Below, one piece after another: positions 1 to 64,000 of a DNA stretch of 64,000 bases; the first letter of the stretch is position 1; every line of letters starts with the position of its first letter. The notes beneath the pieces were generated by a model. It had not been told where the DNA came from, made no database searches, and saw only the letters and a program-made list of their open reading frames with translations. The translations under genes were made by a program, and so were the position numbers. Origin of the DNA: Marinobacter salsuginis (GTDB lineage Bacteria > Pseudomonadota > Gammaproteobacteria > Pseudomonadales > Oleiphilaceae); contig NZ_BGZH01000001.1 in assembly GCF_009617755.1 (NCBI RefSeq), forward strand, positions 992,001 through 1,056,000, read 5' to 3'.

Positions 1-904
1 CCGAACTGAGCATCACACTGGCCAGACTGGTGTTCACGATCAGCATCAGGATGCTGACGGAGTTCAGGGTGTAAGCCAGATACAAGGCCAGCCACTGCCC
101 CCAGCGGCGGGAGAACACATCCCACAACCAGCAGGCCGGCGTTGCCGCAAGGCCTGCAATCAGCCAGACCAGCCAGCCCTGCCCCTGGAGCTCGGGCATG
201 GATTCTGCAATTGCTACCAGGAAGGTGGCCGTGACCACATAGCCCACGCCGGCGCAGAAATACGCCAACTGGAGGATCCGTATGAACCGGCTGCGTTCAT
301 CACCTGTTTTGGCCGCACCTGTTTTCGGCAAGGCACAGGCCCTGTAGTCCGGCATCCAGCGCCAGGCAGGCACCAGAAGCGCAAGGGCCACGAGGCCGTA
401 GATTACCCATTGCTGATCCCAGGTAAACGGATCCTTGATCAGCTCCGCGGTAACGGCGGTCAGGACAATCCCGAGGCCGATACCGGAAAAGAACACCCCA
501 AGCTCGGACTTCTGGTTGTGCTTGATCAGCCAGCTCATCAACAGCCCGGCGCCCAACAGCATCCCCGCTGAGGTGCTCAGACCGGAAATGAAGCGCAGCA
601 GGTACCAGAGCCACACATTGGTGGTGTAGCCCATCAGCACAGTGGAGACCACGGCAACCACCAGGCCAAGCTGGTAAAGCCTGACCTTGAGATCAAGATC
701 GCTGATCCGGGTAATGAGCACTGCCCCGGTCAGGTAGCCCGCGTAATTCACAGTAGCCAGCAGGCCCACCACGGACTTGCTCAGCCCGAGCGCAGCCACC
801 ATTTCCGGGATCATCGGCGTGTAGGAGAATCGGGCAATACCGACCATCACTACCACCGAAATCACGCTGGCGACCAGCACCTTGATTGTTTCTATCGGCT
901 TCAC
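1..904 (-). CDS. YbfB/YjiJ-family MFS transporter (3' end beyond window)
   Basis: Membrane transporter of the major facilitator superfamily, MFS_4 (YjiJ/YbfB) type; substrate unknown. The frame opens with GTG at 904 (VKPIETIKVLVAS) and stays open to base 1, so the C-terminal part is missing. The N-terminal helix carries the family-like stretch GIARFSYTPMIPEM, followed by NYAGYLTGA and repeated hydrophobic helices typical of MFS proteins. About 300 residues are present, against about 390 for the family. The only ATG-started frames here are out-of-frame shadows, so the GTG start matters. It lies 30 bp downstream of the EfpL gene on the same strand and may be co-transcribed with it. Confidence 0.8.
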   Translation of the reverse strand, partial: MKPIETIKVLVASVISVVVMVGIARFSYTPMIPEMVAALGLSKSVVGLLATVNYAGYLTGAVLITRISDLDLKVRLYQLGLVVAVVSTVLMGYTTNVWLWYLLRFISGLSTSAGMLLGAGLLMSWLIKHNQKSELGVFFSGIGLGIVLTAVTAELIKDPFTWDQQWVIYGLVALALLVPAWRWMPDYRACALPKTGAAKTGDERSRFIRILQLAYFCAGVGYVVTATFLVAIAESMPELQGQGWLVWLIAGLAATPACWLWDVFSRRWGQWLALYLAYTLNSVSILMLIVNTSLASVMLSS

Positions 905-934
905 GGAGATTCCTTACTGCGAAACGTCTTCAGA

Positions 935-1501
935 TCAGGCGCGGCCCAGGAACTTGCGCTCCTCCACGTTAATGCGAATGCGATCTCCTGTGGAAATGTG
1001 CTCGGGAACCTGAACAACCAGGCCCGTGGCAAAGCGGGCGGGCTTGGTTCTTGCTGTCGCCGAGCCGCCTTTGACAGACGGATCTGTTTCGTCAATCACC
1101 AGCTCCACCGTCGGCGGCAGTGCCAGTGCAACCGGAGCATCCTTCAACAGGATGACCATCACGCCCTGAGTGTCCTCTGAGATGAACAACAACTCGTCGG
1201 CGATGGCTTCACGATTCAGGCTGTACTGGGTGAAGTCTTCGGTATCCATGAACACATACTCATCGCCATCCGCGTAGGAGAAGGTGACCTCCCGACGAGT
1301 GAGATCGGCCAGGTTGAGCATGTCGGAATCCTTGAACGTCTCGTCCAGCTTCTGGCCGGTGACCACGTCATACATGCGCATGCGGTAGAGACTGCCGCCG
1401 GCACGACCCTGAGGCACTGAACGCTCAATATCCTTCACAAAATACACCCGACCATCGTATTCAACGGCGGAATTCTTTTTGATTTCACTGGCTCTGGGCA
1501 T
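935..1501 (-). CDS. yeiP: Elongation factor P-like protein EfpL (YeiP)
   Basis: Paralogue of translation factor EF-P that rescues ribosomes stalled at difficult peptide bonds. 188 residues, the usual family length, with an N-terminal KOW-like domain, then two OB-type domains ending in ERKFLGRA, close to the E. coli protein's ERRYMGRAD. The start [11 protein letters not shown] aligns with E. coli MPRANEIKKG without gaps. The tip of the domain I loop has arginine at position 33 (VPQGRAGGS), the residue that replaces the modified lysine of true EF-P in the EfpL subfamily, so no lysylation enzyme should be needed. Identification rests on recalled similarity along the whole length. Confidence 0.93.
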
Positions 1502-1575
1502 GTCTTATGGTTCCGTAAAATTTGGGGTTTTGGGGCTGCTGATATACCACGACTTCGCCCCGGAATCGATAGCTC

Positions 1576-2607
1576 TTAGCTCACGAAGGCTCGTACATCC
1601 GACAGGAAACGGTCGACCTGTTCAGTGCTCGTAGCCCAGGAACACATCAGGCGGGCACTGCCACCGATAAAGTTGTAAAAGCGCCACCCCCTGGCCCGCA
1701 GAGCTGCCTGCACAGAGTCCGGCATTTCCACAAAAACACCGTTCACCTGCCTCGGATAGCGTAACCGAATACCGGGAAGCCCTTCCAAGCCTTCGGCAAG
1801 ACGCTGTGCACAGGCATTGGCATGGCGCGCATTCTCCAACCACACATCCCCTTCGAGAAGCCCGCACCAGGGTGCCGAAATGTAGCGCATCTTCGAGGCC
1901 AGCTGGCCGGCCTGCTTGCAGCGCCATTCGAAATCCTCCGCCAGAGAACGGTTGAAAAACACCACTGCCTCGCCAAGCGCCAGACCATTCTTGGTGCCCG
2001 AAAAACAAAGAACGTCGACACCGGCCTTCCAGGTAATCTCGGACGGATGTACATCCAGCGCTGCCACCGCATTCGCGAAGCGGGCACCGTCCATATGGAT
2101 ATTAAGCCTGTGGCGATCAGCAACCTCTCGAATAACCCTGAGTTCCTCGGGCGTATACACCGTGCCCACTTCCGTGGCTTGAGTGAGACTGAGCGCCTTG
2201 GGCTTGGGGTAGTGAATGTCGGTCCGTTTGGTGACCAGGTGTTCGATACTCTCCGGCGTAAGCTTGCCGTTTTCCCCCTGCCCCAGAAGAAGTTTGGCGC
2301 CGTTGGAGGCATACTCCGGGCCGCCGCATTCGTCGGTCTCGATGTGCGCAAGCTCATGACAGATCACGCTGTGGAATGACTGGCCAATCGACGCCAGGGC
2401 CAGAGAGTTGGCGGCGGTGCCGTTGAACACAAAGTAAACGTCACAGTCGGTATCGAACAGCTTTCTCAGACCATCCGCCGCTTTTTGCGTCCAGCTGTCC
2501 TCCCCGTAGGCGGGTTCATCCATGCGGTTGGCCGCTTCCATGGCCTTCCAGGCCTGTGGGCAAACACCGCTGTAGTTGTCGCTGGCAAACTGCTCGGACT
2601 GGGACAC
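1576..2607 (-). CDS. ltaE: Low-specificity L-threonine aldolase
   Basis: PLP-dependent enzyme of fold type I that cleaves L-threonine or allo-threonine to glycine and acetaldehyde. 343 residues. Visible motifs: the start region FASDNYSGVCP, the HELAHIETDECGG stretch, the cofactor aspartate in NIHMDGARFANA and the Schiff-base lysine at about K206 in CFSGTKNGLALGE. The family is usually 330-350 residues, so the protein looks complete. It is transcribed away from the LemA-GIDE gene, with 160 bp between the two starts. Cytoplasmic; probably supplies glycine or recycles threonine. Confidence 0.93.
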   Translation of the reverse strand: MSQSEQFASDNYSGVCPQAWKAMEAANRMDEPAYGEDSWTQKAADGLRKLFDTDCDVYFVFNGTAANSLALASIGQSFHSVICHELAHIETDECGGPEYASNGAKLLLGQGENGKLTPESIEHLVTKRTDIHYPKPKALSLTQATEVGTVYTPEELRVIREVADRHRLNIHMDGARFANAVAALDVHPSEITWKAGVDVLCFSGTKNGLALGEAVVFFNRSLAEDFEWRCKQAGQLASKMRYISAPWCGLLEGDVWLENARHANACAQRLAEGLEGLPGIRLRYPRQVNGVFVEMPDSVQAALRARGWRFYNFIGGSARLMCSWATSTEQVDRFLSDVRAFVS

Positions 2608-2767
2608 AACCGCTCCTGAAATCTGAAAGGAAAGCCTTTTACGTTATAGCAACCGCCAGCAGTTGCCAACTTGCCGATACCCCGTTGCCACTGGATTGGC
2701 AGTATGACGAAGCCGGATACTTTATACTCTTGCCCCTTAAAGCCAGTAGCACAGGGGCACTCCCGCC

Positions 2768-4969
2768 ATGAGGCGCTTCAACATCGCCAGCATTCCCGGC
2801 CGGATCATTACCGCCATTCTCGCAATCGGCTGCCTGGCCGGCAGCTACTACGCCATGACCACCGGTCTGAGCCAGCTCACCGAGGCGCGGCAGCTGGAAC
2901 GACTTCCCGAGACCCCCGTTGGAGCATTGACCACGGGCCCTTATGTCATCGCCGGCGAAGTCACCGATCAGTTGGGAACCCTGGAAACGCCCTACTCCAA
3001 GACCGGAGCGGTCTACTATCGCTACAAGCTTGAGGAGGAGTATCGCGACTCCGACGGTGATCTGCGCATCCGCACCCTGGATTCCGGCTCCCGCGGCCGG
3101 GATTTCCTGCTGCGCGACCAGACCGGCTCCGTCACCGTGGCCGCAGGCGGCAACCTCCAAAGTGCCGAGTGGGCCCTGGACCGAACCTATCGCCAACAAT
3201 CGGGCCGACGAATCTATTCGGAGTGGGCCCTCGTTCCGGGCCACACAGCGAGAGTAATAGGCCAGTACGATAGCAATACTTCGTCCATCAGCTTTGCAGG
3301 CCTGGATGATTTCAGTCTGCCCGCTATGGTCTCCAGGAATACCCTGGCCGCAGACAGTGGCGACAGGTTCTTCGAAGCTGCCATCCGCATTTCCATCGCA
3401 ACCGGCCTGCTGGCGCTGGGCGTTGCGCTACTGCTGCCCCTCGTAAAGATTCACCGATTCTGGGTCTACGTCCTGGTGATGACGTTTGCGGTGTCAGGAA
3501 CTCTATCAGTGCTTGGCATCAACAAGCTCCGGCAGGAATGGTCGGCCATCGCCGATTTGTATGAAACCCGCTATCAACAGCTGGATGCAGCCAGCTCCGA
3601 GCCACTGGTGCTTGCCGACGTGGCCGCACTGCAGCAACTGATCCGCCAGAGCACCAGTGGCTGGCTGGACCGATGGATGTTCCGGAGCGTGGTCCAGAAT
3701 CGCCTGCCCGTTCCCGAGCTGGATGAAAGGACAGCCAGCATGGCCCAATCCATCGTGGCCAGCCAGCCCGAAGGCCGATATCAGCACGCCTGGACCAGCA
3801 GGGGGCTGGCAGCAGCCAGCATTATTGCTGCCCTGTTGCTCCTGTGGTTGTCGATCCGGACCGTCAAATTCAAGCGCCTGATTGAGGCGGTTCCCACCAG
3901 CAGCACCCGCGGGCTCAGTTTTGGTCTCTCTGAACTCAAGGCCATGGTGGATGTTGATGATGACCACCCGCCTCTTCGTGACCCACTGAAAAACGAAAAA
4001 TGCGTGGCCTTCGATTACAAGGTGGAAGAGAAGCGTGGCTCCGGAAAAAACGAAAAATGGCGTGTGATAGAGCATCGCCAGGAAAGCGTACCTTTCTGGC
4101 TTGAGGACAACGAGGGGAAGGTTCTCGTACAGCCAGACGGTGCGAAGATCGAATACCCGCAATACCATTCAGAGCGCGAAGGTGAGAGGCGTTACACTGT
4201 GCGCTTCCTCGACACCTTCGTGAACGTCTACTGCCTGGGCTTTGCCGGCCTGGACCGTGACAGGCCGGACCGACTCACAATCCAGAAGGACGAAGCTTCA
4301 CCCTTCCTGATCAGTGGCAACGAAGAAGAGGACATAGTGCTGGACCGCGGAGCACGGGGTTTTGCGGGCATTGCCCTGACCCTCGGCCTGTTCCTGTTTG
4401 CAACCACCGCCCTGTTTGCGGCAGACGGCGGTTTCAGCCCGGACAACCTGATTCTGTCGGCACTGACGGTACCGTTTGTACTGCTCATTTACACCGGCAT
4501 CCTGCACTACAACGACATTGTTTTTCTGAAAAACCGCGTTGATCGGTCAGCCGCCAATATCGATACCATTCTCCAGCAACGCCATGACCTGTGGCCCAAC
4601 CTGGAGAACGTCGTCAAGGCGTCTCTGGCCCATGAAAAACAGCTGCTGAAAGCCATTGCCCAGCTGCGCAACGCTGACCCTGCCGAGATGAATTCGAGCG
4701 GGCAGGCAGACAAGCTGATGCAGTTCGAAAAGAAGGTAACCAACGCACTTCAGGCCCGGATCGAAGGCTATCCGGACCTGAAGAACAATGAGGTGATTCA
4801 GACATTCATGTCGATCATGGCAGAGACGGAAAACTATCTTTCGCTACTGCGAAACAGCTACACCGAGAGCGCCATGATCTACAACACGCGGATTCAGTCG
4901 TTCCCCGACGTAATCCTCGCCAAACTGTTCCGTTTTCGCGAAGCAGCCCAGTTTGGTTCCGAAGCCTGA
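2768..4969 (+). CDS. LemA-GIDE fusion membrane protein
   Basis: Large predicted inner-membrane protein of 733 residues; function unknown. The order is: membrane helix near residues 12-32; a GIDE-like module (GPYVIAGEVTDQLGTLETPY, then YYRYKLEEEY); helices around 205-250 and 345-365; a second GIDE-type module (KNEKCVAFDYKVEEKRG, then VPFWLEDNEGKVLVQPDGA); two more helices around 535-585; and a C-terminal LemA-type helical domain with NRVDRSAANIDTILQQRHDL and the closing YNTRIQSFPDVILAKLFRF. GIDE domains are related to the membrane part of mitochondrial E3 ligase MUL1; no RING finger is present here. The start ATG is the first of the frame. The protein could belong to membrane stress or envelope quality control, which is a guess. 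Confidence 0.8.
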   Translation: MRRFNIASIPGRIITAILAIGCLAGSYYAMTTGLSQLTEARQLERLPETPVGALTTGPYVIAGEVTDQLGTLETPYSKTGAVYYRYKLEEEYRDSDGDLRIRTLDSGSRGRDFLLRDQTGSVTVAAGGNLQSAEWALDRTYRQQSGRRIYSEWALVPGHTARVIGQYDSNTSSISFAGLDDFSLPAMVSRNTLAADSGDRFFEAAIRISIATGLLALGVALLLPLVKIHRFWVYVLVMTFAVSGTLSVLGINKLRQEWSAIADLYETRYQQLDAASSEPLVLADVAALQQLIRQSTSGWLDRWMFRSVVQNRLPVPELDERTASMAQSIVASQPEGRYQHAWTSRGLAAASIIAALLLLWLSIRTVKFKRLIEAVPTSSTRGLSFGLSELKAMVDVDDDHPPLRDPLKNEKCVAFDYKVEEKRGSGKNEKWRVIEHRQESVPFWLEDNEGKVLVQPDGAKIEYPQYHSEREGERRYTVRFLDTFVNVYCLGFAGLDRDRPDRLTIQKDEASPFLISGNEEEDIVLDRGARGFAGIALTLGLFLFATTALFAADGGFSPDNLILSALTVPFVLLIYTGILHYNDIVFLKNRVDRSAANIDTILQQRHDLWPNLENVVKASLAHEKQLLKAIAQLRNADPAEMNSSGQADKLMQFEKKVTNALQARIEGYPDLKNNEVIQTFMSIMAETENYLSLLRNSYTESAMIYNTRIQSFPDVILAKLFRFREAAQFGSEA

Positions 4970-4970
4970 A

Positions 4971-5669
4971 CTAGCCGTTCAGGCCGAGGTGCTCGGCGTC
5001 CTGCTCGATGCAACGATCCAGCAGCGCCAGATAGTCCGCCTTGGCCTTTACCTTGGTTTCACGATGAGCGCGCATGTTCAGGGTCTTGAAGTGGAGCGCC
5101 AGCTCGGTGGCCCGCTCAACCAGCTTGTCCTGGGCGACCACCTCATCCAGGAAGCCCGCCTCTACAGCTCCTTGGGGGTTGTAGATCTCCGCGTTCACGA
5201 CCGAGCGATAGAAGTGCGCAGGCGCCAGTCGATGGCGGGCAATTTCGATTCCGGCATGATGCATGGTCATGCCGATTGCAACCTCGTTCAGGCCGAGTTT
5301 GAAAGGCCCCTCAATACCAATGCGGTGATCCACTGACAGCAGAATGAAGGCACCCTTGGCAATGGCATGGCCGCTACAGGCACCAATAATGGGCAAGGGG
5401 AACGCCGCCAGACGACGGGTAAAGGTGGAGCCAGTCTTGACCAGCGTGGCGGCCTCTTTGGGGCCTTTCTGCATTTCTTTCAGATCATAGCCGGCAGAGA
5501 AAACGCCAGGCTGGCCAGTCAGGATCACAACGGCCTTGTCCTGCTCTGCCCGATCCAGCGCGGCATTGAGCCCCTCGAACACCTCATGGCTCAGGGCGTT
5601 GGCCTTGCCATTGCTGATGGCAATCGTAGCGACACCGTCTTTCAAGTCATAACTTACCAGCTCAGTCAC
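4971..5669 (-). CDS. Enoyl-CoA hydratase/isomerase family protein (crotonase)
   Basis: Crotonase-fold acyl-CoA enzyme, 232 residues. The oxyanion-hole segments are visible as FSAGYDLKEM and IIGACSGHAIAKGAF, and the second half has the LGLNEVAIGM stretch. Some crotonases are 255-260 residues, so this is a short member. The glutamates of typical hydratases are not clearly placed, so the exact reaction (hydratase, isomerase or thioesterase-like) cannot be told. It converges with the LemA-GIDE gene with one base between stops and forms the chromosomal left flank of the integron. Confidence 0.88.
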   Translation of the reverse strand: MTELVSYDLKDGVATIAISNGKANALSHEVFEGLNAALDRAEQDKAVVILTGQPGVFSAGYDLKEMQKGPKEAATLVKTGSTFTRRLAAFPLPIIGACSGHAIAKGAFILLSVDHRIGIEGPFKLGLNEVAIGMTMHHAGIEIARHRLAPAHFYRSVVNAEIYNPQGAVEAGFLDEVVAQDKLVERATELALHFKTLNMRAHRETKVKAKADYLALLDRCIEQDAEHLGLNG

Positions 5670-5801
5670 CTGTACTACCTCTCTACCGGAATTAAAGTGA
5701 GTGTTTGTTTACTTCACTGAACTTGATTGTGTGACACGCGAGCCCAAGATTCAACATCAATTAGTCTTCTTAGTTGCAACTGTCAGATCTATTCTCAGGG
5801 T

Positions 5802-6287
5802 TCAATGATAGGAGGCAAAGTAGGTAAGCAGCGGGCCGATCCAAATCGCGAAAGATACGCAGAGTCCGAATTTACCGGGTTTCAACAGCGTGCTTTTCTT
5901 GGGATTGTTCGGGTTATAGAAAATCTTAACCAAGTCCCCCTGCCGATCCACGCTTTTGAACTGATGCTCGAGAATACCCCTGGCGTTTCGATTGGTGACG
6001 AAGATCCAAGGTGAAACACGCTTGCCCTGATACCTTTTGCCGTGGACCTCATATTCATAGAGGGCGCTGACAACATAACGCGTATCAGCATCATATCGAT
6101 CACTTCCACCAAAGGTGCGGGTGCCTCCGTCCAGTAATTTGCCTGTGACTGAAGGCCACTGCCTCATACGCAACTGGCCGAAGAGCGAAATGCTCATGAT
6201 CAAAAAGCAGTAGAGCGCAATGAAAAACATGACACCTTGCTTTTCACCGGCTCTAGCCAGCTCCCACATCGTAATCAGGTATTCCAC
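5802..6287 (-). CDS. DUF3592 domain-containing membrane protein (terminal gene of the integron array)
   Basis: 161-residue protein of unknown function with two predicted membrane helices, near residues 18-37 and 140-158, around a soluble beta-rich domain. The pattern fits DUF3592: WPSVTGKLLDGG, then YVVSALYEYEVHGKRYQGKRV and FKSVDRQGDLVKIFYNPNNPKKSTL. It lies 149 bp beyond the fourth attC crossover in the same orientation as the cassettes, so it may be a fifth cassette whose attC has been lost, or the chromosomal gene against which the array was built. The expected R'' partner (GGAATAAC on the minus strand) is not found downstream. Confidence 0.75.
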   Translation of the reverse strand: MEYLITMWELARAGEKQGVMFFIALYCFLIMSISLFGQLRMRQWPSVTGKLLDGGTRTFGGSDRYDADTRYVVSALYEYEVHGKRYQGKRVSPWIFVTNRNARGILEHQFKSVDRQGDLVKIFYNPNNPKKSTLLKPGKFGLCVSFAIWIGPLLTYFASYH

Positions 6288-6429
6288 GCGGTTTGCTCTT
6301 TTGGTTGAGGATGGCCTGCCTATTCTCTTTATCTTTTTGAGGGGGAAGAATAGATTTTTTGATGCTGAGCGTGATTATTTCGCCATGACTAAACTCACGC
6401 AACGGTCGCAAAGCGAACATTCAGATTTG

Positions 6430-6509
6430 GGAATAACGCCCGGCTCACACGCCGGTTTGGAGCCGCGAAGCGGCGGAAAATCGGTCGCCGTGCAGCCGAT
6501 TGTTAAGGC
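6430..6509 (-). other. attC site 4 (end of cassette 4)
   Basis: On the minus strand the site runs from R'' GCCTTAAC (6509-6502) through a GC-rich imperfect palindrome containing GGCTGCACGG and CCGCCGCTTCGCGGC to the crossover GTTATTCC (6437-6430). GCCTTAAC is the reverse complement of GTTAAGGC, the junction at the start of cassette 4, as integron theory requires. The TAA stop of the cassette 4 gene lies inside R''. The arm sequences resemble those of attC site 2. Confidence 0.9.
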
Positions 6510-7141
6510 TTTGGCGATTCGCTGAGCCATCCTAAGATATCTGGCAGCCCTATACTGGACAGTAAGGCAAAACCCAGCAAAGCGAATGCGAAAATTAAGA
6601 ACTGCCATGGCCTGGCCCGCATGAATGAAAGCCATACCTTTATCCTTTTTACCGACTCAGGAGTACTCGGCAGGCTATGCAAAGAGACTTCAGCGGTAAG
6701 TACACGACGGGCTTTCCGTAGTGAGTTCTTGACCCCCACTCGATAAGCACTCTCATGTAAATCAAACCGATACACACTTGGATCGAACTGAATTCCGTAG
6801 GACGCAGCCTTTCTACCGATGCCCTCCGAAAAACCGCTGAGCCGATCAAGATATCTCGAATCATCAAAGAGCTCTGAGATCAGACCATTAAGCTCAGCTA
6901 TTTCCTTGGAACTAATTTCAGAATTCTGGTGGCTCAGAACCTTCGCAAGCTCATCCTTTGACAATTTTTCCTTATCCGCGATCAGCTTTAACCAAACAGC
7001 GCTGACCTTTTGAAATGAAGGAACAACAAACCGATTTCCATCATATTTAGCAGACTGATAATAAGCATCTATCTCCGTGCGGGCCGTAGACTCAGACTCG
7101 CTATCAATCGCTTGTAATTTTGTCTTCAGAATTTCAAGCAC
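6503..7141 (-). CDS. Cassette 4 protein of unknown function with C-terminal membrane helix
   Basis: 212 residues with no family recognised. The first 170 residues are charged and probably alpha-helical (for example LKTKLQAIDSESEST and SHQNSEISSKEIAELNG), followed by a basic stretch (NSLRKARRV), then one strong hydrophobic segment near residues 180-200 (FLIFAFALLGFALLSSIGL) close to the C terminus. It is therefore likely a tail-anchored or membrane-tethered cytoplasmic protein. It fills cassette 4 (6437-7169) almost completely: the ATG is 28 bases inside the cassette and the stop overlaps attC. The expression signal must come from an upstream promoter or an earlier cassette. Confidence 0.75.
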   Translation of the reverse strand: MLEILKTKLQAIDSESESTARTEIDAYYQSAKYDGNRFVVPSFQKVSAVWLKLIADKEKLSKDELAKVLSHQNSEISSKEIAELNGLISELFDDSRYLDRLSGFSEGIGRKAASYGIQFDPSVYRFDLHESAYRVGVKNSLRKARRVLTAEVSLHSLPSTPESVKRIKVWLSFMRARPWQFLIFAFALLGFALLSSIGLPDILGWLSESPKP

Positions 7142-7162
7142 AATCGATCAGTTCCATGACTC

Positions 7163-7249
7163 GCCTTAACGCTTTTGTTTAGCGGCGCCCCGACAGGGGC
7201 GTCCGGTGGAGGCCACGGGCCGGAACAAACTACAACAACTTGTTAGAAG
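7163..7249 (-). other. attC site 3 (end of cassette 3)
   Basis: Minus strand: R'' ACTTCTAAC (7250-7242), a central region with GGACGCCCCTGTCGGGGCG, and crossover GTTAAGGC (7170-7163). CTTCTAAC is the reverse complement of GTTAGAAG, the junction that opens cassette 3. The centre (CCGGACGCC-CTGTCG-GGCGCCGCT) is nearly the same as in attC site 1, showing a second attC subtype in the array. Confidence 0.9.
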
Positions 7250-7251
7250 TT

Positions 7252-7641
7252 CTAGTTTGCGAAGAACGCCTTTACCGATTTGGCCACCCTTTCCGTTTGG
7301 CTTGCTTCCAGCACAAGACTGACGCTTGAACTCCATAACTCAGGACCATCAAACTCACTTACTTTTATGTTGAGCATTACGTGGCCAAGCTTATCGGAGG
7401 TTGCGGTTAACTCCAGCTCGCCCTCGATGGAAGTCCACACTTGGGGGCCTTGCCAACCTTTCCATTCTTTTGCGATGAACTCGAAAAAATTGACCAACAA
7501 ATCACAGTCGGTATAACCCCAAACTCTTTTCTCCAGCTTTACGGCAGGACTGTCGTAGCGCACAGAAAAGTAATCAGCATCTCTTTCGCAGAAAGTAAGC
7601 GAGGCTGATGTGCTCCCTGATTTTATGACTGCTGCATCCAT
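7252..7641 (-). CDS. Cassette 3 protein, DUF6228-like
   Basis: 129-residue soluble protein. The middle reads FFEFIAKEWKGWQGPQVW, then SIEGELELTATSDKLGHVML, a pattern I associate with the DUF6228 family, which is small, of unknown function and frequent in accessory regions; this is recall, not a search. There is no signal peptide, membrane helix or metal-binding cluster. The size and beta-rich pattern also resemble toxin-immunity-type proteins, but no partner toxin is nearby. The ATG lies 16 bases into cassette 3 (7170-7656), and the TAG is just before attC site 3. Confidence 0.75.
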   Translation of the reverse strand: MDAAVIKSGSTSASLTFCERDADYFSVRYDSPAVKLEKRVWGYTDCDLLVNFFEFIAKEWKGWQGPQVWTSIEGELELTATSDKLGHVMLNIKVSEFDGPELWSSSVSLVLEASQTERVAKSVKAFFAN

Positions 7642-7649
7642 CCTTCCTA

Positions 7650-7729
7650 CTTCTAACGCCTGGGCTCAGCGGCCGATTTGGAGGCGCCCCGCGCCGGAAA
7701 AGCGGTCCGCTGCAGCCCTTGGTTAGCAC
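7650..7729 (-). other. attC site 2 (end of cassette 2)
   Basis: Minus strand: R'' GTGCTAAC (7729-7722), a core with GGCTGCAGCGGACCGC and CGCGGGGCGCC, then GAGCCCAGGC and crossover GTTAGAAG (7657-7650). R'' is the exact reverse complement of GTTAGCAC at the start of cassette 2. The site begins 15 bases after the TGA of the cassette 2 gene. Confidence 0.9.
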
Positions 7730-7744
7730 TGCCCGAGGCGAAAA

Positions 7745-8362
7745 TCATACTCCGGCCCAACTCTTAGTTTGATTGATCAGCTCATACATAGTGGTATGAC
7801 TGCGTTTTGCAAAACCTGCCCAGTAAGTTACTCCTGAAGTAATTTTTCTGGTGAGATGGACAGTGTTCCGTTTATCGCGCATTCCATTGAGGCTTCGAGT
7901 CAGTTGAGAATCAATAATTCCAGATTCCTCTGCAACTTTGATTCTCCATTCAAAGGTAGTGTTGTTGATGGAATTTAGAGGCCTTCTTCGATTCCAACGC
8001 ATAGCGTTATTTTGGCGTATATCAAAATACTGATACTGGGTGCCTTGCAGCGAATTAGCTTGGTAGGCTTGGCAGATCACATCCGCAAGAAGCGCTTCGC
8101 AGATAGATGCGTAATCAATAATTTGAGCTCTCACATGGGCATACTGTTCTTCGTCGGTTGCGAGCAGAGCCAGCCCAAGCTTATACAGCCATCTTGCGCC
8201 ATAAAGCGTTTCTGCTAGAGCTGTGCGTATATTTTGATCTTGGACATGCGTGAATTCATCATTCTCTAGCTCTGATGTAGTTTTGATGTCCTTTTTCGCA
8301 AACTCGGCCATCGCGTCGATAAAAACCTGGCCAAACTGCTCCTGGATTTTCTTCTCTGCCAC
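7745..8362 (-). CDS. Cassette 2 protein, possible HEPN-like domain
   Basis: 205 residues, mostly predicted alpha-helical and without membrane segments. The centre (YKLGLALLATDEEQYAHVRA, then DYASICEALLADVI) and the later motif MRDKRNTVHLTRK resemble the helical layout and the Rx4-6H signature of HEPN domains such as DUF4145, in which the arginine and histidine form an RNase site. The two residues would be R and H of RDKRNTVH. This is inferred from the motif alone. HEPN proteins often act in phage defence or toxin systems, and here the gene stands as a single cassette (7657-8390) with its ATG 28 bases after the crossover. An upstream GGAGG-type ribosome site is visible. Confidence 0.72.
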   Translation of the reverse strand: MAEKKIQEQFGQVFIDAMAEFAKKDIKTTSELENDEFTHVQDQNIRTALAETLYGARWLYKLGLALLATDEEQYAHVRAQIIDYASICEALLADVICQAYQANSLQGTQYQYFDIRQNNAMRWNRRRPLNSINNTTFEWRIKVAEESGIIDSQLTRSLNGMRDKRNTVHLTRKITSGVTYWAGFAKRSHTTMYELINQTKSWAGV

Positions 8363-8383
8363 AGATGCCTCCTTTCCCTATTG

Positions 8384-8462
8384 GTGCTAACGCTGAGCAC
8401 AGCGGCGCCACGACAGTGGCGTCCGGCGGCCATCGGCCGCGTACTGATGCGGATTGTTATGC
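8384..8462 (-). other. attC site 1 (end of cassette 1)
   Basis: Minus strand: R'' GCATAAC (8462-8456), core with GGCCGATGGCCGCC and ACGCCACTGTCGTGGCG, and crossover GTTAGCAC (8391-8384). GCATAAC is the reverse complement of GTTATGC at the attI junction, which marks the start of cassette 1. The TAA stop of the cassette 1 gene (8457-8459) sits within R''. Confidence 0.9.
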
Positions 8463-8837
8463 ATTTTGCAGTTTTTCGATGACTTGCGAGGGGGTTAGCT
8501 CTTTCCCCTCCCATACATCTACTTTGTGGGCGCCAGCCCCAAGGGCTAGCTCACGCAATATCTTGACTTCCACTTGGCAAAGTCCGTTTTCAGTCATTTC
8601 CAAAGGGTGAATCAAAACCGCGGGGCTTCGTTTGATTAGAGTCTTGGGTAGCACCTTTTGAATGCCCTTCCTCAGCTCGTGCTCGGCTCGCGAAAACTCT
8701 CCAACTAGCAGACGAGAGGTACTGAAAGGCTCCGGGGATGAAACAATTTCGACCGACGGATCACCTGTCACTCTCGCTATTTCGAATCGATTCCGTGAAA
8801 CCTTAACGTAGAGCTTTTCCTCAAACAGCTTTCTCAA
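8457..8837 (-). CDS. Cassette 1 protein, resembles MreB/actin-fold N-terminal part (TTG start)
   Basis: 126 residues if translated from the TTG at 8837, which follows an AAGGAAG ribosome-binding site by seven bases and lies inside the cassette. The longer frame from 8921 would begin in attI and is unlikely to be the captured gene. The stretches EKLYVKVSRNRFEIARV, then LLVGEFSRAEHELRKGI and LRELALGAGAHKVDVWEG recall the N-terminal half of MreB (compare the family's REAALGAGAREV). The nucleotide-binding second half is absent. It could be a stand-alone actin-like fragment or an unrelated fold; function unknown. It is the first cassette, hence probably the best expressed. Confidence 0.65.
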   Translation of the reverse strand: MRKLFEEKLYVKVSRNRFEIARVTGDPSVEIVSSPEPFSTSRLLVGEFSRAEHELRKGIQKVLPKTLIKRSPAVLIHPLEMTENGLCQVEVKILRELALGAGAHKVDVWEGKELTPSQVIEKLQNA

Positions 8838-8852
8838 AACTATGTCTTCCTT

Positions 8853-8920
8853 GCATAACAGCTTATTAGTCTGAATTCTTATTAAACCGCAATGCCACCA
8901 CCCCGTCCAAAACTGAGTCA
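8853..8920 (-). other. attI site of the integron (approximate extent)
   Basis: The crossover GTTATGC lies at 8859-8853 on the minus strand, where cassette 1 begins. Its match to the R'' box of attC site 1 (GCATAAC at 8462-8456) identifies it as the insertion point. The attI site proper extends from here towards intI; I can fix the crossover but not the outer limit. Confidence 0.75.
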
Positions 8921-9161
8921 CGCCCCGGATAATCTTGACTTTTCAGACCCTTACCCTCCGGCTCTCAGGAGCTTTTACTCTCCTGACTCTGTGGAAAGTT
9001 TGCACGCGAGTTATTGTTGCACGTTTCTGCAAGTTAAATCCAAAAGGCCAAAAATTTTCGAATCTAAATCAATGAGCTACTAGAGTGCTCTGTGAAAAAT
9101 GTGCAGCCTCATGCAAATTAAACCGCAGAATTTTGGCATTTTCGGGGCTTTTTCATTATGA
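8921..9161. promoter_or_regulatory. Non-coding leader between attI and intI
   Basis: No convincing gene on either strand. It should contain the cassette promoter (reading left) and the intI promoter (reading right). A TATAAA at 9165-9170, inside the LexA box, could be the -10 of intI; I could not place a convincing -35 for either promoter. Several A/T runs and direct GTGCA/TGCAC words are present. Confidence 0.4.
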
Positions 9162-9177
9162 CTGTATAAATATACAG
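9162..9177 (+). promoter_or_regulatory. LexA (SOS) box upstream of intI
   Basis: The 16-base sequence CTGTATAAATATACAG is CTGT, eight A/T bases, ACAG, a perfect match to the gammaproteobacterial LexA consensus. It ends 23 bases before the GTG of intI and contains a possible -10 (TATAAA). LexA control of integron integrases is known for Vibrio and class 1 integrons, so SOS induction of cassette shuffling is expected here. Confidence 0.9.
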
Positions 9178-9200
9178 CTCTAAGCCACGGAGGGGCGACT

Positions 9201-10169
9201 GTGTCAAAATCACCGTTTCTGCAATCGGTTCGCACAGAAATCAGGACGAAGCAGTACAGTTATCGAACCGAGAAAACCTATCTCTACTGGGTCCGTCAGT
9301 TCATTCTGTTCAATGACAAGAAGCACCCCGAAGTGATGGGCAATCACGAAATTGAGCGTTTCCTGAATCATCTCGCCGTAAATCGAGGGGTCAGCCCCGC
9401 CACCCAAAACCAAGCACTCTGCGCCATAATCTTCCTCTACAAAAATGTGCTGAAAAGGGAGATCGAAAACCTGCAATACAAAATGTCGAAAACGCCCCGG
9501 CGCATGCCCACGGTTCTCAACGCAGAGGAAGTCGCTTCTATTCTGGGGAATATGGAAGCGGAGTATTGGCTAATCACTGCGCTTCTTTACGGCTGTGGCC
9601 TGAGGATCAGCGAAGCTCTCTCGCTTCGTATAAAAGACATAGACCTGAAAAGCCGGAACTTGCTGGTGTTCAACGGAAAGGGCCGAAAAGATCGATATAC
9701 CCTTCTTCCCGGCAATTTGAGAGAGAACATAGAGCGGCAGATTGCCCATTCGCGTGCGATCCATGAGTCCGATCTGGCCGAGGGATTCGGGCTCACGTCG
9801 GTCCCGGCTTCTTTGCATAAGAAGTACGGACCAGTCATGAAAGACTTTGGTTGGCAGTATCTATTCCCATCTTCAACACGATGCGTTCACCCCATTGCAG
9901 GCTATGTTTGCCGACATCACCTTCATCATTCGACATACGCGCGGCAATTAAGGCAGGCCGTACAAGCGAGCGGAATTACCAAACGGGTGACGGCGCATAC
10001 TTTTCGCCACGCTTTTGCCACTGAGCTACTGAGATCGGGAAGTGATATCCGAACAGTCCAGGAAATCCTCGGCCACAGCGATATTCGGACGACTGAAATC
10101 TACACCCATATTATTGGTGATCGAAGAGCAGGAACTGTGAGTCCATTTGATCGTTTGCCGGGTTCTTGA
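9201..10169 (+). CDS. intI: Integron integrase (tyrosine recombinase)
   Basis: 322-residue site-specific recombinase that recombines attI and attC sites to capture, excise or reorder cassettes. It starts at GTG (VSKSPFLQ) five bases after GGAGGGG. The N-terminal SAM-like DNA-binding domain covers residues 1-100 (YRTEKTYLYWVRQFILF). The catalytic residues are visible: R135 in GCGLRISEAL, K160, H266 and R269 in HTFRHAFATELL, H292 in LGHSDIRTTEIYTH and nucleophile Y301. The insertion around residues 200-225 (LHKKYGPVMKDFGWQYLFPS) is the extra patch that separates IntI from XerC/D. All active-site residues are intact, so the enzyme is probably functional. Confidence 0.96.
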   Translation: MSKSPFLQSVRTEIRTKQYSYRTEKTYLYWVRQFILFNDKKHPEVMGNHEIERFLNHLAVNRGVSPATQNQALCAIIFLYKNVLKREIENLQYKMSKTPRRMPTVLNAEEVASILGNMEAEYWLITALLYGCGLRISEALSLRIKDIDLKSRNLLVFNGKGRKDRYTLLPGNLRENIERQIAHSRAIHESDLAEGFGLTSVPASLHKKYGPVMKDFGWQYLFPSSTRCVHPIAGYVCRHHLHHSTYARQLRQAVQASGITKRVTAHTFRHAFATELLRSGSDIRTVQEILGHSDIRTTEIYTHIIGDRRAGTVSPFDRLPGS

Positions 10170-10416
10170 GAAATGACCAAGCGCCCAACCAGGGCAGAAA
10201 GAGCCGAAGATCTGAGGCACTGTGAATGTTCGCTTTTGTTTAGAAGCTGAGGCTCTCGACCGGTCACAGAATGACCGTTCATTGTTGGAATAATGCTATG
10301 CGGCTGATTTGTGCCATATGGGGGAGGGACTCATTAGAGCCAGTCTGAGTATGAAAGATAAAAACACCACTCTCTTCACCTCTGTGCTGGACCCACAGCG
10401 GCCAGATCTTGCACCA

Positions 10417-11133
10417 TTAAAGGCTTGGCCGTTGCAGTCCGGGTAGCATGGCCTCCACATCAATCTTGTAGGTGGTAAAGAAAGCTTCCGCCGCTTCAAT
10501 CAGTGCCGTCTCGGTTTTGAGTATCCCGAGATAGACCGGCCATTCGGCGTCTATCAGTTCGGTTCTGTAACGGTCCGGGTCGATGGACCCCAGCTGCGCC
10601 AAGAACCGGAACTCCATTTCGTTCATGACGATGTAATCGCAGCGGTTGCGCAGAAACATTTGCAGCATTTGCTGGGTGTTGTATGCGTCATGGCGCACCA
10701 GCTGGCTCCCGATCCGCTCCTCGAGTCGATCACTGTAGACAAACCATCTGCGAAGGCAGATGCCTCCCTCAAGGTCATCGAAGGAGTCCGTTTTAAGGCT
10801 TGGTTGCGCGAACACACGATCGCGCCAGGTCAACAGCGGCCCAACGACGTGCATTCTGTCCGGCAGAGGCATCCATAGCGGGTTGGCAAAAACCGCGTTG
10901 GCCAGTCCTCTTTCCAACGCCCAGGCCTGGCGTTTACGAGCCATCGGGAGGAAATCGGCCGAGATACCAGTCTCCATCGTGAAGTCATTGATCACCTCGA
11001 CCAGAATGCCCTCTTTGAGTTCGCTGCCGTAATAAAACGGCATAAAGCCCTCATCCGATCCCATAATCTGAAGCGTTTGGGAAGAAACTGGATGGAGCCA
11101 GACTGCCATTACAAAAAACAGAACTACTCTCAT
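10417..11133 (-). CDS. Periplasmic substrate-binding protein (SBP_bac_3-like), orphan
   Basis: 238 residues from the ATG at 11133, which opens a signal peptide (MRVVLFFVMAVWLHPVSS). A longer frame to 11271 would put 46 charged residues before it and is rejected. The mature part starts QTLQIMGSDEGFMPFYYG and has the two-lobe layout of amino-acid binding proteins (family 3), with LPMARKRQAWALERG and NRCDYIVMNEMEF. No permease or ATPase gene is adjacent, so it may be a sensor-like or orphan binding protein. A second protein of this type lies at 54262-55056. Confidence 0.75.
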   Translation of the reverse strand: MRVVLFFVMAVWLHPVSSQTLQIMGSDEGFMPFYYGSELKEGILVEVINDFTMETGISADFLPMARKRQAWALERGLANAVFANPLWMPLPDRMHVVGPLLTWRDRVFAQPSLKTDSFDDLEGGICLRRWFVYSDRLEERIGSQLVRHDAYNTQQMLQMFLRNRCDYIVMNEMEFRFLAQLGSIDPDRYRTELIDAEWPVYLGILKTETALIEAAEAFFTTYKIDVEAMLPGLQRPSL

Positions 11134-11391
11134 TCGGTCCCCATTGAAGTGATCAATCGGGTAAGGCCGTCGTTTGCCCAACGCTGCCTTACTGGTTAAA
11201 GACAGTTTGGCTCGAATTCCGGCCAGATGCCATGACAAAGTCGATATCGCTGCGAAGTCAGCTTTACCCACAAAAACTGTGGATAACTTTGTGGGAAGCG
11301 TTCGGATAGGTGCCTTCAGACCTGCAATGGCAGGGCCTCAGCAATTGTTGCGTTTTAATGACCGGCCAAAGAACAAACAGTCTCGCCAGGG

Positions 11392-11832
11392 CTATCGAAT
11401 ACCCTTGGACTGCAGCCACTGACTGATTTGCGCCTGATTCATAGCGCCACTCTGGCGGGCCACTTCCCTGCCATTCTGGAACAGGATCATGGTGGGGATG
11501 CTACGAATGCCAAACTGGCTGGCGGGGCCCTGGGCCTGTTCGGTATTGAGCTTGGCAAACCGTACCTTGCCCCGCCAGTCCTTCGCGGCCTGTTCAAACT
11601 GCGGTGCCATCATTTTGCAGGGGCCACACCAGCTCGCCCAGAAGTCCACCAGCACCGGCAAATCACTGCGCCCGGTATGGGCTGCGAAGCTCTGGTCTGT
11701 GAGTTCCAGAACCTGATCCGGCCACAACGGCTGTTTGCAGGCGCCACAATTTCCGCCGGCTGACAATTTCTCCTCCGGTACTCGATTGACCTTATGGCAG
11801 TGGGGACAAACCAGGTGTCGGATGTCAGTCAT
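11392..11832 (-). CDS. trxC: Thioredoxin 2
   Basis: Cytoplasmic thiol-disulfide reductase with an N-terminal zinc finger. 146 residues. Zinc-binding cysteines C9, C12 (CPHC) and C29, C32 (CGAC) precede a thioredoxin domain with the active site WCGPC (C69, C72) and the cis-proline segment RSIPTMILF. Length and order match E. coli TrxC. It stands alone, with a 154 bp gap to the SDR gene on the other strand. In enterobacteria trxC is OxyR-controlled; no such site was identified here. Confidence 0.95.
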   Translation of the reverse strand: MTDIRHLVCPHCHKVNRVPEEKLSAGGNCGACKQPLWPDQVLELTDQSFAAHTGRSDLPVLVDFWASWCGPCKMMAPQFEQAAKDWRGKVRFAKLNTEQAQGPASQFGIRSIPTMILFQNGREVARQSGAMNQAQISQWLQSKGIR

Positions 11833-11986
11833 GATTCATTACCCTCAGAGTGTTTACTGGTAAAGATGATCAGGGCAGACGGCAGGAAATCAAGCTGCAG
11901 CGCTCACGCTCGCATCGCCAGACCGGCCGTTTGCGACCATAATGATCAGCAAGAGTGGGAAAGCATAAGGCATACAGGGGTTCAGC

Positions 11987-12628
11987 ATGAGAAGACTCGA
12001 TGGCAAAACGGCTCTGGTTACCGGAGCGGCCAGAGGCATTGGTGAGGCGATCGCCGTTCAGTTCGCCAAGCATGGAGCGAAGGTCATCGTGTCAGATATT
12101 GACGATCAGCAGGGTCAGGCACTCGTTGGTAGCTCAGAATTCGACATGCACTATCTCCATCTGGACGTGAGCGATGAAACCCAGTGGATCGATTGCGCCA
12201 GCTTTATCGAAGAGCAGTTCGGGGGCCTGGACATCCTGGTGAATAACGCCGGCATTACCGGATTTCTGGAGAGTAGCGGGCCTCACGATCCGGAAAACCT
12301 CGATCTTGATTCCTGGCAGACCGTTCATGCAACGAACCTTAACGGTGTTGCACTGGGCTGCAAGTATGGGATCAAGCTGATGAAGACTTCCCGGGCCGCC
12401 AGCATCGTCAACATTTCCTCAAGATCGGGGATTGTTGGTATTCCCGGGGCGGCTGCTTACGCGTCCAGTAAGGCCGGCGTTCCGATTGGCAGAATGGGAA
12501 GGCCCGAGGATGTCGCCTATGCGGCTCTTTATCTTGCCTCAGACGAATCAAACTATGTGACAGGCATCGAGCTGAACATCGACGGCGGCATACTGGCCGG
12601 AAGCGCCTCAGCTCCGGCCAGACGTTAA
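11987..12628 (+). CDS. SDR-family oxidoreductase with an apparent internal deletion
   Basis: Short-chain dehydrogenase/reductase, 213 residues instead of the usual 250-260. The NAD(P) site [12 protein letters not shown], the NNAG motif in [11 protein letters not shown], the catalytic serine in NISSRSG and the YASSK motif are all present. Directly after YASSKA the sequence jumps to [20 protein letters not shown], which in family members lies some 50 residues further on. The helix after the catalytic lysine, the next strand and the substrate loop are therefore missing, with the frame kept. The product probably does not fold or act normally. The junction is near base 12477. Confidence 0.82.
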
Positions 12629-12637
12629 GGCCCGAAT

Positions 12638-13021
12638 TCAGAATTCGGACATCACATCCTGCAGATCCTGCTTGAGCTCTGCAGGTTCGGTGATCCACAC
12701 CGTTTTATCGAGGCCGGGAAACACGCCCACATCAAGGCCATCCTTTGTTAAGCCGGGAACCCACTTCCGGAAGAAATCGGGCAATGAAATGCTTCGAGGC
12801 GTCAGCTCTTCGCCGCCGCTGGCATACTCGGAGGCAAAGGCCGCAGTGGGCCAAACCGGCAGGTATTCCACATCGCCGTCGTCCGAGGCAATCTTCAGGA
12901 AGCGGCTGTCGTTGTTGACCAGAATCCAGATTTCCCGGTCCTCGGCCACCTGGCTCAGGAAGTAGTCGTACCGCTCTTCACCATCCATTTCCATTACCTG
13001 ATTCTGTTCGTTACTGCTCAT
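12638..13021 (-). CDS. DUF2750 domain-containing protein
   Basis: 127 residues from the ATG at 13021 (MSSNEQNQVMEM). An upstream ATG at 13078 would overlap the end of the MscS gene and lacks a better ribosome site. The sequence FLSQVAEDREIWILVNND, then LPVWPTAAFASEYA and SLPDFFRKWVPGL fits DUF2750, a small soluble family of unknown function. It follows the MscS gene by 40 bp on the same strand and is probably co-transcribed with it. Confidence 0.8.
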   Translation of the reverse strand: MSSNEQNQVMEMDGEERYDYFLSQVAEDREIWILVNNDSRFLKIASDDGDVEYLPVWPTAAFASEYASGGEELTPRSISLPDFFRKWVPGLTKDGLDVGVFPGLDKTVWITEPAELKQDLQDVMSEF

Positions 13022-13061
13022 GTCGGGTACGCCACTCCTATTAAATATTTCCAACCGGGGC

Positions 13062-14111
13062 TCAGGATTCGACCACACGGGCCCGGAGCCTCGGTAGCTG
13101 GGCCGGGTAGTGTTCCTGGATGAAGGTTACTATGCCCTCCCGAACCGCGCATCTCAGGTCCCAGTTCTTGCTGGAATCCGCAGCGCTCATCAGAAACCGC
13201 ACCTGGATCGCCTGATCGCTGGAATCGGTTACCTGTACTGATGAAAATTCGCCATCCCAGAGTCCCGACTCGTTCAGCAGGCGGGCAAACTCTTGTCTGA
13301 GCGGTTCAACCGGCATGGTGTAGTCGACCCAGACAAAGACCGTTCCCAGCAGCTCAGAGGTATTCCTGGACCAGTTCTGGAAGGGATTCTCGATAAACCA
13401 TTGCAGTGGCACTACAAGGCGGCGCAGATCCCAGACCCGCAACACCACATAGGTGGCTGTTACTTCTTCCACCCAGCACCACTCGCCCTGCACGTGCAGG
13501 ACATCGTCTATGCGGAAGGGCTGAGTGAGGGCGATCTGCATACCTGCCAGCAGATTACTCAATACCGGACGGGCCGCGAAGCCAAGAATCAGGCCGCCAA
13601 CGCCGGCAGAAGCCAGCAGGCTTGCGCCCATATGCTGAACCGATTCGAAGGTCATCAGGGCCGCGCCCAGGCCGATAATAACGATCAGGATGTTCAGTGC
13701 CCGAACGAGAAAGCGGGTCTGGGTTTCGACCTTGCGCGCCCGTTTCCACTGCCCTTCCAGCACCGGATTGAGCGCCACAATGACCTCGCCGATGGCTGAG
13801 GTCAGTCGAACCGCCGCCCAGGTAATGGCGAGCACAAGCAACAGGGTTGTCACCTGCTGGACCGCCGCCATCAGGGGCAGATCAGGTGGTGCAGTCTGTA
13901 GAGAGCCAGCCAGCGCAAGCAGGCAAAAAACCACACCGAGCGCCCGCGCCGCCGCATCCAGGAACAACCGGATAACCGTTCTGGACTCGGAAAAATGCCG
14001 GAACACAGCGAGGGCAAGCCGGTAGACGATATAGGTGACCGCAACCGCCAGAATCGCCGTAAACCCCGGCCACAACCACGCCGTGAAACCGGCTTCAAAC
14101 GATTCCAGCAT
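13062..14111 (-). CDS. Small-conductance mechanosensitive channel (MscS family)
   Basis: Membrane channel that opens on osmotic downshock. 349 residues, with about four hydrophobic helices in the first 170 residues, then the MscS pore and beta domain: ASAGVGGLILGFAARPVLSNLLAGMQIALTQPFRIDDVL, read here in pieces (ASAGVGGLILG, ARPVLSNLLAGM, QPFRIDDVL). The C-terminal part has VPLQWFIENPFQNWSR. It lies downstream of a BCCT transporter on the same strand, separated by a hairpin. Both belong to osmotic adaptation. Confidence 0.92.
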   Translation of the reverse strand: MLESFEAGFTAWLWPGFTAILAVAVTYIVYRLALAVFRHFSESRTVIRLFLDAAARALGVVFCLLALAGSLQTAPPDLPLMAAVQQVTTLLLVLAITWAAVRLTSAIGEVIVALNPVLEGQWKRARKVETQTRFLVRALNILIVIIGLGAALMTFESVQHMGASLLASAGVGGLILGFAARPVLSNLLAGMQIALTQPFRIDDVLHVQGEWCWVEEVTATYVVLRVWDLRRLVVPLQWFIENPFQNWSRNTSELLGTVFVWVDYTMPVEPLRQEFARLLNESGLWDGEFSSVQVTDSSDQAIQVRFLMSAADSSKNWDLRCAVREGIVTFIQEHYPAQLPRLRARVVES

Positions 14112-14144
14112 CAGCCCTCCAGGAGCTTTCGATCAGAAGAGTCC

Positions 14145-14171
14145 GCGGCGAGCATGTTCCTGGCTCGCCGC
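14145..14171 (-). terminator. Hairpin between the BCCT and MscS genes
   Basis: Perfect nine-base stem GCGGCGAGC (14145-14153) and GCTCGCCGC (14163-14171) with a nine-base loop, 14 bp after the BCCT stop. The U-tract is weak, so it may be a terminator or an attenuating hairpin. Confidence 0.5.
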
Positions 14172-14184
14172 GTTCCATAAAAGC

Positions 14185-15741
14185 CTAGACCAGGCCCTGC
14201 TCTCGCGCCATTGCCATGGCCGCTTTCGGGCCGGTCCAGAGCGAGGGAAGGATAATCAGCGAAACCGGAATCGCCGTCAGCACAATGAACTGCTGCAGCA
14301 CATCAATCTGGCCGGCGCCCATGTACAGGAGAATTGCCGCCATCAGCGCCATGGCACCACCCCAGAACACACGAATCCACGGGTTTGGTTCGTCATGGCC
14401 TGCGCCGACCATGGCAATGGAATAGCTCATGGAGTCGCCGGTGGTGGCGACGAAAATGGTTGTCAGTAGCAGAATCGCAGCCGCCATCCAGGTACCACCG
14501 GGCAGGGCCTGTGCCACCGTCAGAGTGGCGACATCAAAGCGGAAGTTATTAAGCGCTTCGGTGAGGTCGAAGGTACCGGCAAGCTGGTGGTAGATACCGG
14601 AGCCCCCCAGGAGGGTGAACCAGATAGTGGTGGCGATCGGCGCCAGCACGGCTACCGCCAGGACCATTTCGCGCACTGTCCGGCCCCGGGAGATTCTGGC
14701 GACGAAGACCGCCATCAGCGGCGTGTAGCCAATGAACCAGGCAAAGAAGAAAACCGTCCACCATTTCATCCACCAGGCTGGCGCCGTTTCGGCAGTCATG
14801 GTTGCCATGACAAAGAAGGAGGTGACGTATTCACCCATGGACTGAGTATAGGTATTGGCCAGGAACAGAGTTGGCCCGAAGACAAAAATGACACCGGCAA
14901 TCACCAGCGCCAGAATGACGTTAAAACGGCTCAGCAACTGGATCCCCTTGTGCAGACCGGTCATGGCTGAGGTCATGTAAACGCCGGCTAATACCACTAA
15001 CACGGTCAACTGGGTGCCATACCCGTCCTCCACGCCAAACAACTCGTGCAACCCGAAGCTCATCTGGGTGGCGAGAAAACCGATGGGGCCGACGGTTCCG
15101 GCCACCACAGCGATCACACAGAAAGCATCAATAACCCCGCCGAGGCGGCCCTGAATCACCTTCTCACCGAAAACCGGGTACAGCAGCGTTCTCGGTTGCA
15201 GCGGTTTGCCCTGGCCGTAATGGGCCCGGGTCAGTACCAGCGCGGTAAGGGAGCCGAGCACGGCCCAGGCCAGGAATCCCCAGTGAGTAAACGACTGGGC
15301 CATAGCCGGGGCGACCGCTGCGGCGGAGCCGGCTTCGGTGTCAAACGCCGGGGGCGTCACGACGAAGTGGTAAACCGGTTCACCGGCGGCAAAGAACACG
15401 CCGCCACCGGCCAACAAGGTACACATGATCATCGACAACCACCGGAAACGCCCTATTTCCGGTTTTTCCAGCCCGCCTATCCGCGCGGCGCCAGCGCGGC
15501 TCAGGGCTGTGCCAATCGCAATGAAAAACGTCAGAAGTAGCAGCAACTGGAAAAAGGATCCCAGGTAGGTGGCGGTCCACGCAAACCCGGCGCCGATCAG
15601 GTCGGCCACGTGGCTGCTGTCGATGATTGAGGCACCCACGAACAGAAGAATGAAGCCGATAGTGAGCACCAGAACGACAGGATCACTTTCAGAAAACGGC
15701 CCGCTTCTGGCTCGCGGGAGAGATTGGGATTGAACGGTCAT
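14185..15741 (-). CDS. BCCT-family osmolyte transporter
   Basis: Sodium- or proton-coupled importer for betaine, choline, carnitine or similar trimethylammonium compounds. 518 residues, about twelve hydrophobic helices. The family signature lies around residues 320-350 (TAPAWWMKWWTVFFFAWFIG, then TPLMAVFVARISRGRTVREM), which contains the tryptophan cluster of the substrate path. The C-terminal tail is short, which argues against the large regulatory tail seen in BetP-like sensors. Substrate is not decided by the sequence alone. Confidence 0.92.
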   Translation of the reverse strand: MTVQSQSLPRARSGPFSESDPVVLVLTIGFILLFVGASIIDSSHVADLIGAGFAWTATYLGSFFQLLLLLTFFIAIGTALSRAGAARIGGLEKPEIGRFRWLSMIMCTLLAGGGVFFAAGEPVYHFVVTPPAFDTEAGSAAAVAPAMAQSFTHWGFLAWAVLGSLTALVLTRAHYGQGKPLQPRTLLYPVFGEKVIQGRLGGVIDAFCVIAVVAGTVGPIGFLATQMSFGLHELFGVEDGYGTQLTVLVVLAGVYMTSAMTGLHKGIQLLSRFNVILALVIAGVIFVFGPTLFLANTYTQSMGEYVTSFFVMATMTAETAPAWWMKWWTVFFFAWFIGYTPLMAVFVARISRGRTVREMVLAVAVLAPIATTIWFTLLGGSGIYHQLAGTFDLTEALNNFRFDVATLTVAQALPGGTWMAAAILLLTTIFVATTGDSMSYSIAMVGAGHDEPNPWIRVFWGGAMALMAAILLYMGAGQIDVLQQFIVLTAIPVSLIILPSLWTGPKAAMAMAREQGLV

Positions 15742-15829
15742 CGGGTCTGCCTCCGGGAGAAAAAGCCGCGCAGGCTACAGGAAGTGAAAGCCTCATGCAC
15801 GGGGGATTTCTGAAAATACGCATGGTCCG

Positions 15830-17074
15830 ATGAAAAACATCACCGTATTGTTAGGATTCTATCTTTTTAGGAGGATTCTTTTGTCCCACCTGTACCTGGC
15901 GATATTGCTTGGCATGACCGTGGCACTCGGGCCCCTGGCACTTGATGCCTACTTGCCTGCGTTTCCGGACATCGCCGATGGTTTAGGCATTGACCACGGG
16001 CATGTGGGGCTGACCCTCAGCGCTTATGTCACCACGCTGGGTCTGGCCCAACTGGTTGGCGGCCCCCTGTCTGACCGATACGGTCGCAAGCCAATCCTTT
16101 TCGGAGGACTGCTGATCTTCATGGCCGGAGCCGTGATGGTGTCTATGGCCGACAGTCTGTCCGACATGGTGTTCTGGCGGATAGCCCAGGGTATTGGTGG
16201 CGCCTTCTGTGCGGTATCGGTTCCTGCCATTGTTCGCGACGAAGTCAGCGGGCAAGACGCCGCAAGGCTTTTTGGCCTGATTGGCCTGATCATGTTCATA
16301 GCCCCGGCAGCGGCTCCCTCGCTGGGGTCACTCATGCTGGCGCTTGGCGAGTGGCAGTGGATCTTTCTCATGCTGGCCGGCTACGCGGCGTTTCTTGTGG
16401 TGGTTCTGCAGGTGGCGCTTTTCCCGAAGCTGAAACCAAGAGCCCCCATCAAGACACCGGTTCGATCCCTGGTGACCAACTATCTGCTCGTGCTCCGGCA
16501 CACAACCACCATGCGGTTCATCGGGATACAGGTCCTCTGTTTCAGCACCATGTTGTTATTTATTACCCATTCCTCGTTCATCTACCAGGAGTGGTACGGT
16601 CTCTCCAACAGCACCTTCGCCATCCTGTTCGCCGCCAACATTGGCTTCATGGCTGGCCTCAATTTGCTCAACCGCCCCCTGCTGAGACGATTTTCCTCAG
16701 TCCAGTTGGTGCGCGCGCAGGTCATCGCCCAATGGCTGGCCCTTGTCGCTCTGGTTGCCAGCGTCCAACTCCAGGGACCGCTCTGGTTGGTCGCAGGTTG
16801 CATCATTGTTGCCATTGGTTGCCAGGGCGGCATCGTGCCCAACAACATGGCCAACGCCATGGAATTCTTTCCGAACCTCAGCGGCACCGCCGCGGCATTG
16901 CTGGGCGCCTCGCAATTTACGATTGCCGGCGCCATCAGCACCCTGTCCTCAATCACGGGGGATCAGACATTGCCCAGCATCGCATTTGCTATGCTTGCCT
17001 GTTCAACGGGTGCTGTTCTTTTGGCACTGGGCGCACCAAGGGCGGTGGCTTTGGCGAAAGAATCCGGCGTGTAA
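15830..17074 (+). CDS. Bcr/CflA-type MFS multidrug transporter
   Basis: Inner-membrane drug:proton antiporter of twelve helices, 414 residues. The helix 1-2 region has LGPLALDAYLPAFPDIADGL (the Bcr/CflA signature, compare the family LSTDMYLPALP), followed by SDRYGRKPILFGG, the MFS motif A loop. The first 19 residues before SHLYLAI may be an overcalled start; the TTG at 15881 is an alternative. It diverges from the BCCT gene across 88 bp. Confidence 0.88.
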   Translation: MKNITVLLGFYLFRRILLSHLYLAILLGMTVALGPLALDAYLPAFPDIADGLGIDHGHVGLTLSAYVTTLGLAQLVGGPLSDRYGRKPILFGGLLIFMAGAVMVSMADSLSDMVFWRIAQGIGGAFCAVSVPAIVRDEVSGQDAARLFGLIGLIMFIAPAAAPSLGSLMLALGEWQWIFLMLAGYAAFLVVVLQVALFPKLKPRAPIKTPVRSLVTNYLLVLRHTTTMRFIGIQVLCFSTMLLFITHSSFIYQEWYGLSNSTFAILFAANIGFMAGLNLLNRPLLRRFSSVQLVRAQVIAQWLALVALVASVQLQGPLWLVAGCIIVAIGCQGGIVPNNMANAMEFFPNLSGTAAALLGASQFTIAGAISTLSSITGDQTLPSIAFAMLACSTGAVLLALGAPRAVALAKESGV

Positions 17075-17181
17075 CACTTTCAGCACAAGGATCGTCTAAA
17101 CAGTTTTCGGGGAGGAATGAACCATCTCCTCCACACAAGACGTACTGCTATAAGCGAACACAACAAAGGACGTGGCCAGAA

Positions 17182-19335
17182 ATGATAATGCCAATACCGG
17201 AAGCAGAATCTCCTACCAGAACACTTGAATCACACGCAGGCCTACTGAGAACACCGAATCTCACAGCCGGGGACGCTGAGGACAAGCGAGACGAAATCGC
17301 TTCCTATTTCACGAATACCTTTGACACCTATACCCGCCTGTTCGAATGCCTGGCCGATGATTCCGGATATTTCCAGAAGTCGATCCCCCTCAGACACCCG
17401 TTGATTTTCTACCTGGGCCACACAGCCACTTTCTTTGTTAACAAACTGGTACTGGCAAAGCTGCTACCCGAGCGCATTGATCCACACATGGAGTCTATTT
17501 TTGCCGTGGGTGTCGATGAGATGAGCTGGGACGATCTGGACGAGGACCATTATGACTGGCCAACCGTGGCCGAAGTGATGGATTACCGGGCCAAAGTCCG
17601 TGCCACGGTTCTCGATTTAGTGGAAACACTGCCGCTCAGCCTGCCGATTAACTGGGAGAGCCCCTGGTGGCCCATCGTCATGGGGGTCGAGCACGAGCGG
17701 ATACACCTGGAGACCTCGTCCGTGCTGATCCGCCAACACGATCTGGCACGGGTCCGCCCCCAGCCAGAATGGGCTCCCATTCGCGAAACCGGTGAAGCGC
17801 CGGAAAATGAGCTGATTACCGTGCCCGCCGGCACAGTCTCCATCGGGAAATCCTACGATGACGCCTGCTACGGCTGGGACAACGAATACGGCGAGCATGA
17901 CGCCGAGGTAGAAGAATTCAGGGCCAGCCAATATCTGGTCAGTAACCAGGAATTCCTTCAGTTCGTCGAGGCCGGCGGCTATCAGGAGGACCGGTTCTGG
18001 AGCGAGGAAGGCTGTGCCTGGCGGCAATTCGCCGAGGCCCGGCACCCAACCTTCTGGCGCTGGCAGAATGGTTGGCATCTCCGCCTGATGACAGAAGAAG
18101 TCGAGATGCCCTGGGACTGGCCCGTAGAAGTCAATTACCACGAGGCCAAAGCCTTTTGCGAGTGGAAAAGGGAACAAACCGGCCAGCCTATCCGCCTGCC
18201 AACGGAGGATGAGTGGTACCGACTTTGTGCGGAGGCTGGGATCGAGGAAGTGGGTCACGACCCTGCCAACGCAAATCTCCACCTGGATCACGGGGCATCA
18301 TCGTGCCCGGTGACCCGGTTCAGGCACGGTAACTGGTTCGACGTTGTTGGCAACGTCTGGCAGTGGACAGAAACGCCCACCTATCCGTTCGATAACTTCA
18401 AAGTTCATCCGCTCTACGATGACTTCACGACACCGACGTTCGACGGGCAGCATAACCTTATCAAGGGCGGTTCGTGGATCTCCTGCGGCAACGAAGCCCG
18501 GCTATCGGCCCGCTACGCCTTCCGCAGACACTTCTTCCAGCACGCGGGGTTCCGCTACATCGCCTCTGAAAGCGAGGCGGTGCAACCCAACGCCTACTAC
18601 GAAAGCGACCGGTTGCTGACTGAGTACGCGGAATTCCATTACGGCGACTCCTGGTTTGGTGTCGAGAATTTCCCGAGAGCCATGGCGGACATTGCTCTGG
18701 AAGCCATGAGGGGCAAGTCGACCGGTAAAGCGCTGGACCTCGGCTGCGCCTGTGGTCGCTCCAGTTTTGAATTGGCGAGAGAGTTCGACCAGGTTGAAGG
18801 TGTCGACTTCTCCGCCAACTTTATCCGTCTGGGTGTGGAGATGGCCGAGCAAGGCTCCATCCGCTACGCGCTTGCAGAGGAAGGCGAACTGGTCAGTTAC
18901 CACACAAGAACCCTCAAAGAGTTGGCACTTGACAAGCACGCGGCGAAAGTCAGTTTTTATCAGGGTGATGCCTGCAATCTCAAACCGCAGTACTCGGACT
19001 ACGATCTTGTTCTGGCGGCCAACCTGATCGACAGGCTTTATAAGCCCAGACGTTTTCTGGACAGCATTCACGAACGGATCAACGACGGTGGTTTGCTGGT
19101 TATCGCCTCGCCCTACACTTGGCTGGAAGAGCACACCCCAAAGGAAGAGTGGATCGGCGGTTTCAAAAAGGACGGTGAGAATCACACCACCCTGGATGGC
19201 TTGAAAGATCACCTCTCCAAGCACTTCCGGTTAGTCAATGAGCCGAGAAAAGTTCCGTTCGTGATTCGCGAAACCCAGCACAAGTTCCAGCATACCCTGT
19301 CGGAAGTAACTATTTGGGAGCGGTTGCCGCGCTGA
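17182..19335 (+). CDS. ovoA: Ovothiol synthase OvoA (5-histidylcysteine sulfoxide synthase / methyltransferase)
   Basis: Non-haem iron enzyme that joins cysteine to histidine at C5, the first step of ovothiol synthesis, with a C-terminal methyltransferase for N1 of the imidazole. 717 residues from ATG 17182; the frame is open much further upstream but that part overlaps the MFS gene. The DinB-like iron domain holds H171, H175 and E177 in the HX3HXE motif EHERIHLE. The FGE/EgtB-like domain (about residues 200-470) has PVEVNYHEAKAFCEWK and GGSWISCGNEARLSARYAFR. The methyltransferase follows with ALDLGCACGRSSFELA. No OvoB lyase gene is in the window. Confidence 0.95.
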   Translation: MIMPIPEAESPTRTLESHAGLLRTPNLTAGDAEDKRDEIASYFTNTFDTYTRLFECLADDSGYFQKSIPLRHPLIFYLGHTATFFVNKLVLAKLLPERIDPHMESIFAVGVDEMSWDDLDEDHYDWPTVAEVMDYRAKVRATVLDLVETLPLSLPINWESPWWPIVMGVEHERIHLETSSVLIRQHDLARVRPQPEWAPIRETGEAPENELITVPAGTVSIGKSYDDACYGWDNEYGEHDAEVEEFRASQYLVSNQEFLQFVEAGGYQEDRFWSEEGCAWRQFAEARHPTFWRWQNGWHLRLMTEEVEMPWDWPVEVNYHEAKAFCEWKREQTGQPIRLPTEDEWYRLCAEAGIEEVGHDPANANLHLDHGASSCPVTRFRHGNWFDVVGNVWQWTETPTYPFDNFKVHPLYDDFTTPTFDGQHNLIKGGSWISCGNEARLSARYAFRRHFFQHAGFRYIASESEAVQPNAYYESDRLLTEYAEFHYGDSWFGVENFPRAMADIALEAMRGKSTGKALDLGCACGRSSFELAREFDQVEGVDFSANFIRLGVEMAEQGSIRYALAEEGELVSYHTRTLKELALDKHAAKVSFYQGDACNLKPQYSDYDLVLAANLIDRLYKPRRFLDSIHERINDGGLLVIASPYTWLEEHTPKEEWIGGFKKDGENHTTLDGLKDHLSKHFRLVNEPRKVPFVIRETQHKFQHTLSEVTIWERLPR

Positions 19336-19607
19336 TCAGCGCGGTGATCCCCTCACTGATCGCCTTGTGGTCCACCAACTGATCGAACCAGTTGGTGGCT
19401 ACTTGACCGCTCGCCAGGCACAACAGCCTCCCCAGCACGATGTCTCTGTAAACGTTATCGCCATCCAGGTTGGTGTTCATGCGAAGCGCCAAAAGCGGTA
19501 TTTTTGTCGCGGGGACTGGTTTATCTTAATCATAGGAAACAACGTTCCTATTACGTTCATCACGCAGAAACAGAGCTGCTCTGGCTCGGTAATCGGAGAA
19601 CAATGCA

Positions 19608-20546
19608 TTGAGTGACAACCCCGCTGGACTGGTTGAAGATAGCTCCGTTTACAGAACCTTATTGGAGTCAACCAAAGCGATTCCCTGGAAAATCAACTGG
19701 CGAACCATGCGATTCGAGTACATAGGGCCCCAGATTGAAGCCCTGCTCGGCTGGCCCCAGGACAGCTGGCTGACCGTAGACGACTGGGCCACCCGCATGC
19801 ACCCCGAGGATCGGGAGCGGGTCGTCAATTTCTGCGTATCGCAATCCGAGGCCGGAGTCGATCATGAGGCGGACTATCGGGCCCTCACCGAACGAGGAGA
19901 ATACGTCTGGTTGCGGGATGTGGTGCATGTACTGCGTGACGATAACGGTGATGTCGAGGCTCTTATCGGCTTTATGTTCGACATCAGCGAGCGCAAGAAA
20001 ACCGAAGACGAATTGGTCGCTCTGCAGAAGAAACTGGAAGAGTACTCTTACAAGGATGGACTCACCGGCGTCGCAAACCGCCGAATGTTTGATACCGTCA
20101 TGAACGAGAACTGGAACGACGCCATCCGACACCAGTCTTCTCTGTCAGTCATACTGCTGGATATCGACAATTTCAAAGCGTACAACGATCTTAACGGCCA
20201 TTTGCAGGGTGATGAGTGTCTCAAACGAATCGCCACGATACTGGAGAACGCGGCCCAACGTCCCCGCGACTTCGTGGCAAGGTTCGGCGGTGAGGAATTC
20301 GTGATCGTCTTGCCCGAAACGGACACGCCAGCTGCCACCAGAGTGGCTGAACGTTGCCGTCAGTTGCTTCGTGAGGAACAACTTCCCCGGGGAGACAGCC
20401 CGCAGAGTAAAAAGGTTACGATGAGCATGGGAATAGGCACTGTGATTCCCTCACGCGACGACCGCATCGCCGATTTCCTGGATCTGGTCGACCAGCGACT
20501 TTATAAAGCGAAGCGGGACGGCCGTAATCGAATTGTCTTCGATTAG
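19608..20546 (+). CDS. PAS-GGDEF diguanylate cyclase (TTG start)
   Basis: Cytoplasmic c-di-GMP synthase of 312 residues. The N-terminal PAS domain covers about residues 15-130 (FEYIGPQIEALLGWPQDSWL, ending IGFMFDISERKKTE, a PAC motif). The GGDEF domain follows with DGLTGVANRRMFD and the active site RFGGEEFVIVLPETD. The inhibitory I-site RPRD lies five residues before GGEEF, so product inhibition is expected. The start is TTG, eight bases after GGAGA; an ATG in another frame overlaps it. It has no transmembrane segments. Confidence 0.92.
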   Translation: MSDNPAGLVEDSSVYRTLLESTKAIPWKINWRTMRFEYIGPQIEALLGWPQDSWLTVDDWATRMHPEDRERVVNFCVSQSEAGVDHEADYRALTERGEYVWLRDVVHVLRDDNGDVEALIGFMFDISERKKTEDELVALQKKLEEYSYKDGLTGVANRRMFDTVMNENWNDAIRHQSSLSVILLDIDNFKAYNDLNGHLQGDECLKRIATILENAAQRPRDFVARFGGEEFVIVLPETDTPAATRVAERCRQLLREEQLPRGDSPQSKKVTMSMGIGTVIPSRDDRIADFLDLVDQRLYKAKRDGRNRIVFD

Positions 20547-20550
20547 AATA

Positions 20551-20580
20551 GAAAAGGCCGCGCAGTAATCTGAGCGGCCT
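20551..20580 (-). terminator. Rho-independent terminator of the pseudoazurin gene
   Basis: Stem AGGCCGC (20555-20561) pairs with GCGGCCT (20574-20580) around a 12-base loop. On the minus strand it is followed by TTTTCTATT, a proper U-tract. It sits 14 bases after the pseudoazurin stop and could work weakly for the convergent GGDEF gene as well. Confidence 0.8.
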
Positions 20581-20594
20581 CTATCCCGATTAGT

Positions 20595-21044
20595 TTACTT
20601 CTGGACTTGCTCAAAGTAACCGGTCAGGCGGTCCTTATTCGTTGCAGCGGCTGCAGTGAGCTTATCCACGGCGGCTTTCGCAGAGTCGTAATTGACCGCT
20701 TCGCCTACCTGAATCACACCGGCCATGTTCAACGCGGCGTGGGGCGTGCATTTATAAACGTATACGCCCTCTTCGTTCAGGGTCACCGTGATGCCCTCAT
20801 TCATGGCTCCCTGCCAACCTACAGCACCCTCAGGCACCTCTACGGACACTGAGTTGTGGGCTGGATCGACAAGGACAAATTTGACGGTATCGCCAGGCTC
20901 GGCCTTAACAAATCCCGGTTCAAAGACCATGGCACCGTCAGCGCCGGAGTTCTTCATTTCAACGACGTGTTCGGCCGCCATTGCAACGCCAGAAATAAAA
21001 GAGAGTGCAACTGCAGCAAAGGTGTGTTTCAGCGTTAATTTCAT
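20595..21044 (-). CDS. Pseudoazurin (type 1 copper protein)
   Basis: Periplasmic blue copper electron carrier, 149 residues, used for example as electron donor to copper nitrite reductase or other reductases. A signal peptide ends AMA before AEHVVEMKNSG. The copper ligands are visible: H in DPAHNSVSVE, then C, H and M in YKCTPHAALNM. Length matches the family. No nitrite or nitrous oxide reductase gene is in this window, so its partner is elsewhere. It is monocistronic, with its own terminator. Confidence 0.93.
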   Translation of the reverse strand: MKLTLKHTFAAVALSFISGVAMAAEHVVEMKNSGADGAMVFEPGFVKAEPGDTVKFVLVDPAHNSVSVEVPEGAVGWQGAMNEGITVTLNEEGVYVYKCTPHAALNMAGVIQVGEAVNYDSAKAAVDKLTAAAATNKDRLTGYFEQVQK

Positions 21045-21349
21045 AGTGACTTCACCTCATTGGTTGGTCATTTAAAGCAATAAAAACTACGCGGCCCATC
21101 CACATCAGGATCCCTTTCGACTCTAAGGGCATATCCTTATGGGAATGCCCCCCCTGGTTCGCCAAGGCTCGGCCCTGAGAACCAATGAGGGCCTGTTTCG
21201 TACAAATTGGCATCATGTCTTCGGATATTGAATGATGGCGGAACCAAAGATCGACGGCATACACTGCAAGAGCAAGCTCGCTCCTTTGTGCAACAGCAGA
21301 TCCTGAACGGAGATCGGGAATCGGCGAGCCATTAAGCTAAAAGGGGTTT
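21045..21349. promoter_or_regulatory. Intergenic region between pseudoazurin and glycosylase genes
   Basis: 305 bp without a supportable gene. It must carry the divergent promoters for pseudoazurin and the glycosylase operon. I looked for an FNR/ANR box (TTGAT-N4-ATCAA) and saw none. Confidence 0.4.
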
Positions 21350-21979
21350 ATGCAACAAAAGACAATTACTGACGAAACCTTGAGAATGGGCGTTGACGTT
21401 CTGGCCGAGAGAGATTCCGATTTATACAGGATCCGGGACCGGCTTGGGTACCCGCCACTCTGGGCTCGAGAGCCGGGGTTTGCCTCACTGGTGCATATCA
21501 TTCTGGAACAACAGGTCTCGATCAAAGCCGCAGCCACCATGTTTCAGCGGCTCGCGTCGCATCTAGGATCGGTAACCCCGGAATTGGTCCAAAAGGCTGG
21601 CGAGTCTGAGCTGAGGCAAGTCGGGCTTACACGGCAAAAAGCCCGGTACTGCGTCGAGCTCGCCAATCGGGTTGCCAGCGGTGCGCTGGAACTCTCAAAG
21701 CTTGACAGCCTTGACGATGCGCAGGGCCGAAGCCACCTTTTGGATATACCGGGTCTCGGGCCCTGGACCGTCGACGTCTATTACATGATGGCGCTCCGGC
21801 GAGCGAATGTCTGGCCTCAGGGAGACCTGGCTCTGGCATCCGCGCTACAGGACATCAAACAGCTGGAGGCCCGGCCAACCAGAGATGAACAACTTGTTTT
21901 TGCGGAACAATGGAAGCCGTGGCGAGCCGTAGCCGCTCGTATGCTTTGGATGCATTACCTGGACGCACGAGGTCAATGA
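21350..21979 (+). CDS. DNA-3-methyladenine glycosylase (HhH-GPD, AlkA-like)
   Basis: Base-excision repair glycosylase for alkylated purines, 209 residues. The helix-hairpin-helix and catalytic segment read DIPGLGPWTVDVYYMMAL, then ANVWPQGDLALASAL, with the likely catalytic D159. The first half has IILEQQVSIKAAATMFQRL, the conserved helix that lines the pocket. There are no iron-sulfur cysteines, so it is not of the Nth/MutY type. It lacks the N-terminal domain of E. coli AlkA and matches the shorter bacterial AlkA/yeast MAG form. The next gene starts 10 bp downstream. Confidence 0.9.
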   Translation: MQQKTITDETLRMGVDVLAERDSDLYRIRDRLGYPPLWAREPGFASLVHIILEQQVSIKAAATMFQRLASHLGSVTPELVQKAGESELRQVGLTRQKARYCVELANRVASGALELSKLDSLDDAQGRSHLLDIPGLGPWTVDVYYMMALRRANVWPQGDLALASALQDIKQLEARPTRDEQLVFAEQWKPWRAVAARMLWMHYLDARGQ

Positions 21980-21989
21980 AGGAGGCAGC

Positions 21990-22481
21990 GTGATCTACGA
22001 AACCGAAATGAAACACCTGGCCCGCTGTGTGGAGTTAGCCTCAATGGCAGTGGACAGCGGAAACCCGCCTTTTGGCTCCGTGCTGGTGGATGAAACCGGT
22101 GCCGTCAGGTACGAGGGACATAACGAAACTGCAGGTGGGGACGAGACCAGACACCCCGAATTCGAGATAGCCCGCTGGGCGGCTGCCAACATGACCCCGG
22201 ATGAGCGAGCCGCCTCCACAGTGTATACCTCTGGAGAGCACTGCCCGATGTGCGCGGCTGCACACGGTTGGGTTGGCCTTGGGCGAATCGTTTATGCAAG
22301 CTCGTCGGAGCAGCTTTCAGCCTGGCTGGACGAACTGCACGTGGCGCCACCGCCCGTGGCAACCCTTCCGATTAATCAGGTGGTTCCAGGTGTTCCCACC
22401 GAGGGTCCCTTCCCCACCCTTGCTGACGCTCTGCGAGAGCTTCACGAGCGCTACGCTTTGGCCGATCGGAACAAAACGTAA
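21990..22481 (+). CDS. Nucleoside/cytidine-type deaminase (GTG start)
   Basis: Zinc-dependent deaminase of the cytidine/guanine deaminase superfamily, 163 residues. It starts at GTG 21990 after AAGGAGG. Zinc site: H55 and E57 in RHPEFE (HPE instead of the usual HAE) and C85, C88 in HCPMC. NPPFGSVLVD is the substrate-side motif. The variant proline next to the catalytic glutamate is unusual but still leaves both key residues. It probably acts on a purine or pyrimidine base in the cytoplasm. It is in an operon with the glycosylase gene and its end overlaps the convergent EamA gene by 31 bp. Confidence 0.85.
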   Translation: MIYETEMKHLARCVELASMAVDSGNPPFGSVLVDETGAVRYEGHNETAGGDETRHPEFEIARWAAANMTPDERAASTVYTSGEHCPMCAAAHGWVGLGRIVYASSSEQLSAWLDELHVAPPPVATLPINQVVPGVPTEGPFPTLADALRELHERYALADRNKT

Positions 22482-23317
22482 TTTCCCAGCAGTGCCAGCG
22501 TGGCACCCAGTACCGCCGTTGTTGTCCACTCAAAGCCCTCGAGCCAGGTCGAAACGCTCAGGGCAACCACGGGGAAAAGCACCGTCGCGTAGCCGGCCTT
22601 GTCGGCACCGAGCGTCTGAATCACCGTGATGTAGCAATAAAACGCGATGATTGAGCCGGGAACGGCCAGAAAGACGGTTGCGCCCCAGAAAGTCGCCGAG
22701 GTGGGGACTACCCACTCAACACCCTGCAACAGGCACCAGATGCCAAGAATCACCGCGCCGTAAACCATGGCCCATGCGTTGGCCAGGAACAGCGGCACCT
22801 GTGACATCCGCACCTTGATGCTGACCAGGTTACCCATGGAGAACCAGAAAGTTCCTGCAATGGCGAACAAAATGCTGGTGGCGGTGGCGTTACCCAGCTG
22901 CAAATCGTGCCAGAACAGCAGGGCCACACCGGTGATCCCCAGAGAGATTGCCGGATACAGCCGAGCGGTGGGCCTCAATCGCAACCAGAGCCAGCCATTC
23001 AGGGCATTAAACAGCGCGGCCAGGGAAAATACCACCGCCAGCAGACCGCTTGTCATCGATTCTGCCGCACGATAGATCAGAAGGAAGTTGATGCTGTACA
23101 GGGTCGCTCCCTGCAGTACCAGCCAGCCGTGCTGTGTCAGGGTAAGCCTCTCCAATCTGCGCGCGATGGCAAGAACCACCAGTGTCACCACAGAGGCCAT
23201 AACGAACCGGTAAAACACGGAGATATCGACAGGGGCTGCTTCAACCTGCAGCCGAATCGCTGTCCAGGTCAGCCCCCAGATCAGTACCGTCAAACCATAG
23301 TGAGCAGAGATGGGCAT
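22451..23317 (-). CDS. EamA/DMT-family transporter
   Basis: Ten-helix inner-membrane exporter of the drug/metabolite transporter family, 288 residues, built of two EamA repeats. Features seen: GLTWTAIRLQVEAAPVDIS near the N terminus, LLAVVFSLAALFNALNGWLW in the first repeat and GADKAGYATVLFPVVALSVS in the second. The substrate is unknown. The 5' end overlaps the preceding hypothetical gene on the same strand by 28 bp, which suggests translational coupling. Confidence 0.88.
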   Translation of the reverse strand: MPISAHYGLTVLIWGLTWTAIRLQVEAAPVDISVFYRFVMASVVTLVVLAIARRLERLTLTQHGWLVLQGATLYSINFLLIYRAAESMTSGLLAVVFSLAALFNALNGWLWLRLRPTARLYPAISLGITGVALLFWHDLQLGNATATSILFAIAGTFWFSMGNLVSIKVRMSQVPLFLANAWAMVYGAVILGIWCLLQGVEWVVPTSATFWGATVFLAVPGSIIAFYCYITVIQTLGADKAGYATVLFPVVALSVSTWLEGFEWTTTAVLGATLALLGNYVLFRSAKA

Positions 23318-23730
23318 GCAATTGGGATCCTGTAACTATCGGGAAGAACCGTTGGCTGGTTCACGATTCCTGATCGGGGCACCAGACACGCCATGGCCGT
23401 GAGCGAAACATCCCGGAATACCGCCTCCGAGGCAACAACACTCGGGAATCTATCGTAAAGCATCCGCCGACACGTAGAGGTTCGAGCTTCGGCTTTTTCG
23501 ACGCAATCAGACTGGGCCGTCGCGCCACTACCCTCGCCCGTAACATCCGAGCAGAAGTCCGGAATCTGCCCGAAAATCCAGTCGACTGCAGCACTGAGTT
23601 CAACGGGATTGACCTGCAAGTTGGAAAGGCGGCTTGCGTCGATGGGGTCGGGCTGTTCGCGGGTCTGGTCCCAGAGAACAAACAGCAGGGCGGCAGATAC
23701 CAGTACAACAGTCACCTTTGGAAACTTCAT
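23290..23730 (-). CDS. Hypothetical secreted or membrane-anchored protein
   Basis: 146 residues from the ATG at 23730, which opens with a hydrophobic segment (MKFPKVTVVLVSAALLFVLW), either an uncleaved anchor or a signal peptide. A start 13 residues earlier is possible. Four to five cysteines (FCSDVTGEG, SDCVEKAE, STCRRMLYDR, MACLVPRSG) suggest a disulfide-bonded periplasmic domain. No family is recognised. It overlaps the EamA gene and likely forms a two-gene unit with it. Confidence 0.65.
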   Translation of the reverse strand: MKFPKVTVVLVSAALLFVLWDQTREQPDPIDASRLSNLQVNPVELSAAVDWIFGQIPDFCSDVTGEGSGATAQSDCVEKAEARTSTCRRMLYDRFPSVVASEAVFRDVSLTAMACLVPRSGIVNQPTVLPDSYRIPIACPSLLTMV

Positions 23731-23851
23731 AGGGGCCTTTTTAATCCGGTGAATCAGATCGCCGATCATAAACGCTCAGGCATGTTCTGTCCTGGTTTCC
23801 GATCCTGCCGGGGACTCAATGAGGCCAAGAACCCAGCAGGCCATCCCAATG

Positions 23852-23874
23852 GCGCCGGCCTGATTGGCCGGCGC
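23852..23874 (-). terminator. Hairpin downstream of the zinc peptidase gene
   Basis: Perfect nine-base stem GCGCCGGCC / GGCCGGCGC with the loop TGATT, 9 bp after the peptidase stop. No strong U-tract follows on the minus strand, so it is a terminator or an mRNA-stabilising hairpin. Confidence 0.5.
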
Positions 23875-23883
23875 AAACTCTCA

Positions 23884-24849
23884 CTAGAGGCCCTGGGCGC
23901 CCCGGCGCAACCAGTCGTGCACGAACGCGAGTTTGCGTTGCGCCGTTTCTGACAACACAAACGGATACAGGTCAGAAAGGCCCATGGAGCGGTTCACATG
24001 GTTGACCCGAATGGCCAGCGACGCCGCGACGTTAATCAGCATGGCTGTGTCGGGCTCGGCGTAAGGATCCCAGCCCTGTCTGGGCACTTCCGGCGATGTC
24101 AGCCCCGATGACACCAGGCTGTCGGTGATGTCTGTCAGGTGGAGCAGGTGCGCGGCAGTCTCTGCCCAGTCCTCATGAGGATGTGCCGAGGCGTAACTGG
24201 TCAGGTAGAACAGCCTCCAGTCCTCTGGCGGACCGTTATGATAGTGATGCTCAAGGGCCGCCGGATAATCGGCGCGCTCATCACCAAACATTTCCCGGAA
24301 CGCATCCAGAAAATCTTCCCGCAAACTCAGACGCCACCAGAGCATATGAGCGATCTCATGGCGCATATGGCCAACCATGGTGCGGTAGGGTTCATCGAGG
24401 GCTTGTCGTCGGGTGGTACGAACCACCGGATCCGCCTCTGCAACACTGATGGTAACCACACCATTGGCGTGCCCCATGGCAACAGGAGTCAGTCCTTCCG
24501 CCAACATATGAAAAACCGGGCGGGTGCCCGGATCTTCCGGGCGAAACCAGTGCCAGCGCCCGAGGTTATCCAGCACCCACCGCTTCGCAGCCTCAGTCTC
24601 GGCCCAGTTCGGCATGGCATTGGGAATGTTCGGGTCCGGCGCCAGCGCCGTCATCGCGCACGACCTGCAGAAAGCCCCTTTCTCAGGCGCAATCCAGTTG
24701 CAGCCGATAATGTCCCGATTCACGCAGAAAGGCGGCATGGGGACGAATGCCCTGGCCTGTGGATCGTAAGCGACCGGCGTGCCCTCGGCAGTGGTGAGAT
24801 TGTCAAACCACAGATTTCCGGAACCAACCGGGTTGGAGAAAACCTTCAT
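23884..24849 (-). CDS. Putative zinc-binding metallopeptidase with N-terminal zinc ribbon
   Basis: 321-residue cytoplasmic protein, peptidase-Mx-like. The N-terminal part has four cysteines of a zinc ribbon: C42, C50 (IIGCNW), C61 and C64 (FCRSC). The catalytic motif HEIAH (H164, E165, H168) follows in GHMRHEIAHMLWW, with a candidate third ligand in HEDWAETAAH. Biochemical role of the family is poorly known. It has its own hairpin at the 3' end and does not overlap its neighbours. Confidence 0.85.
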   Translation of the reverse strand: MKVFSNPVGSGNLWFDNLTTAEGTPVAYDPQARAFVPMPPFCVNRDIIGCNWIAPEKGAFCRSCAMTALAPDPNIPNAMPNWAETEAAKRWVLDNLGRWHWFRPEDPGTRPVFHMLAEGLTPVAMGHANGVVTISVAEADPVVRTTRRQALDEPYRTMVGHMRHEIAHMLWWRLSLREDFLDAFREMFGDERADYPAALEHHYHNGPPEDWRLFYLTSYASAHPHEDWAETAAHLLHLTDITDSLVSSGLTSPEVPRQGWDPYAEPDTAMLINVAASLAIRVNHVNRSMGLSDLYPFVLSETAQRKLAFVHDWLRRGAQGL

Positions 24850-24965
24850 AGAGCTGGTGCTCCTTTTATACGGCAGTTTGCTCGAGAATGTGTCGCCGTT
24901 CTCCCGAACCTATACCCTATAGCCAAGGAACACCAGCCAGAGAGGCCAATCGGCCCAGCCAAACC

Positions 24966-25592
24966 TTACATCGTGATGACCAGATCGTCGTAATCAAAAC
25001 GCACTTTCGGCAAGCCAGAACTCCGGTCACGGGCACTGCGGTAACCCAGGGCAACAATGGCCGAGCTCTCCAGCCCCAACTCTGCCAACCCCAGCACGTC
25101 ATCATAGGCGTTGTGGTCAAAACCGGTCATCGGGCAGCTGTCGATCCGCATGGAGGCGGCCGCGGTGAGCAGCGTGCCCAGGGCAATATAGGCTTGCTGG
25201 TGCGCCCATGCCTGCTTCTCTGCTTGCGACTTGGATGCGAGTGCCTCTTTCATGTGAGTCACATAGCCCGAGATCTCCGCCGCGGGTACGCTCCGGGTTT
25301 TCTCAAACTGCGTGACATACCTGTCGACGGTGTGATCACCAATGTCTGTCTGCGCGGCAAAAACAATCAAATGCGAGCAGTCCAAGACCTTCTGCTGGCC
25401 ATACGAATAAGGCAGCAAATCCTTCCGGACCGACTTGCTCTCAACAATCAGAATTTTGTATGGCTGCAGTCCATAGGAAGATGCGCTCTTGCGGGCTGCA
25501 TCCACCAGTGTTTCCACCGTTTGGCCATCAAGCTTTTCTGGTGAAAACTCGCGGACGGCGTAACGCCAGTCCAGGGCTTCGTGTATGTTCAT
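24966..25592 (-). CDS. Nitroreductase-family FMN oxidoreductase
   Basis: FMN-dependent NAD(P)H oxidoreductase of the NfsB type, 208 residues. Visible features: the N-terminal DWRYAVREFSPEKLDGQ, FMN-binding SASSYGLQPYKILIVES and the C-terminal VALGYRSARDR. NfsB-type enzymes reduce nitroaromatics and quinones; the natural substrate is unknown. It is transcribed in the same direction as the LysR gene upstream and could be controlled by it. The start ATG follows a GGAGG-type site. Confidence 0.9.
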   Translation of the reverse strand: MNIHEALDWRYAVREFSPEKLDGQTVETLVDAARKSASSYGLQPYKILIVESKSVRKDLLPYSYGQQKVLDCSHLIVFAAQTDIGDHTVDRYVTQFEKTRSVPAAEISGYVTHMKEALASKSQAEKQAWAHQQAYIALGTLLTAAASMRIDSCPMTGFDHNAYDDVLGLAELGLESSAIVALGYRSARDRSSGLPKVRFDYDDLVITM

Positions 25593-25716
25593 AGGGTTGC
25601 CTCCTTCAGTTTGAGGTAACCACTCTATGGAACCGGCGAACCCTAAAAAACGGATGAAATAGAACTACATATTTTCCAAAATGGAAATAGCCAGAAGTTG
25701 AGCCAAGGAATCAGCG

Positions 25717-26613
25717 CTATTCCCAATAAGGCTTCTCGCCCAGATGCTGGTCCAGATGGTCAAGCAGCAGGCGAACCTTGGTGGGTTGCTTGCGCCCCGG
25801 CGGAAACAGGGCGAATACGGTATAGGGCTTGGGCGGGAAATTGGTCAGCAAGGGAACCAGGACGCCCTTTTCAATATCGCCCTGCACCAGAAAGCGCGGC
25901 AATAAACCAACGCCGGCTCCCCTCAAAAGGCTCTGGCGAATCGCCAGGCTGCTGTCCGTTCGGTAGTTGCCACTGACTCTCACCTCCCCATCACCCAGCT
26001 CCCAGACTCCCGGTCTGTCATGCAGTGAAAACGTCAGGCAGTTGTGCCGTGTCAAGTCTTCCGGACCAAGAATTTCCGGGGCATTTTTCAGATAGTCTGG
26101 TGATGCGCATACAATATTTCTGGACGTTCTCAGTGGCCTGGCCATGAGGGTTGAATCAGCCAGGGAGCTTCGAACCCTGATAGCGATGTCTACGCCCTGC
26201 TCCACCAGATCAACCATTCGATCACTGAGCTGAAGGTCGATATCGATTTCGGGATAGTCGCGCAGAAAACTGTCGATGGCCTCTGTTATGTGGGTCAAGC
26301 CGAACGACATGGGAACGTTCAGCCTGATCGTGCCTCGAGGCTCTGCCTGCAACCCTCTTGCCTCAAGCTCTGCCTCGTCCAGATCATCCAACAACGCCTG
26401 AGTACGTTGCAGAAAAGCGAGCCCGGCACCAGTCAGGTTCATGCGGCGGGTGGTGCGGTTGATCAGCCTGGTATCCAGATCCCGTTCCAGAAAGGCAATA
26501 TGCTTACTCACCGTTGCAGCGGTTATATCCAGGTCATCCGCAGCCCGGGTGAAACTACCCAGCTCTGCAACGCGCCTGAAAATTTTCATTGCCACCAGCT
26601 TGTCCGTAGCCAC
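25717..26613 (-). CDS. LysR-family transcriptional regulator
   Basis: 298-residue regulator. The winged helix-turn-helix covers residues 5-65 (MKIFRRVAELGSFTRAADDL, then SKHIAFLERDLDTRLI), followed by the co-inducer domain (LNVPMSFGLTHITEAI, SDRMVDLVEQGVDIAIRV). The layout matches the CrgA/DsdC-like PA-type subgroup. It diverges from an EamA exporter gene across 119 bp, the usual arrangement in which LysR controls its neighbour. The nitroreductase gene on its 3' side is another candidate target. Confidence 0.93.
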   Translation of the reverse strand: MATDKLVAMKIFRRVAELGSFTRAADDLDITAATVSKHIAFLERDLDTRLINRTTRRMNLTGAGLAFLQRTQALLDDLDEAELEARGLQAEPRGTIRLNVPMSFGLTHITEAIDSFLRDYPEIDIDLQLSDRMVDLVEQGVDIAIRVRSSLADSTLMARPLRTSRNIVCASPDYLKNAPEILGPEDLTRHNCLTFSLHDRPGVWELGDGEVRVSGNYRTDSSLAIRQSLLRGAGVGLLPRFLVQGDIEKGVLVPLLTNFPPKPYTVFALFPPGRKQPTKVRLLLDHLDQHLGEKPYWE

Positions 26614-26732
26614 TTAAAACTCCTGATTATTTCTGATTTGGAAGGAGTATTGTTCGCCCAGACCCAATTATCAACCCAATTAATTGCTGCAAACTGACTA
26701 TCAACAACCCGCCTCACCAACCGGAGCATTCA

Positions 26733-27671
26733 GTGATGATAGCGACAGCGCAGCGTTCCTTTATCCCTCCCCAAGCCCTGATCTGGGGCCTACTGCTGGC
26801 CAACGGATTTCTGATTGCACTGATGCTGGCGCTGGCGAAAGCGGCAACATCCCAGGGTATGCCTGCCGTCACCTATGCCTTCTGGCAAACGCTCATTGCA
26901 GGAGCCGTTCTACTGTTGTGCTCCCAAAAACGCCGTTCTCTGCTGGAACGTCGCCTGACCCGCTATTTCCTCATCAGCGGCTTGACCGGTATCGCGATCC
27001 CGAATGTGATCGGATTTTATCTGGTGACCAAACTCGGAGCCGGTTTCACGGGAATCATGTATGCCCTTCCCCCAATCTTTACGTTCCTGCTCGCCACCAG
27101 CATCGGCCTGGAAAAACGAAGCTGGATCAAACTGGCTGGGTTGTCTATTGCGGTCGTCGCCTGCGCCTGGATTGTGCTGCAACGTCATTCCGAGATCAGC
27201 AGCCCGAACATAGCCTGGTTCGCCATGGGCCTGATTATCCCGGCGATGCTATCCATCGGTAACGTCTATCGCTCAGTCGCCTGGCCTGATGATGTAAAAC
27301 CCATGGTCCTTGCATCGGGTACGCTGCTGGCGTCGGCCTTCACGCTTGCCCTGATCGCCAGCCTGACGGAAACCCCTATTTTTCCGAAGGGTACGGGATC
27401 GGATCTTATTGGCATTGTCGTTCTGCAGGGACTACTAACCGCGCTGACCTACCTTTGCGCCTTTGAACTTCAGGGTCGCTCTGACCCGGTTTTTTACAGT
27501 CAGCTCGGAGCCGTGGCGGCCGTCTTCGGATTGCTCATAGGTGTTATCTGGTTCGAGGAGCACTACTCTGTAACCATCTGGCTGGGTGCTTTCCTGGTGA
27601 TCCTCGGGCTCAGGATAAGCAACAGGACGAAAGCGCAACCCAGTGTGGCTCAGGCAGAACCTGTGCGCTAG
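26733..27671 (+). CDS. EamA/DMT-family transporter
   Basis: 312-residue ten-helix exporter with two EamA repeats (MLALAKAATSQGMPAVTYAF, TGIMYALPPIFTFLLATSIG, then the second repeat LGAVAAVFGLLIGVIWFEEH). Two starts are possible: GTG 26733 or the next in-frame ATG at 26736, behind CGGAGC. Substrate unknown. Its 3' end overlaps the convergent Omp85-like gene by four bases. Probably regulated by the divergent LysR. Confidence 0.88.
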   Translation: MMIATAQRSFIPPQALIWGLLLANGFLIALMLALAKAATSQGMPAVTYAFWQTLIAGAVLLLCSQKRRSLLERRLTRYFLISGLTGIAIPNVIGFYLVTKLGAGFTGIMYALPPIFTFLLATSIGLEKRSWIKLAGLSIAVVACAWIVLQRHSEISSPNIAWFAMGLIIPAMLSIGNVYRSVAWPDDVKPMVLASGTLLASAFTLALIASLTETPIFPKGTGSDLIGIVVLQGLLTALTYLCAFELQGRSDPVFYSQLGAVAAVFGLLIGVIWFEEHYSVTIWLGAFLVILGLRISNRTKAQPSVAQAEPVR

Positions 27672-29374
27672 AACTGGCTTCGACCCCGCAACAGTATCTG
27701 AAAATCATCAATACTATCGTCGCCGTCCAGCGGGAAGGCAAAGTCGAGGAGCAGCATCCGTTGCACCTCGATGCGGCTGGACGCCAGCCTCATGCCAAAG
27801 CCGACATCTTTCAGCACCCCTTCGTCAGGACCACTATTCCGGTCGTCGGTGAACCAGGCCCGGCCGACGTCAGTAAACACCACGCCGCCCACCCGGAACA
27901 ACTGGAACGGATGCCAATCCGGGAAGTAACGTCGCTCCAGGGTCCAGAGCACCCGGCGATTGCCCTGCTGGTACTCACTTGGGTAACCGCGCAGCCCGTT
28001 CTCGCCCCCGATGAGCAGCTGCTGATCAGCCGTCAGATTGTGTGCTGCGGTGAACGCCAGCTTGGTGTACCAGCTGTTCCAGCGTTCCGAGCCGCCATGA
28101 AAGTATTGCACGCTTGCTGTGCCCAGCAGGTTTTCCACCCGGTCCTCGTCGAGGCGGTAGGTGCCGCTCTGGCTGAGGGTATAGCTGGCATAATTGGTCT
28201 GGGTTACGTGCAGCACATCCCGGAAATCCATATTGAGAACCACACGGTCCTCAGTGGCACCCAGCCCGCTGCCGGAATAACCCAGCTCGGTACGCCACAC
28301 GAAGCCATCCCGCACATCTTCGACCCTCTGAAGCCGTGTCAGGTTGGTCATTTCCCGAAAGCGATTCTGGCGGTAATCGAAGCCAATCCAGGGATAACTC
28401 AGGGTTCTGTCTTCCGGCAGGATGTCGAGATTGAGTTCGTCGGGTAAACGGTCGAATACCAGTGCATCGTAGCGGTAGCCGGCAAGCAATCTCAGTTGCC
28501 GGTCGTCCTTCTCAGCCAGGCGCCAGCCTCCATCAATGCTGAAAAATTCGTGGCTGCGCCGATAATCGGCAATGGCCTCCGCCCCTACGTAGCGGGATTC
28601 CTCCCGGACATCGTCGATACCACTCAGGCCAAATCGCCAGTTGGTGGTTTCGCTGAAGAAAGGCCTTTCCAGGTAAGCGCCTCGGCCCCGGCCGTCGCTC
28701 CGTTCATCGAACGAGAACCCGGCCTGCCAGTGCGAGCCCAGCACGTTCGGATCATCAAAGTAGAGACTTGTTTCAGTACGATCGGGGTCCTTTGCATAGC
28801 CGATACCAAGGCTCTTCCCTGACCCGGCAAAGTTGGGATCAGAAAGCCCGAAGTTGGTGGTGTTCTCACCACCGGATCGCGACACACCAACACTGGGGAA
28901 AAGCGTCCAGGTATCCCGCGTCAGAACACTTACCTCAAGTTCGTCCCCACAAACCCGGGTAACGCCCACCCAGGCTGCGGTGAGATACTCCCGCTGGCGC
29001 AGCACCCGCTCGGATTCGGAAATAAGCTCGGGCTCGTAGACGTCGCCTTGCTCGAACACCAACTGGGCCCGCAGCGCAGATTCCCAGGTAGGCGTGTTGA
29101 GGGCGTTCAGGGTTCGATACAGCGCGTTGTTCTGCTCCGGATCAGTGGTATCAAAGATCGGACGGCGAAGAATGCGGATGCTACCAATGCGCGCGCCCTC
29201 CGGAATGACCAGATCGTTCTGCCGGGCGAGTTGGTCCCTCGGTTTGTCCAGATCAATGGCTTCCGGCTGAATGCTGCTGGCAATGCAGTTGTATCTGTCC
29301 GATTCGGCAGCAGCGCAGGATCCTGCGAAAACCAGGCCTGAAACAACAAGCGCTTTCCTGAACACCACACTCAC
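27668..29374 (-). CDS. Omp85/BamA-like outer membrane protein
   Basis: 568-residue outer membrane beta-barrel with a short periplasmic part. A signal peptide ends near SCAAAESD. One POTRA-like domain lies around residues 55-150 (IGSIRILRRPIFDTTD, then VFEQGDVYEPELISESERVL, YLTAAWVGV). The barrel contains the Omp85 loop 6 motif GGENGLRGYP and ends in aromatic F (GRSQF), the outer-membrane insertion signal. It is shorter than BamA and TamA, so it is more like a surface-antigen D15-type protein of unknown cargo. Its neighbours do not show a partner gene. Confidence 0.82.
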   Translation of the reverse strand: MSVVFRKALVVSGLVFAGSCAAAESDRYNCIASSIQPEAIDLDKPRDQLARQNDLVIPEGARIGSIRILRRPIFDTTDPEQNNALYRTLNALNTPTWESALRAQLVFEQGDVYEPELISESERVLRQREYLTAAWVGVTRVCGDELEVSVLTRDTWTLFPSVGVSRSGGENTTNFGLSDPNFAGSGKSLGIGYAKDPDRTETSLYFDDPNVLGSHWQAGFSFDERSDGRGRGAYLERPFFSETTNWRFGLSGIDDVREESRYVGAEAIADYRRSHEFFSIDGGWRLAEKDDRQLRLLAGYRYDALVFDRLPDELNLDILPEDRTLSYPWIGFDYRQNRFREMTNLTRLQRVEDVRDGFVWRTELGYSGSGLGATEDRVVLNMDFRDVLHVTQTNYASYTLSQSGTYRLDEDRVENLLGTASVQYFHGGSERWNSWYTKLAFTAAHNLTADQQLLIGGENGLRGYPSEYQQGNRRVLWTLERRYFPDWHPFQLFRVGGVVFTDVGRAWFTDDRNSGPDEGVLKDVGFGMRLASSRIEVQRMLLLDFAFPLDGDDSIDDFQILLRGRSQF

Positions 29375-29420
29375 CTCAACAGCCGTACCGACACTAATCT
29401 AGCCCAGCGTTGTTTCACTG

Positions 29421-31304
29421 TCAGCGGTCGGGCGGTCGCCATACAGGAACATCCTCCTGTTTCGGCTCTTCCCAGTCACGGTGCATGGCGCTACTGAGCG
29501 CTTCTTCCAGCTTCATGAACAGTTCACCATAACGGGGGCTGAACCGGATACCTTCCTCGATTTCTTTCCAGGCTTCGAACAACTCATCCTCGTGGGCTTT
29601 TTCGTTGTCGAGAAATGCCCAGGTCATCTGGCGGGCACGCATCGGATGCACCCCCATGGCGGTCAATGCATGACCGCCGAGCTCAAGTGCCGAATGATAG
29701 GTTTCACTCACGACATCATCGGCACCTGCTTCCCTCAACCGGTAGCCGTGCCCCCGGTCGAAAGCCCGTGCCAACACCCAGACACCGGGGAAAAACTGCT
29801 TTACGTGCTCCACCATCTGGACCGAACGGTCCCGATCGTCGATAGCCACCACAAGCAAGCGGGCCTGTTCGATGCCGGCGGTCTCCAGCAAATCCGGCCG
29901 GCTGGCGTCACCGAAGAAACTCTTGATATTGATTTGCCGGAGGTTCTCGATCTGTTCAATCTCATGGTCCAGCGCAACAATCGGGACATTGTTGGCCCGC
30001 AACAACCGGCAGACTATCTGGCCGAAACGACCAACTCCGGCGACGATAACCGGCGCCTGCTCGTCGATGGTATCCGCCTCCCGCTCATCGTTCTGGGATC
30101 GCCGGTAGCGCGGCAACACCAGCCGGTCATAGACAATAAACAGCAACGGTGTCAGGAACATGGACAGCGCGACTACCAGGGACAGAATCTGGGAGGTTTC
30201 CACAGGAATCACGTTGTTCTGGACGCTGTAGGTCAGAAGCACAAAGCCAAATTCACCAGCCTGAGCCAGAGATAGCGTGAACAGCCAGCCATTACTGCCA
30301 TGAACCCTGAACAGCAACGCCAGGCCCAGCAGAATCGCGGCCTTGACGACAATCACGGACACCGCCAGGGACACCACCGTGCCCCATTGCTCCGCCAGAA
30401 CGTCAAAATTGATGCCCGCGCCCACGGTAATAAAGAACAGGCCCAGAAGCAGTCCCTTGAACGGCTCAATATTCGCTTCCAGTTCATGCCGGAATTCACT
30501 GTTAGCCAACACGACACCGGCCAGGAAGGCCCCAAGCGCCGGAGACAGATTCACCAGGCTCATCAGGGCCGCAATCCCGATGACCAGCATCAGAGCCGTG
30601 GCGGTAAATACTTCACGCAAGCCCGACTGCACCACATACCGAAACAGGGGCCTGCTCAGGTAATGGCCACCCACAACCACGGCGGCGATGGCCGCCACCA
30701 CAACCAGCCCATGGGCCCAGCCTGGCAGGCTGTCTACCAGGCTCAAGTGGCTGCCATGGTCGTCGGTAGCGCCGCCGGCCGCCATCAATTCCGGCAACGC
30801 CAGCAGCGGGATCAGTGCGAGCATGGGAATGACCGCAATATCCTGGAACAACAACACCGAGAAGGCACTGCGACCGCCTTCGGTTTTAACCAATCCCTTT
30901 TCGTTGAGTGTCTGCAGGACAATCGCCGTGGAAGACAAGGCGAAGATCAAACCGACCGCAAGCGCCGTCTGCCACTGGAGTCCCAACCACACGGCCACCC
31001 CCATACCGGCTGCCGCCGTCAGCACCACCTGTAGCCCGCCCAAACCCACCAGACGGACCCGCATGGCCCACAGCGCCTTGGGGTCGAGCTCCATGCCTAC
31101 CAGAAACAGCATCATAACGACGCCAAACTCGGCAAAATGCTGGATGGTGTTGGCTTCCTGCCCTACCAGCCCGGTGACAGGACCAATCACCACACCCGCC
31201 ACCAGGTAGCCGAGGACCGAGCCGAGCCCCAGTCGTTTTGCCAGGGGCACAGCAATTACCGCTGCGACCAGGTAGATAAACGCCTGGACGAAATATACTG
31301 TCAT
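29421..31304 (-). CDS. Kef-type monovalent cation:proton antiporter (CPA2)
   Basis: 627-residue membrane transporter, similar to glutathione-gated KefB/KefC. The N-terminal two thirds form about twelve helices (VGMELDPKALWAMRVRLVG, then LSSTAIVLQTLNEKGL, FLAGVVLANSEFRHELE). A RCK/KTN NAD-binding domain follows with IVAGVGRFGQIVCRLL and FFGDASRPDLLE. It exports K+ or Na+ in exchange for protons. No KefF/KefG ancillary oxidoreductase gene is directly next to it. The short C-terminal tail is charged. Confidence 0.92.
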   Translation of the reverse strand: MTVYFVQAFIYLVAAVIAVPLAKRLGLGSVLGYLVAGVVIGPVTGLVGQEANTIQHFAEFGVVMMLFLVGMELDPKALWAMRVRLVGLGGLQVVLTAAAGMGVAVWLGLQWQTALAVGLIFALSSTAIVLQTLNEKGLVKTEGGRSAFSVLLFQDIAVIPMLALIPLLALPELMAAGGATDDHGSHLSLVDSLPGWAHGLVVVAAIAAVVVGGHYLSRPLFRYVVQSGLREVFTATALMLVIGIAALMSLVNLSPALGAFLAGVVLANSEFRHELEANIEPFKGLLLGLFFITVGAGINFDVLAEQWGTVVSLAVSVIVVKAAILLGLALLFRVHGSNGWLFTLSLAQAGEFGFVLLTYSVQNNVIPVETSQILSLVVALSMFLTPLLFIVYDRLVLPRYRRSQNDEREADTIDEQAPVIVAGVGRFGQIVCRLLRANNVPIVALDHEIEQIENLRQINIKSFFGDASRPDLLETAGIEQARLLVVAIDDRDRSVQMVEHVKQFFPGVWVLARAFDRGHGYRLREAGADDVVSETYHSALELGGHALTAMGVHPMRARQMTWAFLDNEKAHEDELFEAWKEIEEGIRFSPRYGELFMKLEEALSSAMHRDWEEPKQEDVPVWRPPDR

Positions 31305-31370
31305 CTAAGGTTTCCTTGATTGAAAATCGGGGGCCAGGGGTGCGCAACGGTCCATTCGTGGCGCCTTCGT

Positions 31371-32231
31371 TTAGCGTAGACCCTGGAACGCTTCTTTCAC
31401 ATGAGACGCGAGCGCATCATTCAGGGGGTTTGAACCCCGCCGTACCAAAGCCAGCTGATAGAGTCCGATTTGCGGGAGGGTATCACCGGCTACCTCTTTC
31501 AGAGGCGGGCGGATCAGGCTTTGCGGAAACGGGGCCACGGCCAAGTCCGCCAGCATTGCCGCCTCCTGGCCGGAACAATGCTCACAGGTGTAGGCAATCC
31601 TGTAGGGTATGCCCGCCCTGTCCAGTGCCCTGAGTGTCATGCGCCGCCAGGCACATCCTTCGTGGGCCATGGCAATCGGCAGCGGAGAACGTTGATAGGC
31701 CGATGAGCCCTCTCTCCCGGCCCAAACCAGCGGTTCTTCGTGAACCACCTCGCCACGGGGGATTCGTCCCTCATCGGCCACGGTCACCAGGGTCATATCG
31801 AGTTCACCGGCATCCAGACGCGCCAGATTCTGTTTGCTAGAGCCAACCACAACGTCAACCAGCACGGCAGGGTAGGATCTGGCAAATTCCGCCAGAACGT
31901 CCGGCAGAATCCGGGTGCCAACATCGTCGGAAGTGCCAATACCCACTTTCCCCTCGAGGGTTGGCGCAAGGAAATGCTGCACGGCCTCTTCATTAAGGCG
32001 TAACAGCCGGCGCCCGTAATCCAGGAGAACCTCACCTTCCGCCGTCAGAGAGACTCTCCTGGGCTCCCGGATAAAGAGAGTTTTGCCGAGGTTCTGTTCA
32101 AGCTGTTTGATCTGCATGCTAAGGGCTGACGGCGTTCGGTGCACAGCTTTGGCGGCACTGGTGAACGTGCCGTGTTCCGCAATGGCAATGAAACTCCTGA
32201 GCACGTCGTTATCAAGCAGAGGCATATTCAT
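31371..32231 (-). CDS. LysR-family transcriptional regulator
   Basis: 286 residues. N-terminal winged HTH (LRSFIAIAEHGTFTSAAKAV, SMQIKQLEQNLGKTLFIRE) and C-terminal substrate-binding domain (VGIGTSDDVGTRILPDVLA, LDAGELDMTLVT). It starts at ATG 32231, or at the second ATG three codons on. Its divergent neighbour is a small DUF1127-like gene 191 bp away; no obvious metabolic target gene adjoins it. Confidence 0.92.
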   Translation of the reverse strand: MNMPLLDNDVLRSFIAIAEHGTFTSAAKAVHRTPSALSMQIKQLEQNLGKTLFIREPRRVSLTAEGEVLLDYGRRLLRLNEEAVQHFLAPTLEGKVGIGTSDDVGTRILPDVLAEFARSYPAVLVDVVVGSSKQNLARLDAGELDMTLVTVADEGRIPRGEVVHEEPLVWAGREGSSAYQRSPLPIAMAHEGCAWRRMTLRALDRAGIPYRIAYTCEHCSGQEAAMLADLAVAPFPQSLIRPPLKEVAGDTLPQIGLYQLALVRRGSNPLNDALASHVKEAFQGLR

Positions 32232-32422
32232 GTGCGGACCTTTCGGTTGGATTGATGACCGGCAACTCCCTTAAGCATAACTGAACGAGATCTTAAATTC
32301 TTTTCGTTTGATTGAAGGCAAAAACAACACCAGAATATTGGTTACAGGCACCCGTTAGCGAGTAACACAACACCTCTAAACGAGCTGCGGCAAGCCATTC
32401 ACCAACACTCGGGGCCGTAGAC

Positions 32423-32686
32423 ATGTTGAAGCACACAGAGCATCACGCAAACGCCGCAATGCAGTGGATTGAAGGGTACGCAAGGCGTCAGAAATTCCGG
32501 CGTATGGCGCAGTCACTGCTTAAAGAAAAAGACGATACGCTTTCCGATCTTGGTTACGAACGCCTTGATCTGGAAGGGGCACTGCACCTTCCTATCCGGA
32601 ATGATGCAATGCAATACATCGAGGCACGCCGCTCCAAACGTGCCAAGGAAGCGCGCAGGACGAAAAGCCCTCGACTCGCCGGTTAA
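32423..32686 (+). CDS. Small DUF1127-like protein
   Basis: 87 residues, basic and without membrane segments. The centre FRRMAQSLLKEKDDTLSDLG, then YERLDLEGALHLPI follows the DUF1127 pattern (basic helix, then a leucine-rich L-x-D-L-G turn). The function of DUF1127 is unclear; members have been linked to RNA metabolism and phosphate in alphaproteobacteria. The 3' end overlaps the convergent methyltransferase gene by four bases. Confidence 0.7.
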   Translation: MLKHTEHHANAAMQWIEGYARRQKFRRMAQSLLKEKDDTLSDLGYERLDLEGALHLPIRNDAMQYIEARRSKRAKEARRTKSPRLAG

Positions 32687-33588
32687 CGGCGGGCCAGTTC
32701 CGAGAACTTTATAAGGCGATACTCGTCTGTCAGCACATCGGCCAGATGGCTGATGTGCTCCGGCGTGATTTCACAACAGCCGCCAACGACGGCTGCGCCG
32801 TCCTCCAGCCACTGCTTCACCTGAAGCGCATATAGCCCGGGAGAAACGTCCGGTCTGGCTTCCAGTTCATCCACCAGCGCTCCGCCGGCCATCGGCTCAA
32901 CCGTTTTGAACGCGTTGGCGTAGCCGCCGGTGCATGGGAACAAACCGGCCAGCTCTGGCATTGCCAGCGAAATGACTTCCGGGTCGCAGCAATTGAGCAT
33001 AATGGCCGTTGGTCCTGACGCCTTCACCGCTTCGACGGCCTCTGCGAGGGTTTCTCCTGACCGGAGCTTGCCATCGGCCTCCAGCCTGAATGCCACGCCG
33101 AAAGGCTTACCTGATTCACTGGCGGCAGCACAAGCGGCGCTCGCCTCCAGCGAGTTGGTCATGGTTTCGATAAGGAAAACGTCCGCGCCACCCTGCAATT
33201 TCACGAGCACATCGAACTCTGACTTCAAGTCCTCGAACGTCCGGGCAGGTTGTTCACGGTAGCTACCAACCAGCGGTGGCAGACAACCGGCGATATCAAC
33301 CTCGGCGCCGGCTAACGCGATGGCTCGCTCCAACACCTCGAAAGCGCGCTGATGGATTGCACCAATCTCGTCGCCGAGGCCCTCTCTGGCCAGTCGCGTT
33401 GGCGTCGCGGCATAGGTGTTCAGTGTAAGGGTCCGGGCGCCCGCCCTGATGAAGTCAGCGTGGACATCGGTGACAACCTCCGGTTGCTCCCGCATGACCG
33501 CCACCGACCACAGCAGTGACGTAACATTCATGGCCCTGCGATAGATTTCCTGGCCCAGGCCGCCGTCGAGAAGTGCAACAGGTTTCAT
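32683..33588 (-). CDS. Homocysteine S-methyltransferase family protein
   Basis: Cytoplasmic zinc-dependent enzyme that transfers a methyl group from S-methylmethionine or a related donor to homocysteine. 301 residues. The zinc-binding cysteines are seen in IMLNCCDPEVI and the C-terminal CC of VVGGCCEITPEHI. The N terminus VALLDGGLGQEIYRR is typical of the MmuM/BHMT fold. It has no cobalamin domain. It is probably monocistronic, with 36 bp to the next minus-strand gene. Confidence 0.9.
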   Translation of the reverse strand: MKPVALLDGGLGQEIYRRAMNVTSLLWSVAVMREQPEVVTDVHADFIRAGARTLTLNTYAATPTRLAREGLGDEIGAIHQRAFEVLERAIALAGAEVDIAGCLPPLVGSYREQPARTFEDLKSEFDVLVKLQGGADVFLIETMTNSLEASAACAAASESGKPFGVAFRLEADGKLRSGETLAEAVEAVKASGPTAIMLNCCDPEVISLAMPELAGLFPCTGGYANAFKTVEPMAGGALVDELEARPDVSPGLYALQVKQWLEDGAAVVGGCCEITPEHISHLADVLTDEYRLIKFSELARR

Positions 33589-33624
33589 AAAGTCCTCGTC
33601 AGGGTGCGTTTTAATTAGCGCCAG

Positions 33625-33948
33625 TCAGCCAAAATAGTCCTGAATCCACTCGAACAGTTTGGTGGTTGTCATGTCGCCAAGTGCCATCTGTTGAAAGTCA
33701 TTGCCCACCTCATCCTCGATGGTCACAAACTGATATAGCAGAACGCCAGGCTGTTCATCGTGAAGAATCAGCGTAATTCTTCGCCGGGTGCGCAAACAGT
33801 CAATGGTCATCACATCCGCGGGTATACCGGCGCCGCGCATACCCCGGCGAACTTCCACCACCGGATTGATGTGCTGATGGGCTGCCTGGATGCGGGCATG
33901 GGCATCGCTGGCAAGGTCGGACAGGGTTTTGAGGGGATCTTCAGACAT
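33625..33948 (-). CDS. Conserved-looking hypothetical protein
   Basis: 107 residues from ATG 33948 (MSEDPLKTLSDLASDAHARI). A longer frame to 34047 is less likely because its N terminus is low in charge and out of character. The rest is a soluble mixed alpha/beta sequence (ITLILHDEQPGVLLYQFVTI). No family recognised. It lies just upstream of the homocysteine methyltransferase gene, with a 36 bp spacing, and may share its transcript. Confidence 0.65.
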   Translation of the reverse strand: MSEDPLKTLSDLASDAHARIQAAHQHINPVVEVRRGMRGAGIPADVMTIDCLRTRRRITLILHDEQPGVLLYQFVTIEDEVGNDFQQMALGDMTTTKLFEWIQDYFG

Positions 33949-34160
33949 TGGCTGCGGTGGACTCCAGATTTTGACGTATTCGCTCAGCAGCAACCATGGT
34001 AGCCCAATACTCGACGACGGCGGAACCTCACGCCCCAAAACAGGCACCAGGCCGGACAGCGTAAGAAACTCATTAACAGAGAATGAGCAATCCTTAAGTG
34101 AAATCAGGCTCTATCGGGCGTAGCCTGCGCCTGAATCGATCAACGCGGGGATTAAACACT

Positions 34161-34637
34161 ATGATCAACATGCTGGCCGCGATTCCAGTGCGTGCCCTTT
34201 TCGCCAGGCTGTTTTCGCTGGTTTTCTTTGTGTTGGCTTTTACTCTCGTCAGCGCAACAGTCATGGATGTGATCAGTGACCTTCAATCTGGCCAGCAACT
34301 CATGCAGGCCCTGATCAAAGGCGTCAACGGGAGCATCATTGCTCTTGCCGTCTACGAGCTCGCTATGGTTATCCGCTCCGAATACAGCGGACGCTCAGAA
34401 TCGCACGATGTCATCACTATGATGCGGCGGACACTGCCGCGTTTTATTGGAACAGTGTGCGTTGCCATGTCGCTTGAGGGCCTGATCATGATCATCAAGT
34501 ACAGCCAACTGGAGCTGGCTGGAAATCTCTACTATCCGGTCGCTATCATCGCAAGCACCGCCCTACTCCTGGCATCGTTGGGTGTATTCCTCCGAATGGC
34601 TCCAAAAGACCAGACCTCCCCCGGAGAGCCTTCATAA
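34161..34637 (+). CDS. Hypothetical membrane protein with four helices
   Basis: 158 residues from ATG 34161 (MINMLAAIPVRALFARL); the earlier ATG 34098 has no good ribosome site. Four hydrophobic segments are predicted near residues 13-35, 55-72, 95-115 and 122-145 (LFSLVFFVLAFTLVSA and IIALAVYELAMVI, for example). No family recognised. The end overlaps the convergent flavin-oxidase-like gene by six bases. Confidence 0.72.
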   Translation: MINMLAAIPVRALFARLFSLVFFVLAFTLVSATVMDVISDLQSGQQLMQALIKGVNGSIIALAVYELAMVIRSEYSGRSESHDVITMMRRTLPRFIGTVCVAMSLEGLIMIIKYSQLELAGNLYYPVAIIASTALLLASLGVFLRMAPKDQTSPGEPS

Positions 34638-35234
34638 TCCGGCTGGCAAAGTCCCATGCCACACCGGCAACCCGAGATCTTCCGGATCGTCATTCGGTCC
34701 GCCGGTGCGGCTTTTGAACGCCCCCTCTTCAATCGGTATCCGGAATAACGCCGTTGCTTTTCGCTCCTTGTCATTTGGTGACCTGACCTGTTCCCACCGT
34801 CCTGGCTCAATCTGGTTGATAATCGCGCGGAACGCGGCATCAAAGTCAGCATCATCAGTTACCGGAACCGCATGGCCAAACAACACCAGTGATTCATAGT
34901 TGGCACTGTGATTGAACGCCGATTTGGTCATCACCCATTCATTTGTCACGGCGAAGGAAATGCAGAGCAATGCGCCAGATTCCAGACGTCGGGACAACCG
35001 TCCGCCATTCAGCGTATGCACGAAGAGATCATCACCAAGCCGCCAGGCGGTGATCGGAATGATCCGGGGCTCACCTTCTTCAACAAATCCCAGGTGGGCC
35101 GTTTTTAGTCGATCAATCAGTTTGTAGGCTGTTTCCCGATCATAACTGGCTCTCTTGGCTGCCCTCTGCACACTACTGCGCGGACAGGAAGTCAGCGGGG
35201 ACGCACCAATGCGGGCCACATCAGTCGTTGTCAT
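34632..35234 (-). CDS. Pyridoxamine 5'-phosphate oxidase-like flavoprotein (NimA-like)
   Basis: 200 residues from ATG 35234, six bases after AGGAG. A split-barrel flavin-binding fold is suggested by HLGFVEEGEPRIIPITAWRL, then FVHTLNGGRLSRRL and SLVLFGHAVPV, as in PNPOx-like/NimA proteins. The reaction is unknown. It diverges from a MocR regulator gene across 93 bp, a frequent arrangement in which the regulator controls the PNPOx-like gene. Confidence 0.82.
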   Translation of the reverse strand: MTTTDVARIGASPLTSCPRSSVQRAAKRASYDRETAYKLIDRLKTAHLGFVEEGEPRIIPITAWRLGDDLFVHTLNGGRLSRRLESGALLCISFAVTNEWVMTKSAFNHSANYESLVLFGHAVPVTDDADFDAAFRAIINQIEPGRWEQVRSPNDKERKATALFRIPIEEGAFKSRTGGPNDDPEDLGLPVWHGTLPAGL

Positions 35235-35327
35235 CAAAAGCTCCTTTCTGGTCTTGCACTTCAAAAAAACGTACTTCTATTGAAAGGCAGTTCTGATACC
35301 ATCAAAAGATCCAGATTATGAATTTAA

Positions 35328-36776
35328 ATGGGACCAGTTGACGTGATTGACGATCTCCGGCTGGATGGTGAGCATCCACTGCAACACCAGCTGTATCAGC
35401 AACTGGCCGAACGGATACTCGACCAACGATATCCGGCCGGGCGCCAAATGCCGCCCAGCCGTCAGATGGCCCAGGACCTGGGCATCAGCCGCAACACGGT
35501 GAACGCCGTATACGAACAGCTCAAGGCCGAGGGCTTTCTTCAAAGTCGTGCCGGCAAGGGTATCTTTGTCCACGAAGACATCAAATCAGTCGTCAAACCA
35601 TCCGGACCAGGCGTGGACAAAGCTGTCGGGGTTGGCATGGAGCTGCCGCCGCTTCCTGCGCGGCCCTCTGGAAAATCAAAACCCGTGGAAGACGCCAGCT
35701 TGCCGTTCCAGCCGGGCCTGCCGGACCTGGACGCGTTTCCGATTCGGGCCTGGAATCGCATCATGCATCATCAGGAAAGCCGCCGATCACTGCGGGGATA
35801 CGACAGCATCCAGGGCTATCAACCCCTGAGACGCGCCATCGCCGCTTACCTGCGAACCTCCCGCGGTGTTCGTTGCCAAGAGCATCAGGTGATCATAACC
35901 AACGGCGCCCAGCAGGCGCTCTCGCTGTTAGCGGATGTTTTTCTGCAACCAGGTGACAGCATCCTGTGTGAAAACCCCGGATACCGTGGCGCCCGGAACG
36001 CGCTGGGCCGCTTTGGCAATCCACTGATTCCAATCCCTCTCAAAAACCAGGTCCTGGATGTGGAGGCGCTGCCTGGCCTCGAGTCGGCCAGGGCCAGACT
36101 CCTGTTTTGCACACCCACGCACCAATACCCCATGGGCGGCATCCTGGACCTGTCCCAGAGAATGGCACTTGTTCAGTGGGCCCAACGAACCGGCTGCTGG
36201 ATCATCGAGGACGACTACGACAGCGAGTTCCACTTCTACAACAAGCCCTTCGCTGCCATTCAGGGCCTGTTCGAGAACGCGCCCGTGCTCTACATGGGCA
36301 GTTTCAGCAAGACCCTGCTACCCGCGTTGCGCATCGGCTATCTGGTGGTCCCGGAAGCGGTGGTCGAACCCTTGCTCTGGGCAAAGCAGATCAGCGGTGG
36401 CGAGACGCAGCTCCTTACCCAGGCCACCATCGCCGAATTTATTGAGAGTGGTCAGTTCACGCGTCATCTCAGGCGTATGCGCCAGCTCTACCGGGACAAA
36501 TGGCAACTCTTCCAGCATGAGGTGATCGAAAAGCTCGGTGGACTTGCCCAACCAGTGGCGGAAAGCGCGGGAATGCATCTGGTGCTGGAAGGGGAATTTG
36601 ATGATGTGGCCCTCAGCCAATGGTTGAAAACCAGAAGTTTTGGCAGCACGCCGCTCAGCGCACACTTCCTGGGAGAATCCTCCAGAACCGGCCTGGTAAT
36701 GGGATTTGCCAGTGCCAATGAGCGCGAAATCAAAGAATGCGTCAACACCCTACGATCGGGGCTCGCCAAGCCATGA
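35328..36776 (+). CDS. MocR-type transcriptional regulator (GntR-HTH plus aminotransferase domain)
   Basis: 482 residues. An N-terminal GntR winged helix (HQLYQQLAERILDQRYPAG, then PSRQMAQDLGISRNTVNAVY) is joined through a linker rich in proline to a fold-type-I aminotransferase domain (SLRGYDSIQGYQPLRRAIAA). The PLP lysine is K328 in SFSKTLLPALRIGY. Such regulators sense PLP-amino compounds. The start at 35328 is a weak ATG region; the flavin-oxidase-like gene diverges. A methyltransferase gene overlaps its stop (ATGA), so the two are translationally coupled. Confidence 0.93.
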   Translation: MGPVDVIDDLRLDGEHPLQHQLYQQLAERILDQRYPAGRQMPPSRQMAQDLGISRNTVNAVYEQLKAEGFLQSRAGKGIFVHEDIKSVVKPSGPGVDKAVGVGMELPPLPARPSGKSKPVEDASLPFQPGLPDLDAFPIRAWNRIMHHQESRRSLRGYDSIQGYQPLRRAIAAYLRTSRGVRCQEHQVIITNGAQQALSLLADVFLQPGDSILCENPGYRGARNALGRFGNPLIPIPLKNQVLDVEALPGLESARARLLFCTPTHQYPMGGILDLSQRMALVQWAQRTGCWIIEDDYDSEFHFYNKPFAAIQGLFENAPVLYMGSFSKTLLPALRIGYLVVPEAVVEPLLWAKQISGGETQLLTQATIAEFIESGQFTRHLRRMRQLYRDKWQLFQHEVIEKLGGLAQPVAESAGMHLVLEGEFDDVALSQWLKTRSFGSTPLSAHFLGESSRTGLVMGFASANEREIKECVNTLRSGLAKP

Positions 36777-37501
36777 CATCGAAGTACGAAAAACAGATTC
36801 TCGCCGCCTGGCACTCAAATGCCCGGCCCTGGATCAAGGCAGTGGAAGAGGCAGGCATACGTGCACCCGGCATGCTCTCGAGTAGCACTGTTCTTAGTGT
36901 CATTGAAGATTACTGCCCTGCGGGCGGCTCAATTCTCGACGCAGGATGTGGCGAGGGCTGGCTGATCAGAGAGCTGACCCGCCTCGGTTACCGTGGCACC
37001 GGAACAGACGCCGTACCAGAATTGATCGAATACGCCCGGCAACAGGGAAGTGAAACGTTCAGGTTAGTCGCCTATGAACAACTACAAACAGCGGATTTAG
37101 GCAGGTTCGATCTTGTCGTCAGCAACTTTGCCTTGCTGGGAGATTCCTCAACCAGCGCGTTCCTCAAGGCCTTGCCTGACCTCCTCAATCCAAATGGCGT
37201 GTGTGTTATCCAGACGCTCCATCCGGTCGCTTTTTTCCGGGAAGGCGAATACATCACTGGCTGGAAGCCCGGCACCTGGGCTGGCCTACCCGGCGATTTC
37301 GGCGATCCGGCTCCCTGGTATTTCCGAACACTCTCTGATTGGCTAAACCTGTTCACAAAAACCGGATTGACGGTGCGAGAGACCAGGGAACCCTCAACGG
37401 AGGGCCAGGCGCCGCAGTCGATTATTTTTGTGGTTCAAAATACTCGGAAAGCTCAGCCGCGAGAAAATCAAAGACCGTCCGAACCCGCAGGTTCATCCTG
37501 A
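36773..37501 (+). CDS. Class I SAM-dependent methyltransferase
   Basis: 242 residues from the ATG at 36773 that overlaps the MocR stop (ATGA). Motif I is SILDAGCGEGWLIREL, the acidic motif GTGTDAVPELIEYA, and motif IV region FDLVVSNFALLGDS. The substrate is not evident. The C-terminal tail (KAQPRENQRPSEPAGSS) is charged and overlaps 80 bp of the convergent LysR gene, which may mean the true protein ends sooner in related strains. Confidence 0.85.
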   Translation: MTSKYEKQILAAWHSNARPWIKAVEEAGIRAPGMLSSSTVLSVIEDYCPAGGSILDAGCGEGWLIRELTRLGYRGTGTDAVPELIEYARQQGSETFRLVAYEQLQTADLGRFDLVVSNFALLGDSSTSAFLKALPDLLNPNGVCVIQTLHPVAFFREGEYITGWKPGTWAGLPGDFGDPAPWYFRTLSDWLNLFTKTGLTVRETREPSTEGQAPQSIIFVVQNTRKAQPRENQRPSEPAGSS

Positions 37502-38324
37502 GTTCCCGATGGGAGACAAGCCAGACATCGCCGCCGAACACCTTATCCTCCAAGACCCTCTCAACTTGAGGCTCTGCATCACCCAACTCAACGGGCATCA
37601 TGCCAATACCGATACCCGCGCGAGTCAATTGCCAATGAACCAGATGGCTGTCCGTCCTGGCAACAAATTGCTCCTCCTGCAGCTTGAAGCCACGTTGCGC
37701 CAAGGCTTCCATATATCTCTCATTGTTTGAGAGAAAGCCGATGAATGGGGCCTTACAACGATCCTCGGTCATCGGCGATGGCAGATCAGCCAGGATTTTC
37801 GGTGTGGCGAAAAGAGTCGCAGAGAATTCACCCACCTTTCGGGCGATAAGATCAGGTTCGGTAGGCCGAAAATTGCGTATGGCAATGTCTGCTGCTCGGC
37901 GGCGAAGATCGCTGGCTTCGTTGGAGGCAACAAGGTTGACGCGAATTCCGGGATACTGGTTCCGAAGCTTGTGCAGAATGGAGGGCAGAACGTAAGCGGC
38001 CGTGATTTCTGACGCCGAAATGGCGATCTCGCCTTCAATGGACGTTGCCTGACCGGTTGCGGCAAGTGATAGGCTGCTGGCAGCCTCTCCCATCGCTCGA
38101 ACGTAGGCAAGCAGATCCAGGCCATTCCGAGTCAGTTCCAGCCCTCGACCACCCCGCTCGAAAAGCGCTGTAGAAAGCTCTTCTTCCAGTGCCGCAACCT
38201 GTCTTCCCAGGGTTGGTTGCGAAACGCCCAACGCCTTTGCGGCAGCCGAGAGAGATCCCTCCTCCGCAGTCACCAGGAATGCGCGTGCTCGGTTCCAGTC
38301 AAATTTAACGGTTCGCCAATCCAT
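37422..38324 (-). CDS. LysR-family transcriptional regulator
   Basis: 300 residues, N-terminal HTH (AFLVTAEEGSLSAAAKALGV, then TLGRQVAALEEELSTALFER) and substrate-binding domain (EGEIAISASEITAAYVLPSI, RRRAADIAIRNFRP). The layout is of the GcvA/VirR-like group. It diverges from a methyltransferase gene 105 bp away, its probable target. Its 3' end overlaps the other methyltransferase gene by 80 bp on the opposite strand. Confidence 0.9.
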   Translation of the reverse strand: MDWRTVKFDWNRARAFLVTAEEGSLSAAAKALGVSQPTLGRQVAALEEELSTALFERGGRGLELTRNGLDLLAYVRAMGEAASSLSLAATGQATSIEGEIAISASEITAAYVLPSILHKLRNQYPGIRVNLVASNEASDLRRRAADIAIRNFRPTEPDLIARKVGEFSATLFATPKILADLPSPMTEDRCKAPFIGFLSNNERYMEALAQRGFKLQEEQFVARTDSHLVHWQLTRAGIGIGMMPVELGDAEPQVERVLEDKVFGGDVWLVSHRELRMNLRVRTVFDFLAAELSEYFEPQK

Positions 38325-38428
38325 TCAGAAATGCATACCTGAATTAATTTTTTGTCGATATTACCAACAAAAGTGAAGATATAGAATCCGTTCCAGGTAT
38401 TGAATCAACTGCCCTGAGAGCCGAAACC

Positions 38429-39055
38429 ATGAATTCTTCCATCAGTTTCTGGAACCGCAGCGCTGCACGCTACGCCCAACGGCCAATCGCGGACCAGAAT
38501 GCCTATCTGCGAAAAATCGCCCTCACCCAGAAATATCTCAATCCGGAAATGGATGTTCTGGAGTTCGGCTGCGGTACCGGATCGACGGCACTTATTCATG
38601 CTCCCAGGGTGCGCAGCTACCTGGCAACCGATGCCTCGCCCCGGATGATAGACATCGCCCGAAAGCGGAAGACAGAAAAATCCGCTGACAACCTCCGCTT
38701 TGTGGTTGCCACACTTGACGACATGCAACATCGGCAACAGGCGTTCGACGTAATTCTGGGGTTGAACATTCTGCACCTGCTCCGAGATCCCGAGCGTGCG
38801 ATACAACAGGTTTCAAGCATGCTGAAACCTGGCGGAGTATTCATTAGCAACACCGCCTGCCTTCAGGATACCTGCCCCTATTTGAAACCAGTCGCTGCCC
38901 TGGCTCGAGTTCTGCGACTCGCGCCCTATGTTAATTTCTTGTCCCGTGCTCAGCTGGAGCGGCATCTGGAGCATGCCGGATTCCAGATTGATTACCGCTG
39001 GGTGCCTGAAACCTCGAAAGACGTTTACTTCCTGATTGCCAGAAAACCAGAATAG
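38429..39055 (+). CDS. Class I SAM-dependent methyltransferase
   Basis: 208 residues. Motif I DVLEFGCGTGSTALIH, then TDASPRMIDIARKRK and FDVILGLNILHLLRD (motif IV) are clear; the C-terminal part has AGFQIDYRWVPETSKDVYFL. Similar to UbiE/Coq5-like methyltransferases of unknown substrate. The gene is divergent from a LysR regulator, which probably controls it. Confidence 0.88.
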   Translation: MNSSISFWNRSAARYAQRPIADQNAYLRKIALTQKYLNPEMDVLEFGCGTGSTALIHAPRVRSYLATDASPRMIDIARKRKTEKSADNLRFVVATLDDMQHRQQAFDVILGLNILHLLRDPERAIQQVSSMLKPGGVFISNTACLQDTCPYLKPVAALARVLRLAPYVNFLSRAQLERHLEHAGFQIDYRWVPETSKDVYFLIARKPE

Positions 39056-39171
39056 GACGGGGTTTATCCGCAGCAGAGTAATAAGAACGGTTGGAAAAAC
39101 CGGAATCGGATGGCAAGCTTCCCTGACCCACGGCACGCTGTATTTCAGCGCCAATCAAAAAGGAGTACAGA

Positions 39172-39375
39172 ATGGGAAGTTCAAAGCTGGTCGGTATCGT
39201 TTTACTGGTTGTTGGCATCGGATTGCTTTATTTCGGCTATCAATCAACCCAGTCCCTCGGAAACCAGCTAACCGAGACGGTCACAGGCCGATTTACCGAC
39301 GACACCATGTGGTACCTGATCGGCGGGGCGGCCGCTGCTGCAGCCGGCGCTTTCCTGACATTCTTCAAGAAATAG
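39172..39375 (+). CDS. DUF3185 family small membrane protein
   Basis: 67 residues. Two hydrophobic helices (LVGIVLLVVGIGLLYFGY near residues 6-23, and WYLIGGAAAAAAGAFLTFF near 47-65) flank a short polar loop with QSLGNQLTETVTGRFTD. This matches the layout of DUF3185, a small inner-membrane family of unknown role. It starts six bases after GGAGTACAG. Confidence 0.85.
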   Translation: MGSSKLVGIVLLVVGIGLLYFGYQSTQSLGNQLTETVTGRFTDDTMWYLIGGAAAAAAGAFLTFFKK

Positions 39376-39388
39376 CCCAGCCTGTTTT

Positions 39389-39781
39389 TCACCGCTCGGG
39401 CCTGACCACAAACCAGCTGGCCAGGACGAGCGCTCCGAACACCGTGTAAGCCACGATAAACACCCAATCCGGAGCGCTGTAGTAGAGGATTGACTGCAGC
39501 CAGTGCTGGATAAATGAGTCTTCATAGCCCGCCTCCCCGGCCTTGGCCCGGAGCGCCATTTCCCAGCTTGTGAGCGGGCATAACACGCCCAGCCAGGATT
39601 GAAGAACCACAACGGCAATAACCGCCAGGTGGCTCAGGCGAAACCAGAAATTGCGGACCCACCGCCACTGAAGGAAATGACCAGTGAAAGTTGCCACCAG
39701 CCCGAGGATCACGAAGGCCACCAGCATCGTGTGCAGGATCAGGAGCGCATCAGCAAAGACCAGGAACCAGGAGGTATCCAT
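39389..39781 (-). CDS. DUF2784 family membrane protein
   Basis: 130 residues. Four hydrophobic stretches (FADALLILHTMLVAFVIL, the FRLSHLAVIAVVVLQSWLGV region, then a C-terminal VFIVAYTVFGALVLASWFVV). The central WRWVRNFWFRLSHL, then GVLCPLTSWE motifs are typical of DUF2784, a small integral membrane family of unknown function. It is convergent with the DUF3185 gene, 13 bp apart. Confidence 0.85.
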   Translation of the reverse strand: MDTSWFLVFADALLILHTMLVAFVILGLVATFTGHFLQWRWVRNFWFRLSHLAVIAVVVLQSWLGVLCPLTSWEMALRAKAGEAGYEDSFIQHWLQSILYYSAPDWVFIVAYTVFGALVLASWFVVRPER

Positions 39782-39797
39782 CGCTCATCTCCGACCG

Positions 39798-40892
39798 CTA
39801 ACCCATCACGTAGCGGGCTCTGCCCTGTTTTTTAGCGCAATACAAGGCTTCGTCGGCTTTTCTGATCATGTCGTCGATTGAATCGAATTCGCTGGCCAGG
39901 CCCTGACAGATCCCTATGGAACAGCTGAGTATCTTGCTATTGGGGCTGTCCTCATTTGGCACCGCCCGTTCCTGCCATTGACGGAGTATTTCCGTCGCAA
40001 GTCGTTCGAAACGGTCAGCATGGTCGCCTTCGATCACCGCCATGAATTCTTCGCCGCCGTAGCGCCCGAGGATATCCGTCTGCCGCTTTAATACCTGTCT
40101 CATGATGTCGGCCTGGATGCGGATGGCTCGGTCGCCCTCTTGGTGGCCATAGCGATCGTTGAACTGCTTGAAATGATCCAGATCCATCATGAACACGGCG
40201 AGTCGATGATTGGCTCGCCGCTTCAATGCAAACAGGCGTTCGGATTCGCTCATCAGAGCACGCCGGTTGAATAACTCCGTGAGACCATCCACGGTGCTCA
40301 GGCCAACCAACTGCTCGTTGGCACCCTCGAGCTGACCCAGCAATCGATCAATCCTGTGCCTGCCAATAACACCGACAAACAATGAGCCAACCACGAACCC
40401 CGCATTCATCCAGGTTCGATCACCATAAACGGAATCAAGGAGCATCAAACCGACAAAGCCGACTGAACTTATCAGCATCGCGGTCAGCGCGTAATAGAAT
40501 TTCATTCCGAAAACAAAGAAACCGAAAAAGGCATACAGCAGCGTGCCTTCATAAGGAAAACTGAATGATGCCTGCTCCCAGGCAACGTGGATCAGGTAGT
40601 AATTGGCATAGGTGAGGCTCAGAACAGTCGCCAAAAACGCGGTCTGGGCAAAGCGAAGAAACTGCGGAACGAAGGTGAAAGCCAGCAGGCCTGCAAGGAT
40701 CGGAAGCTGGATGAGAGCCCTGTTGGTAATGTAGGCGCCAGACAATTCTGGAGGAACCAGTTGAAGGTCACCAATCATGAACAGGGAGATCAGAATCCCG
40801 CCAACCACGATTGAGAGTCGCAGCATAAGCAGATCTCGGGAGGACACGGTATTCAGTTCAACCGAAGGAGTCGGCATAAAAGTAAAATCCAC
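39798..40892 (-). CDS. Membrane-anchored GGDEF diguanylate cyclase
   Basis: 364 residues. The first 190 residues contain five to six hydrophobic helices (SIVVGGILISLFMIG, ALIQLPILAGLLAFTF, FFGFFVFGMKFYYALTAML), then the GGDEF domain (STVDGLTELFNRRALM, YGGEEFMAVIEGDHADRF). An I-site RQTD lies five residues before GGEEF, so product inhibition is likely. The sensor part is not a recognised MASE domain. It is one of three active-looking diguanylate cyclases in the window. Confidence 0.9.
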   Translation of the reverse strand: MDFTFMPTPSVELNTVSSRDLLMLRLSIVVGGILISLFMIGDLQLVPPELSGAYITNRALIQLPILAGLLAFTFVPQFLRFAQTAFLATVLSLTYANYYLIHVAWEQASFSFPYEGTLLYAFFGFFVFGMKFYYALTAMLISSVGFVGLMLLDSVYGDRTWMNAGFVVGSLFVGVIGRHRIDRLLGQLEGANEQLVGLSTVDGLTELFNRRALMSESERLFALKRRANHRLAVFMMDLDHFKQFNDRYGHQEGDRAIRIQADIMRQVLKRQTDILGRYGGEEFMAVIEGDHADRFERLATEILRQWQERAVPNEDSPNSKILSCSIGICQGLASEFDSIDDMIRKADEALYCAKKQGRARYVMG

Positions 40893-41228
40893 AACGCACT
40901 TGATTCCCTGTACATGCCGAGTCTAAACAAATTCTCGCCCTGACCACCAGTAAATAGAAGGTTCAAAAGACGTACCACTGTTAGGTTTTTAGCGCAGGCC
41001 TCACTCAACCATCAGCATTTTCACCATTCGACGCACCAAAGGAGCAACTTAGCCACCAAATCGCACCATGTTGAAGCAAAGGGATTCCTGGCAACGGCTC
41101 TTCAACAGAGCTATTGTGCAGCATGCACAATGACTGATCGAACAGGCCACAAGATTCGCCCCGAAAACCCCCTATGGCACAAACGTTGCCAACTCTCCTT
41201 GTGTTAACTACGACTCGGAGAGATCGCC
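40893..41228. promoter_or_regulatory. Regulatory region upstream of the cytosine operon
   Basis: 336 bp with no gene I can support. The main signal is a perfect palindrome at 41113-41131. The rest is average in composition; a GTTAACTACG segment at 41201-41210 precedes the ribosome-binding site CGGAGAGAT of codB. Confidence 0.55.
41113..41131. promoter_or_regulatory. Perfect palindrome upstream of codB, likely operator
   Basis: ATTGTGCA, then GCA, then TGCACAAT: eight-base arms around three bases, 98 bp before the codB start. Dyads of this kind are bound by dimeric regulators; the PucR-like protein encoded inside the operon is the obvious candidate, which is an inference. Confidence 0.6.
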
Positions 41229-42512
41229 ATGACCACTGAACCAACACCTAAAGAACAGGATTACCCCTTAAGCCCCGTCCCCATGGATCAGCGTAAAAGC
41301 GTCTGGTCCATGGGGCTGGTCCTCCTTGGCTTTACTTTCTTTACCGCCACCATGTGGGCCGGTGGCAGCGTTGGTGTTGCCTTCGACTTTTCCACCATGC
41401 TCATGGTGCTGGCGGTCGGCAATCTGCTGCTTGGCCTCTACGCAGCAGGGCTCGGCTATATCGCCGCGAAAACAGGCCTGAACACTGCATTGATGAGCCG
41501 GTTCACCTTCGGCGAGCTGGGCAGCAAACTTTCCGACTTTATTCTGGGCTTCACCCAGATTGGCTGGTACGCCTGGGGCACCGCCACCATGGCCATTCTG
41601 CTGGTTAAACTCACGGGGATGCCGGAGGGAATGACAACGCCGCTGATGGTACTGTTCGGTTTCGCCTTCTGTGTTACCGCGTTTATCGGTTATCAGGGCC
41701 TCGAGTGGCTGTCCCGAGTTGCCGTACCTGCCATGATCATTCTGGTGGCCGTCAGCATGTCTATCGCCACGTCTGATGCCGGCGGCCTTTCCGGGCTGCT
41801 GGCCATTACCCCGACCAATGAAATGACCATTGCTGCGGCAATCACGCTGGTGTTCGGCACCTTTGTCAGCGGCGGCACCCAGGCCACCAACTGGACCCGC
41901 TTTGCGAAATCCGGCAAAACCGCGGTGATCGCCACATTGCTTGCTTTCTTCCTCGGTAACGGACTGATGACACTGATCGGCGCCTTTGGTGCCCTCGTCT
42001 ATCAGCAGGCCGACATCGTCGACATCATGGTCGCCCAGGGTCTGGCCACACTCGGTATCCTGATGCTGTTCCTGAATCTCTGGACCACCCAGGACAACAC
42101 GGTTTACAACTTTGCGGTGGCAGGCTGCAACCTGATCCGCACCCGCCGCCGCAAGTCAGTGACCATTGCTGGTGCCGCGATCGGAACCGTACTGGCGGTG
42201 CTGGGTATGTACGAATGGCTGATCCCGTTCCTTGTTCTGCTTGGTACCTTTATCCCGCCGATCGGTGGCGTCATCATGGCCAGCTACTTTGTCGGCTATA
42301 AACGCCAGTATCCCGATCTGACCACGGTCACATTGCCAGCTTTCAACGTCCCGGGACTCGCGGCCTACGCCATCGGCTCAGCAGCCGCCTATACTTCCCC
42401 CTGGATTGCACCCATTGTGGGTGTCCTGGTCGCGGCCTTGAGCTACAGCCTCATTCTGGTGGTCAGCGAAGCTGTCCGTGAGCGCAAAGCACAGGTAATG
42501 GGAGCAATCTGA
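41229..42512 (+). CDS. codB: Cytosine permease
   Basis: 427-residue member of the NCS1 family that imports cytosine (or a related base) with a cation. About twelve hydrophobic segments. Characteristic pieces: AGGSVGVAFDFSTMLMVLAV, ISRFTFGELGSKLSDFILG-like MSRFTFGELGSKLSDF, FTQIGWYAWGTATMAI and FGTFVSGGTQATNWTRFAK. It starts a three-gene operon with the PucR-like regulator and the deaminase; the operon partner makes the cytosine assignment sound. ATG at 41229, nine bases after CGGAGAG. Confidence 0.93.
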   Translation: MTTEPTPKEQDYPLSPVPMDQRKSVWSMGLVLLGFTFFTATMWAGGSVGVAFDFSTMLMVLAVGNLLLGLYAAGLGYIAAKTGLNTALMSRFTFGELGSKLSDFILGFTQIGWYAWGTATMAILLVKLTGMPEGMTTPLMVLFGFAFCVTAFIGYQGLEWLSRVAVPAMIILVAVSMSIATSDAGGLSGLLAITPTNEMTIAAAITLVFGTFVSGGTQATNWTRFAKSGKTAVIATLLAFFLGNGLMTLIGAFGALVYQQADIVDIMVAQGLATLGILMLFLNLWTTQDNTVYNFAVAGCNLIRTRRRKSVTIAGAAIGTVLAVLGMYEWLIPFLVLLGTFIPPIGGVIMASYFVGYKRQYPDLTTVTLPAFNVPGLAAYAIGSAAAYTSPWIAPIVGVLVAALSYSLILVVSEAVRERKAQVMGAI

Positions 42513-43136
42513 GTGACACTGCGATGCCGGGAGGTGCCACTTCTGCCCGGCCTGGACGCCATTCGGCTCCGGGGCGGGGAGTCCGCCGGGGATAACCCGG
42601 TACGCTGGCCCTATGTGGCGGAGAACCGCTCGTTCAAGAACTGGGTCAAAGGTGGCGAGCTGGTGTTCGTTACCGGCATCAGCCGGCATCGCAGCCCCCA
42701 GAATCTGGCGGAATGCCTGTATGAAGGTAAAGAATGCAATGTCTCCGGACTCGTCGTCCTGACCGGAGACGCCTATATTGGCCAACTGCCCAACACGCTC
42801 TGTCGGCTGGCCGACGAGCTCGCGATACCTCTGTTCGAACAGCCCTATTCGCTGCCCATGGTGGAAGTCACGGAGGCCATCGGCAGGGCCATCGTTTGGT
42901 CCGAACACGCATCGATTGAGCAGGTGGACCAGCCCATTCTGGCCGATTCTACCGAATTGCTCGACGCCTGGATCGCCTGCCGTGGAAACCAGAGCGCCAT
43001 GGCAGAAGCATTGGATTGTCACAGAAACACGATACGCAACCGAATGAACCAACTCAGTGAATCGTTACCAGGTCCGGGCAACACCACTGAAAAATTCAGA
43101 ACACTCTTGAAGGCCCACCTGCTATTGAAACCATAA
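42513..43136 (+). CDS. Short PucR-like regulator of the cytosine operon (GTG start)
   Basis: 207 residues, starting at GTG right after the codB stop. The N-terminal domain (residues 1-130) fits the PucR N-terminal domain (GGELVFVTGISRHRSPQNL, then GLVVLTGDAYIGQLPNTLCR). The C-terminal 50 residues are an HTH of the PucR/CdaR type (WIACRGNQSAMAEALDCHRN, then TIRNRMNQLSESL). The central CdaR GGDEF-like domain that usual PucR proteins (450-550 residues) carry is missing. It is likely the sensor and regulator of codB/codA; DNA site candidates are the palindrome upstream. Confidence 0.82.
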   Translation: MTLRCREVPLLPGLDAIRLRGGESAGDNPVRWPYVAENRSFKNWVKGGELVFVTGISRHRSPQNLAECLYEGKECNVSGLVVLTGDAYIGQLPNTLCRLADELAIPLFEQPYSLPMVEVTEAIGRAIVWSEHASIEQVDQPILADSTELLDAWIACRGNQSAMAEALDCHRNTIRNRMNQLSESLPGPGNTTEKFRTLLKAHLLLKP

Positions 43137-43165
43137 GGGTTGGTGAGCGACTTACCGGAGACAAT

Positions 43166-44422
43166 ATGACCACACCATTGAATGCCATAGCCAACGCACG
43201 TTTACAGGGCCAGGATGGGCTGTACAGGCTCGAGATCACCAACGGACGCTTTTCAGGTATCACTGCCCAGCCCGACAACGCCACCACCAGAGACGGCGAA
43301 CTGGATGCCGGAGGCAATCTGGTCACAGCTCCTTTCGTGGAACCGCATATTCACCTGGACGCTGCTATGACGGCCGGCGCGCCCCGATGGAACAAGAGCG
43401 GCACCCTGTTTGAAGGCATTGAATGCTGGTCCGAGCGCAAGACAACCCTGAGCCACCAGGACGTCATCAACCGCGCCACCCAGACGCTGAAGCTGTTTGC
43501 CGCCCACGGCATCCAGTACGTCCGTACCCATGTGGACGTAACGGATCCGAACCTGACGGCCCTCAAGGCCATGCTTGAGGTTCGCGAAAACACCGCAGCC
43601 TTTGTAGACCTGCAGATCGTCGCGTTTCCCCAGGAGGGCATCTGGTCTTTCAAAAACGGGCGTGAGCTCATGGAGGAAGCCGTGCGACTCGGAGCTGATG
43701 TGGTTGGTGGCATCCCCCACTTCGAGTTTACCCGGGACTACGGCGCGGAATCCGTTCGCTGGCTGATGGAGCTGGCCCACAAAAACGACCGGCTGGTGGA
43801 TGTCCATTGCGACGAAATTGATGATCCGGAATCCCGGTTCCTGGAGGTTCTGGCCGCCGAGGCCCTCAGACTGGATTACGGTTCCCGGGTATCCGCCAGC
43901 CACACCTGCGCCATGGGCTCCTATAACGATGCCTACTGCAGCCGCCTGTTCCGATTACTGAAAAAGTCCGGGCTGCGCTTTCTCTCCATGCCTACGGAAA
44001 GCCTGCATTTGCAGGGTCGGTTCGACAGCTACCCCAAACGCCGCGGCATCACCCGGGTCCCCGAGCTGCTTGATGCCGGACTGAAGGTTGCCTTCGGCCA
44101 GGATTCGATTCGCGACCCCTGGTATCCGATGGGCAATGGCAACATGCTCCGCACCCTCGATGTCGGTCTGCACGCCTGCCATATGCTGGGAATGAGCCGG
44201 ATTGACCGCTCACTGGAACTGATTACCGACAATGGTGCGGCTGCGCTTGACCTCGATGAATATGGCCTTGTCGAAGGGATGCCCGCGCGGTGCGTGGTGC
44301 TTCAGGGAACCACACCCTATGAAGTGCTGCTCGGACAACGACCGGTGCTGGCTTCTGTACGAGACGGGCAATTGCTGGTCCGGCGGGAGGCATCCCACCC
44401 GGAAACCGGCCTGATGCTTTAA
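43166..44422 (+). CDS. codA: Cytosine deaminase (amidohydrolase)
   Basis: 418 residues. Metal-dependent deaminase that turns cytosine into uracil and ammonia. Metal ligands: H and H in FVEPHIHLDAAMTAG, H in DVHCDEIDD, H in SASHTCAMGSYND, D in VAFGQDSIRDPWYPMG. This order matches E. coli CodA. It follows the regulator by 29 bp and codB by about 650 bp, and completes the uptake and deamination pathway. ATG at 43166 follows GGAGACAAT. Confidence 0.93.
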   Translation: MTTPLNAIANARLQGQDGLYRLEITNGRFSGITAQPDNATTRDGELDAGGNLVTAPFVEPHIHLDAAMTAGAPRWNKSGTLFEGIECWSERKTTLSHQDVINRATQTLKLFAAHGIQYVRTHVDVTDPNLTALKAMLEVRENTAAFVDLQIVAFPQEGIWSFKNGRELMEEAVRLGADVVGGIPHFEFTRDYGAESVRWLMELAHKNDRLVDVHCDEIDDPESRFLEVLAAEALRLDYGSRVSASHTCAMGSYNDAYCSRLFRLLKKSGLRFLSMPTESLHLQGRFDSYPKRRGITRVPELLDAGLKVAFGQDSIRDPWYPMGNGNMLRTLDVGLHACHMLGMSRIDRSLELITDNGAAALDLDEYGLVEGMPARCVVLQGTTPYEVLLGQRPVLASVRDGQLLVRREASHPETGLML

Positions 44423-44436
44423 GAGAGTTGCCCGGT

Positions 44437-44892
44437 TCAGAACAAAAGCGTGAGGCCACCGGTCACTACGGCAAACAGAACCGACAACCCGATGACAGTC
44501 ATCCAGGGGAAGGGCGGTGGAGGTGGCTCAATGGCCAGTTCCTTCTCCAGGTAATTTCGGAGCAGGCGGGTGTTCCGCGTGTTGGCTTTGTAGACCGCAT
44601 CGAACGCATCACCGACCACCGGCAAGAGCCCGCCCAGAAAATCAATGCCCATGTTGCGCAGCATGCGAAGCTTAACCGTCTTACTGGCGCCCGCCCGCTG
44701 CGCCTCCACCAGCACGTAGCTTGCCAGCACCAGGCCGGCCATGTCCCCCACCACGGGCAACAGGCCAATCACTGCCTCCGCACCAATTTTTACATTGGTG
44801 AACGGAATAGCAATGTTGCTATCGGTGAAGCGGCTGAATTTATCCAGCCGCTCAAGAATGGCCCGCTGCCGGGCTTGGGAAGGTTTCGGCAT
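44437..44892 (-). CDS. DUF4112 domain-containing protein
   Basis: 151 residues. Family features: RLDKFSRFTDSNIAIPFT, GAEAVIGLLPVVGDMAGLVL and a repeat of this motif in LGGLLPVVGDAFDAVYKANT. A proline run (EPPPPPFPW) leads to a C-terminal hydrophobic helix (VIGLSVLFAVVTGGLTLLF). Membrane-associated, function unknown. It converges with codA, 14 bp apart. Confidence 0.88.
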   Translation of the reverse strand: MPKPSQARQRAILERLDKFSRFTDSNIAIPFTNVKIGAEAVIGLLPVVGDMAGLVLASYVLVEAQRAGASKTVKLRMLRNMGIDFLGGLLPVVGDAFDAVYKANTRNTRLLRNYLEKELAIEPPPPPFPWMTVIGLSVLFAVVTGGLTLLF

Positions 44893-44912
44893 TTCTACTC
44901 CAGCTCAGGATT

Positions 44913-45560
44913 TCATTCGGGCTTTCCGCCTATTTCCTCGAACGCCTGCACCAGCGTATCCGGTTCCTGGGCGCCGGAGATCAGGTATTTCCCGTTCACG
45001 ATGAATGCAGGCACTGCCGAAACACCGGCCTGTTGATACGTTGCCTCGTCCGCGCGCACCACGTCGGCATATTCGTCGGACTTCAGAATTTGCTCCGCCC
45101 TGGAGCGATCAAGCCCCAGATTCTCGACGCAGCTCAACAAGACACTCGGATCGGAGACATCCTCTGCCCTTCCGAAGTAGGCCTCAAAGAGCGCCAGTTT
45201 CATCTCAGTCTGCAGTCCCTGCTCTCCTGCCCATTTTACGAGCCGGTGAGCGTCAAACGTATTGGTGGTCAAGCGTTCCTGCAGCTTCTCGAAGTTGACG
45301 CCCAAATCCTTTGCGATGCTCATCATCTGATTCTGGGTTGCACGCATTTCCTCTTCGCTGCGACCGTACTTTCTGGCCAGCGCCGGGAGGATAGGCTCGC
45401 CCTCTCCGCTGTGGTCCGGGTTCAGTTCAAAGGCATGCCACTGAACGCCGAATTCATACTCAGGCGCCAACTGCTTAATGGCCTGTTCCAGACGCGCATA
45501 CCCAATGGCACACCAGGGGCAGGCGATGTCGGAAACGATGTCGATGTGAATCTTTTGCAT
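44913..45560 (-). CDS. FrnE-type DsbA-family oxidoreductase
   Basis: 215 residues from ATG 45560; the frame extends to 45623 but the 21 extra residues have no ribosome site. It has a thioredoxin fold with the redox motif CPWC (DIACPWCAIGYARLEQAI) and the inserted helical domain. C-terminal cis-proline region VSAVPAFIVNGKYLISGAQE. No signal peptide, so cytoplasmic; family members fold or isomerise disulfides, and Deinococcus FrnE is linked to oxidative stress. Co-directional with the DUF4112 gene. Confidence 0.9.
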   Translation of the reverse strand: MQKIHIDIVSDIACPWCAIGYARLEQAIKQLAPEYEFGVQWHAFELNPDHSGEGEPILPALARKYGRSEEEMRATQNQMMSIAKDLGVNFEKLQERLTTNTFDAHRLVKWAGEQGLQTEMKLALFEAYFGRAEDVSDPSVLLSCVENLGLDRSRAEQILKSDEYADVVRADEATYQQAGVSAVPAFIVNGKYLISGAQEPDTLVQAFEEIGGKPE

Positions 45561-45736
45561 GGGGAATCCTGTCAGCTGGTGGAATACATCATCCCTCAGA
45601 CTAACACGGACACCGATCAGCAATCTCCCGCAAGATGCCCGGAATCAATTGCTTTTCCATGGCTGCCTGTCGGCCTTTCCCCAATGACTTGCGTATACTC
45701 TTCATCTATCAAGCAAACCGCATGAGGAGTCTGCCA

Positions 45737-45949
45737 ATGGCCGATGAAGATACACTCACCGCTCTGAAAACCGCCTTTACCTTCATGCCCCAGCCGGTCG
45801 AGATCAATCGGTTTGAATACGGGGATGACGCGGACAGAATCCTCGCCCAGGTGAACTTCGTACGGGAAGTGCTGACCAGTCACGGCATTGACCCGGAAGA
45901 AGTCGCCGGCGAGATCAACCCTGACTCATCCCCCAATTCCTGTTACTGA
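45737..45949 (+). CDS. Small acidic hypothetical protein
   Basis: 70 residues from ATG 45737, eight bases after GAGGAGT. An upstream frame to 45635 lacks a ribosome site and overlaps the opposite promoter. The sequence (TAFTFMPQPVEINRFEYGDD, then ILAQVNFVREVLTSHGIDPE) is acidic and helical; no family recognised. It precedes tenA by 24 bp and is probably co-transcribed with it. Confidence 0.68.
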   Translation: MADEDTLTALKTAFTFMPQPVEINRFEYGDDADRILAQVNFVREVLTSHGIDPEEVAGEINPDSSPNSCY

Positions 45950-45973
45950 GCCCACCGCACTTCAGGAGAAAGC

Positions 45974-46642
45974 ATGTCTTATCAGTTCGAAGACCTGAAA
46001 AAGAGCTGCCAAGATGAATGGCAGGCCTACATCCAGCACAGCTTCGTGCAGCAACTCGGTAATGGGTCGCTCGCGCCCGAGGCGTTCCAACACTACCTGA
46101 AGCAGGACTACCTGTTCCTGATCCAGTTTGCCCGTGCCTTTGCCCTGGCTGCCTACAAAAGCCCGACACTGTCAGACCTCCGCCAGGCCAAGGAGGGTTT
46201 ACAGGCCATCGTGGATGTGGAGTTGGATCTGCACATCAGCTACTGCAAGGAATGGGGAATTTCTGAACAAGAGCTTGCCGATCTGCCAGAGGCCCGCGCC
46301 ACACTGGCCTACACTCGCTACGTTCTGGATACCGGCAACCGTGGCGACCTGCTGGATCTGCACGTTGCCCTGTCACCGTGCATGGTTGGCTACGGTGAAA
46401 TTGCCAACTGGCTGAACAGCCGGGCGGAGACTATTCGGGGCGATAGCAATCCCTATGATGCCTGGATCAAGATGTATGAAAGCGACGAGTTTCAGGAGGC
46501 CATGCAGGCTGAGATTGGCTGGCTCAATGAGCGTTTGGCCGACGTCTCCCCTGCCCGTTTCAGAGAATTGACCCGGATTTTCAGCGATGCCACACGTCTC
46601 GAGATCGATTTCTGGAAGATGGGCCTGGACCAAAGCGACTGA
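45974..46642 (+). CDS. tenA: Thiaminase II / TenA family protein
   Basis: 222 residues. Salvage enzyme that hydrolyses degraded thiamine products to the pyrimidine for re-use. The family signature is complete: SFVQQLGNGSLAPEAFQHYL, KQDYLFLIQFARAFALAAYK, and the catalytic cysteine in ALSPCMVGYGEIANWL. An all-helical cytoplasmic enzyme. Its small upstream neighbour is 24 bp away. No thiamine riboswitch was recognised by eye upstream. Confidence 0.92.
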   Translation: MSYQFEDLKKSCQDEWQAYIQHSFVQQLGNGSLAPEAFQHYLKQDYLFLIQFARAFALAAYKSPTLSDLRQAKEGLQAIVDVELDLHISYCKEWGISEQELADLPEARATLAYTRYVLDTGNRGDLLDLHVALSPCMVGYGEIANWLNSRAETIRGDSNPYDAWIKMYESDEFQEAMQAEIGWLNERLADVSPARFRELTRIFSDATRLEIDFWKMGLDQSD

Positions 46643-46730
46643 TTCGTCGGCCAGGCTCAGGAATAAAGACTCGGCGCAATAAATCAGGCCTGGCTGACAA
46701 CCCCGTCGCCAGGAACACTAGTTCGCATCT

Positions 46731-48353
46731 CTACTCGGTCACCCGCAGTCCGCGCAAGTTGATTTCTACGCGATCTCTGCCTTTGGACTTGGCCCGATAG
46801 AGAGCGTCGTCGGCTTCCGAAACCAGCTTGTCAAAGGTGGCGTGGTGCCACTCTGCAACACCGATCGATACTGTCATTCCCACACGTTGATCATCGAAAG
46901 CGATAATTACCTCTCGAACACATTCCAACACCTTTTCACTGAGCATCAAAAGATCTACATGATCGGAATCCGGCACGATGATCATGAATTCTTCCCCACC
47001 CCACCGTCCAAAACGATCAATCGACCGAAGGGAAGGTGCAATCGCCCTGACAAATGCCTTTAAGCATTCGTCACCAACGGCATGTCCATACTGGTCGTTG
47101 ACCCGTTTAAAATGATCGATATCCATCAGCATGACGCTAAAGGGACGGCCAGATCGTTCGCTACGCCTCGCCTCTTCCTCTCCCAGCACTCTCATTCGCC
47201 TTCGATTAGGGATACCAGTGAGTTCATCAGTCAGTGCAAGTGTCTGTAGTTGTTGATTAGCATCAAATAATTCCTGCGTGCGTTGCCGGACTCTCTCCTC
47301 CAGGGCCTGGTTCAGGTGCTGGACCCTTACCAGAGCTTTTTTGAGCTCGCCAGACTTTCGGCGGTTCTGGTCCACGAACGCGGCCACGTATAGCAGCAAC
47401 ACGGTGAAAACGATAATGAACTCTTGAGCGAATAAAGCGCTGAGATCCTGTTTCTCACTAACAAAAGGGCCAACTCCCGAAGCAGTGGCGAGAGCTACGA
47501 AAAGCGCCACAGCTGTAGCCAGGGGGAAACCCGCGAGCGGTCCAAAACGGACAGCAACCCATGCCGGAACTACAGCCACTGCCAATGGGGACAGTGCCAG
47601 GTAATTTTCTGAGGACAAGTCAAACACGAAGATCAGGTAACAGACTAAGAGGCCGGCTATCCAGGCGGCGACAAGTTCCATACGTACATGCCAGTTGCTG
47701 TTAACCACTTGCTTCAAAAGGCCCGAACTCAAAATCATGTGCAGAAAAGGCGTCAAGATGATCAACCCTGTAGCATCCCCTACCCACCAAAGCCGCCACA
47801 ACGTGAGAAATGGAGTGTCTCTTTCAAGCAGGAAAGAATAGATCGATGCGCCACCCAGTGCGGCGAGCGGCGACGCTATGAGAAAGACGGTAACCAGGAA
47901 GAGACTCAGGTCCTTGGGCTCACTCCAATCGAGACTTCGATCGAGAAACCACCGAATCAGGCTGGCCGCCAGCACGCACTCGGCGATGTTGATGGCGCCG
48001 AACAGCAACGCGTGGAACAGAGAAAATACCGAGATATCGGCTGCAATTTCTGCGGCCAAAACAACGAGAAACAGTGACCACCAACGGCTCCTCGGCTGAA
48101 CCAGCAGCGCCGCGAGCAATACAGAGTTCGGTGGCCAGAGCACTACTATGCCGCTATCCAGAGCAACGTAGTGAACTCCAATCCAGGCACCCAGATAGTA
48201 AAGCAGGCCCACAACAAGCGGAAATAAGACTGGTTGACGAGAAACGTTCAAGGCCTGAGTCTCTGTTACCGTCCGTGCTTGATGGGTTAGAAAAGCCAAA
48301 TCGTCCCTGCAAGGCTCTTTGTTGGATTGGTGCGAAAGGTCGAGCCCCCACAC
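46731..48353 (-). CDS. MASE1-GGDEF diguanylate cyclase (GTG start, N terminus uncertain)
   Basis: 540 residues. The N-terminal MASE1 sensory domain has about eight helices (VALDSGIVVLWPPNSVLLAA is its signature, then LDRSLDWSEPKDLSLFLV). A coiled coil (residues about 340-375) links to the GGDEF domain (DELTGIPNRRRMR, RWGGEEFMIIVPDSD) with I-site RSID five residues before GGEEF. The annotated GTG at 48353 may be early: ATG-less alternatives about 35 codons downstream, near LNVSRQPV, are possible. C-di-GMP synthesis at the inner membrane. Confidence 0.9.
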   Translation of the reverse strand: MWGLDLSHQSNKEPCRDDLAFLTHQARTVTETQALNVSRQPVLFPLVVGLLYYLGAWIGVHYVALDSGIVVLWPPNSVLLAALLVQPRSRWWSLFLVVLAAEIAADISVFSLFHALLFGAINIAECVLAASLIRWFLDRSLDWSEPKDLSLFLVTVFLIASPLAALGGASIYSFLLERDTPFLTLWRLWWVGDATGLIILTPFLHMILSSGLLKQVVNSNWHVRMELVAAWIAGLLVCYLIFVFDLSSENYLALSPLAVAVVPAWVAVRFGPLAGFPLATAVALFVALATASGVGPFVSEKQDLSALFAQEFIIVFTVLLLYVAAFVDQNRRKSGELKKALVRVQHLNQALEERVRQRTQELFDANQQLQTLALTDELTGIPNRRRMRVLGEEEARRSERSGRPFSVMLMDIDHFKRVNDQYGHAVGDECLKAFVRAIAPSLRSIDRFGRWGGEEFMIIVPDSDHVDLLMLSEKVLECVREVIIAFDDQRVGMTVSIGVAEWHHATFDKLVSEADDALYRAKSKGRDRVEINLRGLRVTE

Positions 48354-48444
48354 CTATACTTTATCCCAACTGACCCTCTTCGCAAGAAAATACGTCTAAA
48401 TTAGCTACATGCAGAATTGCAAAAGGCGAACCGATCTACAGGGA

Positions 48445-48924
48445 TCAGCTCGCAGAGTCTTGCTCTTCACGCAGCTTCGCCCGCACTTTCATCAACACCT
48501 TCCCGTACCGGTTTTCACCCCGCCGATCCCGGCCACAACCCCAAAAATAATCGAAGTTGCTGTTCTCAACGATTTTCGTGTCACCGGTATCCAGCAGAGC
48601 CTCCGCCAGTTCTGGATAAGTTCGGCAACGCACGTAGATTCCCCGCGTCATAACGGTTTCGCGCACCTGCTTCCAGTCCCGCCGCAGGCTCTTGTGGCGT
48701 TTGCGCCCAAGCTTACCTGCCTTGGCCGGCGTATCGGCGTTGCGCACCTTTTCCTGGCGGTTGTCATCAGTGAATTTCATGCCTTGGAAATAGTGTTCCA
48801 CGGTTGGCCAGATCTTGCCTTCCAACTCGAAACTGTAGGGGGCATGGGTGCCCAGCGGGTTGTCAGGGTCGGTTCGCGACATGAACAGGTCGTTCTCGCC
48901 GTTGTCATCGGGGAAGAGAGACAT
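48445..48924 (-). CDS. NADAR (DUF1768) family protein
   Basis: 159 residues. Hydrolase-like family acting on riboflavin intermediates or ADP-ribose-derived conjugates. Motifs: SFELEGKIWPTVEHYFQGMK, GRKRHKSLRRDWKQVRETVM, and the end NSNFDYFWGCGRDRRGENRYG. The size is typical. E. coli YbiA is the best known relative, and some NADAR proteins reverse ADP-ribosylation in defence systems. It stands alone on the minus strand, with no toxin gene beside it. Confidence 0.9.
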   Translation of the reverse strand: MSLFPDDNGENDLFMSRTDPDNPLGTHAPYSFELEGKIWPTVEHYFQGMKFTDDNRQEKVRNADTPAKAGKLGRKRHKSLRRDWKQVRETVMTRGIYVRCRTYPELAEALLDTGDTKIVENSNFDYFWGCGRDRRGENRYGKVLMKVRAKLREEQDSAS

Positions 48925-48953
48925 TGGTACAATCCTTTAACAATAAGTGGTCC

Positions 48954-48989
48954 TGCAATATCTGCAGTATCTGCAGTATCTGCAGTATC
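48954..48989. repeat. Tandem 9-bp repeat, four copies
   Basis: One TGCAATATC followed by three TGCAGTATC copies, in the space between the NADAR and mtgA genes. It lies in non-coding DNA upstream of NADAR. Such short repeats expand and shrink by slippage. Confidence 0.85.
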
Positions 48990-49039
48990 AACGAGTCTGC
49001 GCCAGGGGTCACGCCAATAAACCTGCTCCTCTTGCAAGA

Positions 49040-49732
49040 CTAGAGATCCTGCAGATATCCAACACCAAGCTGTGCGATCTGCCCCTGAATCCAGACCACT
49101 CGCTCCCGCACATAAGTGGACGGTGCGTTGACATGCAAAACCTTCGGATTTGGAAGCACGGCCGCGAGCAGCGCTGCCTGGTACTCAGTGAGGTGAAGGG
49201 CTGGCTTATCGAAGTAGGCCTGACTTGCCGCTTCGACCCCATAGATACCGGGACCGAACTCAGCAACGTTCAGGTAAACTTCCAGTATGCGCTGCTTGGG
49301 CCAGAGGCCCTCTATGACAAGGGCCAGCCCTGCCTCAAGAGCCTTGCGGACGAAACTGCGCCCGTTCCACAGGAACAGGTTTTTAGCCGTTTGCTGAGTG
49401 ATGGTGCTGGCCCCTCGAAGCCCCTCGCCCGCCCTGTACTCCGAGAGGGCTTGGCGTATAGCCTCAAAATCCACGCCCGCGTGATGCGGGAAGCGTTGAT
49501 CCTCGCTGGCAACCACCGCCAGCGGCATCCAGGCAGAGATCTCATTTATGGGCACCCATTCGTGAGCGAGGGATCTGTTCGCGCTTTGAACCTGATACCC
49601 CAGCATGAAGGCCGAGGTGGGTGGGTTTACGAACCGGAACATCAGCACCACCAACAGGACCAGCACGATAGCGCCAGCGCTTAGCAGCAAAAACCATCGC
49701 AAAAGCTTGCTACCACCTGATGCTCTGGTCAT
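49040..49732 (-). CDS. mtgA: Monofunctional biosynthetic peptidoglycan transglycosylase
   Basis: 230 residues. Polymerises lipid II into glycan strands; membrane-anchored glycosyltransferase family 51. A helix near residues 10-33 ([20 protein letters not shown]) is followed by the GT51 motifs: [20 protein letters not shown] (catalytic E), [16 protein letters not shown] and [18 protein letters not shown]. Typical length for MtgA. Also found alone in the genome of many gammaproteobacteria. Confidence 0.95.
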
Positions 49733-49842
49733 ACGTTCAAATCCTCATCTCTCTACGAGCCAGTTCCCGGCCGTAATTGACCAATGGACCGCACAGCGCG
49801 CAAACTGCCCATAGTGATTCTGCGAGAGCGTATGCCACTACC

Positions 49843-50172
49843 ATGCCTGAAAAAGTAAAAACCCGGATTCTCTTTCATTCCAGACGCCTGAATATATACC
49901 TGGTCCGATATCCAGAAGGGCACAAGGTAGGGCCGCACGTGGACATGGTTTCCGAGGGCCGGCTTTACAAACTCAATTGCGTTCTGGCCAAGCCCAAGGC
50001 GGGCGGCGAATTCATTTGCGAGAAAAACATCTTCAACCTTCTTGGAAGAGTGTACCTCTTCCGCCCGGACCTGTATCAGCATCGGGTATCGAAGATCGAG
50101 CGCGGAAATCGATGGCTACTGAGTTTTGCGTTGACTTCCGGCCTCCATAACTCCAGCAGGACAATGCCATGA
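49843..50172 (+). CDS. 2OG-Fe(II) oxygenase-like small protein next to phaZ
   Basis: 109 residues from ATG 49843. Likely jelly-roll fold: VRYPEGHKVGPHVDMVSEGR, read as HxD in GPHVD, with the third histidine in DLYQHRVSKIERGNR and an arginine for 2-oxoglutarate. That is the pattern of small 2OG-Fe(II) dioxygenases. The substrate is unknown. Its TGA overlaps the ATG of phaZ (ATGA), so it is translationally coupled with PHB depolymerase, although no link in function is known to me. Confidence 0.68.
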   Translation: MPEKVKTRILFHSRRLNIYLVRYPEGHKVGPHVDMVSEGRLYKLNCVLAKPKAGGEFICEKNIFNLLGRVYLFRPDLYQHRVSKIERGNRWLLSFALTSGLHNSSRTMP

Positions 50173-51386
50173 TGTATTTTGCCCATGAAATGAGCCGCGC
50201 AGCGCTGATGCCCTTGCGCATGATGACAGACACACAGAGCAAATTGCTCAGGCATCCTCTCAGCCCCCTGTCCCGCTTGCCGGGCGCTCGCAGTATTGCC
50301 TCAGCCTACGGTGTATTTGGCGATTTGACCCGACGCTACCCGAAACCGGCGTTCAACCTGCATTCAACCGTGTGCGATGGCGAGGAAGTAGACGTCAGTG
50401 AAGTCATTGTCCAGCGAAAACCCTTTGCCCAGCTAAAGCACTTCCAGCGCAGCGTATCGCGGTCAAATGATCCGAAACTCCTGATCGTTGCGCCCTTGTC
50501 CGGACACTTTGCCTCGCTGCTGCGGGGTACCGTCAAGGAAATGCTCCCAGACCACGACGTCTACATTACCGACTGGCGCGATGCCTGCCGGGTCCCATTG
50601 TCCGCTGGAGATTTTGGGCTGGACGACTATATCGACTACGTTATCGATTTTATTGAACAGCTTGGGCCAGACACCCATGTATTGGCGGTTTGCCAACCCG
50701 TTGTGCCGGTGCTTGCGGCCACCGCCCTCATGGCCGAAGATAAAAACCCGGCAACACCCCGCTCACTTGCCCTCATGAGCGGCCCCATCGACGGACGTAT
50801 TGATCCCACCGCACCCTGCGAACTGGCCACCAAACATAATCTTGCCTGGTTCCGACGCAATCTGGTCCATCCGGTACCCGCTCCCTATCCGGGCGCCATG
50901 CGTAAGGTTTATCCAGGATTTCTGCAACTGTCCGGATTCGTGAGCATGAACTTCGACCGGCACGTTGACGCCTACCGGGGCCTGTTCAAGTCCATGCGAG
51001 ACAGGGAAGTCGACAAGATCAGACGTCATCGTGAGTTCTACGACGAGTACCTCGCAGTTATGGATCTACCGGCCACCTTTTACCTGGACACGATCAAGCG
51101 CGTCTTTCAGGAATTCCACCTTGCCCGCGGTTGCTTCACGCACCGGGGCAGGAAGGTGAACCCCGCCGCTATCGAGAAGACGGCGCTGATGACGATCGAA
51201 GGCGAGAAGGACGACATTTCCAGCCCCGGACAAACGCGGGCCGCTCACGACCTTTGCGTGAGTATTCCCGATGCCAGGCGCCTGCACCACCTCCAGGAAG
51301 GGGTTGGCCACTACGGCGTCTTCAACGGCAGTCAATGGCGCGAATCCATTGCGCCTCGCCTCAAGACATTCATTGGCCAAGCGTGA
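50169..51386 (+). CDS. phaZ: Intracellular polyhydroxyalkanoate depolymerase
   Basis: 405 residues. Mobilises stored PHB. The active-site nucleophile is C175 in VLAVCQPVVP, the Cys version of the lipase box known from Ralstonia intracellular depolymerases. LIVAPLSGHFASLLRGTVKE is the family's N-terminal motif, VYITDWRDACRVPLSAGDFG follows, and the C-terminal histidine lies in GVGHYGVFNG. It is the first core gene of the pha cluster, overlapping the 2OG-type gene and preceding phaB by 108 bp. Confidence 0.92.
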   Translation: MMYFAHEMSRAALMPLRMMTDTQSKLLRHPLSPLSRLPGARSIASAYGVFGDLTRRYPKPAFNLHSTVCDGEEVDVSEVIVQRKPFAQLKHFQRSVSRSNDPKLLIVAPLSGHFASLLRGTVKEMLPDHDVYITDWRDACRVPLSAGDFGLDDYIDYVIDFIEQLGPDTHVLAVCQPVVPVLAATALMAEDKNPATPRSLALMSGPIDGRIDPTAPCELATKHNLAWFRRNLVHPVPAPYPGAMRKVYPGFLQLSGFVSMNFDRHVDAYRGLFKSMRDREVDKIRRHREFYDEYLAVMDLPATFYLDTIKRVFQEFHLARGCFTHRGRKVNPAAIEKTALMTIEGEKDDISSPGQTRAAHDLCVSIPDARRLHHLQEGVGHYGVFNGSQWRESIAPRLKTFIGQA

Positions 51387-51494
51387 CAGGCGTCACATTT
51401 TCTTGTCGCCACTCAGGTGCTCTGCTAGCTTAAATGAGGTGATGAATAATAAGGAATAACAATCAGAGCGGGCCACCGCTCCAGGGAGGATGTC

Positions 51495-52238
51495 ATGCAG
51501 GACCTCAAGGGCAAGGTCGCCCTGGTAACCGGAGCCTCACGAGGCATCGGTCGTCACATCGCACTGCAACTTGCTCAACGCGGCGCTGACGTCGCCATCA
51601 ACTACCGCTCCCGCCAGTCCGAAGGCGACGAAGTTGCCAGGGAAATCGAGGCAACTGGCGTCCGGGCACTGTCCTTCAAAGCAGACCTTTCCAAGATGCC
51701 GGAAGCGCGCAGCCTGGTCCGTCAGGTTCATGATCAGTGGGGCCGCATAGACATTCTGGTGAACAACGCCGGCATCACCAAAGACAAGTCCATGAAGAAG
51801 CTTACTGATGATGACTGGAACGACGTCCTGGATACCAACTTGGGCAGCGTCTACGCCACCTGCTCGGAAGTGTTGAAAATAATGATGGACCAGAAGTACG
51901 GCCGTATCATCAACATCACATCGTTCGTCGGGCAGGCCGGCAACTTCGGGCAGGCCAATTACGCAGCCAGCAAGGGCGGCATTATCGCCTTTACCAAGAC
52001 CCTCGCGCTCGAAATGGCCAAATACAACATCACCGTCAATGCCATTGCCCCGGGCTTCACCGAAACCGAAATGCTCGCCCAGGTTCCGGAGAATATCCGG
52101 GAGCAGATCATTGCCCGGGTTCCGATGGGGCGTTTCGGCAAACCGGAGGAAATTGCCCGCGCCGTGGTTTTCCTGGCCGCAGAGGGGGATTACATCACTG
52201 GCCAGCAGATCAATGTGAACGGCGGCGTCTACATGTGA
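51495..52238 (+). CDS. phaB: Acetoacetyl-CoA reductase
   Basis: 247-residue NADPH-dependent SDR that makes (R)-3-hydroxybutyryl-CoA, the PHB monomer. TGASRGIGRHIALQL is the cofactor motif, NNAGITKDKSMKKLTDDDW the family-specific stretch, and NITSFVGQAGNFGQANYAAS then YAASKGG holds the catalytic Ser-Tyr-Lys. NVNGGVYM closes the protein. Complete in size, unlike the truncated SDR at 11987. It precedes phaC by 25 bp. Confidence 0.94.
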   Translation: MQDLKGKVALVTGASRGIGRHIALQLAQRGADVAINYRSRQSEGDEVAREIEATGVRALSFKADLSKMPEARSLVRQVHDQWGRIDILVNNAGITKDKSMKKLTDDDWNDVLDTNLGSVYATCSEVLKIMMDQKYGRIINITSFVGQAGNFGQANYAASKGGIIAFTKTLALEMAKYNITVNAIAPGFTETEMLAQVPENIREQIIARVPMGRFGKPEEIARAVVFLAAEGDYITGQQINVNGGVYM

Positions 52239-52263
52239 CACGAACAAAGCAGAAGGCGAAAAA

Positions 52264-54162
52264 ATGGCTGATAAACCAATAAAAAAGCAAACAACGCCTG
52301 ACTTCGAACCCAATGTGGTAAGCCGCTCTCTGGCACGAGTAGGTATTCATGGTGGCCGTCTGCTCAAGCGCTCTGTCATGCGCCGATTACGCGGTGGCCC
52401 GCCGAACCCCGCCAGCGTGAGTAGCATGGCCAGGCCCTTCGTTACCCTGACTGGCAAGCTTGCAACCCAACCCGACACACTTCTGTTCGCGCAGATGCGA
52501 CTGTTCAAGGACACCAGTCTGTTCTGGTCCGGCCTTCTCGCCAGCGGTATTGGCAAGAAACCTTTGACCGTAGCAGAACCAGAGCCTGGCGACGGTCGGT
52601 TCCGTGACCAGGCCTGGAACGACGTCATCGCCTTCAACGCCCTCAAGCAGGCCTATCTATTAACAACACGCTGGGTAATGGACACCATTGATGATGTCCG
52701 GGACATGGACGATCACGAGAGACGGAAAGTCCGCTTTTTCACCAGCCAGATGACCGACGCCCTCGCCCCCAGCAACTTCGTTCTGAGCAATCCGGAAGTG
52801 TTGCGAACTACTGTCAAGACACGCGGTAAAAACCTGCTGCGTGGACTGGCGAACCTGTTACGTGATCTGGACGAGGGAAAGGGCCCGATGCCGTTTCGCA
52901 TGTCCGACCCGGACGCCTTTGAGGTGGGCGACAATCTGGCCAACACACCCGGCGACGTGGTGTTACAGAACGATCTGATGCAACTCATCCAATACCGGCC
53001 TACCACCGAAACTGTACATCGTCGGCCTCTGTTGGTGATTCCGCCCTGGATCAACAAGTACTACATCCTCGATCTTGGCGAGAAAAAATCCTTCATCCGC
53101 TATTGGGTAGAGAAGGGACACACTGTGTTTGTGGTCTCCTGGGTCAATCCCGGCCCAGAGCTGGCGCACAAGACCTTTGAAGACTACATGCTCGAAGGTC
53201 CGGTCGCCGCCATGGATGCTATTGAGCAGGCAACGGGTGAGCGCGAAGTCAACACCGTGGGTTACTGCATCGGCGGCACCCTGCTGGGTTGCACGCTCGG
53301 TTGGCTGGCCGCTCGTGGCGACGACCGGGTCAAAAGCGCGACGTTTCTCAACAGCATGATGGATTTCTCAGATGTTGGCGATCTCGAAGTCTTCATCGAC
53401 GAGGATTCTATTGCGAAAATAGAAAGGGCTATGAACAAACAGGGCTATCTTGAAGGCGCCTCCATGGCAACGGCCTTCAACATGCTTCGGGCCAACAGTC
53501 TGATATGGTCGTTCTTCGTCAACAACTACCTCCTGGGTCGTGACGCCGCGCCCTTTGATCTCCTTTACTGGAACTCGGATGCCACGCGCATGCCTGCGGC
53601 CATGCACAGTTTTTACCTGCGTAATATGTATCTGAACAATCGGCTGCGTGAGCCCGGCGGCATTGCCCTGGCGGGCACGCCAATCGACTTGAGAAAGGTG
53701 AAGATTCCAAGCTATTTCGCATCCGCCATTGAAGACCACATCGCGCCGTGGGTTTCCTGCTACAAAGGCGCGCGCAACCTGGGCGGGCCACTGCGTTTTG
53801 TACTCGGCGGTTCGGGACATATTGCCGGAATCATCAATCCACCCGAGAAGAAAAAGTACGGTTATCGCCTGAACGAAGACAACCCAGCAAACCCGGATGA
53901 ATGGTTGGAAGGTGCCGAGCAGTTTGAAGGTTCCTGGTGGCCCGATTGGGTGGCGTGGGCGGAACAATTCGGTGGCGGCGAAGTGCAAGCCCGCACTCCG
54001 GGAGAGAGAAATCTGCCAGTCATCGAGCCGGCTCCAGGTTCCTATTTGCGGAATGAGCCGGCACCTCCCACGCCAGCAGTCAGGAAGCGACAACCATCAC
54101 CGCGCAAAAAAACGGCATCCGGCAAGCAAAAATCCCGGGTAGCCGAAAAAGTCAGCCAGTGA
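52264..54162 (+). CDS. phaC: Class I polyhydroxyalkanoate synthase
   Basis: 632 residues. Polymerises hydroxybutyryl-CoA on the granule surface. The lipase-like box GYCIGGT carries the nucleophile C335; the catalytic aspartate lies in SAIEDHIAPW and the histidine in GGSGHIAG. WINKYYILDLGEKKSFIRYW and WNSDATRMPAAMHSFYLRNM are class I motifs. The last 45 residues are a basic low-complexity tail (RKRQPSPRKKTASGKQKS) beyond the usual end of the catalytic domain. No phaA thiolase or phasin gene is in the cluster. Confidence 0.94.
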   Translation: MADKPIKKQTTPDFEPNVVSRSLARVGIHGGRLLKRSVMRRLRGGPPNPASVSSMARPFVTLTGKLATQPDTLLFAQMRLFKDTSLFWSGLLASGIGKKPLTVAEPEPGDGRFRDQAWNDVIAFNALKQAYLLTTRWVMDTIDDVRDMDDHERRKVRFFTSQMTDALAPSNFVLSNPEVLRTTVKTRGKNLLRGLANLLRDLDEGKGPMPFRMSDPDAFEVGDNLANTPGDVVLQNDLMQLIQYRPTTETVHRRPLLVIPPWINKYYILDLGEKKSFIRYWVEKGHTVFVVSWVNPGPELAHKTFEDYMLEGPVAAMDAIEQATGEREVNTVGYCIGGTLLGCTLGWLAARGDDRVKSATFLNSMMDFSDVGDLEVFIDEDSIAKIERAMNKQGYLEGASMATAFNMLRANSLIWSFFVNNYLLGRDAAPFDLLYWNSDATRMPAAMHSFYLRNMYLNNRLREPGGIALAGTPIDLRKVKIPSYFASAIEDHIAPWVSCYKGARNLGGPLRFVLGGSGHIAGIINPPEKKKYGYRLNEDNPANPDEWLEGAEQFEGSWWPDWVAWAEQFGGGEVQARTPGERNLPVIEPAPGSYLRNEPAPPTPAVRKRQPSPRKKTASGKQKSRVAEKVSQ

Positions 54163-54217
54163 AATGGCGGAGCAATCTAGAACATGAGATAACAAGTTTG
54201 CGGAGAAAGTTTGCGAT

Positions 54218-54236
54218 GAGGCCCCCCAGGGGCTTC
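54218..54236 (+). terminator. Hairpin after phaC
   Basis: GAGGCCCC (54218-54225), three-base loop, GGGGCTTC (54229-54236), with one G-T pair. It is followed by only a weak T-run, so terminator function is uncertain. It lies 56 bases after the phaC stop. Confidence 0.4.
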
Positions 54237-54261
54237 TCGGGAAAGCCAAACCGGTCCGCAG

Positions 54262-55056
54262 TTACCGTGCCAGATACCTGAAACGCAATACATGCTGGTA
54301 TTTGTCGATGTATTTCTGATTGATGTCAGCGATCACCTCTGATTTCCGCAAATCATCGAAGCATTGGTCGAATGCAGCGGCAAGTTCAGGGTCCCGAAAC
54401 ACCATTTTGTGCGGAGCAGGGTTAAATATAGGTGCAAATCGAAAGGTATCCGACTGCGAGGGCCAGTTCTCACCACGACGCTTCTCACGAAATATTCTTC
54501 GATTGACCTCAGCCACCACAAATCCATCAGCCAGAATCGCATCGACCCGCCCCATGAAGAGTAGCCGTGAGTGAATAGTCTGATCGGCAATCTCTGTAAG
54601 AGAGGCGAATTCCGGGACATTGTTGCTGATCCCCAGAACATCAACACCCTGACGGAAAGTCACCACGTTAAGCCCGGCCAGATCCTTGATACGCTCAATC
54701 GGCCCGACACGCGAATGTTTATAGAAGGCTCCGTTCTGATACCAGATGTAGGCAGATGTGGAGTACCCGGGAAGACGCCAGTGCAGAGGCACAGTCATAA
54801 TGGCATCGAAGTCCTGACGTTCCCGGTAAGTACGCGCATGCCGCTCGTAGGGCTGCATAACGAATTGGGCACTGAAGCCGCACTCCTCGAACGTCGCCAG
54901 AACCAGCTCTATATCACGCCCTTCGAGATTTGGCTCGGCTGCGCCCGGGATTTCGGGCGCGAGTACTTTCAGCCGCTTTAAAGACTCGGCGAGCCCGAAC
55001 TGGGGCAAGCCGAGTATAAAAAGCAAGATCCACGAGATCAGCGTCGATGTCTTCAA
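54262..55056 (-). CDS. Periplasmic substrate-binding protein (SBP_bac_3-like), orphan
   Basis: 264 residues with a signal peptide (TSTLISWILLFILGLPQFGLA, ending before ESLKRL). The two-lobe binding fold is indicated by LEGRDIELVLATFEECGFSA, DAIMTVPLHWRLPG and GRVDAILADGFVVAEVNRRI. It resembles the protein at 10417-11133 in general layout, and again no ABC permease or ATPase gene is next to it. The ligand cannot be told. It is convergent with phaC. Confidence 0.8.
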   Translation of the reverse strand: MKTSTLISWILLFILGLPQFGLAESLKRLKVLAPEIPGAAEPNLEGRDIELVLATFEECGFSAQFVMQPYERHARTYRERQDFDAIMTVPLHWRLPGYSTSAYIWYQNGAFYKHSRVGPIERIKDLAGLNVVTFRQGVDVLGISNNVPEFASLTEIADQTIHSRLLFMGRVDAILADGFVVAEVNRRIFREKRRGENWPSQSDTFRFAPIFNPAPHKMVFRDPELAAAFDQCFDDLRKSEVIADINQKYIDKYQHVLRFRYLAR

Positions 55057-55164
55057 CCGAGGCGCTCTCCCCCAGGCCCAGAGAAGTCCAATTTTTGAAC
55101 AATATCGCTTACCGTCACCACAGGCAACCGACTCTGGAAAAACGCCTGCAAACCGGGCCGTCCT

Positions 55165-55884
55165 TCAGCCCAGCAAACACTCCTTGGCTTCATTGATGCG
55201 CGCCGCCAGATAATTGCTGCCGCCATGATCCGGGTGTAGCTTCTGCATCATCCGGCGATGGGCCTTGATAATCTCGTCGCGGCTCGCGCCGGGCTCCAGC
55301 CCCAGGATATCCAGCGCTTCGCTCTCGGTCAGAGGACCTCCGGCGTTGCCATTTCCGCTTGACTCCGCGCCTTCGGAGGCGCCCTCATCATCCTGTCGCC
55401 AGGAATCACCGAACCGGCGATCCAGATAGCTTTCCAGGAGCCGGGCGGAGTCTTCGTCCTGCACCCGGCAATAGCGCAGCAGTTCCAGGAACTCGCTCTC
55501 GCTCAAATCTGACAACTCACGGCCCTCCATGGGCCCCTTTATGATTCTGCCACTCATGGTTCCGGAATCGTGGTCCAGGGTCATTTCCAGGATGTCACTG
55601 GCCACGTGAGATTGATTGCCGGATTTGGCTTGAGCTCCGCCAGCCATACCACCCAGTCCACCGCGCAACAGTGAGGGCAGCAATCGACGCAACAGCGGAT
55701 AAAGAAACGCCAACCCGGCGAACACAAAATGCAGGCGTCCGGTTACGGCGAGAACGACCACGATCCCGATACCGACCAACAAAGCGAGTTTGAGAATGGC
55801 TGCATTACGTTGGCTGGCTGGCTGATTGCGCAACCACACCCAGGCAACAACCGCGACAACGATAGCAACAAGCGTTAACGGCAC
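55165..55884 (-). CDS. Membrane-anchored DnaJ-domain protein
   Basis: 239 residues. Two hydrophobic segments (LVAIVVAVVAWVWL and AILKLALLVGIGIVVVLAV, then LHFVFAGLAFLYPLL) are followed by a soluble region with SDLSESEFLELLRYCRVQDE and a C-terminal J-domain with HPD (HRRMMQKLHPDHGGSNYLAA). TerB-like or other partner domains are not evident. It probably recruits an Hsp70 (DnaK) to the membrane. It is 46 bp after a VWA-domain gene on the same strand. Confidence 0.85.
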   Translation of the reverse strand: MPLTLVAIVVAVVAWVWLRNQPASQRNAAILKLALLVGIGIVVVLAVTGRLHFVFAGLAFLYPLLRRLLPSLLRGGLGGMAGGAQAKSGNQSHVASDILEMTLDHDSGTMSGRIIKGPMEGRELSDLSESEFLELLRYCRVQDEDSARLLESYLDRRFGDSWRQDDEGASEGAESSGNGNAGGPLTESEALDILGLEPGASRDEIIKAHRRMMQKLHPDHGGSNYLAARINEAKECLLG

Positions 55885-55930
55885 TCAGATACCCCGGGCA
55901 CACCGGCCCTTGAATGGATTTCCAGAAGCA

Positions 55931-56626
55931 CTATCGGATCTGTTTCGTCAGGCGCTTCACTTCCGGGGAACTGCGGCTTGAAAAGTCCTGCAGGGCCTTG
56001 GCTCCCCCGGAAGCATAGACCGCAACCGCCGCCATAAGATCCTTCAGAACCTCTGGGCTGTTCCGATCAAAGGGCGCGTACGCGCCACCGGAGAGCTTGC
56101 TCACCTGCTGGAAGACCGCCCTGGCATGGGCGTCACTGCCTTCATGAAACATAAATACCGGCGTGCGCAGCATGCCCAATTCCCCGGCGGTATGGCAGAG
56201 CTCGTCTACCGGTTCCTCGCAGCAATCGCCGATAAACACTACCGCCTTGACGGGGTTTGTGCGAGTCTCTTTCACCGCGTGGGCCAGCACCCGGCTGATC
56301 TGGGTTCGGCCACCGAGGCAGGACACGCCGTTCATCAGGTTCAGCAGTTGCCCCGTCTCGGTCACAAACCCCGTAGCCTTGAACTCACCGAAGCCACGAT
56401 AGTAGCAAAGCTGAATGGCCAGACCGCCCAGATCCCGGGTTGCCATAAACAGTTCGCTCTGCAGATGACAGGCCTGGTCCCAGGTTGCCTCCCGGCTTGC
56501 GGTTGCGTCCAGCGCGAAAATCAGACGCCCCTGGCCGCCACCCTGTTTAGGCAGCGAGCGAACCTCGTTAATAAACTGATCGATCGCCTGTTTGTCGGAT
56601 CGGATTCTTAAATCTTTATCGGCCAT
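55931..56626 (-). CDS. VWA-domain protein
   Basis: 231 residues from ATG 56626, six bases after AGGAG. A von Willebrand factor A fold covers the protein: RLIFALDATASREATWDQAC supplies a MIDAS-like D-A-T-A-S (DxTxS variant) and SRVLAHAVKETRTNPVKAVV the later part. GDCCEEPVDELCHTAGELG is cysteine rich. It lies upstream of the DnaJ-domain gene, probably in one transcript. A chaperone or complex assembly role is possible but unproven. Confidence 0.82.
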   Translation of the reverse strand: MADKDLRIRSDKQAIDQFINEVRSLPKQGGGQGRLIFALDATASREATWDQACHLQSELFMATRDLGGLAIQLCYYRGFGEFKATGFVTETGQLLNLMNGVSCLGGRTQISRVLAHAVKETRTNPVKAVVFIGDCCEEPVDELCHTAGELGMLRTPVFMFHEGSDAHARAVFQQVSKLSGGAYAPFDRNSPEVLKDLMAAVAVYASGGAKALQDFSSRSSPEVKRLTKQIR

Positions 56627-56720
56627 GGGCTCCTGAAAATCGCAGCGATTGCAGAATCTGACGCTAAAATAGTAGGGCATAGATTGCTCAATTCACAGGT
56701 TTGGCAAGAGGCGGGGCATC

Positions 56721-57590
56721 GTGGATGCAGAGCGTTGGTACCGAATCAGGAACCTGGCCAGACTCCGTTTTTGCCTTCTGGCGCCGTTCCTTGTTGCCAT
56801 CCTCGCAATACCCTGCAAGGCGCAGGCCTCAAACTCTTTTTATCTGCTCTATCGCCAGTGGCAAGCTTACGATTGGCCAGAGGATCTGCCATCTGCCAGC
56901 GAGGTGACCCGCTCGCAGCGCGGCCTGGGCTGGCAACAGCAGAACTCTGCGAGCACCTTCGGCATCGATTACGATTACCAGCCACTGAGAATCCGCACAG
57001 GCGAACCGGCCCACAACGGGCACCTCCATCGGTTGACCTTCGGTGGCGATTGGCAACATCGGCTTTACCGCGTGGAAGCACGGGCCGGCGTTGCCGGAAC
57101 CTCCAACATGTTCAAGTACCGGGACTTTCACAGTGACGTGTTTAACGGCCGCATCGCACTATTCCGGGCAATGGATGAAACAAGCCCATTGAGCATCGGG
57201 ATCGGCGGCGACCATCGGTTCGGGTCCTTCCGCTGGCTTCCCCGAATTCGCTGGAAACAAAGCAATGAAAGCGGGCATTGGCTGCTCGACCTGCCGGTTT
57301 TACTGAAATGGCAAAGCCCCGGGCACCGCTGGGAGTTTCGAGTGGAACGAAACGGGGACCGTTGGGCGACGCTTGACCAAACCAGGGAAGTGGAAAGCGC
57401 TCTGTATTTGCGGGAGTGGAGAACGGAACTTGAATACCGGGCCTACGACGGGCGCAGGGCTTGGCCGGCGGTGATTCTTGGCGTCGGCGCCAGCGTCAAT
57501 ACCCGTGTCCGGTACAAAGACCTGAACACGGGCACGGAGGATCTTAAACTGGGCGATGCCCTGCTCGCCAGCCTCAGGCTGGACTGGTAA
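56721..57590 (+). CDS. Hypothetical exported beta-barrel-like protein (GTG start)
   Basis: 289 residues. GTG at 56721, several bases after GGCGGGG. An N-terminal hydrophobic stretch (FCLLAPFLVAILAIPCKAQA) is a probable signal peptide. The mature part is rich in alternating aromatic strands (LTFGGDWQHRLYRVEARAGV, TELEYRAYDGRRAWPAVIL) and ends LASLRLDW, as in some outer membrane proteins. No family recognised. It has no operon partner. Confidence 0.7.
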   Translation: MDAERWYRIRNLARLRFCLLAPFLVAILAIPCKAQASNSFYLLYRQWQAYDWPEDLPSASEVTRSQRGLGWQQQNSASTFGIDYDYQPLRIRTGEPAHNGHLHRLTFGGDWQHRLYRVEARAGVAGTSNMFKYRDFHSDVFNGRIALFRAMDETSPLSIGIGGDHRFGSFRWLPRIRWKQSNESGHWLLDLPVLLKWQSPGHRWEFRVERNGDRWATLDQTREVESALYLREWRTELEYRAYDGRRAWPAVILGVGASVNTRVRYKDLNTGTEDLKLGDALLASLRLDW

Positions 57591-57593
57591 CCG

Positions 57594-57607
57594 GGGCATT
57601 AATGCCC
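57594..57607. other. Palindrome between convergent genes
   Basis: GGGCATTAATGCCC is a perfect 14-base palindrome without loop, between the stops of the barrel-like gene and the yqeY-type gene. It may be a weak bidirectional terminator stem or chance. Confidence 0.3.
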
Positions 57608-57629
57608 GCGAGTAGGCAAACGCCGGCGC

Positions 57630-58085
57630 TCAACCCGCCAGCGCAGACCTCACCTTCTTGCTCAAATGCCCCATTTCAACCCGACCAAGCACTTGGGGCT
57701 TAAGCTCGTTCATCACTTTGCCCATGTCCTGCATCCCCTGGGCATCGGTTGAACTGATGGCCATTCGGATCAAACCATCCAGATCATCCTCGCTCAGGGC
57801 CGCGGGCATGAACTCTTCAATGATCACCATTTCGGCGCGCTCTTTGTCACCCAGTTCCTCGCGGCCGGCATCATCATACTGGCTCGCGGCATCGCGGCGC
57901 TGTTTGAGCATCTTGTCGAGCACCTTCAGAACATCTTCATCGTTGAGCTCGCGGCGTTCATCAATCTCGATCTGCTTTACGGCAGACTGGGCCATGCGCA
58001 AGGTAACCAGACGGGTTTTATCCTTGTTGCGCATTGCCTCCTTTACCGCGTTGTTCAGTTGTTCCTTCAGAGTTGGTGCCGTCAT
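57630..58085 (-). CDS. GatB/YqeY domain-containing protein
   Basis: 151 residues. The YqeY family shares the tail domain of amidotransferase GatB, which binds tRNA. Motifs: NNAVKEAMRNKDKTRLVTLR, MLKQRRDAASQYDDAGREEL and IRMAISSTDAQGMQDMGKVM, LGRVEMGHLSKKVRSAL. The size is typical of free-standing YqeY. It is usually near rpsU, dnaG and rpoD in this group; these are not in the window. Confidence 0.92.
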   Translation of the reverse strand: MTAPTLKEQLNNAVKEAMRNKDKTRLVTLRMAQSAVKQIEIDERRELNDEDVLKVLDKMLKQRRDAASQYDDAGREELGDKERAEMVIIEEFMPAALSEDDLDGLIRMAISSTDAQGMQDMGKVMNELKPQVLGRVEMGHLSKKVRSALAG

Positions 58086-58229
58086 TTCCGATCTCCTATT
58101 GTTTGGGACTTAACGTTTATGGGGACGATTCCGGAATAATACAAAGGGTATGCATTCCATGAAGTCCGCTGCACTGTAGAATGCAGATAACCTTTCGTTT
58201 CCGAATCTACGCACCGTGATCATTAAGCT

Positions 58230-59123
58230 ATGAAACTCAACCCGTTTAATACCCGCATCGGTCTGGCTCTGGGAGGTGGCGCTGCCAAGGGCATTGCGCA
58301 CATAGGTGTGCTCAAAGCCTTCGAGGAAGAGCAAATCAGGATTCACTGTATTTCGGGCACAAGCGCCGGCGCCCTCATAGCGAGCTACTACGCCTTTGGC
58401 CGCCCGGCGGAGTCCATCCTTTCCATCTGCTCAACCCTGAACCTCTCGAAAATCATCAACTTTACCTTCGAGCGCGGCGGGCTTTTCAGCACCAATACCG
58501 TTCGCGAGATGATCCATCGGGATCTCGGGGATGTCCGGATCGAAGACGCCAAGATTCCACTGGCCATCTGCGCAACGGATATAGAAACCGGCGAACAGTT
58601 GATCTTTCGGGAGGGCAACCTGGCGGACGTTGTTTGCGCGTCCATGGCGGTGCCCGGCCTGTTTGTACCGGTAGAGATCGATGGGAGAACACTGGTGGAC
58701 GGCGGGCTGGTAGAAAATGTGCCGATTTCACCACTGGCGCAAATGGGGGCCGGCATCACTGTGGCAGTTGATCTCAGCCATGTCAGCCGATACCCGAAGC
58801 CTGATAACACCTTCGATGTGATCACCAACGCCATCAACATTGGCATCGATTTCAACACCCGCAAGCAACTCAAGAACGCCGACATAGCCGTGCCTCTGGA
58901 CCTGAGCGGCTACAGCCTAACCAACAATGCAGACCGTGTTGAGGAACTGTACCTGGAAGGCTATCACCCCATGAAGAAAAAGATCCGCCGGGTGCTCTGG
59001 TACAAGCGAATGCACGTTGCGATCAGCCTTCTGAAAACAACCCGTACGTTGATGCCATTCAAGGTGCCCGAGATTCTCAAGGAGCTCAAACGCAACGGCT
59101 TTGCGGTGCGCAATCGACATTAG
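58230..59123 (+). CDS. Patatin-like phospholipase
   Basis: 297 residues. GGGAAKGIAHIGVL is the oxyanion motif, GTSAG holds the nucleophile S45 and DGG follows in TLVDGGLVENVPISPL to complete the Ser-Asp dyad. It belongs to the RssA-like cytoplasmic group; lipid specificity unknown. C-terminal part KIRRVLWYKRMHVAISLLK is basic. No signal peptide. It is followed by GST, 90 bp away on the same strand. Confidence 0.92.
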   Translation: MKLNPFNTRIGLALGGGAAKGIAHIGVLKAFEEEQIRIHCISGTSAGALIASYYAFGRPAESILSICSTLNLSKIINFTFERGGLFSTNTVREMIHRDLGDVRIEDAKIPLAICATDIETGEQLIFREGNLADVVCASMAVPGLFVPVEIDGRTLVDGGLVENVPISPLAQMGAGITVAVDLSHVSRYPKPDNTFDVITNAINIGIDFNTRKQLKNADIAVPLDLSGYSLTNNADRVEELYLEGYHPMKKKIRRVLWYKRMHVAISLLKTTRTLMPFKVPEILKELKRNGFAVRNRH

Positions 59124-59213
59124 CGACTTAATCATCGCCAGCGGTGAACCAAAACGCTTTTTGAAGCCTACTCTTCACACCTGATCATTTTTCGATGCGA
59201 ACGGAGCTTGCGC

Positions 59214-59882
59214 ATGATTACCGTCCACCACCTGAACAATTCCCGCTCACAACGCGTTCTCTGGATGCTGGAAGAGCTGGGTGTGCCCTATGAGATCAAG
59301 CATTATCAGCGTGATCCCAAAACCATGCTGGCGCCTGAAAGCCTGAAGAAGGTTCACCCGCTGGGCAAATCCCCGGTGATTACCGACGGCGATCTGGTGG
59401 TAGCCGAATCCGGCGCCATCATTGAATACCTGGCCCACACCTACGGCAAAGACACCATGCTGCCCGAGAGCGGCGGCCAAGCCTGGCTCGACTACACCTA
59501 CTGGCTGCACTATGCCGAGGGCTCACTGATGCCCCCTCTGGTCATGCGCCTGGTGTTTGAAAAGGTCAAAACCAGCCCGATGCCGTTCTTTATTAAACCG
59601 GTCGCCAAGGGCATTTCAGACAAAACCAATGAAATCTTCATCGGCCCGATGATCAAGACCCATCTGGACTTTGTGGAAGGCCACCTCGCGAAGAACACGT
59701 GGTTCCTGGGTGACAAACTGAGCGCTGCAGATATCCAGATGAGCTTCCCGCTTGAAGCCTCGGTAGCCAGGGGCATTGTCGGTAAGAACCGGCCTCACAT
59801 CACCGGCTGGGTGAAACGGGTTCACGCCAGGCCGGCTTATCAGAAAGCACTTGAGAAAGGCGGTGACTACGACTTTGCCTGA
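59214..59882 (+). CDS. Glutathione S-transferase
   Basis: 222 residues from ATG 59214, eight bases after GGAG; the TTG at 59208 is an alternative. The N-terminal thioredoxin-like domain has ITVHHLNNSRSQRVLWMLEE, cis-proline GKSPVITDGDLVVAESGAII. The C-terminal helical domain has GDKLSAADIQMSFPLEASV. Conjugates or reduces substrates with glutathione. It may be co-transcribed with the patatin gene. Confidence 0.92.
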   Translation: MITVHHLNNSRSQRVLWMLEELGVPYEIKHYQRDPKTMLAPESLKKVHPLGKSPVITDGDLVVAESGAIIEYLAHTYGKDTMLPESGGQAWLDYTYWLHYAEGSLMPPLVMRLVFEKVKTSPMPFFIKPVAKGISDKTNEIFIGPMIKTHLDFVEGHLAKNTWFLGDKLSAADIQMSFPLEASVARGIVGKNRPHITGWVKRVHARPAYQKALEKGGDYDFA

Positions 59883-59962
59883 AGAGGCGGTACAGTCATG
59901 TCGAAACTATTCACACACTGGTACCCATCGGAGTGAGCTCGTCAATGGGTTTGAGCCGCGCG

Positions 59963-60121
59963 TTACTTTTTTAGGCTGATCTGCTTTGAACCTGTGGAGG
60001 AAACTTGTCCGCTCTGGCCCTTGCCGACATATTCGACAGATCCACCCGCTTTCAAAAAGGCGGCAGTCTGCTCCTCAATTTCGGCGGAGGTCAGGGTAGC
60101 TTTCTCGTTTTTCTTGCTCAT
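59963..60121 (-). CDS. Small hypothetical protein, SutA-like end
   Basis: 52 residues from ATG 60121 (MSKKNEKATLTSAEIEEQTA); the frame is open to 60169. The C-terminal half (AAFLKAGGSVEYVGKGQSGQ) resembles the end of Pseudomonas SutA (EEFLSRGGKVQEI), a small RNA-polymerase-binding regulator, but it lacks the acidic N terminus. Basic, soluble; otherwise unrecognised. Confidence 0.55.
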   Translation of the reverse strand: MSKKNEKATLTSAEIEEQTAAFLKAGGSVEYVGKGQSGQVSSTGSKQISLKK

Positions 60122-60271
60122 GTTGGTATCCAGGTCAAGGTGGCTTGTTTTACAGCATAATCCGTTCATTATACCCGATGTGGCTAAAAATTGTTCGCTT
60201 CCTAAAGGCCGCGTTCCTGGCGCGCCTCAGCAACAATCTTTACGGTGAAACAGAACGGAGGAATTCATTGC

Positions 60272-60475
60272 ATGGAAACCGCTGACATCTTGCTGGCGCT
60301 GCTGTTCGGCTGCATCGGCTTCGGGTATTTCATGTATGGCCGGCGAACGAAAAACATCGTCACCCGATACTGCGGCATTGCCATGATCATCTATCCTTAT
60401 CTGGCCAGTAGTGCATGGGAAATGCTGGCCGTAGGTGTCGTACTCATGGTCGTGCCCCGGTTTGTAGAGCTCTGA
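60272..60475 (+). CDS. Small two-helix membrane protein
   Basis: 67 residues from ATG 60272, after GGAGGAATT. Two hydrophobic segments (ILLALLFGCIGFGYFMYG and AVGVVLMVVPRFVEL, with an intermediate YCGIAMIIYPYLASSAWE). Similar small proteins are found in related marine bacteria by recollection, of unknown function. The 3' end faces an NTF2-like gene on the other strand, 15 bp away. Confidence 0.65.
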   Translation: METADILLALLFGCIGFGYFMYGRRTKNIVTRYCGIAMIIYPYLASSAWEMLAVGVVLMVVPRFVEL

Positions 60476-60490
60476 AGTTCGAGGGTTCGG

Positions 60491-60868
60491 TCACTCCGCT
60501 GCAGGCAGACTCCCACCCAGCATATTTTCAATCACCGCTGCGTTATAGAAAGTTTCAACGCACTGGATCTTTTGCTCCCTTACGCGACACCAGATTGCCA
60601 GGCGCACATCACCAATCGGCTCGAAGTAAGTGCGGTAATCCAGGATCGCAAACACGTGCTCACCGTCGGCACTCAGTTGCCGTAGAACCAGGTCTTTCTG
60701 AATGGCAAACATACCGAACTGGTAGGCCAACATGTCGTCCCGGTTCAAGAATCGCATGTTGGGCCCCACGTACTCAAAGCCCTCTTCAGCAAGCAGATCC
60801 TTGGCCTCATCTAACCGCTGGGCACGAATGTTTTCAATGAACTGAGCCACAATGTCCTTTGGCTGCAT
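60491..60868 (-). CDS. NTF2-like (SnoaL-like) domain protein
   Basis: 125 residues from the second in-frame ATG (60868), which lies at good distance from TGGAG; the first, 60874, is too close. The cone-like alpha/beta fold is indicated by DIVAQFIENIRAQRLDEAKD, GFEYVGPNMRFLNRDDML, VFAILDYRTYFEPIGDVRLA and KIQCVETFYNA. Proteins of this fold are hydrolases, isomerases or binding proteins; no catalytic residue is obvious. Confidence 0.82.
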   Translation of the reverse strand: MQPKDIVAQFIENIRAQRLDEAKDLLAEEGFEYVGPNMRFLNRDDMLAYQFGMFAIQKDLVLRQLSADGEHVFAILDYRTYFEPIGDVRLAIWCRVREQKIQCVETFYNAAVIENMLGGSLPAAE

Positions 60869-61329
60869 GACCATTCTCCAGAATCAGGAACTCATAATCT
60901 AAACTGGCCCCACTTAACTTGGACATTAGCCTATCAGGGCCTGCAGCAACAGAGTCACTCAGTAATGGAAATCAGTGCAGGTGCTGATCAGTTGCCTGGA
61001 TTAGCAGCAAAACCATCAACCATTAATAAGGTTTAATAAGCTTTCGATATCCACATTGATATTTGTTCATCGTTTTTCGAAGACCTTGCCCGCGGCATAG
61101 CACTATCTAATTCACTTTAGCTCGGAAATCTAAATGTTTGTTTCAACATTTCTTCAGAAAATTCTGAGCGAGCTTTCGCAGAGATAGTGCGCCAAAACAG
61201 ACCCGTTCAGCCGGCAAAAATCACGCGTATTCGCCGCTTTTTCTCATACCTTTGTTAGACATCATTTAACACAATTTGACAAAGCTCCCGGATAGACTCT
61301 TCGCTCATTTTTTATTCAACGGAGCTTTC
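60869..61329. promoter_or_regulatory. Long AT-rich upstream region of the lipoprotein gene
   Basis: 461 bp without a gene I can support. It is AT-richer than its surroundings, with several A/T runs and a TTGACAAAGCTCCCGG segment near 61276. It presumably carries the lipoprotein promoter. Nothing else is recognised. Confidence 0.4.
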
Positions 61330-62772
61330 ATGGGTTCTCCAAATGTTATGAGGTTGGGCGCGTTTTTTATCACGTGCTTATTCACCCTCACCGGCTGCTC
61401 CAGTGACAGCGACAGCGCAGTTGGCAACACCGGCAATTCAGACTCACAAAGTAGCGAATTAATAGAAATCAGCGGCGTTGCCATGAAAGGAGCGATCAGT
61501 AACGGATTGATCTCGGCGTCAATGAAACAAGCCGTAACAGATAGGGAACTCACAATACTAACCCACCCCATTCGTACCGAAGAAAACGGAGAATTTACGC
61601 TCTCATTCAATGCGCCATCGCACGCGGGCGGCGGCGAAATCGTAGTGCTTGAACTCTCTTCGGATACCGCGACGGAAATGGTTTGCGATGTAAGCGAGGG
61701 TTGCCGGCATGCGGGCACCAGTAGTATGGCCGCATTTGGCGAACCATTCTCTCCGGGCAACAACCTGAAGCTTTCAAGTCTCAGCGCAGTAGATGGTGTT
61801 CAACGCGCCTATCTCACACCGTTAAGCACGTTGGCAGTGGAACTGGCAAAACGGCAAGACGTTGCACTAACAGCAGAGGGTTTTGATCGGGCAACCACGA
61901 CCGTAGAGTCCTGGTTCGGTATCCCTGAGGGAACGATGGCAAAGCAACCTTTGAGCCTTACTCATCCGGCGTCGCTGGATGCCAGCCAGCCAGAGCTTGA
62001 ACTTGCACTGGTAAACGCTGCTTTTCTTTCACTTGCTGCGGATAGCCGTTGGAGCAACGTTGGCGACGTGATCAATGCTGCACTTGAGTCCATTCGGTCG
62101 TCTGGCGAGCTTCCAGCTAGCGGCGGCGAGAATGGCATGGGACTCAGCCGCGAGCTACTGTTGCTGGCCGCCAGTGCGCAGGCGAGTGCTCTGGCTGATC
62201 AAAAAGGTGGGGGGATTGATGCAGCAACGTTGGCGAACGCGGCTGATTCCCTGGCGCGACGGTCAATGGAGCTTGCGGAGCCCACTCCTGAGCCAGAGCC
62301 TACCCCGAAGCCAGAACCTACTCCGGAGCCGGAGCCTGCTCCTGAACCAGAGCCTGCCCCGGAACCAGAGCCTGCCCCTGAGCCAACGCCTACCCCTGAG
62401 CCAGAGCCCGCCCCGGAACCAGAGCCTGCACCCGAGCCAGAGCCTGCCCCGGAACCAGAGCCTGCTCCTGAGCCAGGACCTGCTCCTGAGCCAGAACCTG
62501 CTCTCGGCACTGCAACACTGTCATGGAATGCGCCGTTGACCAGAGAGAATGGAGAGAGCATTTCAATGGGCGAGTTGGATGGCTACGAAATCCGATATGG
62601 CCAAACCAATAACATTACAGCAATGACCGGCAAAGTTGAGATCAGTTCAGCATCGACCATGAAGTTCACCGTTGAAGGTCTTGAAAACGGTGTATGGTAT
62701 TTCACGATTCGTACAGTAGATGTGGAGGGCATGTTCAGTGATTGGTCGGCCGTCGTGTCAAAGGAAATATAG
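61330..62772 (+). CDS. Lipoprotein with proline-rich EP repeats and C-terminal fibronectin-like domain
   Basis: 480 residues from ATG 61330, after CGGAGC. A lipoprotein signal peptide ends with lipobox LTGC ([11 protein letters not shown]). The globular N-terminal part covers about residues 30-310. A tandem repeat of EP-P and EPEPAPEPE units follows at about residues 315-395 (DNA 62275-62510), likely a cell-wall spanner or extended linker, then an Fn3-like C-terminal domain ([20 protein letters not shown]). Exported, probably surface or periplasmic; function unknown. Confidence 0.85.
62275..62510 (+). repeat. Proline-glutamate rich coding repeat (EPxP)
   Basis: Degenerate 12-base units such as GAGCCAGAGCCT and GCTCCTGAACCA code for E-P-E-P, E-P-A-P and E-P-T-P. 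They change in number by slippage or recombination easily. The unit count can differ between strains. Confidence 0.85.
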
Positions 62773-62839
62773 CGTTCAACCACGATAGCTATCCGGGAAC
62801 ATAGGGGCAGTAACCCGCGTTTGATAGAGGGGGACGGGA

Positions 62840-63000
62840 CTAGAAAACACCCGTCTCCGCCAATTGCCGTATGATCTGAATGGTTTCCGAGTCTGTGGCC
62901 ACATACGCTTCATGAAGATACTGATCACAGGGCATCGGGTCAGGACCGGTAGCTCTGGCTTCGTCAGGTCGTTAATCTGAACAATGTGCTCGAACGTCAT
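62840..63000 (-). pseudogene. DUF1857 (SRPBCC-like) gene remnant with internal deletion
   Basis: The first 22 codons (63000 downwards) give MTFEHIVQINDLTKPELPVL, matching the start of DUF1857 proteins. The frame then shifts and the last 28 codons before TAG (62842-62840) give DQYLHEAYVATDSETIQIIR, then QLAETGVF, matching the end of the family. About 100 residues in between are missing. The gene is dead. Its start still has an intact ATG, so the remnant is recent. Confidence 0.78.
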
Positions 63001-63066
63001 CTAGTCTCCTGTCAGGTGTAATACATAACACTTTGCCAGCCCTTTCGCGTTTACGGAACCCGCGTT

Positions 63067-63183
63067 TCAGAGACCCGAACGGAACACAAAAACGAGGAGA
63101 GTCGCGAACAGCGTGATGTTTACTGCCCAGACGATCCAGGAAACCCGGCGCCGTAGACTTGCCCGCTTGATGGGATTAGTCAT
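63067..63183 (-). CDS. Small single-helix membrane protein overlapping the reductase gene
   Basis: 38 residues. ATG at 63183 overlaps the end of the ferredoxin reductase gene (stop at 63176), so it would be translationally coupled. The sequence begins MTNPIKRASLRRRVSWIVWA and has one hydrophobic segment (VWAVNITLFATLLVFVF) with positive residues before it. Its short size and the lack of an ATG-based neighbour leave it uncertain, but layout and position favour a real gene. Confidence 0.45.
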   Translation of the reverse strand: MTNPIKRASLRRRVSWIVWAVNITLFATLLVFVFRSGL

Positions 63184-64000
63184 AACTGAAACGCTCCGAA
63201 AGGATGTGATGGGAAGGCGCGCCTCGCTTGATCAGGTGATCCTCAACAACATCCATCATGGGTGCAGGCCCGCACATCACAAAGACCCATTCGTTGAATT
63301 CTTCCTCGGAGAAAACCCTGTCGATCAGCGCGCCATCAATGAAGCCGGTCTCGCCCTCCCAGTTATCTGGTGGTTCAGACAACACATAGGCCACATCCTC
63401 GGTCCCGAGCTCCTCCCGGTGAGCGATCTGATCAATCACGCGATTACCGTAGATCAACCTCACCTTGCGGGGATCGTTGGTGGCCCGCATTTGCCTGAGC
63501 ATACCCAGCAGTGGCGCTAGTCCTACTCCCCCGGCAATGAGGGCAACCCCTGGTTCCGCTCGACCATCAACAGAAAGATTGCCGTAGGGGCCGTCAAGGA
63601 AGGCAAGGGTTCCAGGTTCTATCTGGCCAATGGAGCGGGTAAAGTCGCCGAGCTCTTTGATCATGAAAGATACCCGTGGTCCCTCGGCAGGTGCCGAACA
63701 AATAGAGAAGGGATTTTCTTTCAGCGAGAAGGAGCTGTGCCCCACATTCAGCCACAGAAACTGACCAGCTTTATAATCCAGCCCCGCATGCCCTTCAGGC
63801 TCCACGGTCAATTCCCATTGCTTAGTTGTCAGCTGGTTCACAGAGACCACGCGCCAAGCGCGTGCCTTTTGCTGAAGGGGAACCCACAGGTAAACCATGA
63901 GCAATGACCCGACCGCAACTCCTGTCATTGCCAGCCAAACCCAGGTCATCACTGACTCTGATCCGTAACGTCCCCCATAGACCGTGTGGTGCAGCAGAAG
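63176..64000 (-). CDS. Ferric/ferredoxin reductase-like membrane oxidoreductase (5' end beyond window)
   Basis: The frame is open to the right edge, so the true start is outside; 274 residues are seen. The first part is the end of a hydrophobic membrane domain (MTWVWLAMTGVAVGSLLMVY). FAD-binding barrel: AGQFLWLNVGHSSFSLKENP, then PFSICSAPAEGPRVSFMIKE; NAD(P)-binding: VALIAGGVGLAPLLGMLRQM and FVMCGPAPMMDVVEDHLIK. This is the architecture of the ferric-reductase-like transmembrane/ferredoxin reductase group. The GTG/ATG near 63952 is an internal codon rather than the gene start. Confidence 0.88.
   Translation of the reverse strand, partial: LLLHHTVYGGRYGSESVMTWVWLAMTGVAVGSLLMVYLWVPLQQKARAWRVVSVNQLTTKQWELTVEPEGHAGLDYKAGQFLWLNVGHSSFSLKENPFSICSAPAEGPRVSFMIKELGDFTRSIGQIEPGTLAFLDGPYGNLSVDGRAEPGVALIAGGVGLAPLLGMLRQMRATNDPRKVRLIYGNRVIDQIAHREELGTEDVAYVLSEPPDNWEGETGFIDGALIDRVFSEEEFNEWVFVMCGPAPMMDVVEDHLIKRGAPSHHILSERFSYD

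Follow-up and report, generated by a model that had tools for sequence, protein, structure and literature searches.

An integron in Marinobacter salsuginis as the probable cargo of a larger mobile module

The integron is a familiar bacterial device that aligns captured genes beside a recombinase gene. MITE-flanked integrons and integron mobilization units involve two MITE copies and a DDE transposase, and p-dif sites, which are Xer sites, bound modules that alternate in direction. Each SE, a type of element grouped here with GInt and Tn554-type elements, contains a core of four genes, intA, tfp, intB and srap, and its spacer measures 6 bp (PMC5385486).

The window analysed here, 64,000 nucleotides of Marinobacter salsuginis DNA, contains an integron lying between two short ends, L and R, which bound many other units in this genus; small tyrosine recombinases, REC1 and REC2, are encoded beside such ends. 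The inner system is a member of the integrons, with IntI, attI and attC cassettes. The outer system resembles them in its recombinase gene beside a site, its one-way row of exchangeable units and the palindromic site between them, and REC2 is divergent from its row, as intI is. However, the outer recombinases are not IntI (with TIGR02249, cut-off 265 bits, REC1 scores 13.4 bits or none and REC2 28.6), the outer units span ~1-10 kb and hold anything from a single gene to many, in either orientation, and the site measures ~44-61 bp. Inverted ends of 13-19 bp, tyrosine recombinases and the absence of mobilisation genes are shared with SEs (PMC5385486), but Marinobacter appears to have single small recombinases between units, and it has two other spacer classes, and rows. 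In MITE-flanked integrons and integron mobilization units, too, an integron is moved between short inverted ends, whereas the Marinobacter modules have 19-bp ends, rows and no target duplication. The p-dif modules of Acinetobacter plasmids are likewise gene modules between short recombinase sites; neighbouring Marinobacter modules, in contrast, mostly point one way. The Gamma-mobile-trio island differs as well, since REC1 reaches only 12.7 bits with GmtZ (cut-off 600) and neither GmtY nor GmtZ is among the profile matches of REC2.

The integrase gene intI (9201..10169, forward strand) encodes 322 aa. Its product scored 404.7 bits in the profile search with TIGR02249 (cut-off 265), and a residue read-out found R135, K160, H266, R269, H292 and Y301 all present, just as the original prediction of an IntI-type recombinase with six catalytic residues had it. 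A putative LexA-type operator, CTGTATAAATATACAG, lies 5' of the gene (9162..9177, forward strand); a similar box occurs 5' of intI in 12 of 14 loci and probably places intI under SOS control. The attI end of the platform (8859..8920, reverse strand) is conserved as far as GCTGTTA, with the crossover at 8859/8858. When the window and 13 relatives were compared on the attI side, all 14 loci kept the platform to this crossover and each had a different first cassette, so that the variable content at a constant intI flank which the original prediction had named as a check was indeed found in relatives. Because the platform is conserved to the crossover while every first cassette differs, the array can be ruled out as a fixed operon. 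On sequence grounds, we regard the inner system as a true integron whose content changes. Its intI kin retain the left (attI) border, and several of them are broken.

To search for the attC sites, all on the reverse strand, we trained a covariance model on 22 such sites taken from relatives and used none of the window's own. This model recovered exactly the four sites proposed earlier (E 1e-23 to 4e-7), and its next match in the 64 kb had an E of 0.95. The sites are attC 1 (8384..8464; 59.7 bits, E 1.4e-15), attC 2 (7650..7729; 30.5 bits, E 4.3e-7; a single hairpin on the bottom strand), attC 3 (7163..7250; 87.8 bits, E 1e-23) and attC 4 (6430..6509; 32.1 bits, E 1.5e-7), the last abutting the L end. 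The model is mainly sequence-based, because RNAalifold gave 3 pairs from the 22 sites, in which two attC shapes are mixed; folding produced one long bottom-strand hairpin for two of the four window sites. Cassettes 1 to 4 occupy 8391..8858, 7657..8390, 7170..7656 and 6437..7169 on the reverse strand, and the first bases of each are the reverse complement of 8-9 bases at that cassette's R'' box, again as claimed (pairs GTTATGCA/TGCATAAC, GTTAGCAC/GTGCTAAC, GTTAGAAGT/ACTTCTAAC and GTTAAGGC/GCCTTAAC).

The cassette proteins had been called largely unknown, and family searches did leave most of them without a function. The ORF of cassette 1, called as 8457-8921, is weakly YjaA-like (70.8 bits, cut-off 125). 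Its called start (GTG 8921) falls inside the integron platform, the cassette beginning only at 8858; a TTG at 8837, in frame and preceded by AAGGA, seems the likelier start. In cassette 2, ORF 7745-8362 belongs to phrog_35412, of unknown function; ORF 7252-7641 of cassette 3 is a DUF6228 protein (PF19739, 90.5 bits, cut-off 28), and ORF 6503-7141 of cassette 4 matched no family in the profile searches. An Rfam scan of the whole window gave no match.

A fifth gene had been counted with the array, and the locus had been given the limits 5802-10169; neither stands. This DUF3592 gene (PF12158; 5802..6287, reverse strand) has no attC under the attC model run over 64 kb, and in the stretch 5700-6403 no L was found with as many as 7 mismatches allowed, nor any convincing R, which rules it out both as a cassette and as a module; it lies outside the module and beyond the unit common to relatives. 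The unit runs instead from 6404, the outer edge of the L end GGTCGCAAAGCGAACATTC (6404..6422, forward strand, 0 mismatches), to 10242, the outer edge of the R end GAATGTTCGCTTTTGTTTA (10224..10242, forward strand). In G042 and others, the side of the array away from intI carries an end similar to this L. L and R share 13 inverted bases. A possible degenerate L end with 6/19 mismatches (10262..10280, forward strand) follows 19 bp after R and is perhaps a remnant of a following module; in G035, the sequence aligned with bases 10285-10349 stands behind an L-like end. In 15 of 20 loci, counting the window together with 19 relatives, R is present 3' of intI, and the sequences that follow it are of 14 kinds. 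The flanks of the window are syntenic in G001, G035 and G079, and the content between them differs.

Allowing up to 1 mismatch, we found 502 copies of L in 101 and 363 copies of R in 104 of 124 Marinobacter genomes, with 0 matches to reversed control sequences in all 124. The ends delimit 54 distinct L-to-R modules of 887-9597 bp with varied cargo. The view of the locus as a small chromosomal integron holds as to the integron but not as to its being simply fixed; its precise ends are common to a large family of units with other cargo. The cassettes had also been ranked as the strongest source of undescribed biology; the most novel biology at the locus is the module ends, not the cassettes.

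Modules mostly form one-way rows: of 156 cases of neighbouring ends within 12 kb, a tally in which overlapping loci count twice, 154 have both ends on one strand. The palindromic R-spacer-L site spans ~44-61 bp, with a spacer of 6-10 bp in 11 of 54 distinct junctions (6 bp in two of the 54) and of 19-23 bp in 43; one further junction, in G024, has a 17-bp spacer outside both classes, hence 54/55 within them. On folding, 8 of 14 junctions lay more than 2 s.d. below simple shuffles, and the attC model returned 81 matches over 65 loci, one of which (L067:4196-4304) overlaps an R end. Junctions were found on two conjugative Marinobacter plasmids; a search of IMG/VR by exact gapped pattern gave none. 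Half-sites are common: for 41 of the 91 distinct R ends, no L lies within 60 bp or at the distance set by the block. In 14 of 15 integron modules a single R closes the unit and the DNA after it is unrelated, the window having its possible degenerate L there.

Alignment edges within 40 bp of an L fall at its first base (offset 0) in 12 of 16 cases, and those at R fall at offset 0 or +1 in 11 of 25 and at 0 to +6 in 17 of 25. Between loci, such edges recur at one and the same base where the stretches compared are 80-100% alike. The stretch starting at the REC1-adjacent L in G068 is found mid-row in G020 (99.9% over 1488 bp). Spacers do not move along with their modules, a pattern that matches no simple crossover. 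Target duplications of at least 3 bp were found in 0 of 54 modules (shuffle mean 0.5) and in 0 of the 16 modules with no neighbouring end on either side. The sequences compared showed neither a module circle nor a pair of genomes of one species that differ by the presence of a module. The ends, the units, their rows and spacer classes, the recombinase genes set at constant distances from ends with variable DNA past them, and the lack of target duplication in the modules read are all legible in sequence.

REC1 (278 aa) is present in the window's genome. It lacks the usual N-terminal domain, its best profile score is with XerA (52.9 bits, cut-off 220), the PDB searched by sequence gave one weak match, XerA 5hxy, and in a tree without REC2 it forms a clade apart from IntI (support 0.975). 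In 15 of 23 loci REC1 precedes the L that opens a row, with L ~165-350 bp past its stop and different DNA after each REC1-linked L; the leader is diverged in two of these 15 (L164, L169), and the other 8 have no L after REC1. Some REC1 copies are broken, and no SOS box was found upstream of REC1 in 10 loci. Marinobacter-type ends were not found behind REC1 kin (44-67%) of other genera; only GCGACAGGAGCGGAC follows the REC1-kin gene in L216 and L217 (= L185, L191), two genomes of one genus.

REC2 (204 aa; XerA 65.7 bits) is encoded in the gap from an R to the next L rather than within a complete L-to-R module, in a block of ~780 bp (~820 bp with ends) that has its own inverted outer ends. L lies 67-70 bp upstream in 17 of 20 loci, the gene being read away from it, and R lies 96-106 bp downstream in 17 of 20; both are present in 15, and the DNA outside the ends mostly differs between loci. 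In the 20 loci read, REC2 is 95-100% conserved with an open reading frame. A scan of 918 ORFs of at least 110 aa found REC1 in 4 loci, outside an L end. Four other ORFs are weakly recombinase-like (L083, L076, L070; 16-30 bits). REC1 and/or REC2 occur in 56 of 124 genomes, all 56 with ends, at 10.1 ends per genome compared with 4.4 in the other 68 (kinship uncorrected), of which 51 have ends and 17 none.

We consider it likely that the integron rides as cargo of a mobile module, and that recombinases move such L-to-R modules in Marinobacter. Two capture systems would then be nested. In the inner one, IntI, probably SOS-induced, would insert cassettes at attI (8859/8858) and excise them at attC. 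The outer module would span GGTCGC (6404) to GTTTA (10242), with the whole integron as cargo, and would mostly stand with others in one-way rows joined by palindromic R-spacer-L sites, whose spacer may be 6-10 bp, 19-23 bp or the ~780-bp block with the REC2 gene; REC1 would head other rows. Acting on R-spacer-L, REC1 and REC2 would excise single modules as circles, and these could insert where a row begins or into secondary sites, the hotspot in the window among them. That REC1 and REC2 are the movers, that a circle is formed, the direction of movement and present-day activity are what we infer from this arrangement. Counting against the proposal are the 51 genomes that have ends but neither recombinase, the 8 REC1 loci with no L behind the gene, the 17-bp spacer in G024, the behaviour of the spacers, the missing N-terminal domain of REC1 and its kin in other genera without such ends.

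Among other explanations, the R-REC2-L block could itself be an insertion element of small size, with the junctions of 44-61 bp as its gene-less miniatures, the modules being simply the DNA in between, shuffled by homologous recombination between repeats or carried as composites. In 15 of 20 loci inverted arms do frame REC2 and the DNA on both sides mostly differs, and constant arms around a variable spacer would also stop alignments at GGTCGC and GTTTA. A miniature element would, however, leave whole palindromes, which is at odds with the 41 of 91 R ends without a nearby L and with the lone R and unrelated DNA that finish 14 of 15 integron modules; we regard this account as unlikely, although it is the best of the alternatives. 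It is still harder to credit that IntI itself moves the modules, with L and R as degenerate attC or secondary sites and the module as a giant cassette. This would suit the position of attC 4 beside L, an attC-type R' box seen by eye at a constant 14 bp from many L ends, the GCTTTTGTTTA common to attC 3 and R, and the 29.9 bits that DNA around and after R in G042 scores with the attC model. But the edges fall at GGTCGC and GTTTA rather than at GTT core sites, many L ends have no attC, 40 of 124 genomes lack IntI at E 1e-60 whereas more than 100 have ends, and most other genomes carry only an IntI of 42-48% identity.

The 13 inverted bases common to L and R would equally befit ordinary transposons mobilised in trans by the DDE transposase of an element elsewhere, and 68 of 124 genomes lack both REC1 and REC2. 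MITE-bounded integrons have also been reported (PMC3934969). Such transposons sit poorly with the absence of target duplication in all 54 modules and with the constant spacing of tyrosine recombinase genes from the ends; the 10 module proteins scanned include no transposase. We hold such transposons to be slightly more improbable than movement by IntI. Least probable of all is that there is only an ordinary chromosomal integron and no site-specific system at work now, the ends being decayed relics that homologous recombination and conjugative plasmids have spread: broken intI kin and REC1 copies and the two junction-carrying plasmids would agree with it, but same-base edges in stretches 80-100% alike and a REC2 that is 95-100% conserved and open in 20 loci would not.

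Movement of modules by recombinases thus remains our preferred explanation, and the outer shuffling system is apparently undescribed so far; searches of mainly open-access, peer-reviewed literature gave no description of such modules among the papers listed, and the one made with the end sequences returned three unrelated papers. With a little more reserve, we favour the view that Marinobacter has a second, independently evolved integron-like system, with small tyrosine recombinases that lack a core-binding domain and whose genes stand at the head of a row or within the joining site, with one-way rows of multi-gene modules that trade places through the palindromic R-spacer-L site, and with whole IntI integrons among its passengers. 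If this is true, the same layout built with other enzymes and another site would suggest that integron logic evolved more than once. It would also help to explain the shuffling of mercury-resistance, defence and other gene blocks in this marine genus, and would provide a natural route by which a sedentary chromosomal integron becomes mobile, as the passenger of another system.

The integrase gene intI (9201-10169, + strand) scored 404.7 bits against the NCBIfam integron-integrase model (cut-off 265), and the second-best IntI match anywhere in the source genome (4.15 Mb, 10 contigs, completeness 99.9%) reached at most 56 bits. The six catalytic residues named in the original prediction were confirmed at their positions. 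For the attC sites, we utilized a covariance model trained on 22 attC sites, all from relatives, which is mostly sequence-based (3 base pairs). Its scan of the 64-kb window returned exactly four sites (E = 1e-23, 1.4e-15, 1.5e-7 and 4.3e-7; next 0.95), and on the bottom strand attC 2 and attC 4 each fold into one long hairpin. With the integrase model passed, the six residues in place and all four predicted attC sites recovered by an independent model, the claim of a real integron was upheld. The ORF of cassette 1 as called (8457-8921) begins inside the integron platform, and translation may start at TTG 8837 instead.

Across the genus, 84 of 124 Marinobacter genomes matched IntI at E 1e-60 or better, and the close intI family consisted of 19 fetched loci plus the window. 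The attI side was read in 14 loci (the window and 13 relatives; L073 was unread and five others lack that side). It is conserved up to GCWGTTA, with different sequence beyond in each of the 14. Since the platform is conserved and every locus then diverges, we conclude that the platform stays fixed while its cassettes change, the variation that the original prediction had proposed to look for. A LexA-type box lies upstream of intI in 12 of 14 loci, and the IntI system is probably under SOS control. Several intI kin are damaged, with gaps of ~68, 210 and 485 bp plus truncations. In genomes G069, G081 and G084, intI matches end or break near residue 112-115, possibly through repeated insertion at one place; in G081 and G084 this point coincides with a contig end. 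The integron is real and ordinary, a new member of a kind already known.

The 19-bp R end GAATGTTCGCTTTTGTTTA (10224-10242) was found downstream of intI in 15 of 20 loci, with divergence beyond it into 14 different flanks; of the remaining five, three lack that side, and in L072 and L075 the homology runs out short of R. Its inverted partner, the L end GGTCGCAAAGCGAACATTC (6404-6422), lies directly past the last attC, at the far end of the array. Therefore, a single unit spans 6404-10242 and leaves out the DUF3592 gene (5802-6287), which was counted originally as a fifth gene of the array, the one exception to an otherwise good first reading. The flanks (1-5766 and ~10332/10427 onwards) are syntenic in genomes G001, G035 and G079 and the intervening content differs; this chromosomal site is a hotspot. 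In G042 (L067:4196-4304), DNA around and after R matches the attC model at 29.9 bits, so that an attC-like sequence abuts the integron module on its intI side. By eye, an attC-type R' box (GTTATC) seems to stand constantly 14 bp inside many L ends.

The source genome contains seven L and seven R ends at ≤3 mismatches, against 0 and 1 for the reversed control. At ≤1 mismatch, the 124 genomes hold 363 R copies in 104 genomes and 502 L copies in 101, with both ends in 98 genomes, neither in 17, and a reversed control of 0 in all 124. Exact module junctions (R-spacer-L) occurred in 12 named stretches (11 records), 11 from Marinobacter and one from Marinobacterium halophilum. Two conjugative Marinobacter plasmids carry junctions and offer a plain route between species. 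Pairing each L with its neighbouring R in the loci read gives 54 distinct units, 887-9597 bp long (median 3316), some of which may combine ends belonging to different modules. intI, or what remains of it, is present in at least seven units; L109 and L119, where several attC sites stand next to L ends and no intI was seen, may be cassette arrays riding without an integrase. Ten module proteins were scanned: a mercuric-reductase-like flavoprotein, MerB, two cation efflux proteins, an Abi_C/AbiJ-like protein, a 1285-aa CHAT protein, a phosphoesterase, another flavoprotein and two without a family. Three further regions were noted: an L-to-R unit whose R has 3 mismatches and whose sole protein is the 1285-aa CHAT-domain protein (L102:9963-13820, G000:C6); a 672-aa ThiF/JAB-type protein (PADLOC E1-E2 and JAB models) adjoining a lone R (L104:17827-19845, G000:C3); and L and R 17.5 kb apart with many catabolic and transporter genes between them, possibly as a single module (L101, G000:C2:60465-77988).

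Modules stand mostly in rows pointing the same way: of 156 pairs of neighbouring ends ≤12 kb apart (those in overlapping loci entered twice), 154 have both ends on one strand. At 54 distinct junctions, 12 of whose loci were preselected with a 6-24 spacer pattern, the spacer was 6-10 bp (11) or 19-23 bp (43), with none of 11-18 bp and, out to 60 bp, none above 23 bp. G024 supplies a 55th junction, whose spacer is 17 bp. Eight of 14 junctions fold more than 2 s.d. below simple shuffles. For 91 distinct R ends the available sequence sufficed: L follows within 60 bp in 49, at REC2-block distance in one, and neither applies in 41. In alignments of ≥400 bp and ≥80% with an edge ≤40 bp from an end, starts at L had offset 0 in 12 of 16, and stops at R (n = 25) fell at 0 in seven, +1 in four and +3 to +6 in six. 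L126 and L131 hold units of the same 3552 bp, with spacers that differ on both sides. No target duplication of ≥3 bp was present in the 54 units, nor in the 16 of them without a neighbouring end.

Two small tyrosine recombinases lie near these ends. REC1 (278 aa; contig 1, 643-1476 in the source genome) is present in 27 of 124 genomes and carries the PF00589 domain (58.9 bits; no named family above cut-off), residues R55, H221, R224, H248 and Y257 and a long insertion, without an N-terminal domain. In the tree, its clade is separate from IntI (33 and 25 sequences, support 0.975 and 0.986). The downstream side was read in 23 of 30 fetched REC1 loci (the seven excluded fragments include L176, which also has L). 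An L end follows ~165-350 bp past the stop in the same direction in 15 of 23, and the DNA beyond differs in each. Among these 15, the intervening leader has diverged in L164 and L169 and remains recognisably conserved in the other 13. REC1 kin occur in 22 of 390 genomes from 9 of 142 genera including Marinobacter, those of other genera at 44-67%, and three plasmids carry kin at 28-61%; none of 14 loci read from other genera had Marinobacter-type ends. In L216 and L217, of another genus, GCGACAGGAGCGGAC stands immediately 3' of the REC1-like stop codon, with a palindrome next in L217, and is possibly that genus's own site.

REC2 (204 aa; PF00589, 62.7 bits, no named family above cut-off) is found in 39 of 124 genomes and is absent from the source genome. 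In 20 loci read, L lies 67-70 bp before its start in 17, R 96-106 bp past its stop in 17, and both in 15. DNA outside these ends mostly differs among loci, though related end interiors recur in some; past REC2's L in G084 stands an integron module with a broken intI. REC1 and/or REC2 occur in 56 genomes (both in ten), all 56 with ends. Genomes with a recombinase average 10.1 ends versus 4.4 in the 68 without (kinship ignored), 17 of which have no ends.

We propose two nested systems. In the inner one, IntI would capture and reshuffle small cassettes at attI. In the outer one, REC1 and REC2 would cut out a module between R and L, presumably as a circle, which would then enter the head of a row or a secondary site. 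The sequences themselves establish the units, their ends and rows, the spacer classes, the missing duplications and the near-constant spacing of the recombinase genes from the ends; we infer the enzymes' role, the circle and present-day activity. Because REC2 sits inside a junction, a DDE transposon becomes less likely, and an insertion element must be weighed instead as the main rival: R-REC2-L would be a small element and the short junctions its miniature copies, against which speak the lone half-sites. The recombination model itself leaves the two spacer sizes, a spacer that does not travel with its module, and ends in genomes without REC1/REC2 unaccounted for. Confidence in the module system is strong as a fact of sequence and moderate as a mechanism with REC1 and REC2 as candidate enzymes.

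The outer system shares the layout of an integron but differs in failing the IntI test. We found no published description of it by full text or end sequences, in a search that covered few subscription papers and no preprints. The module system is the main interest of this locus.
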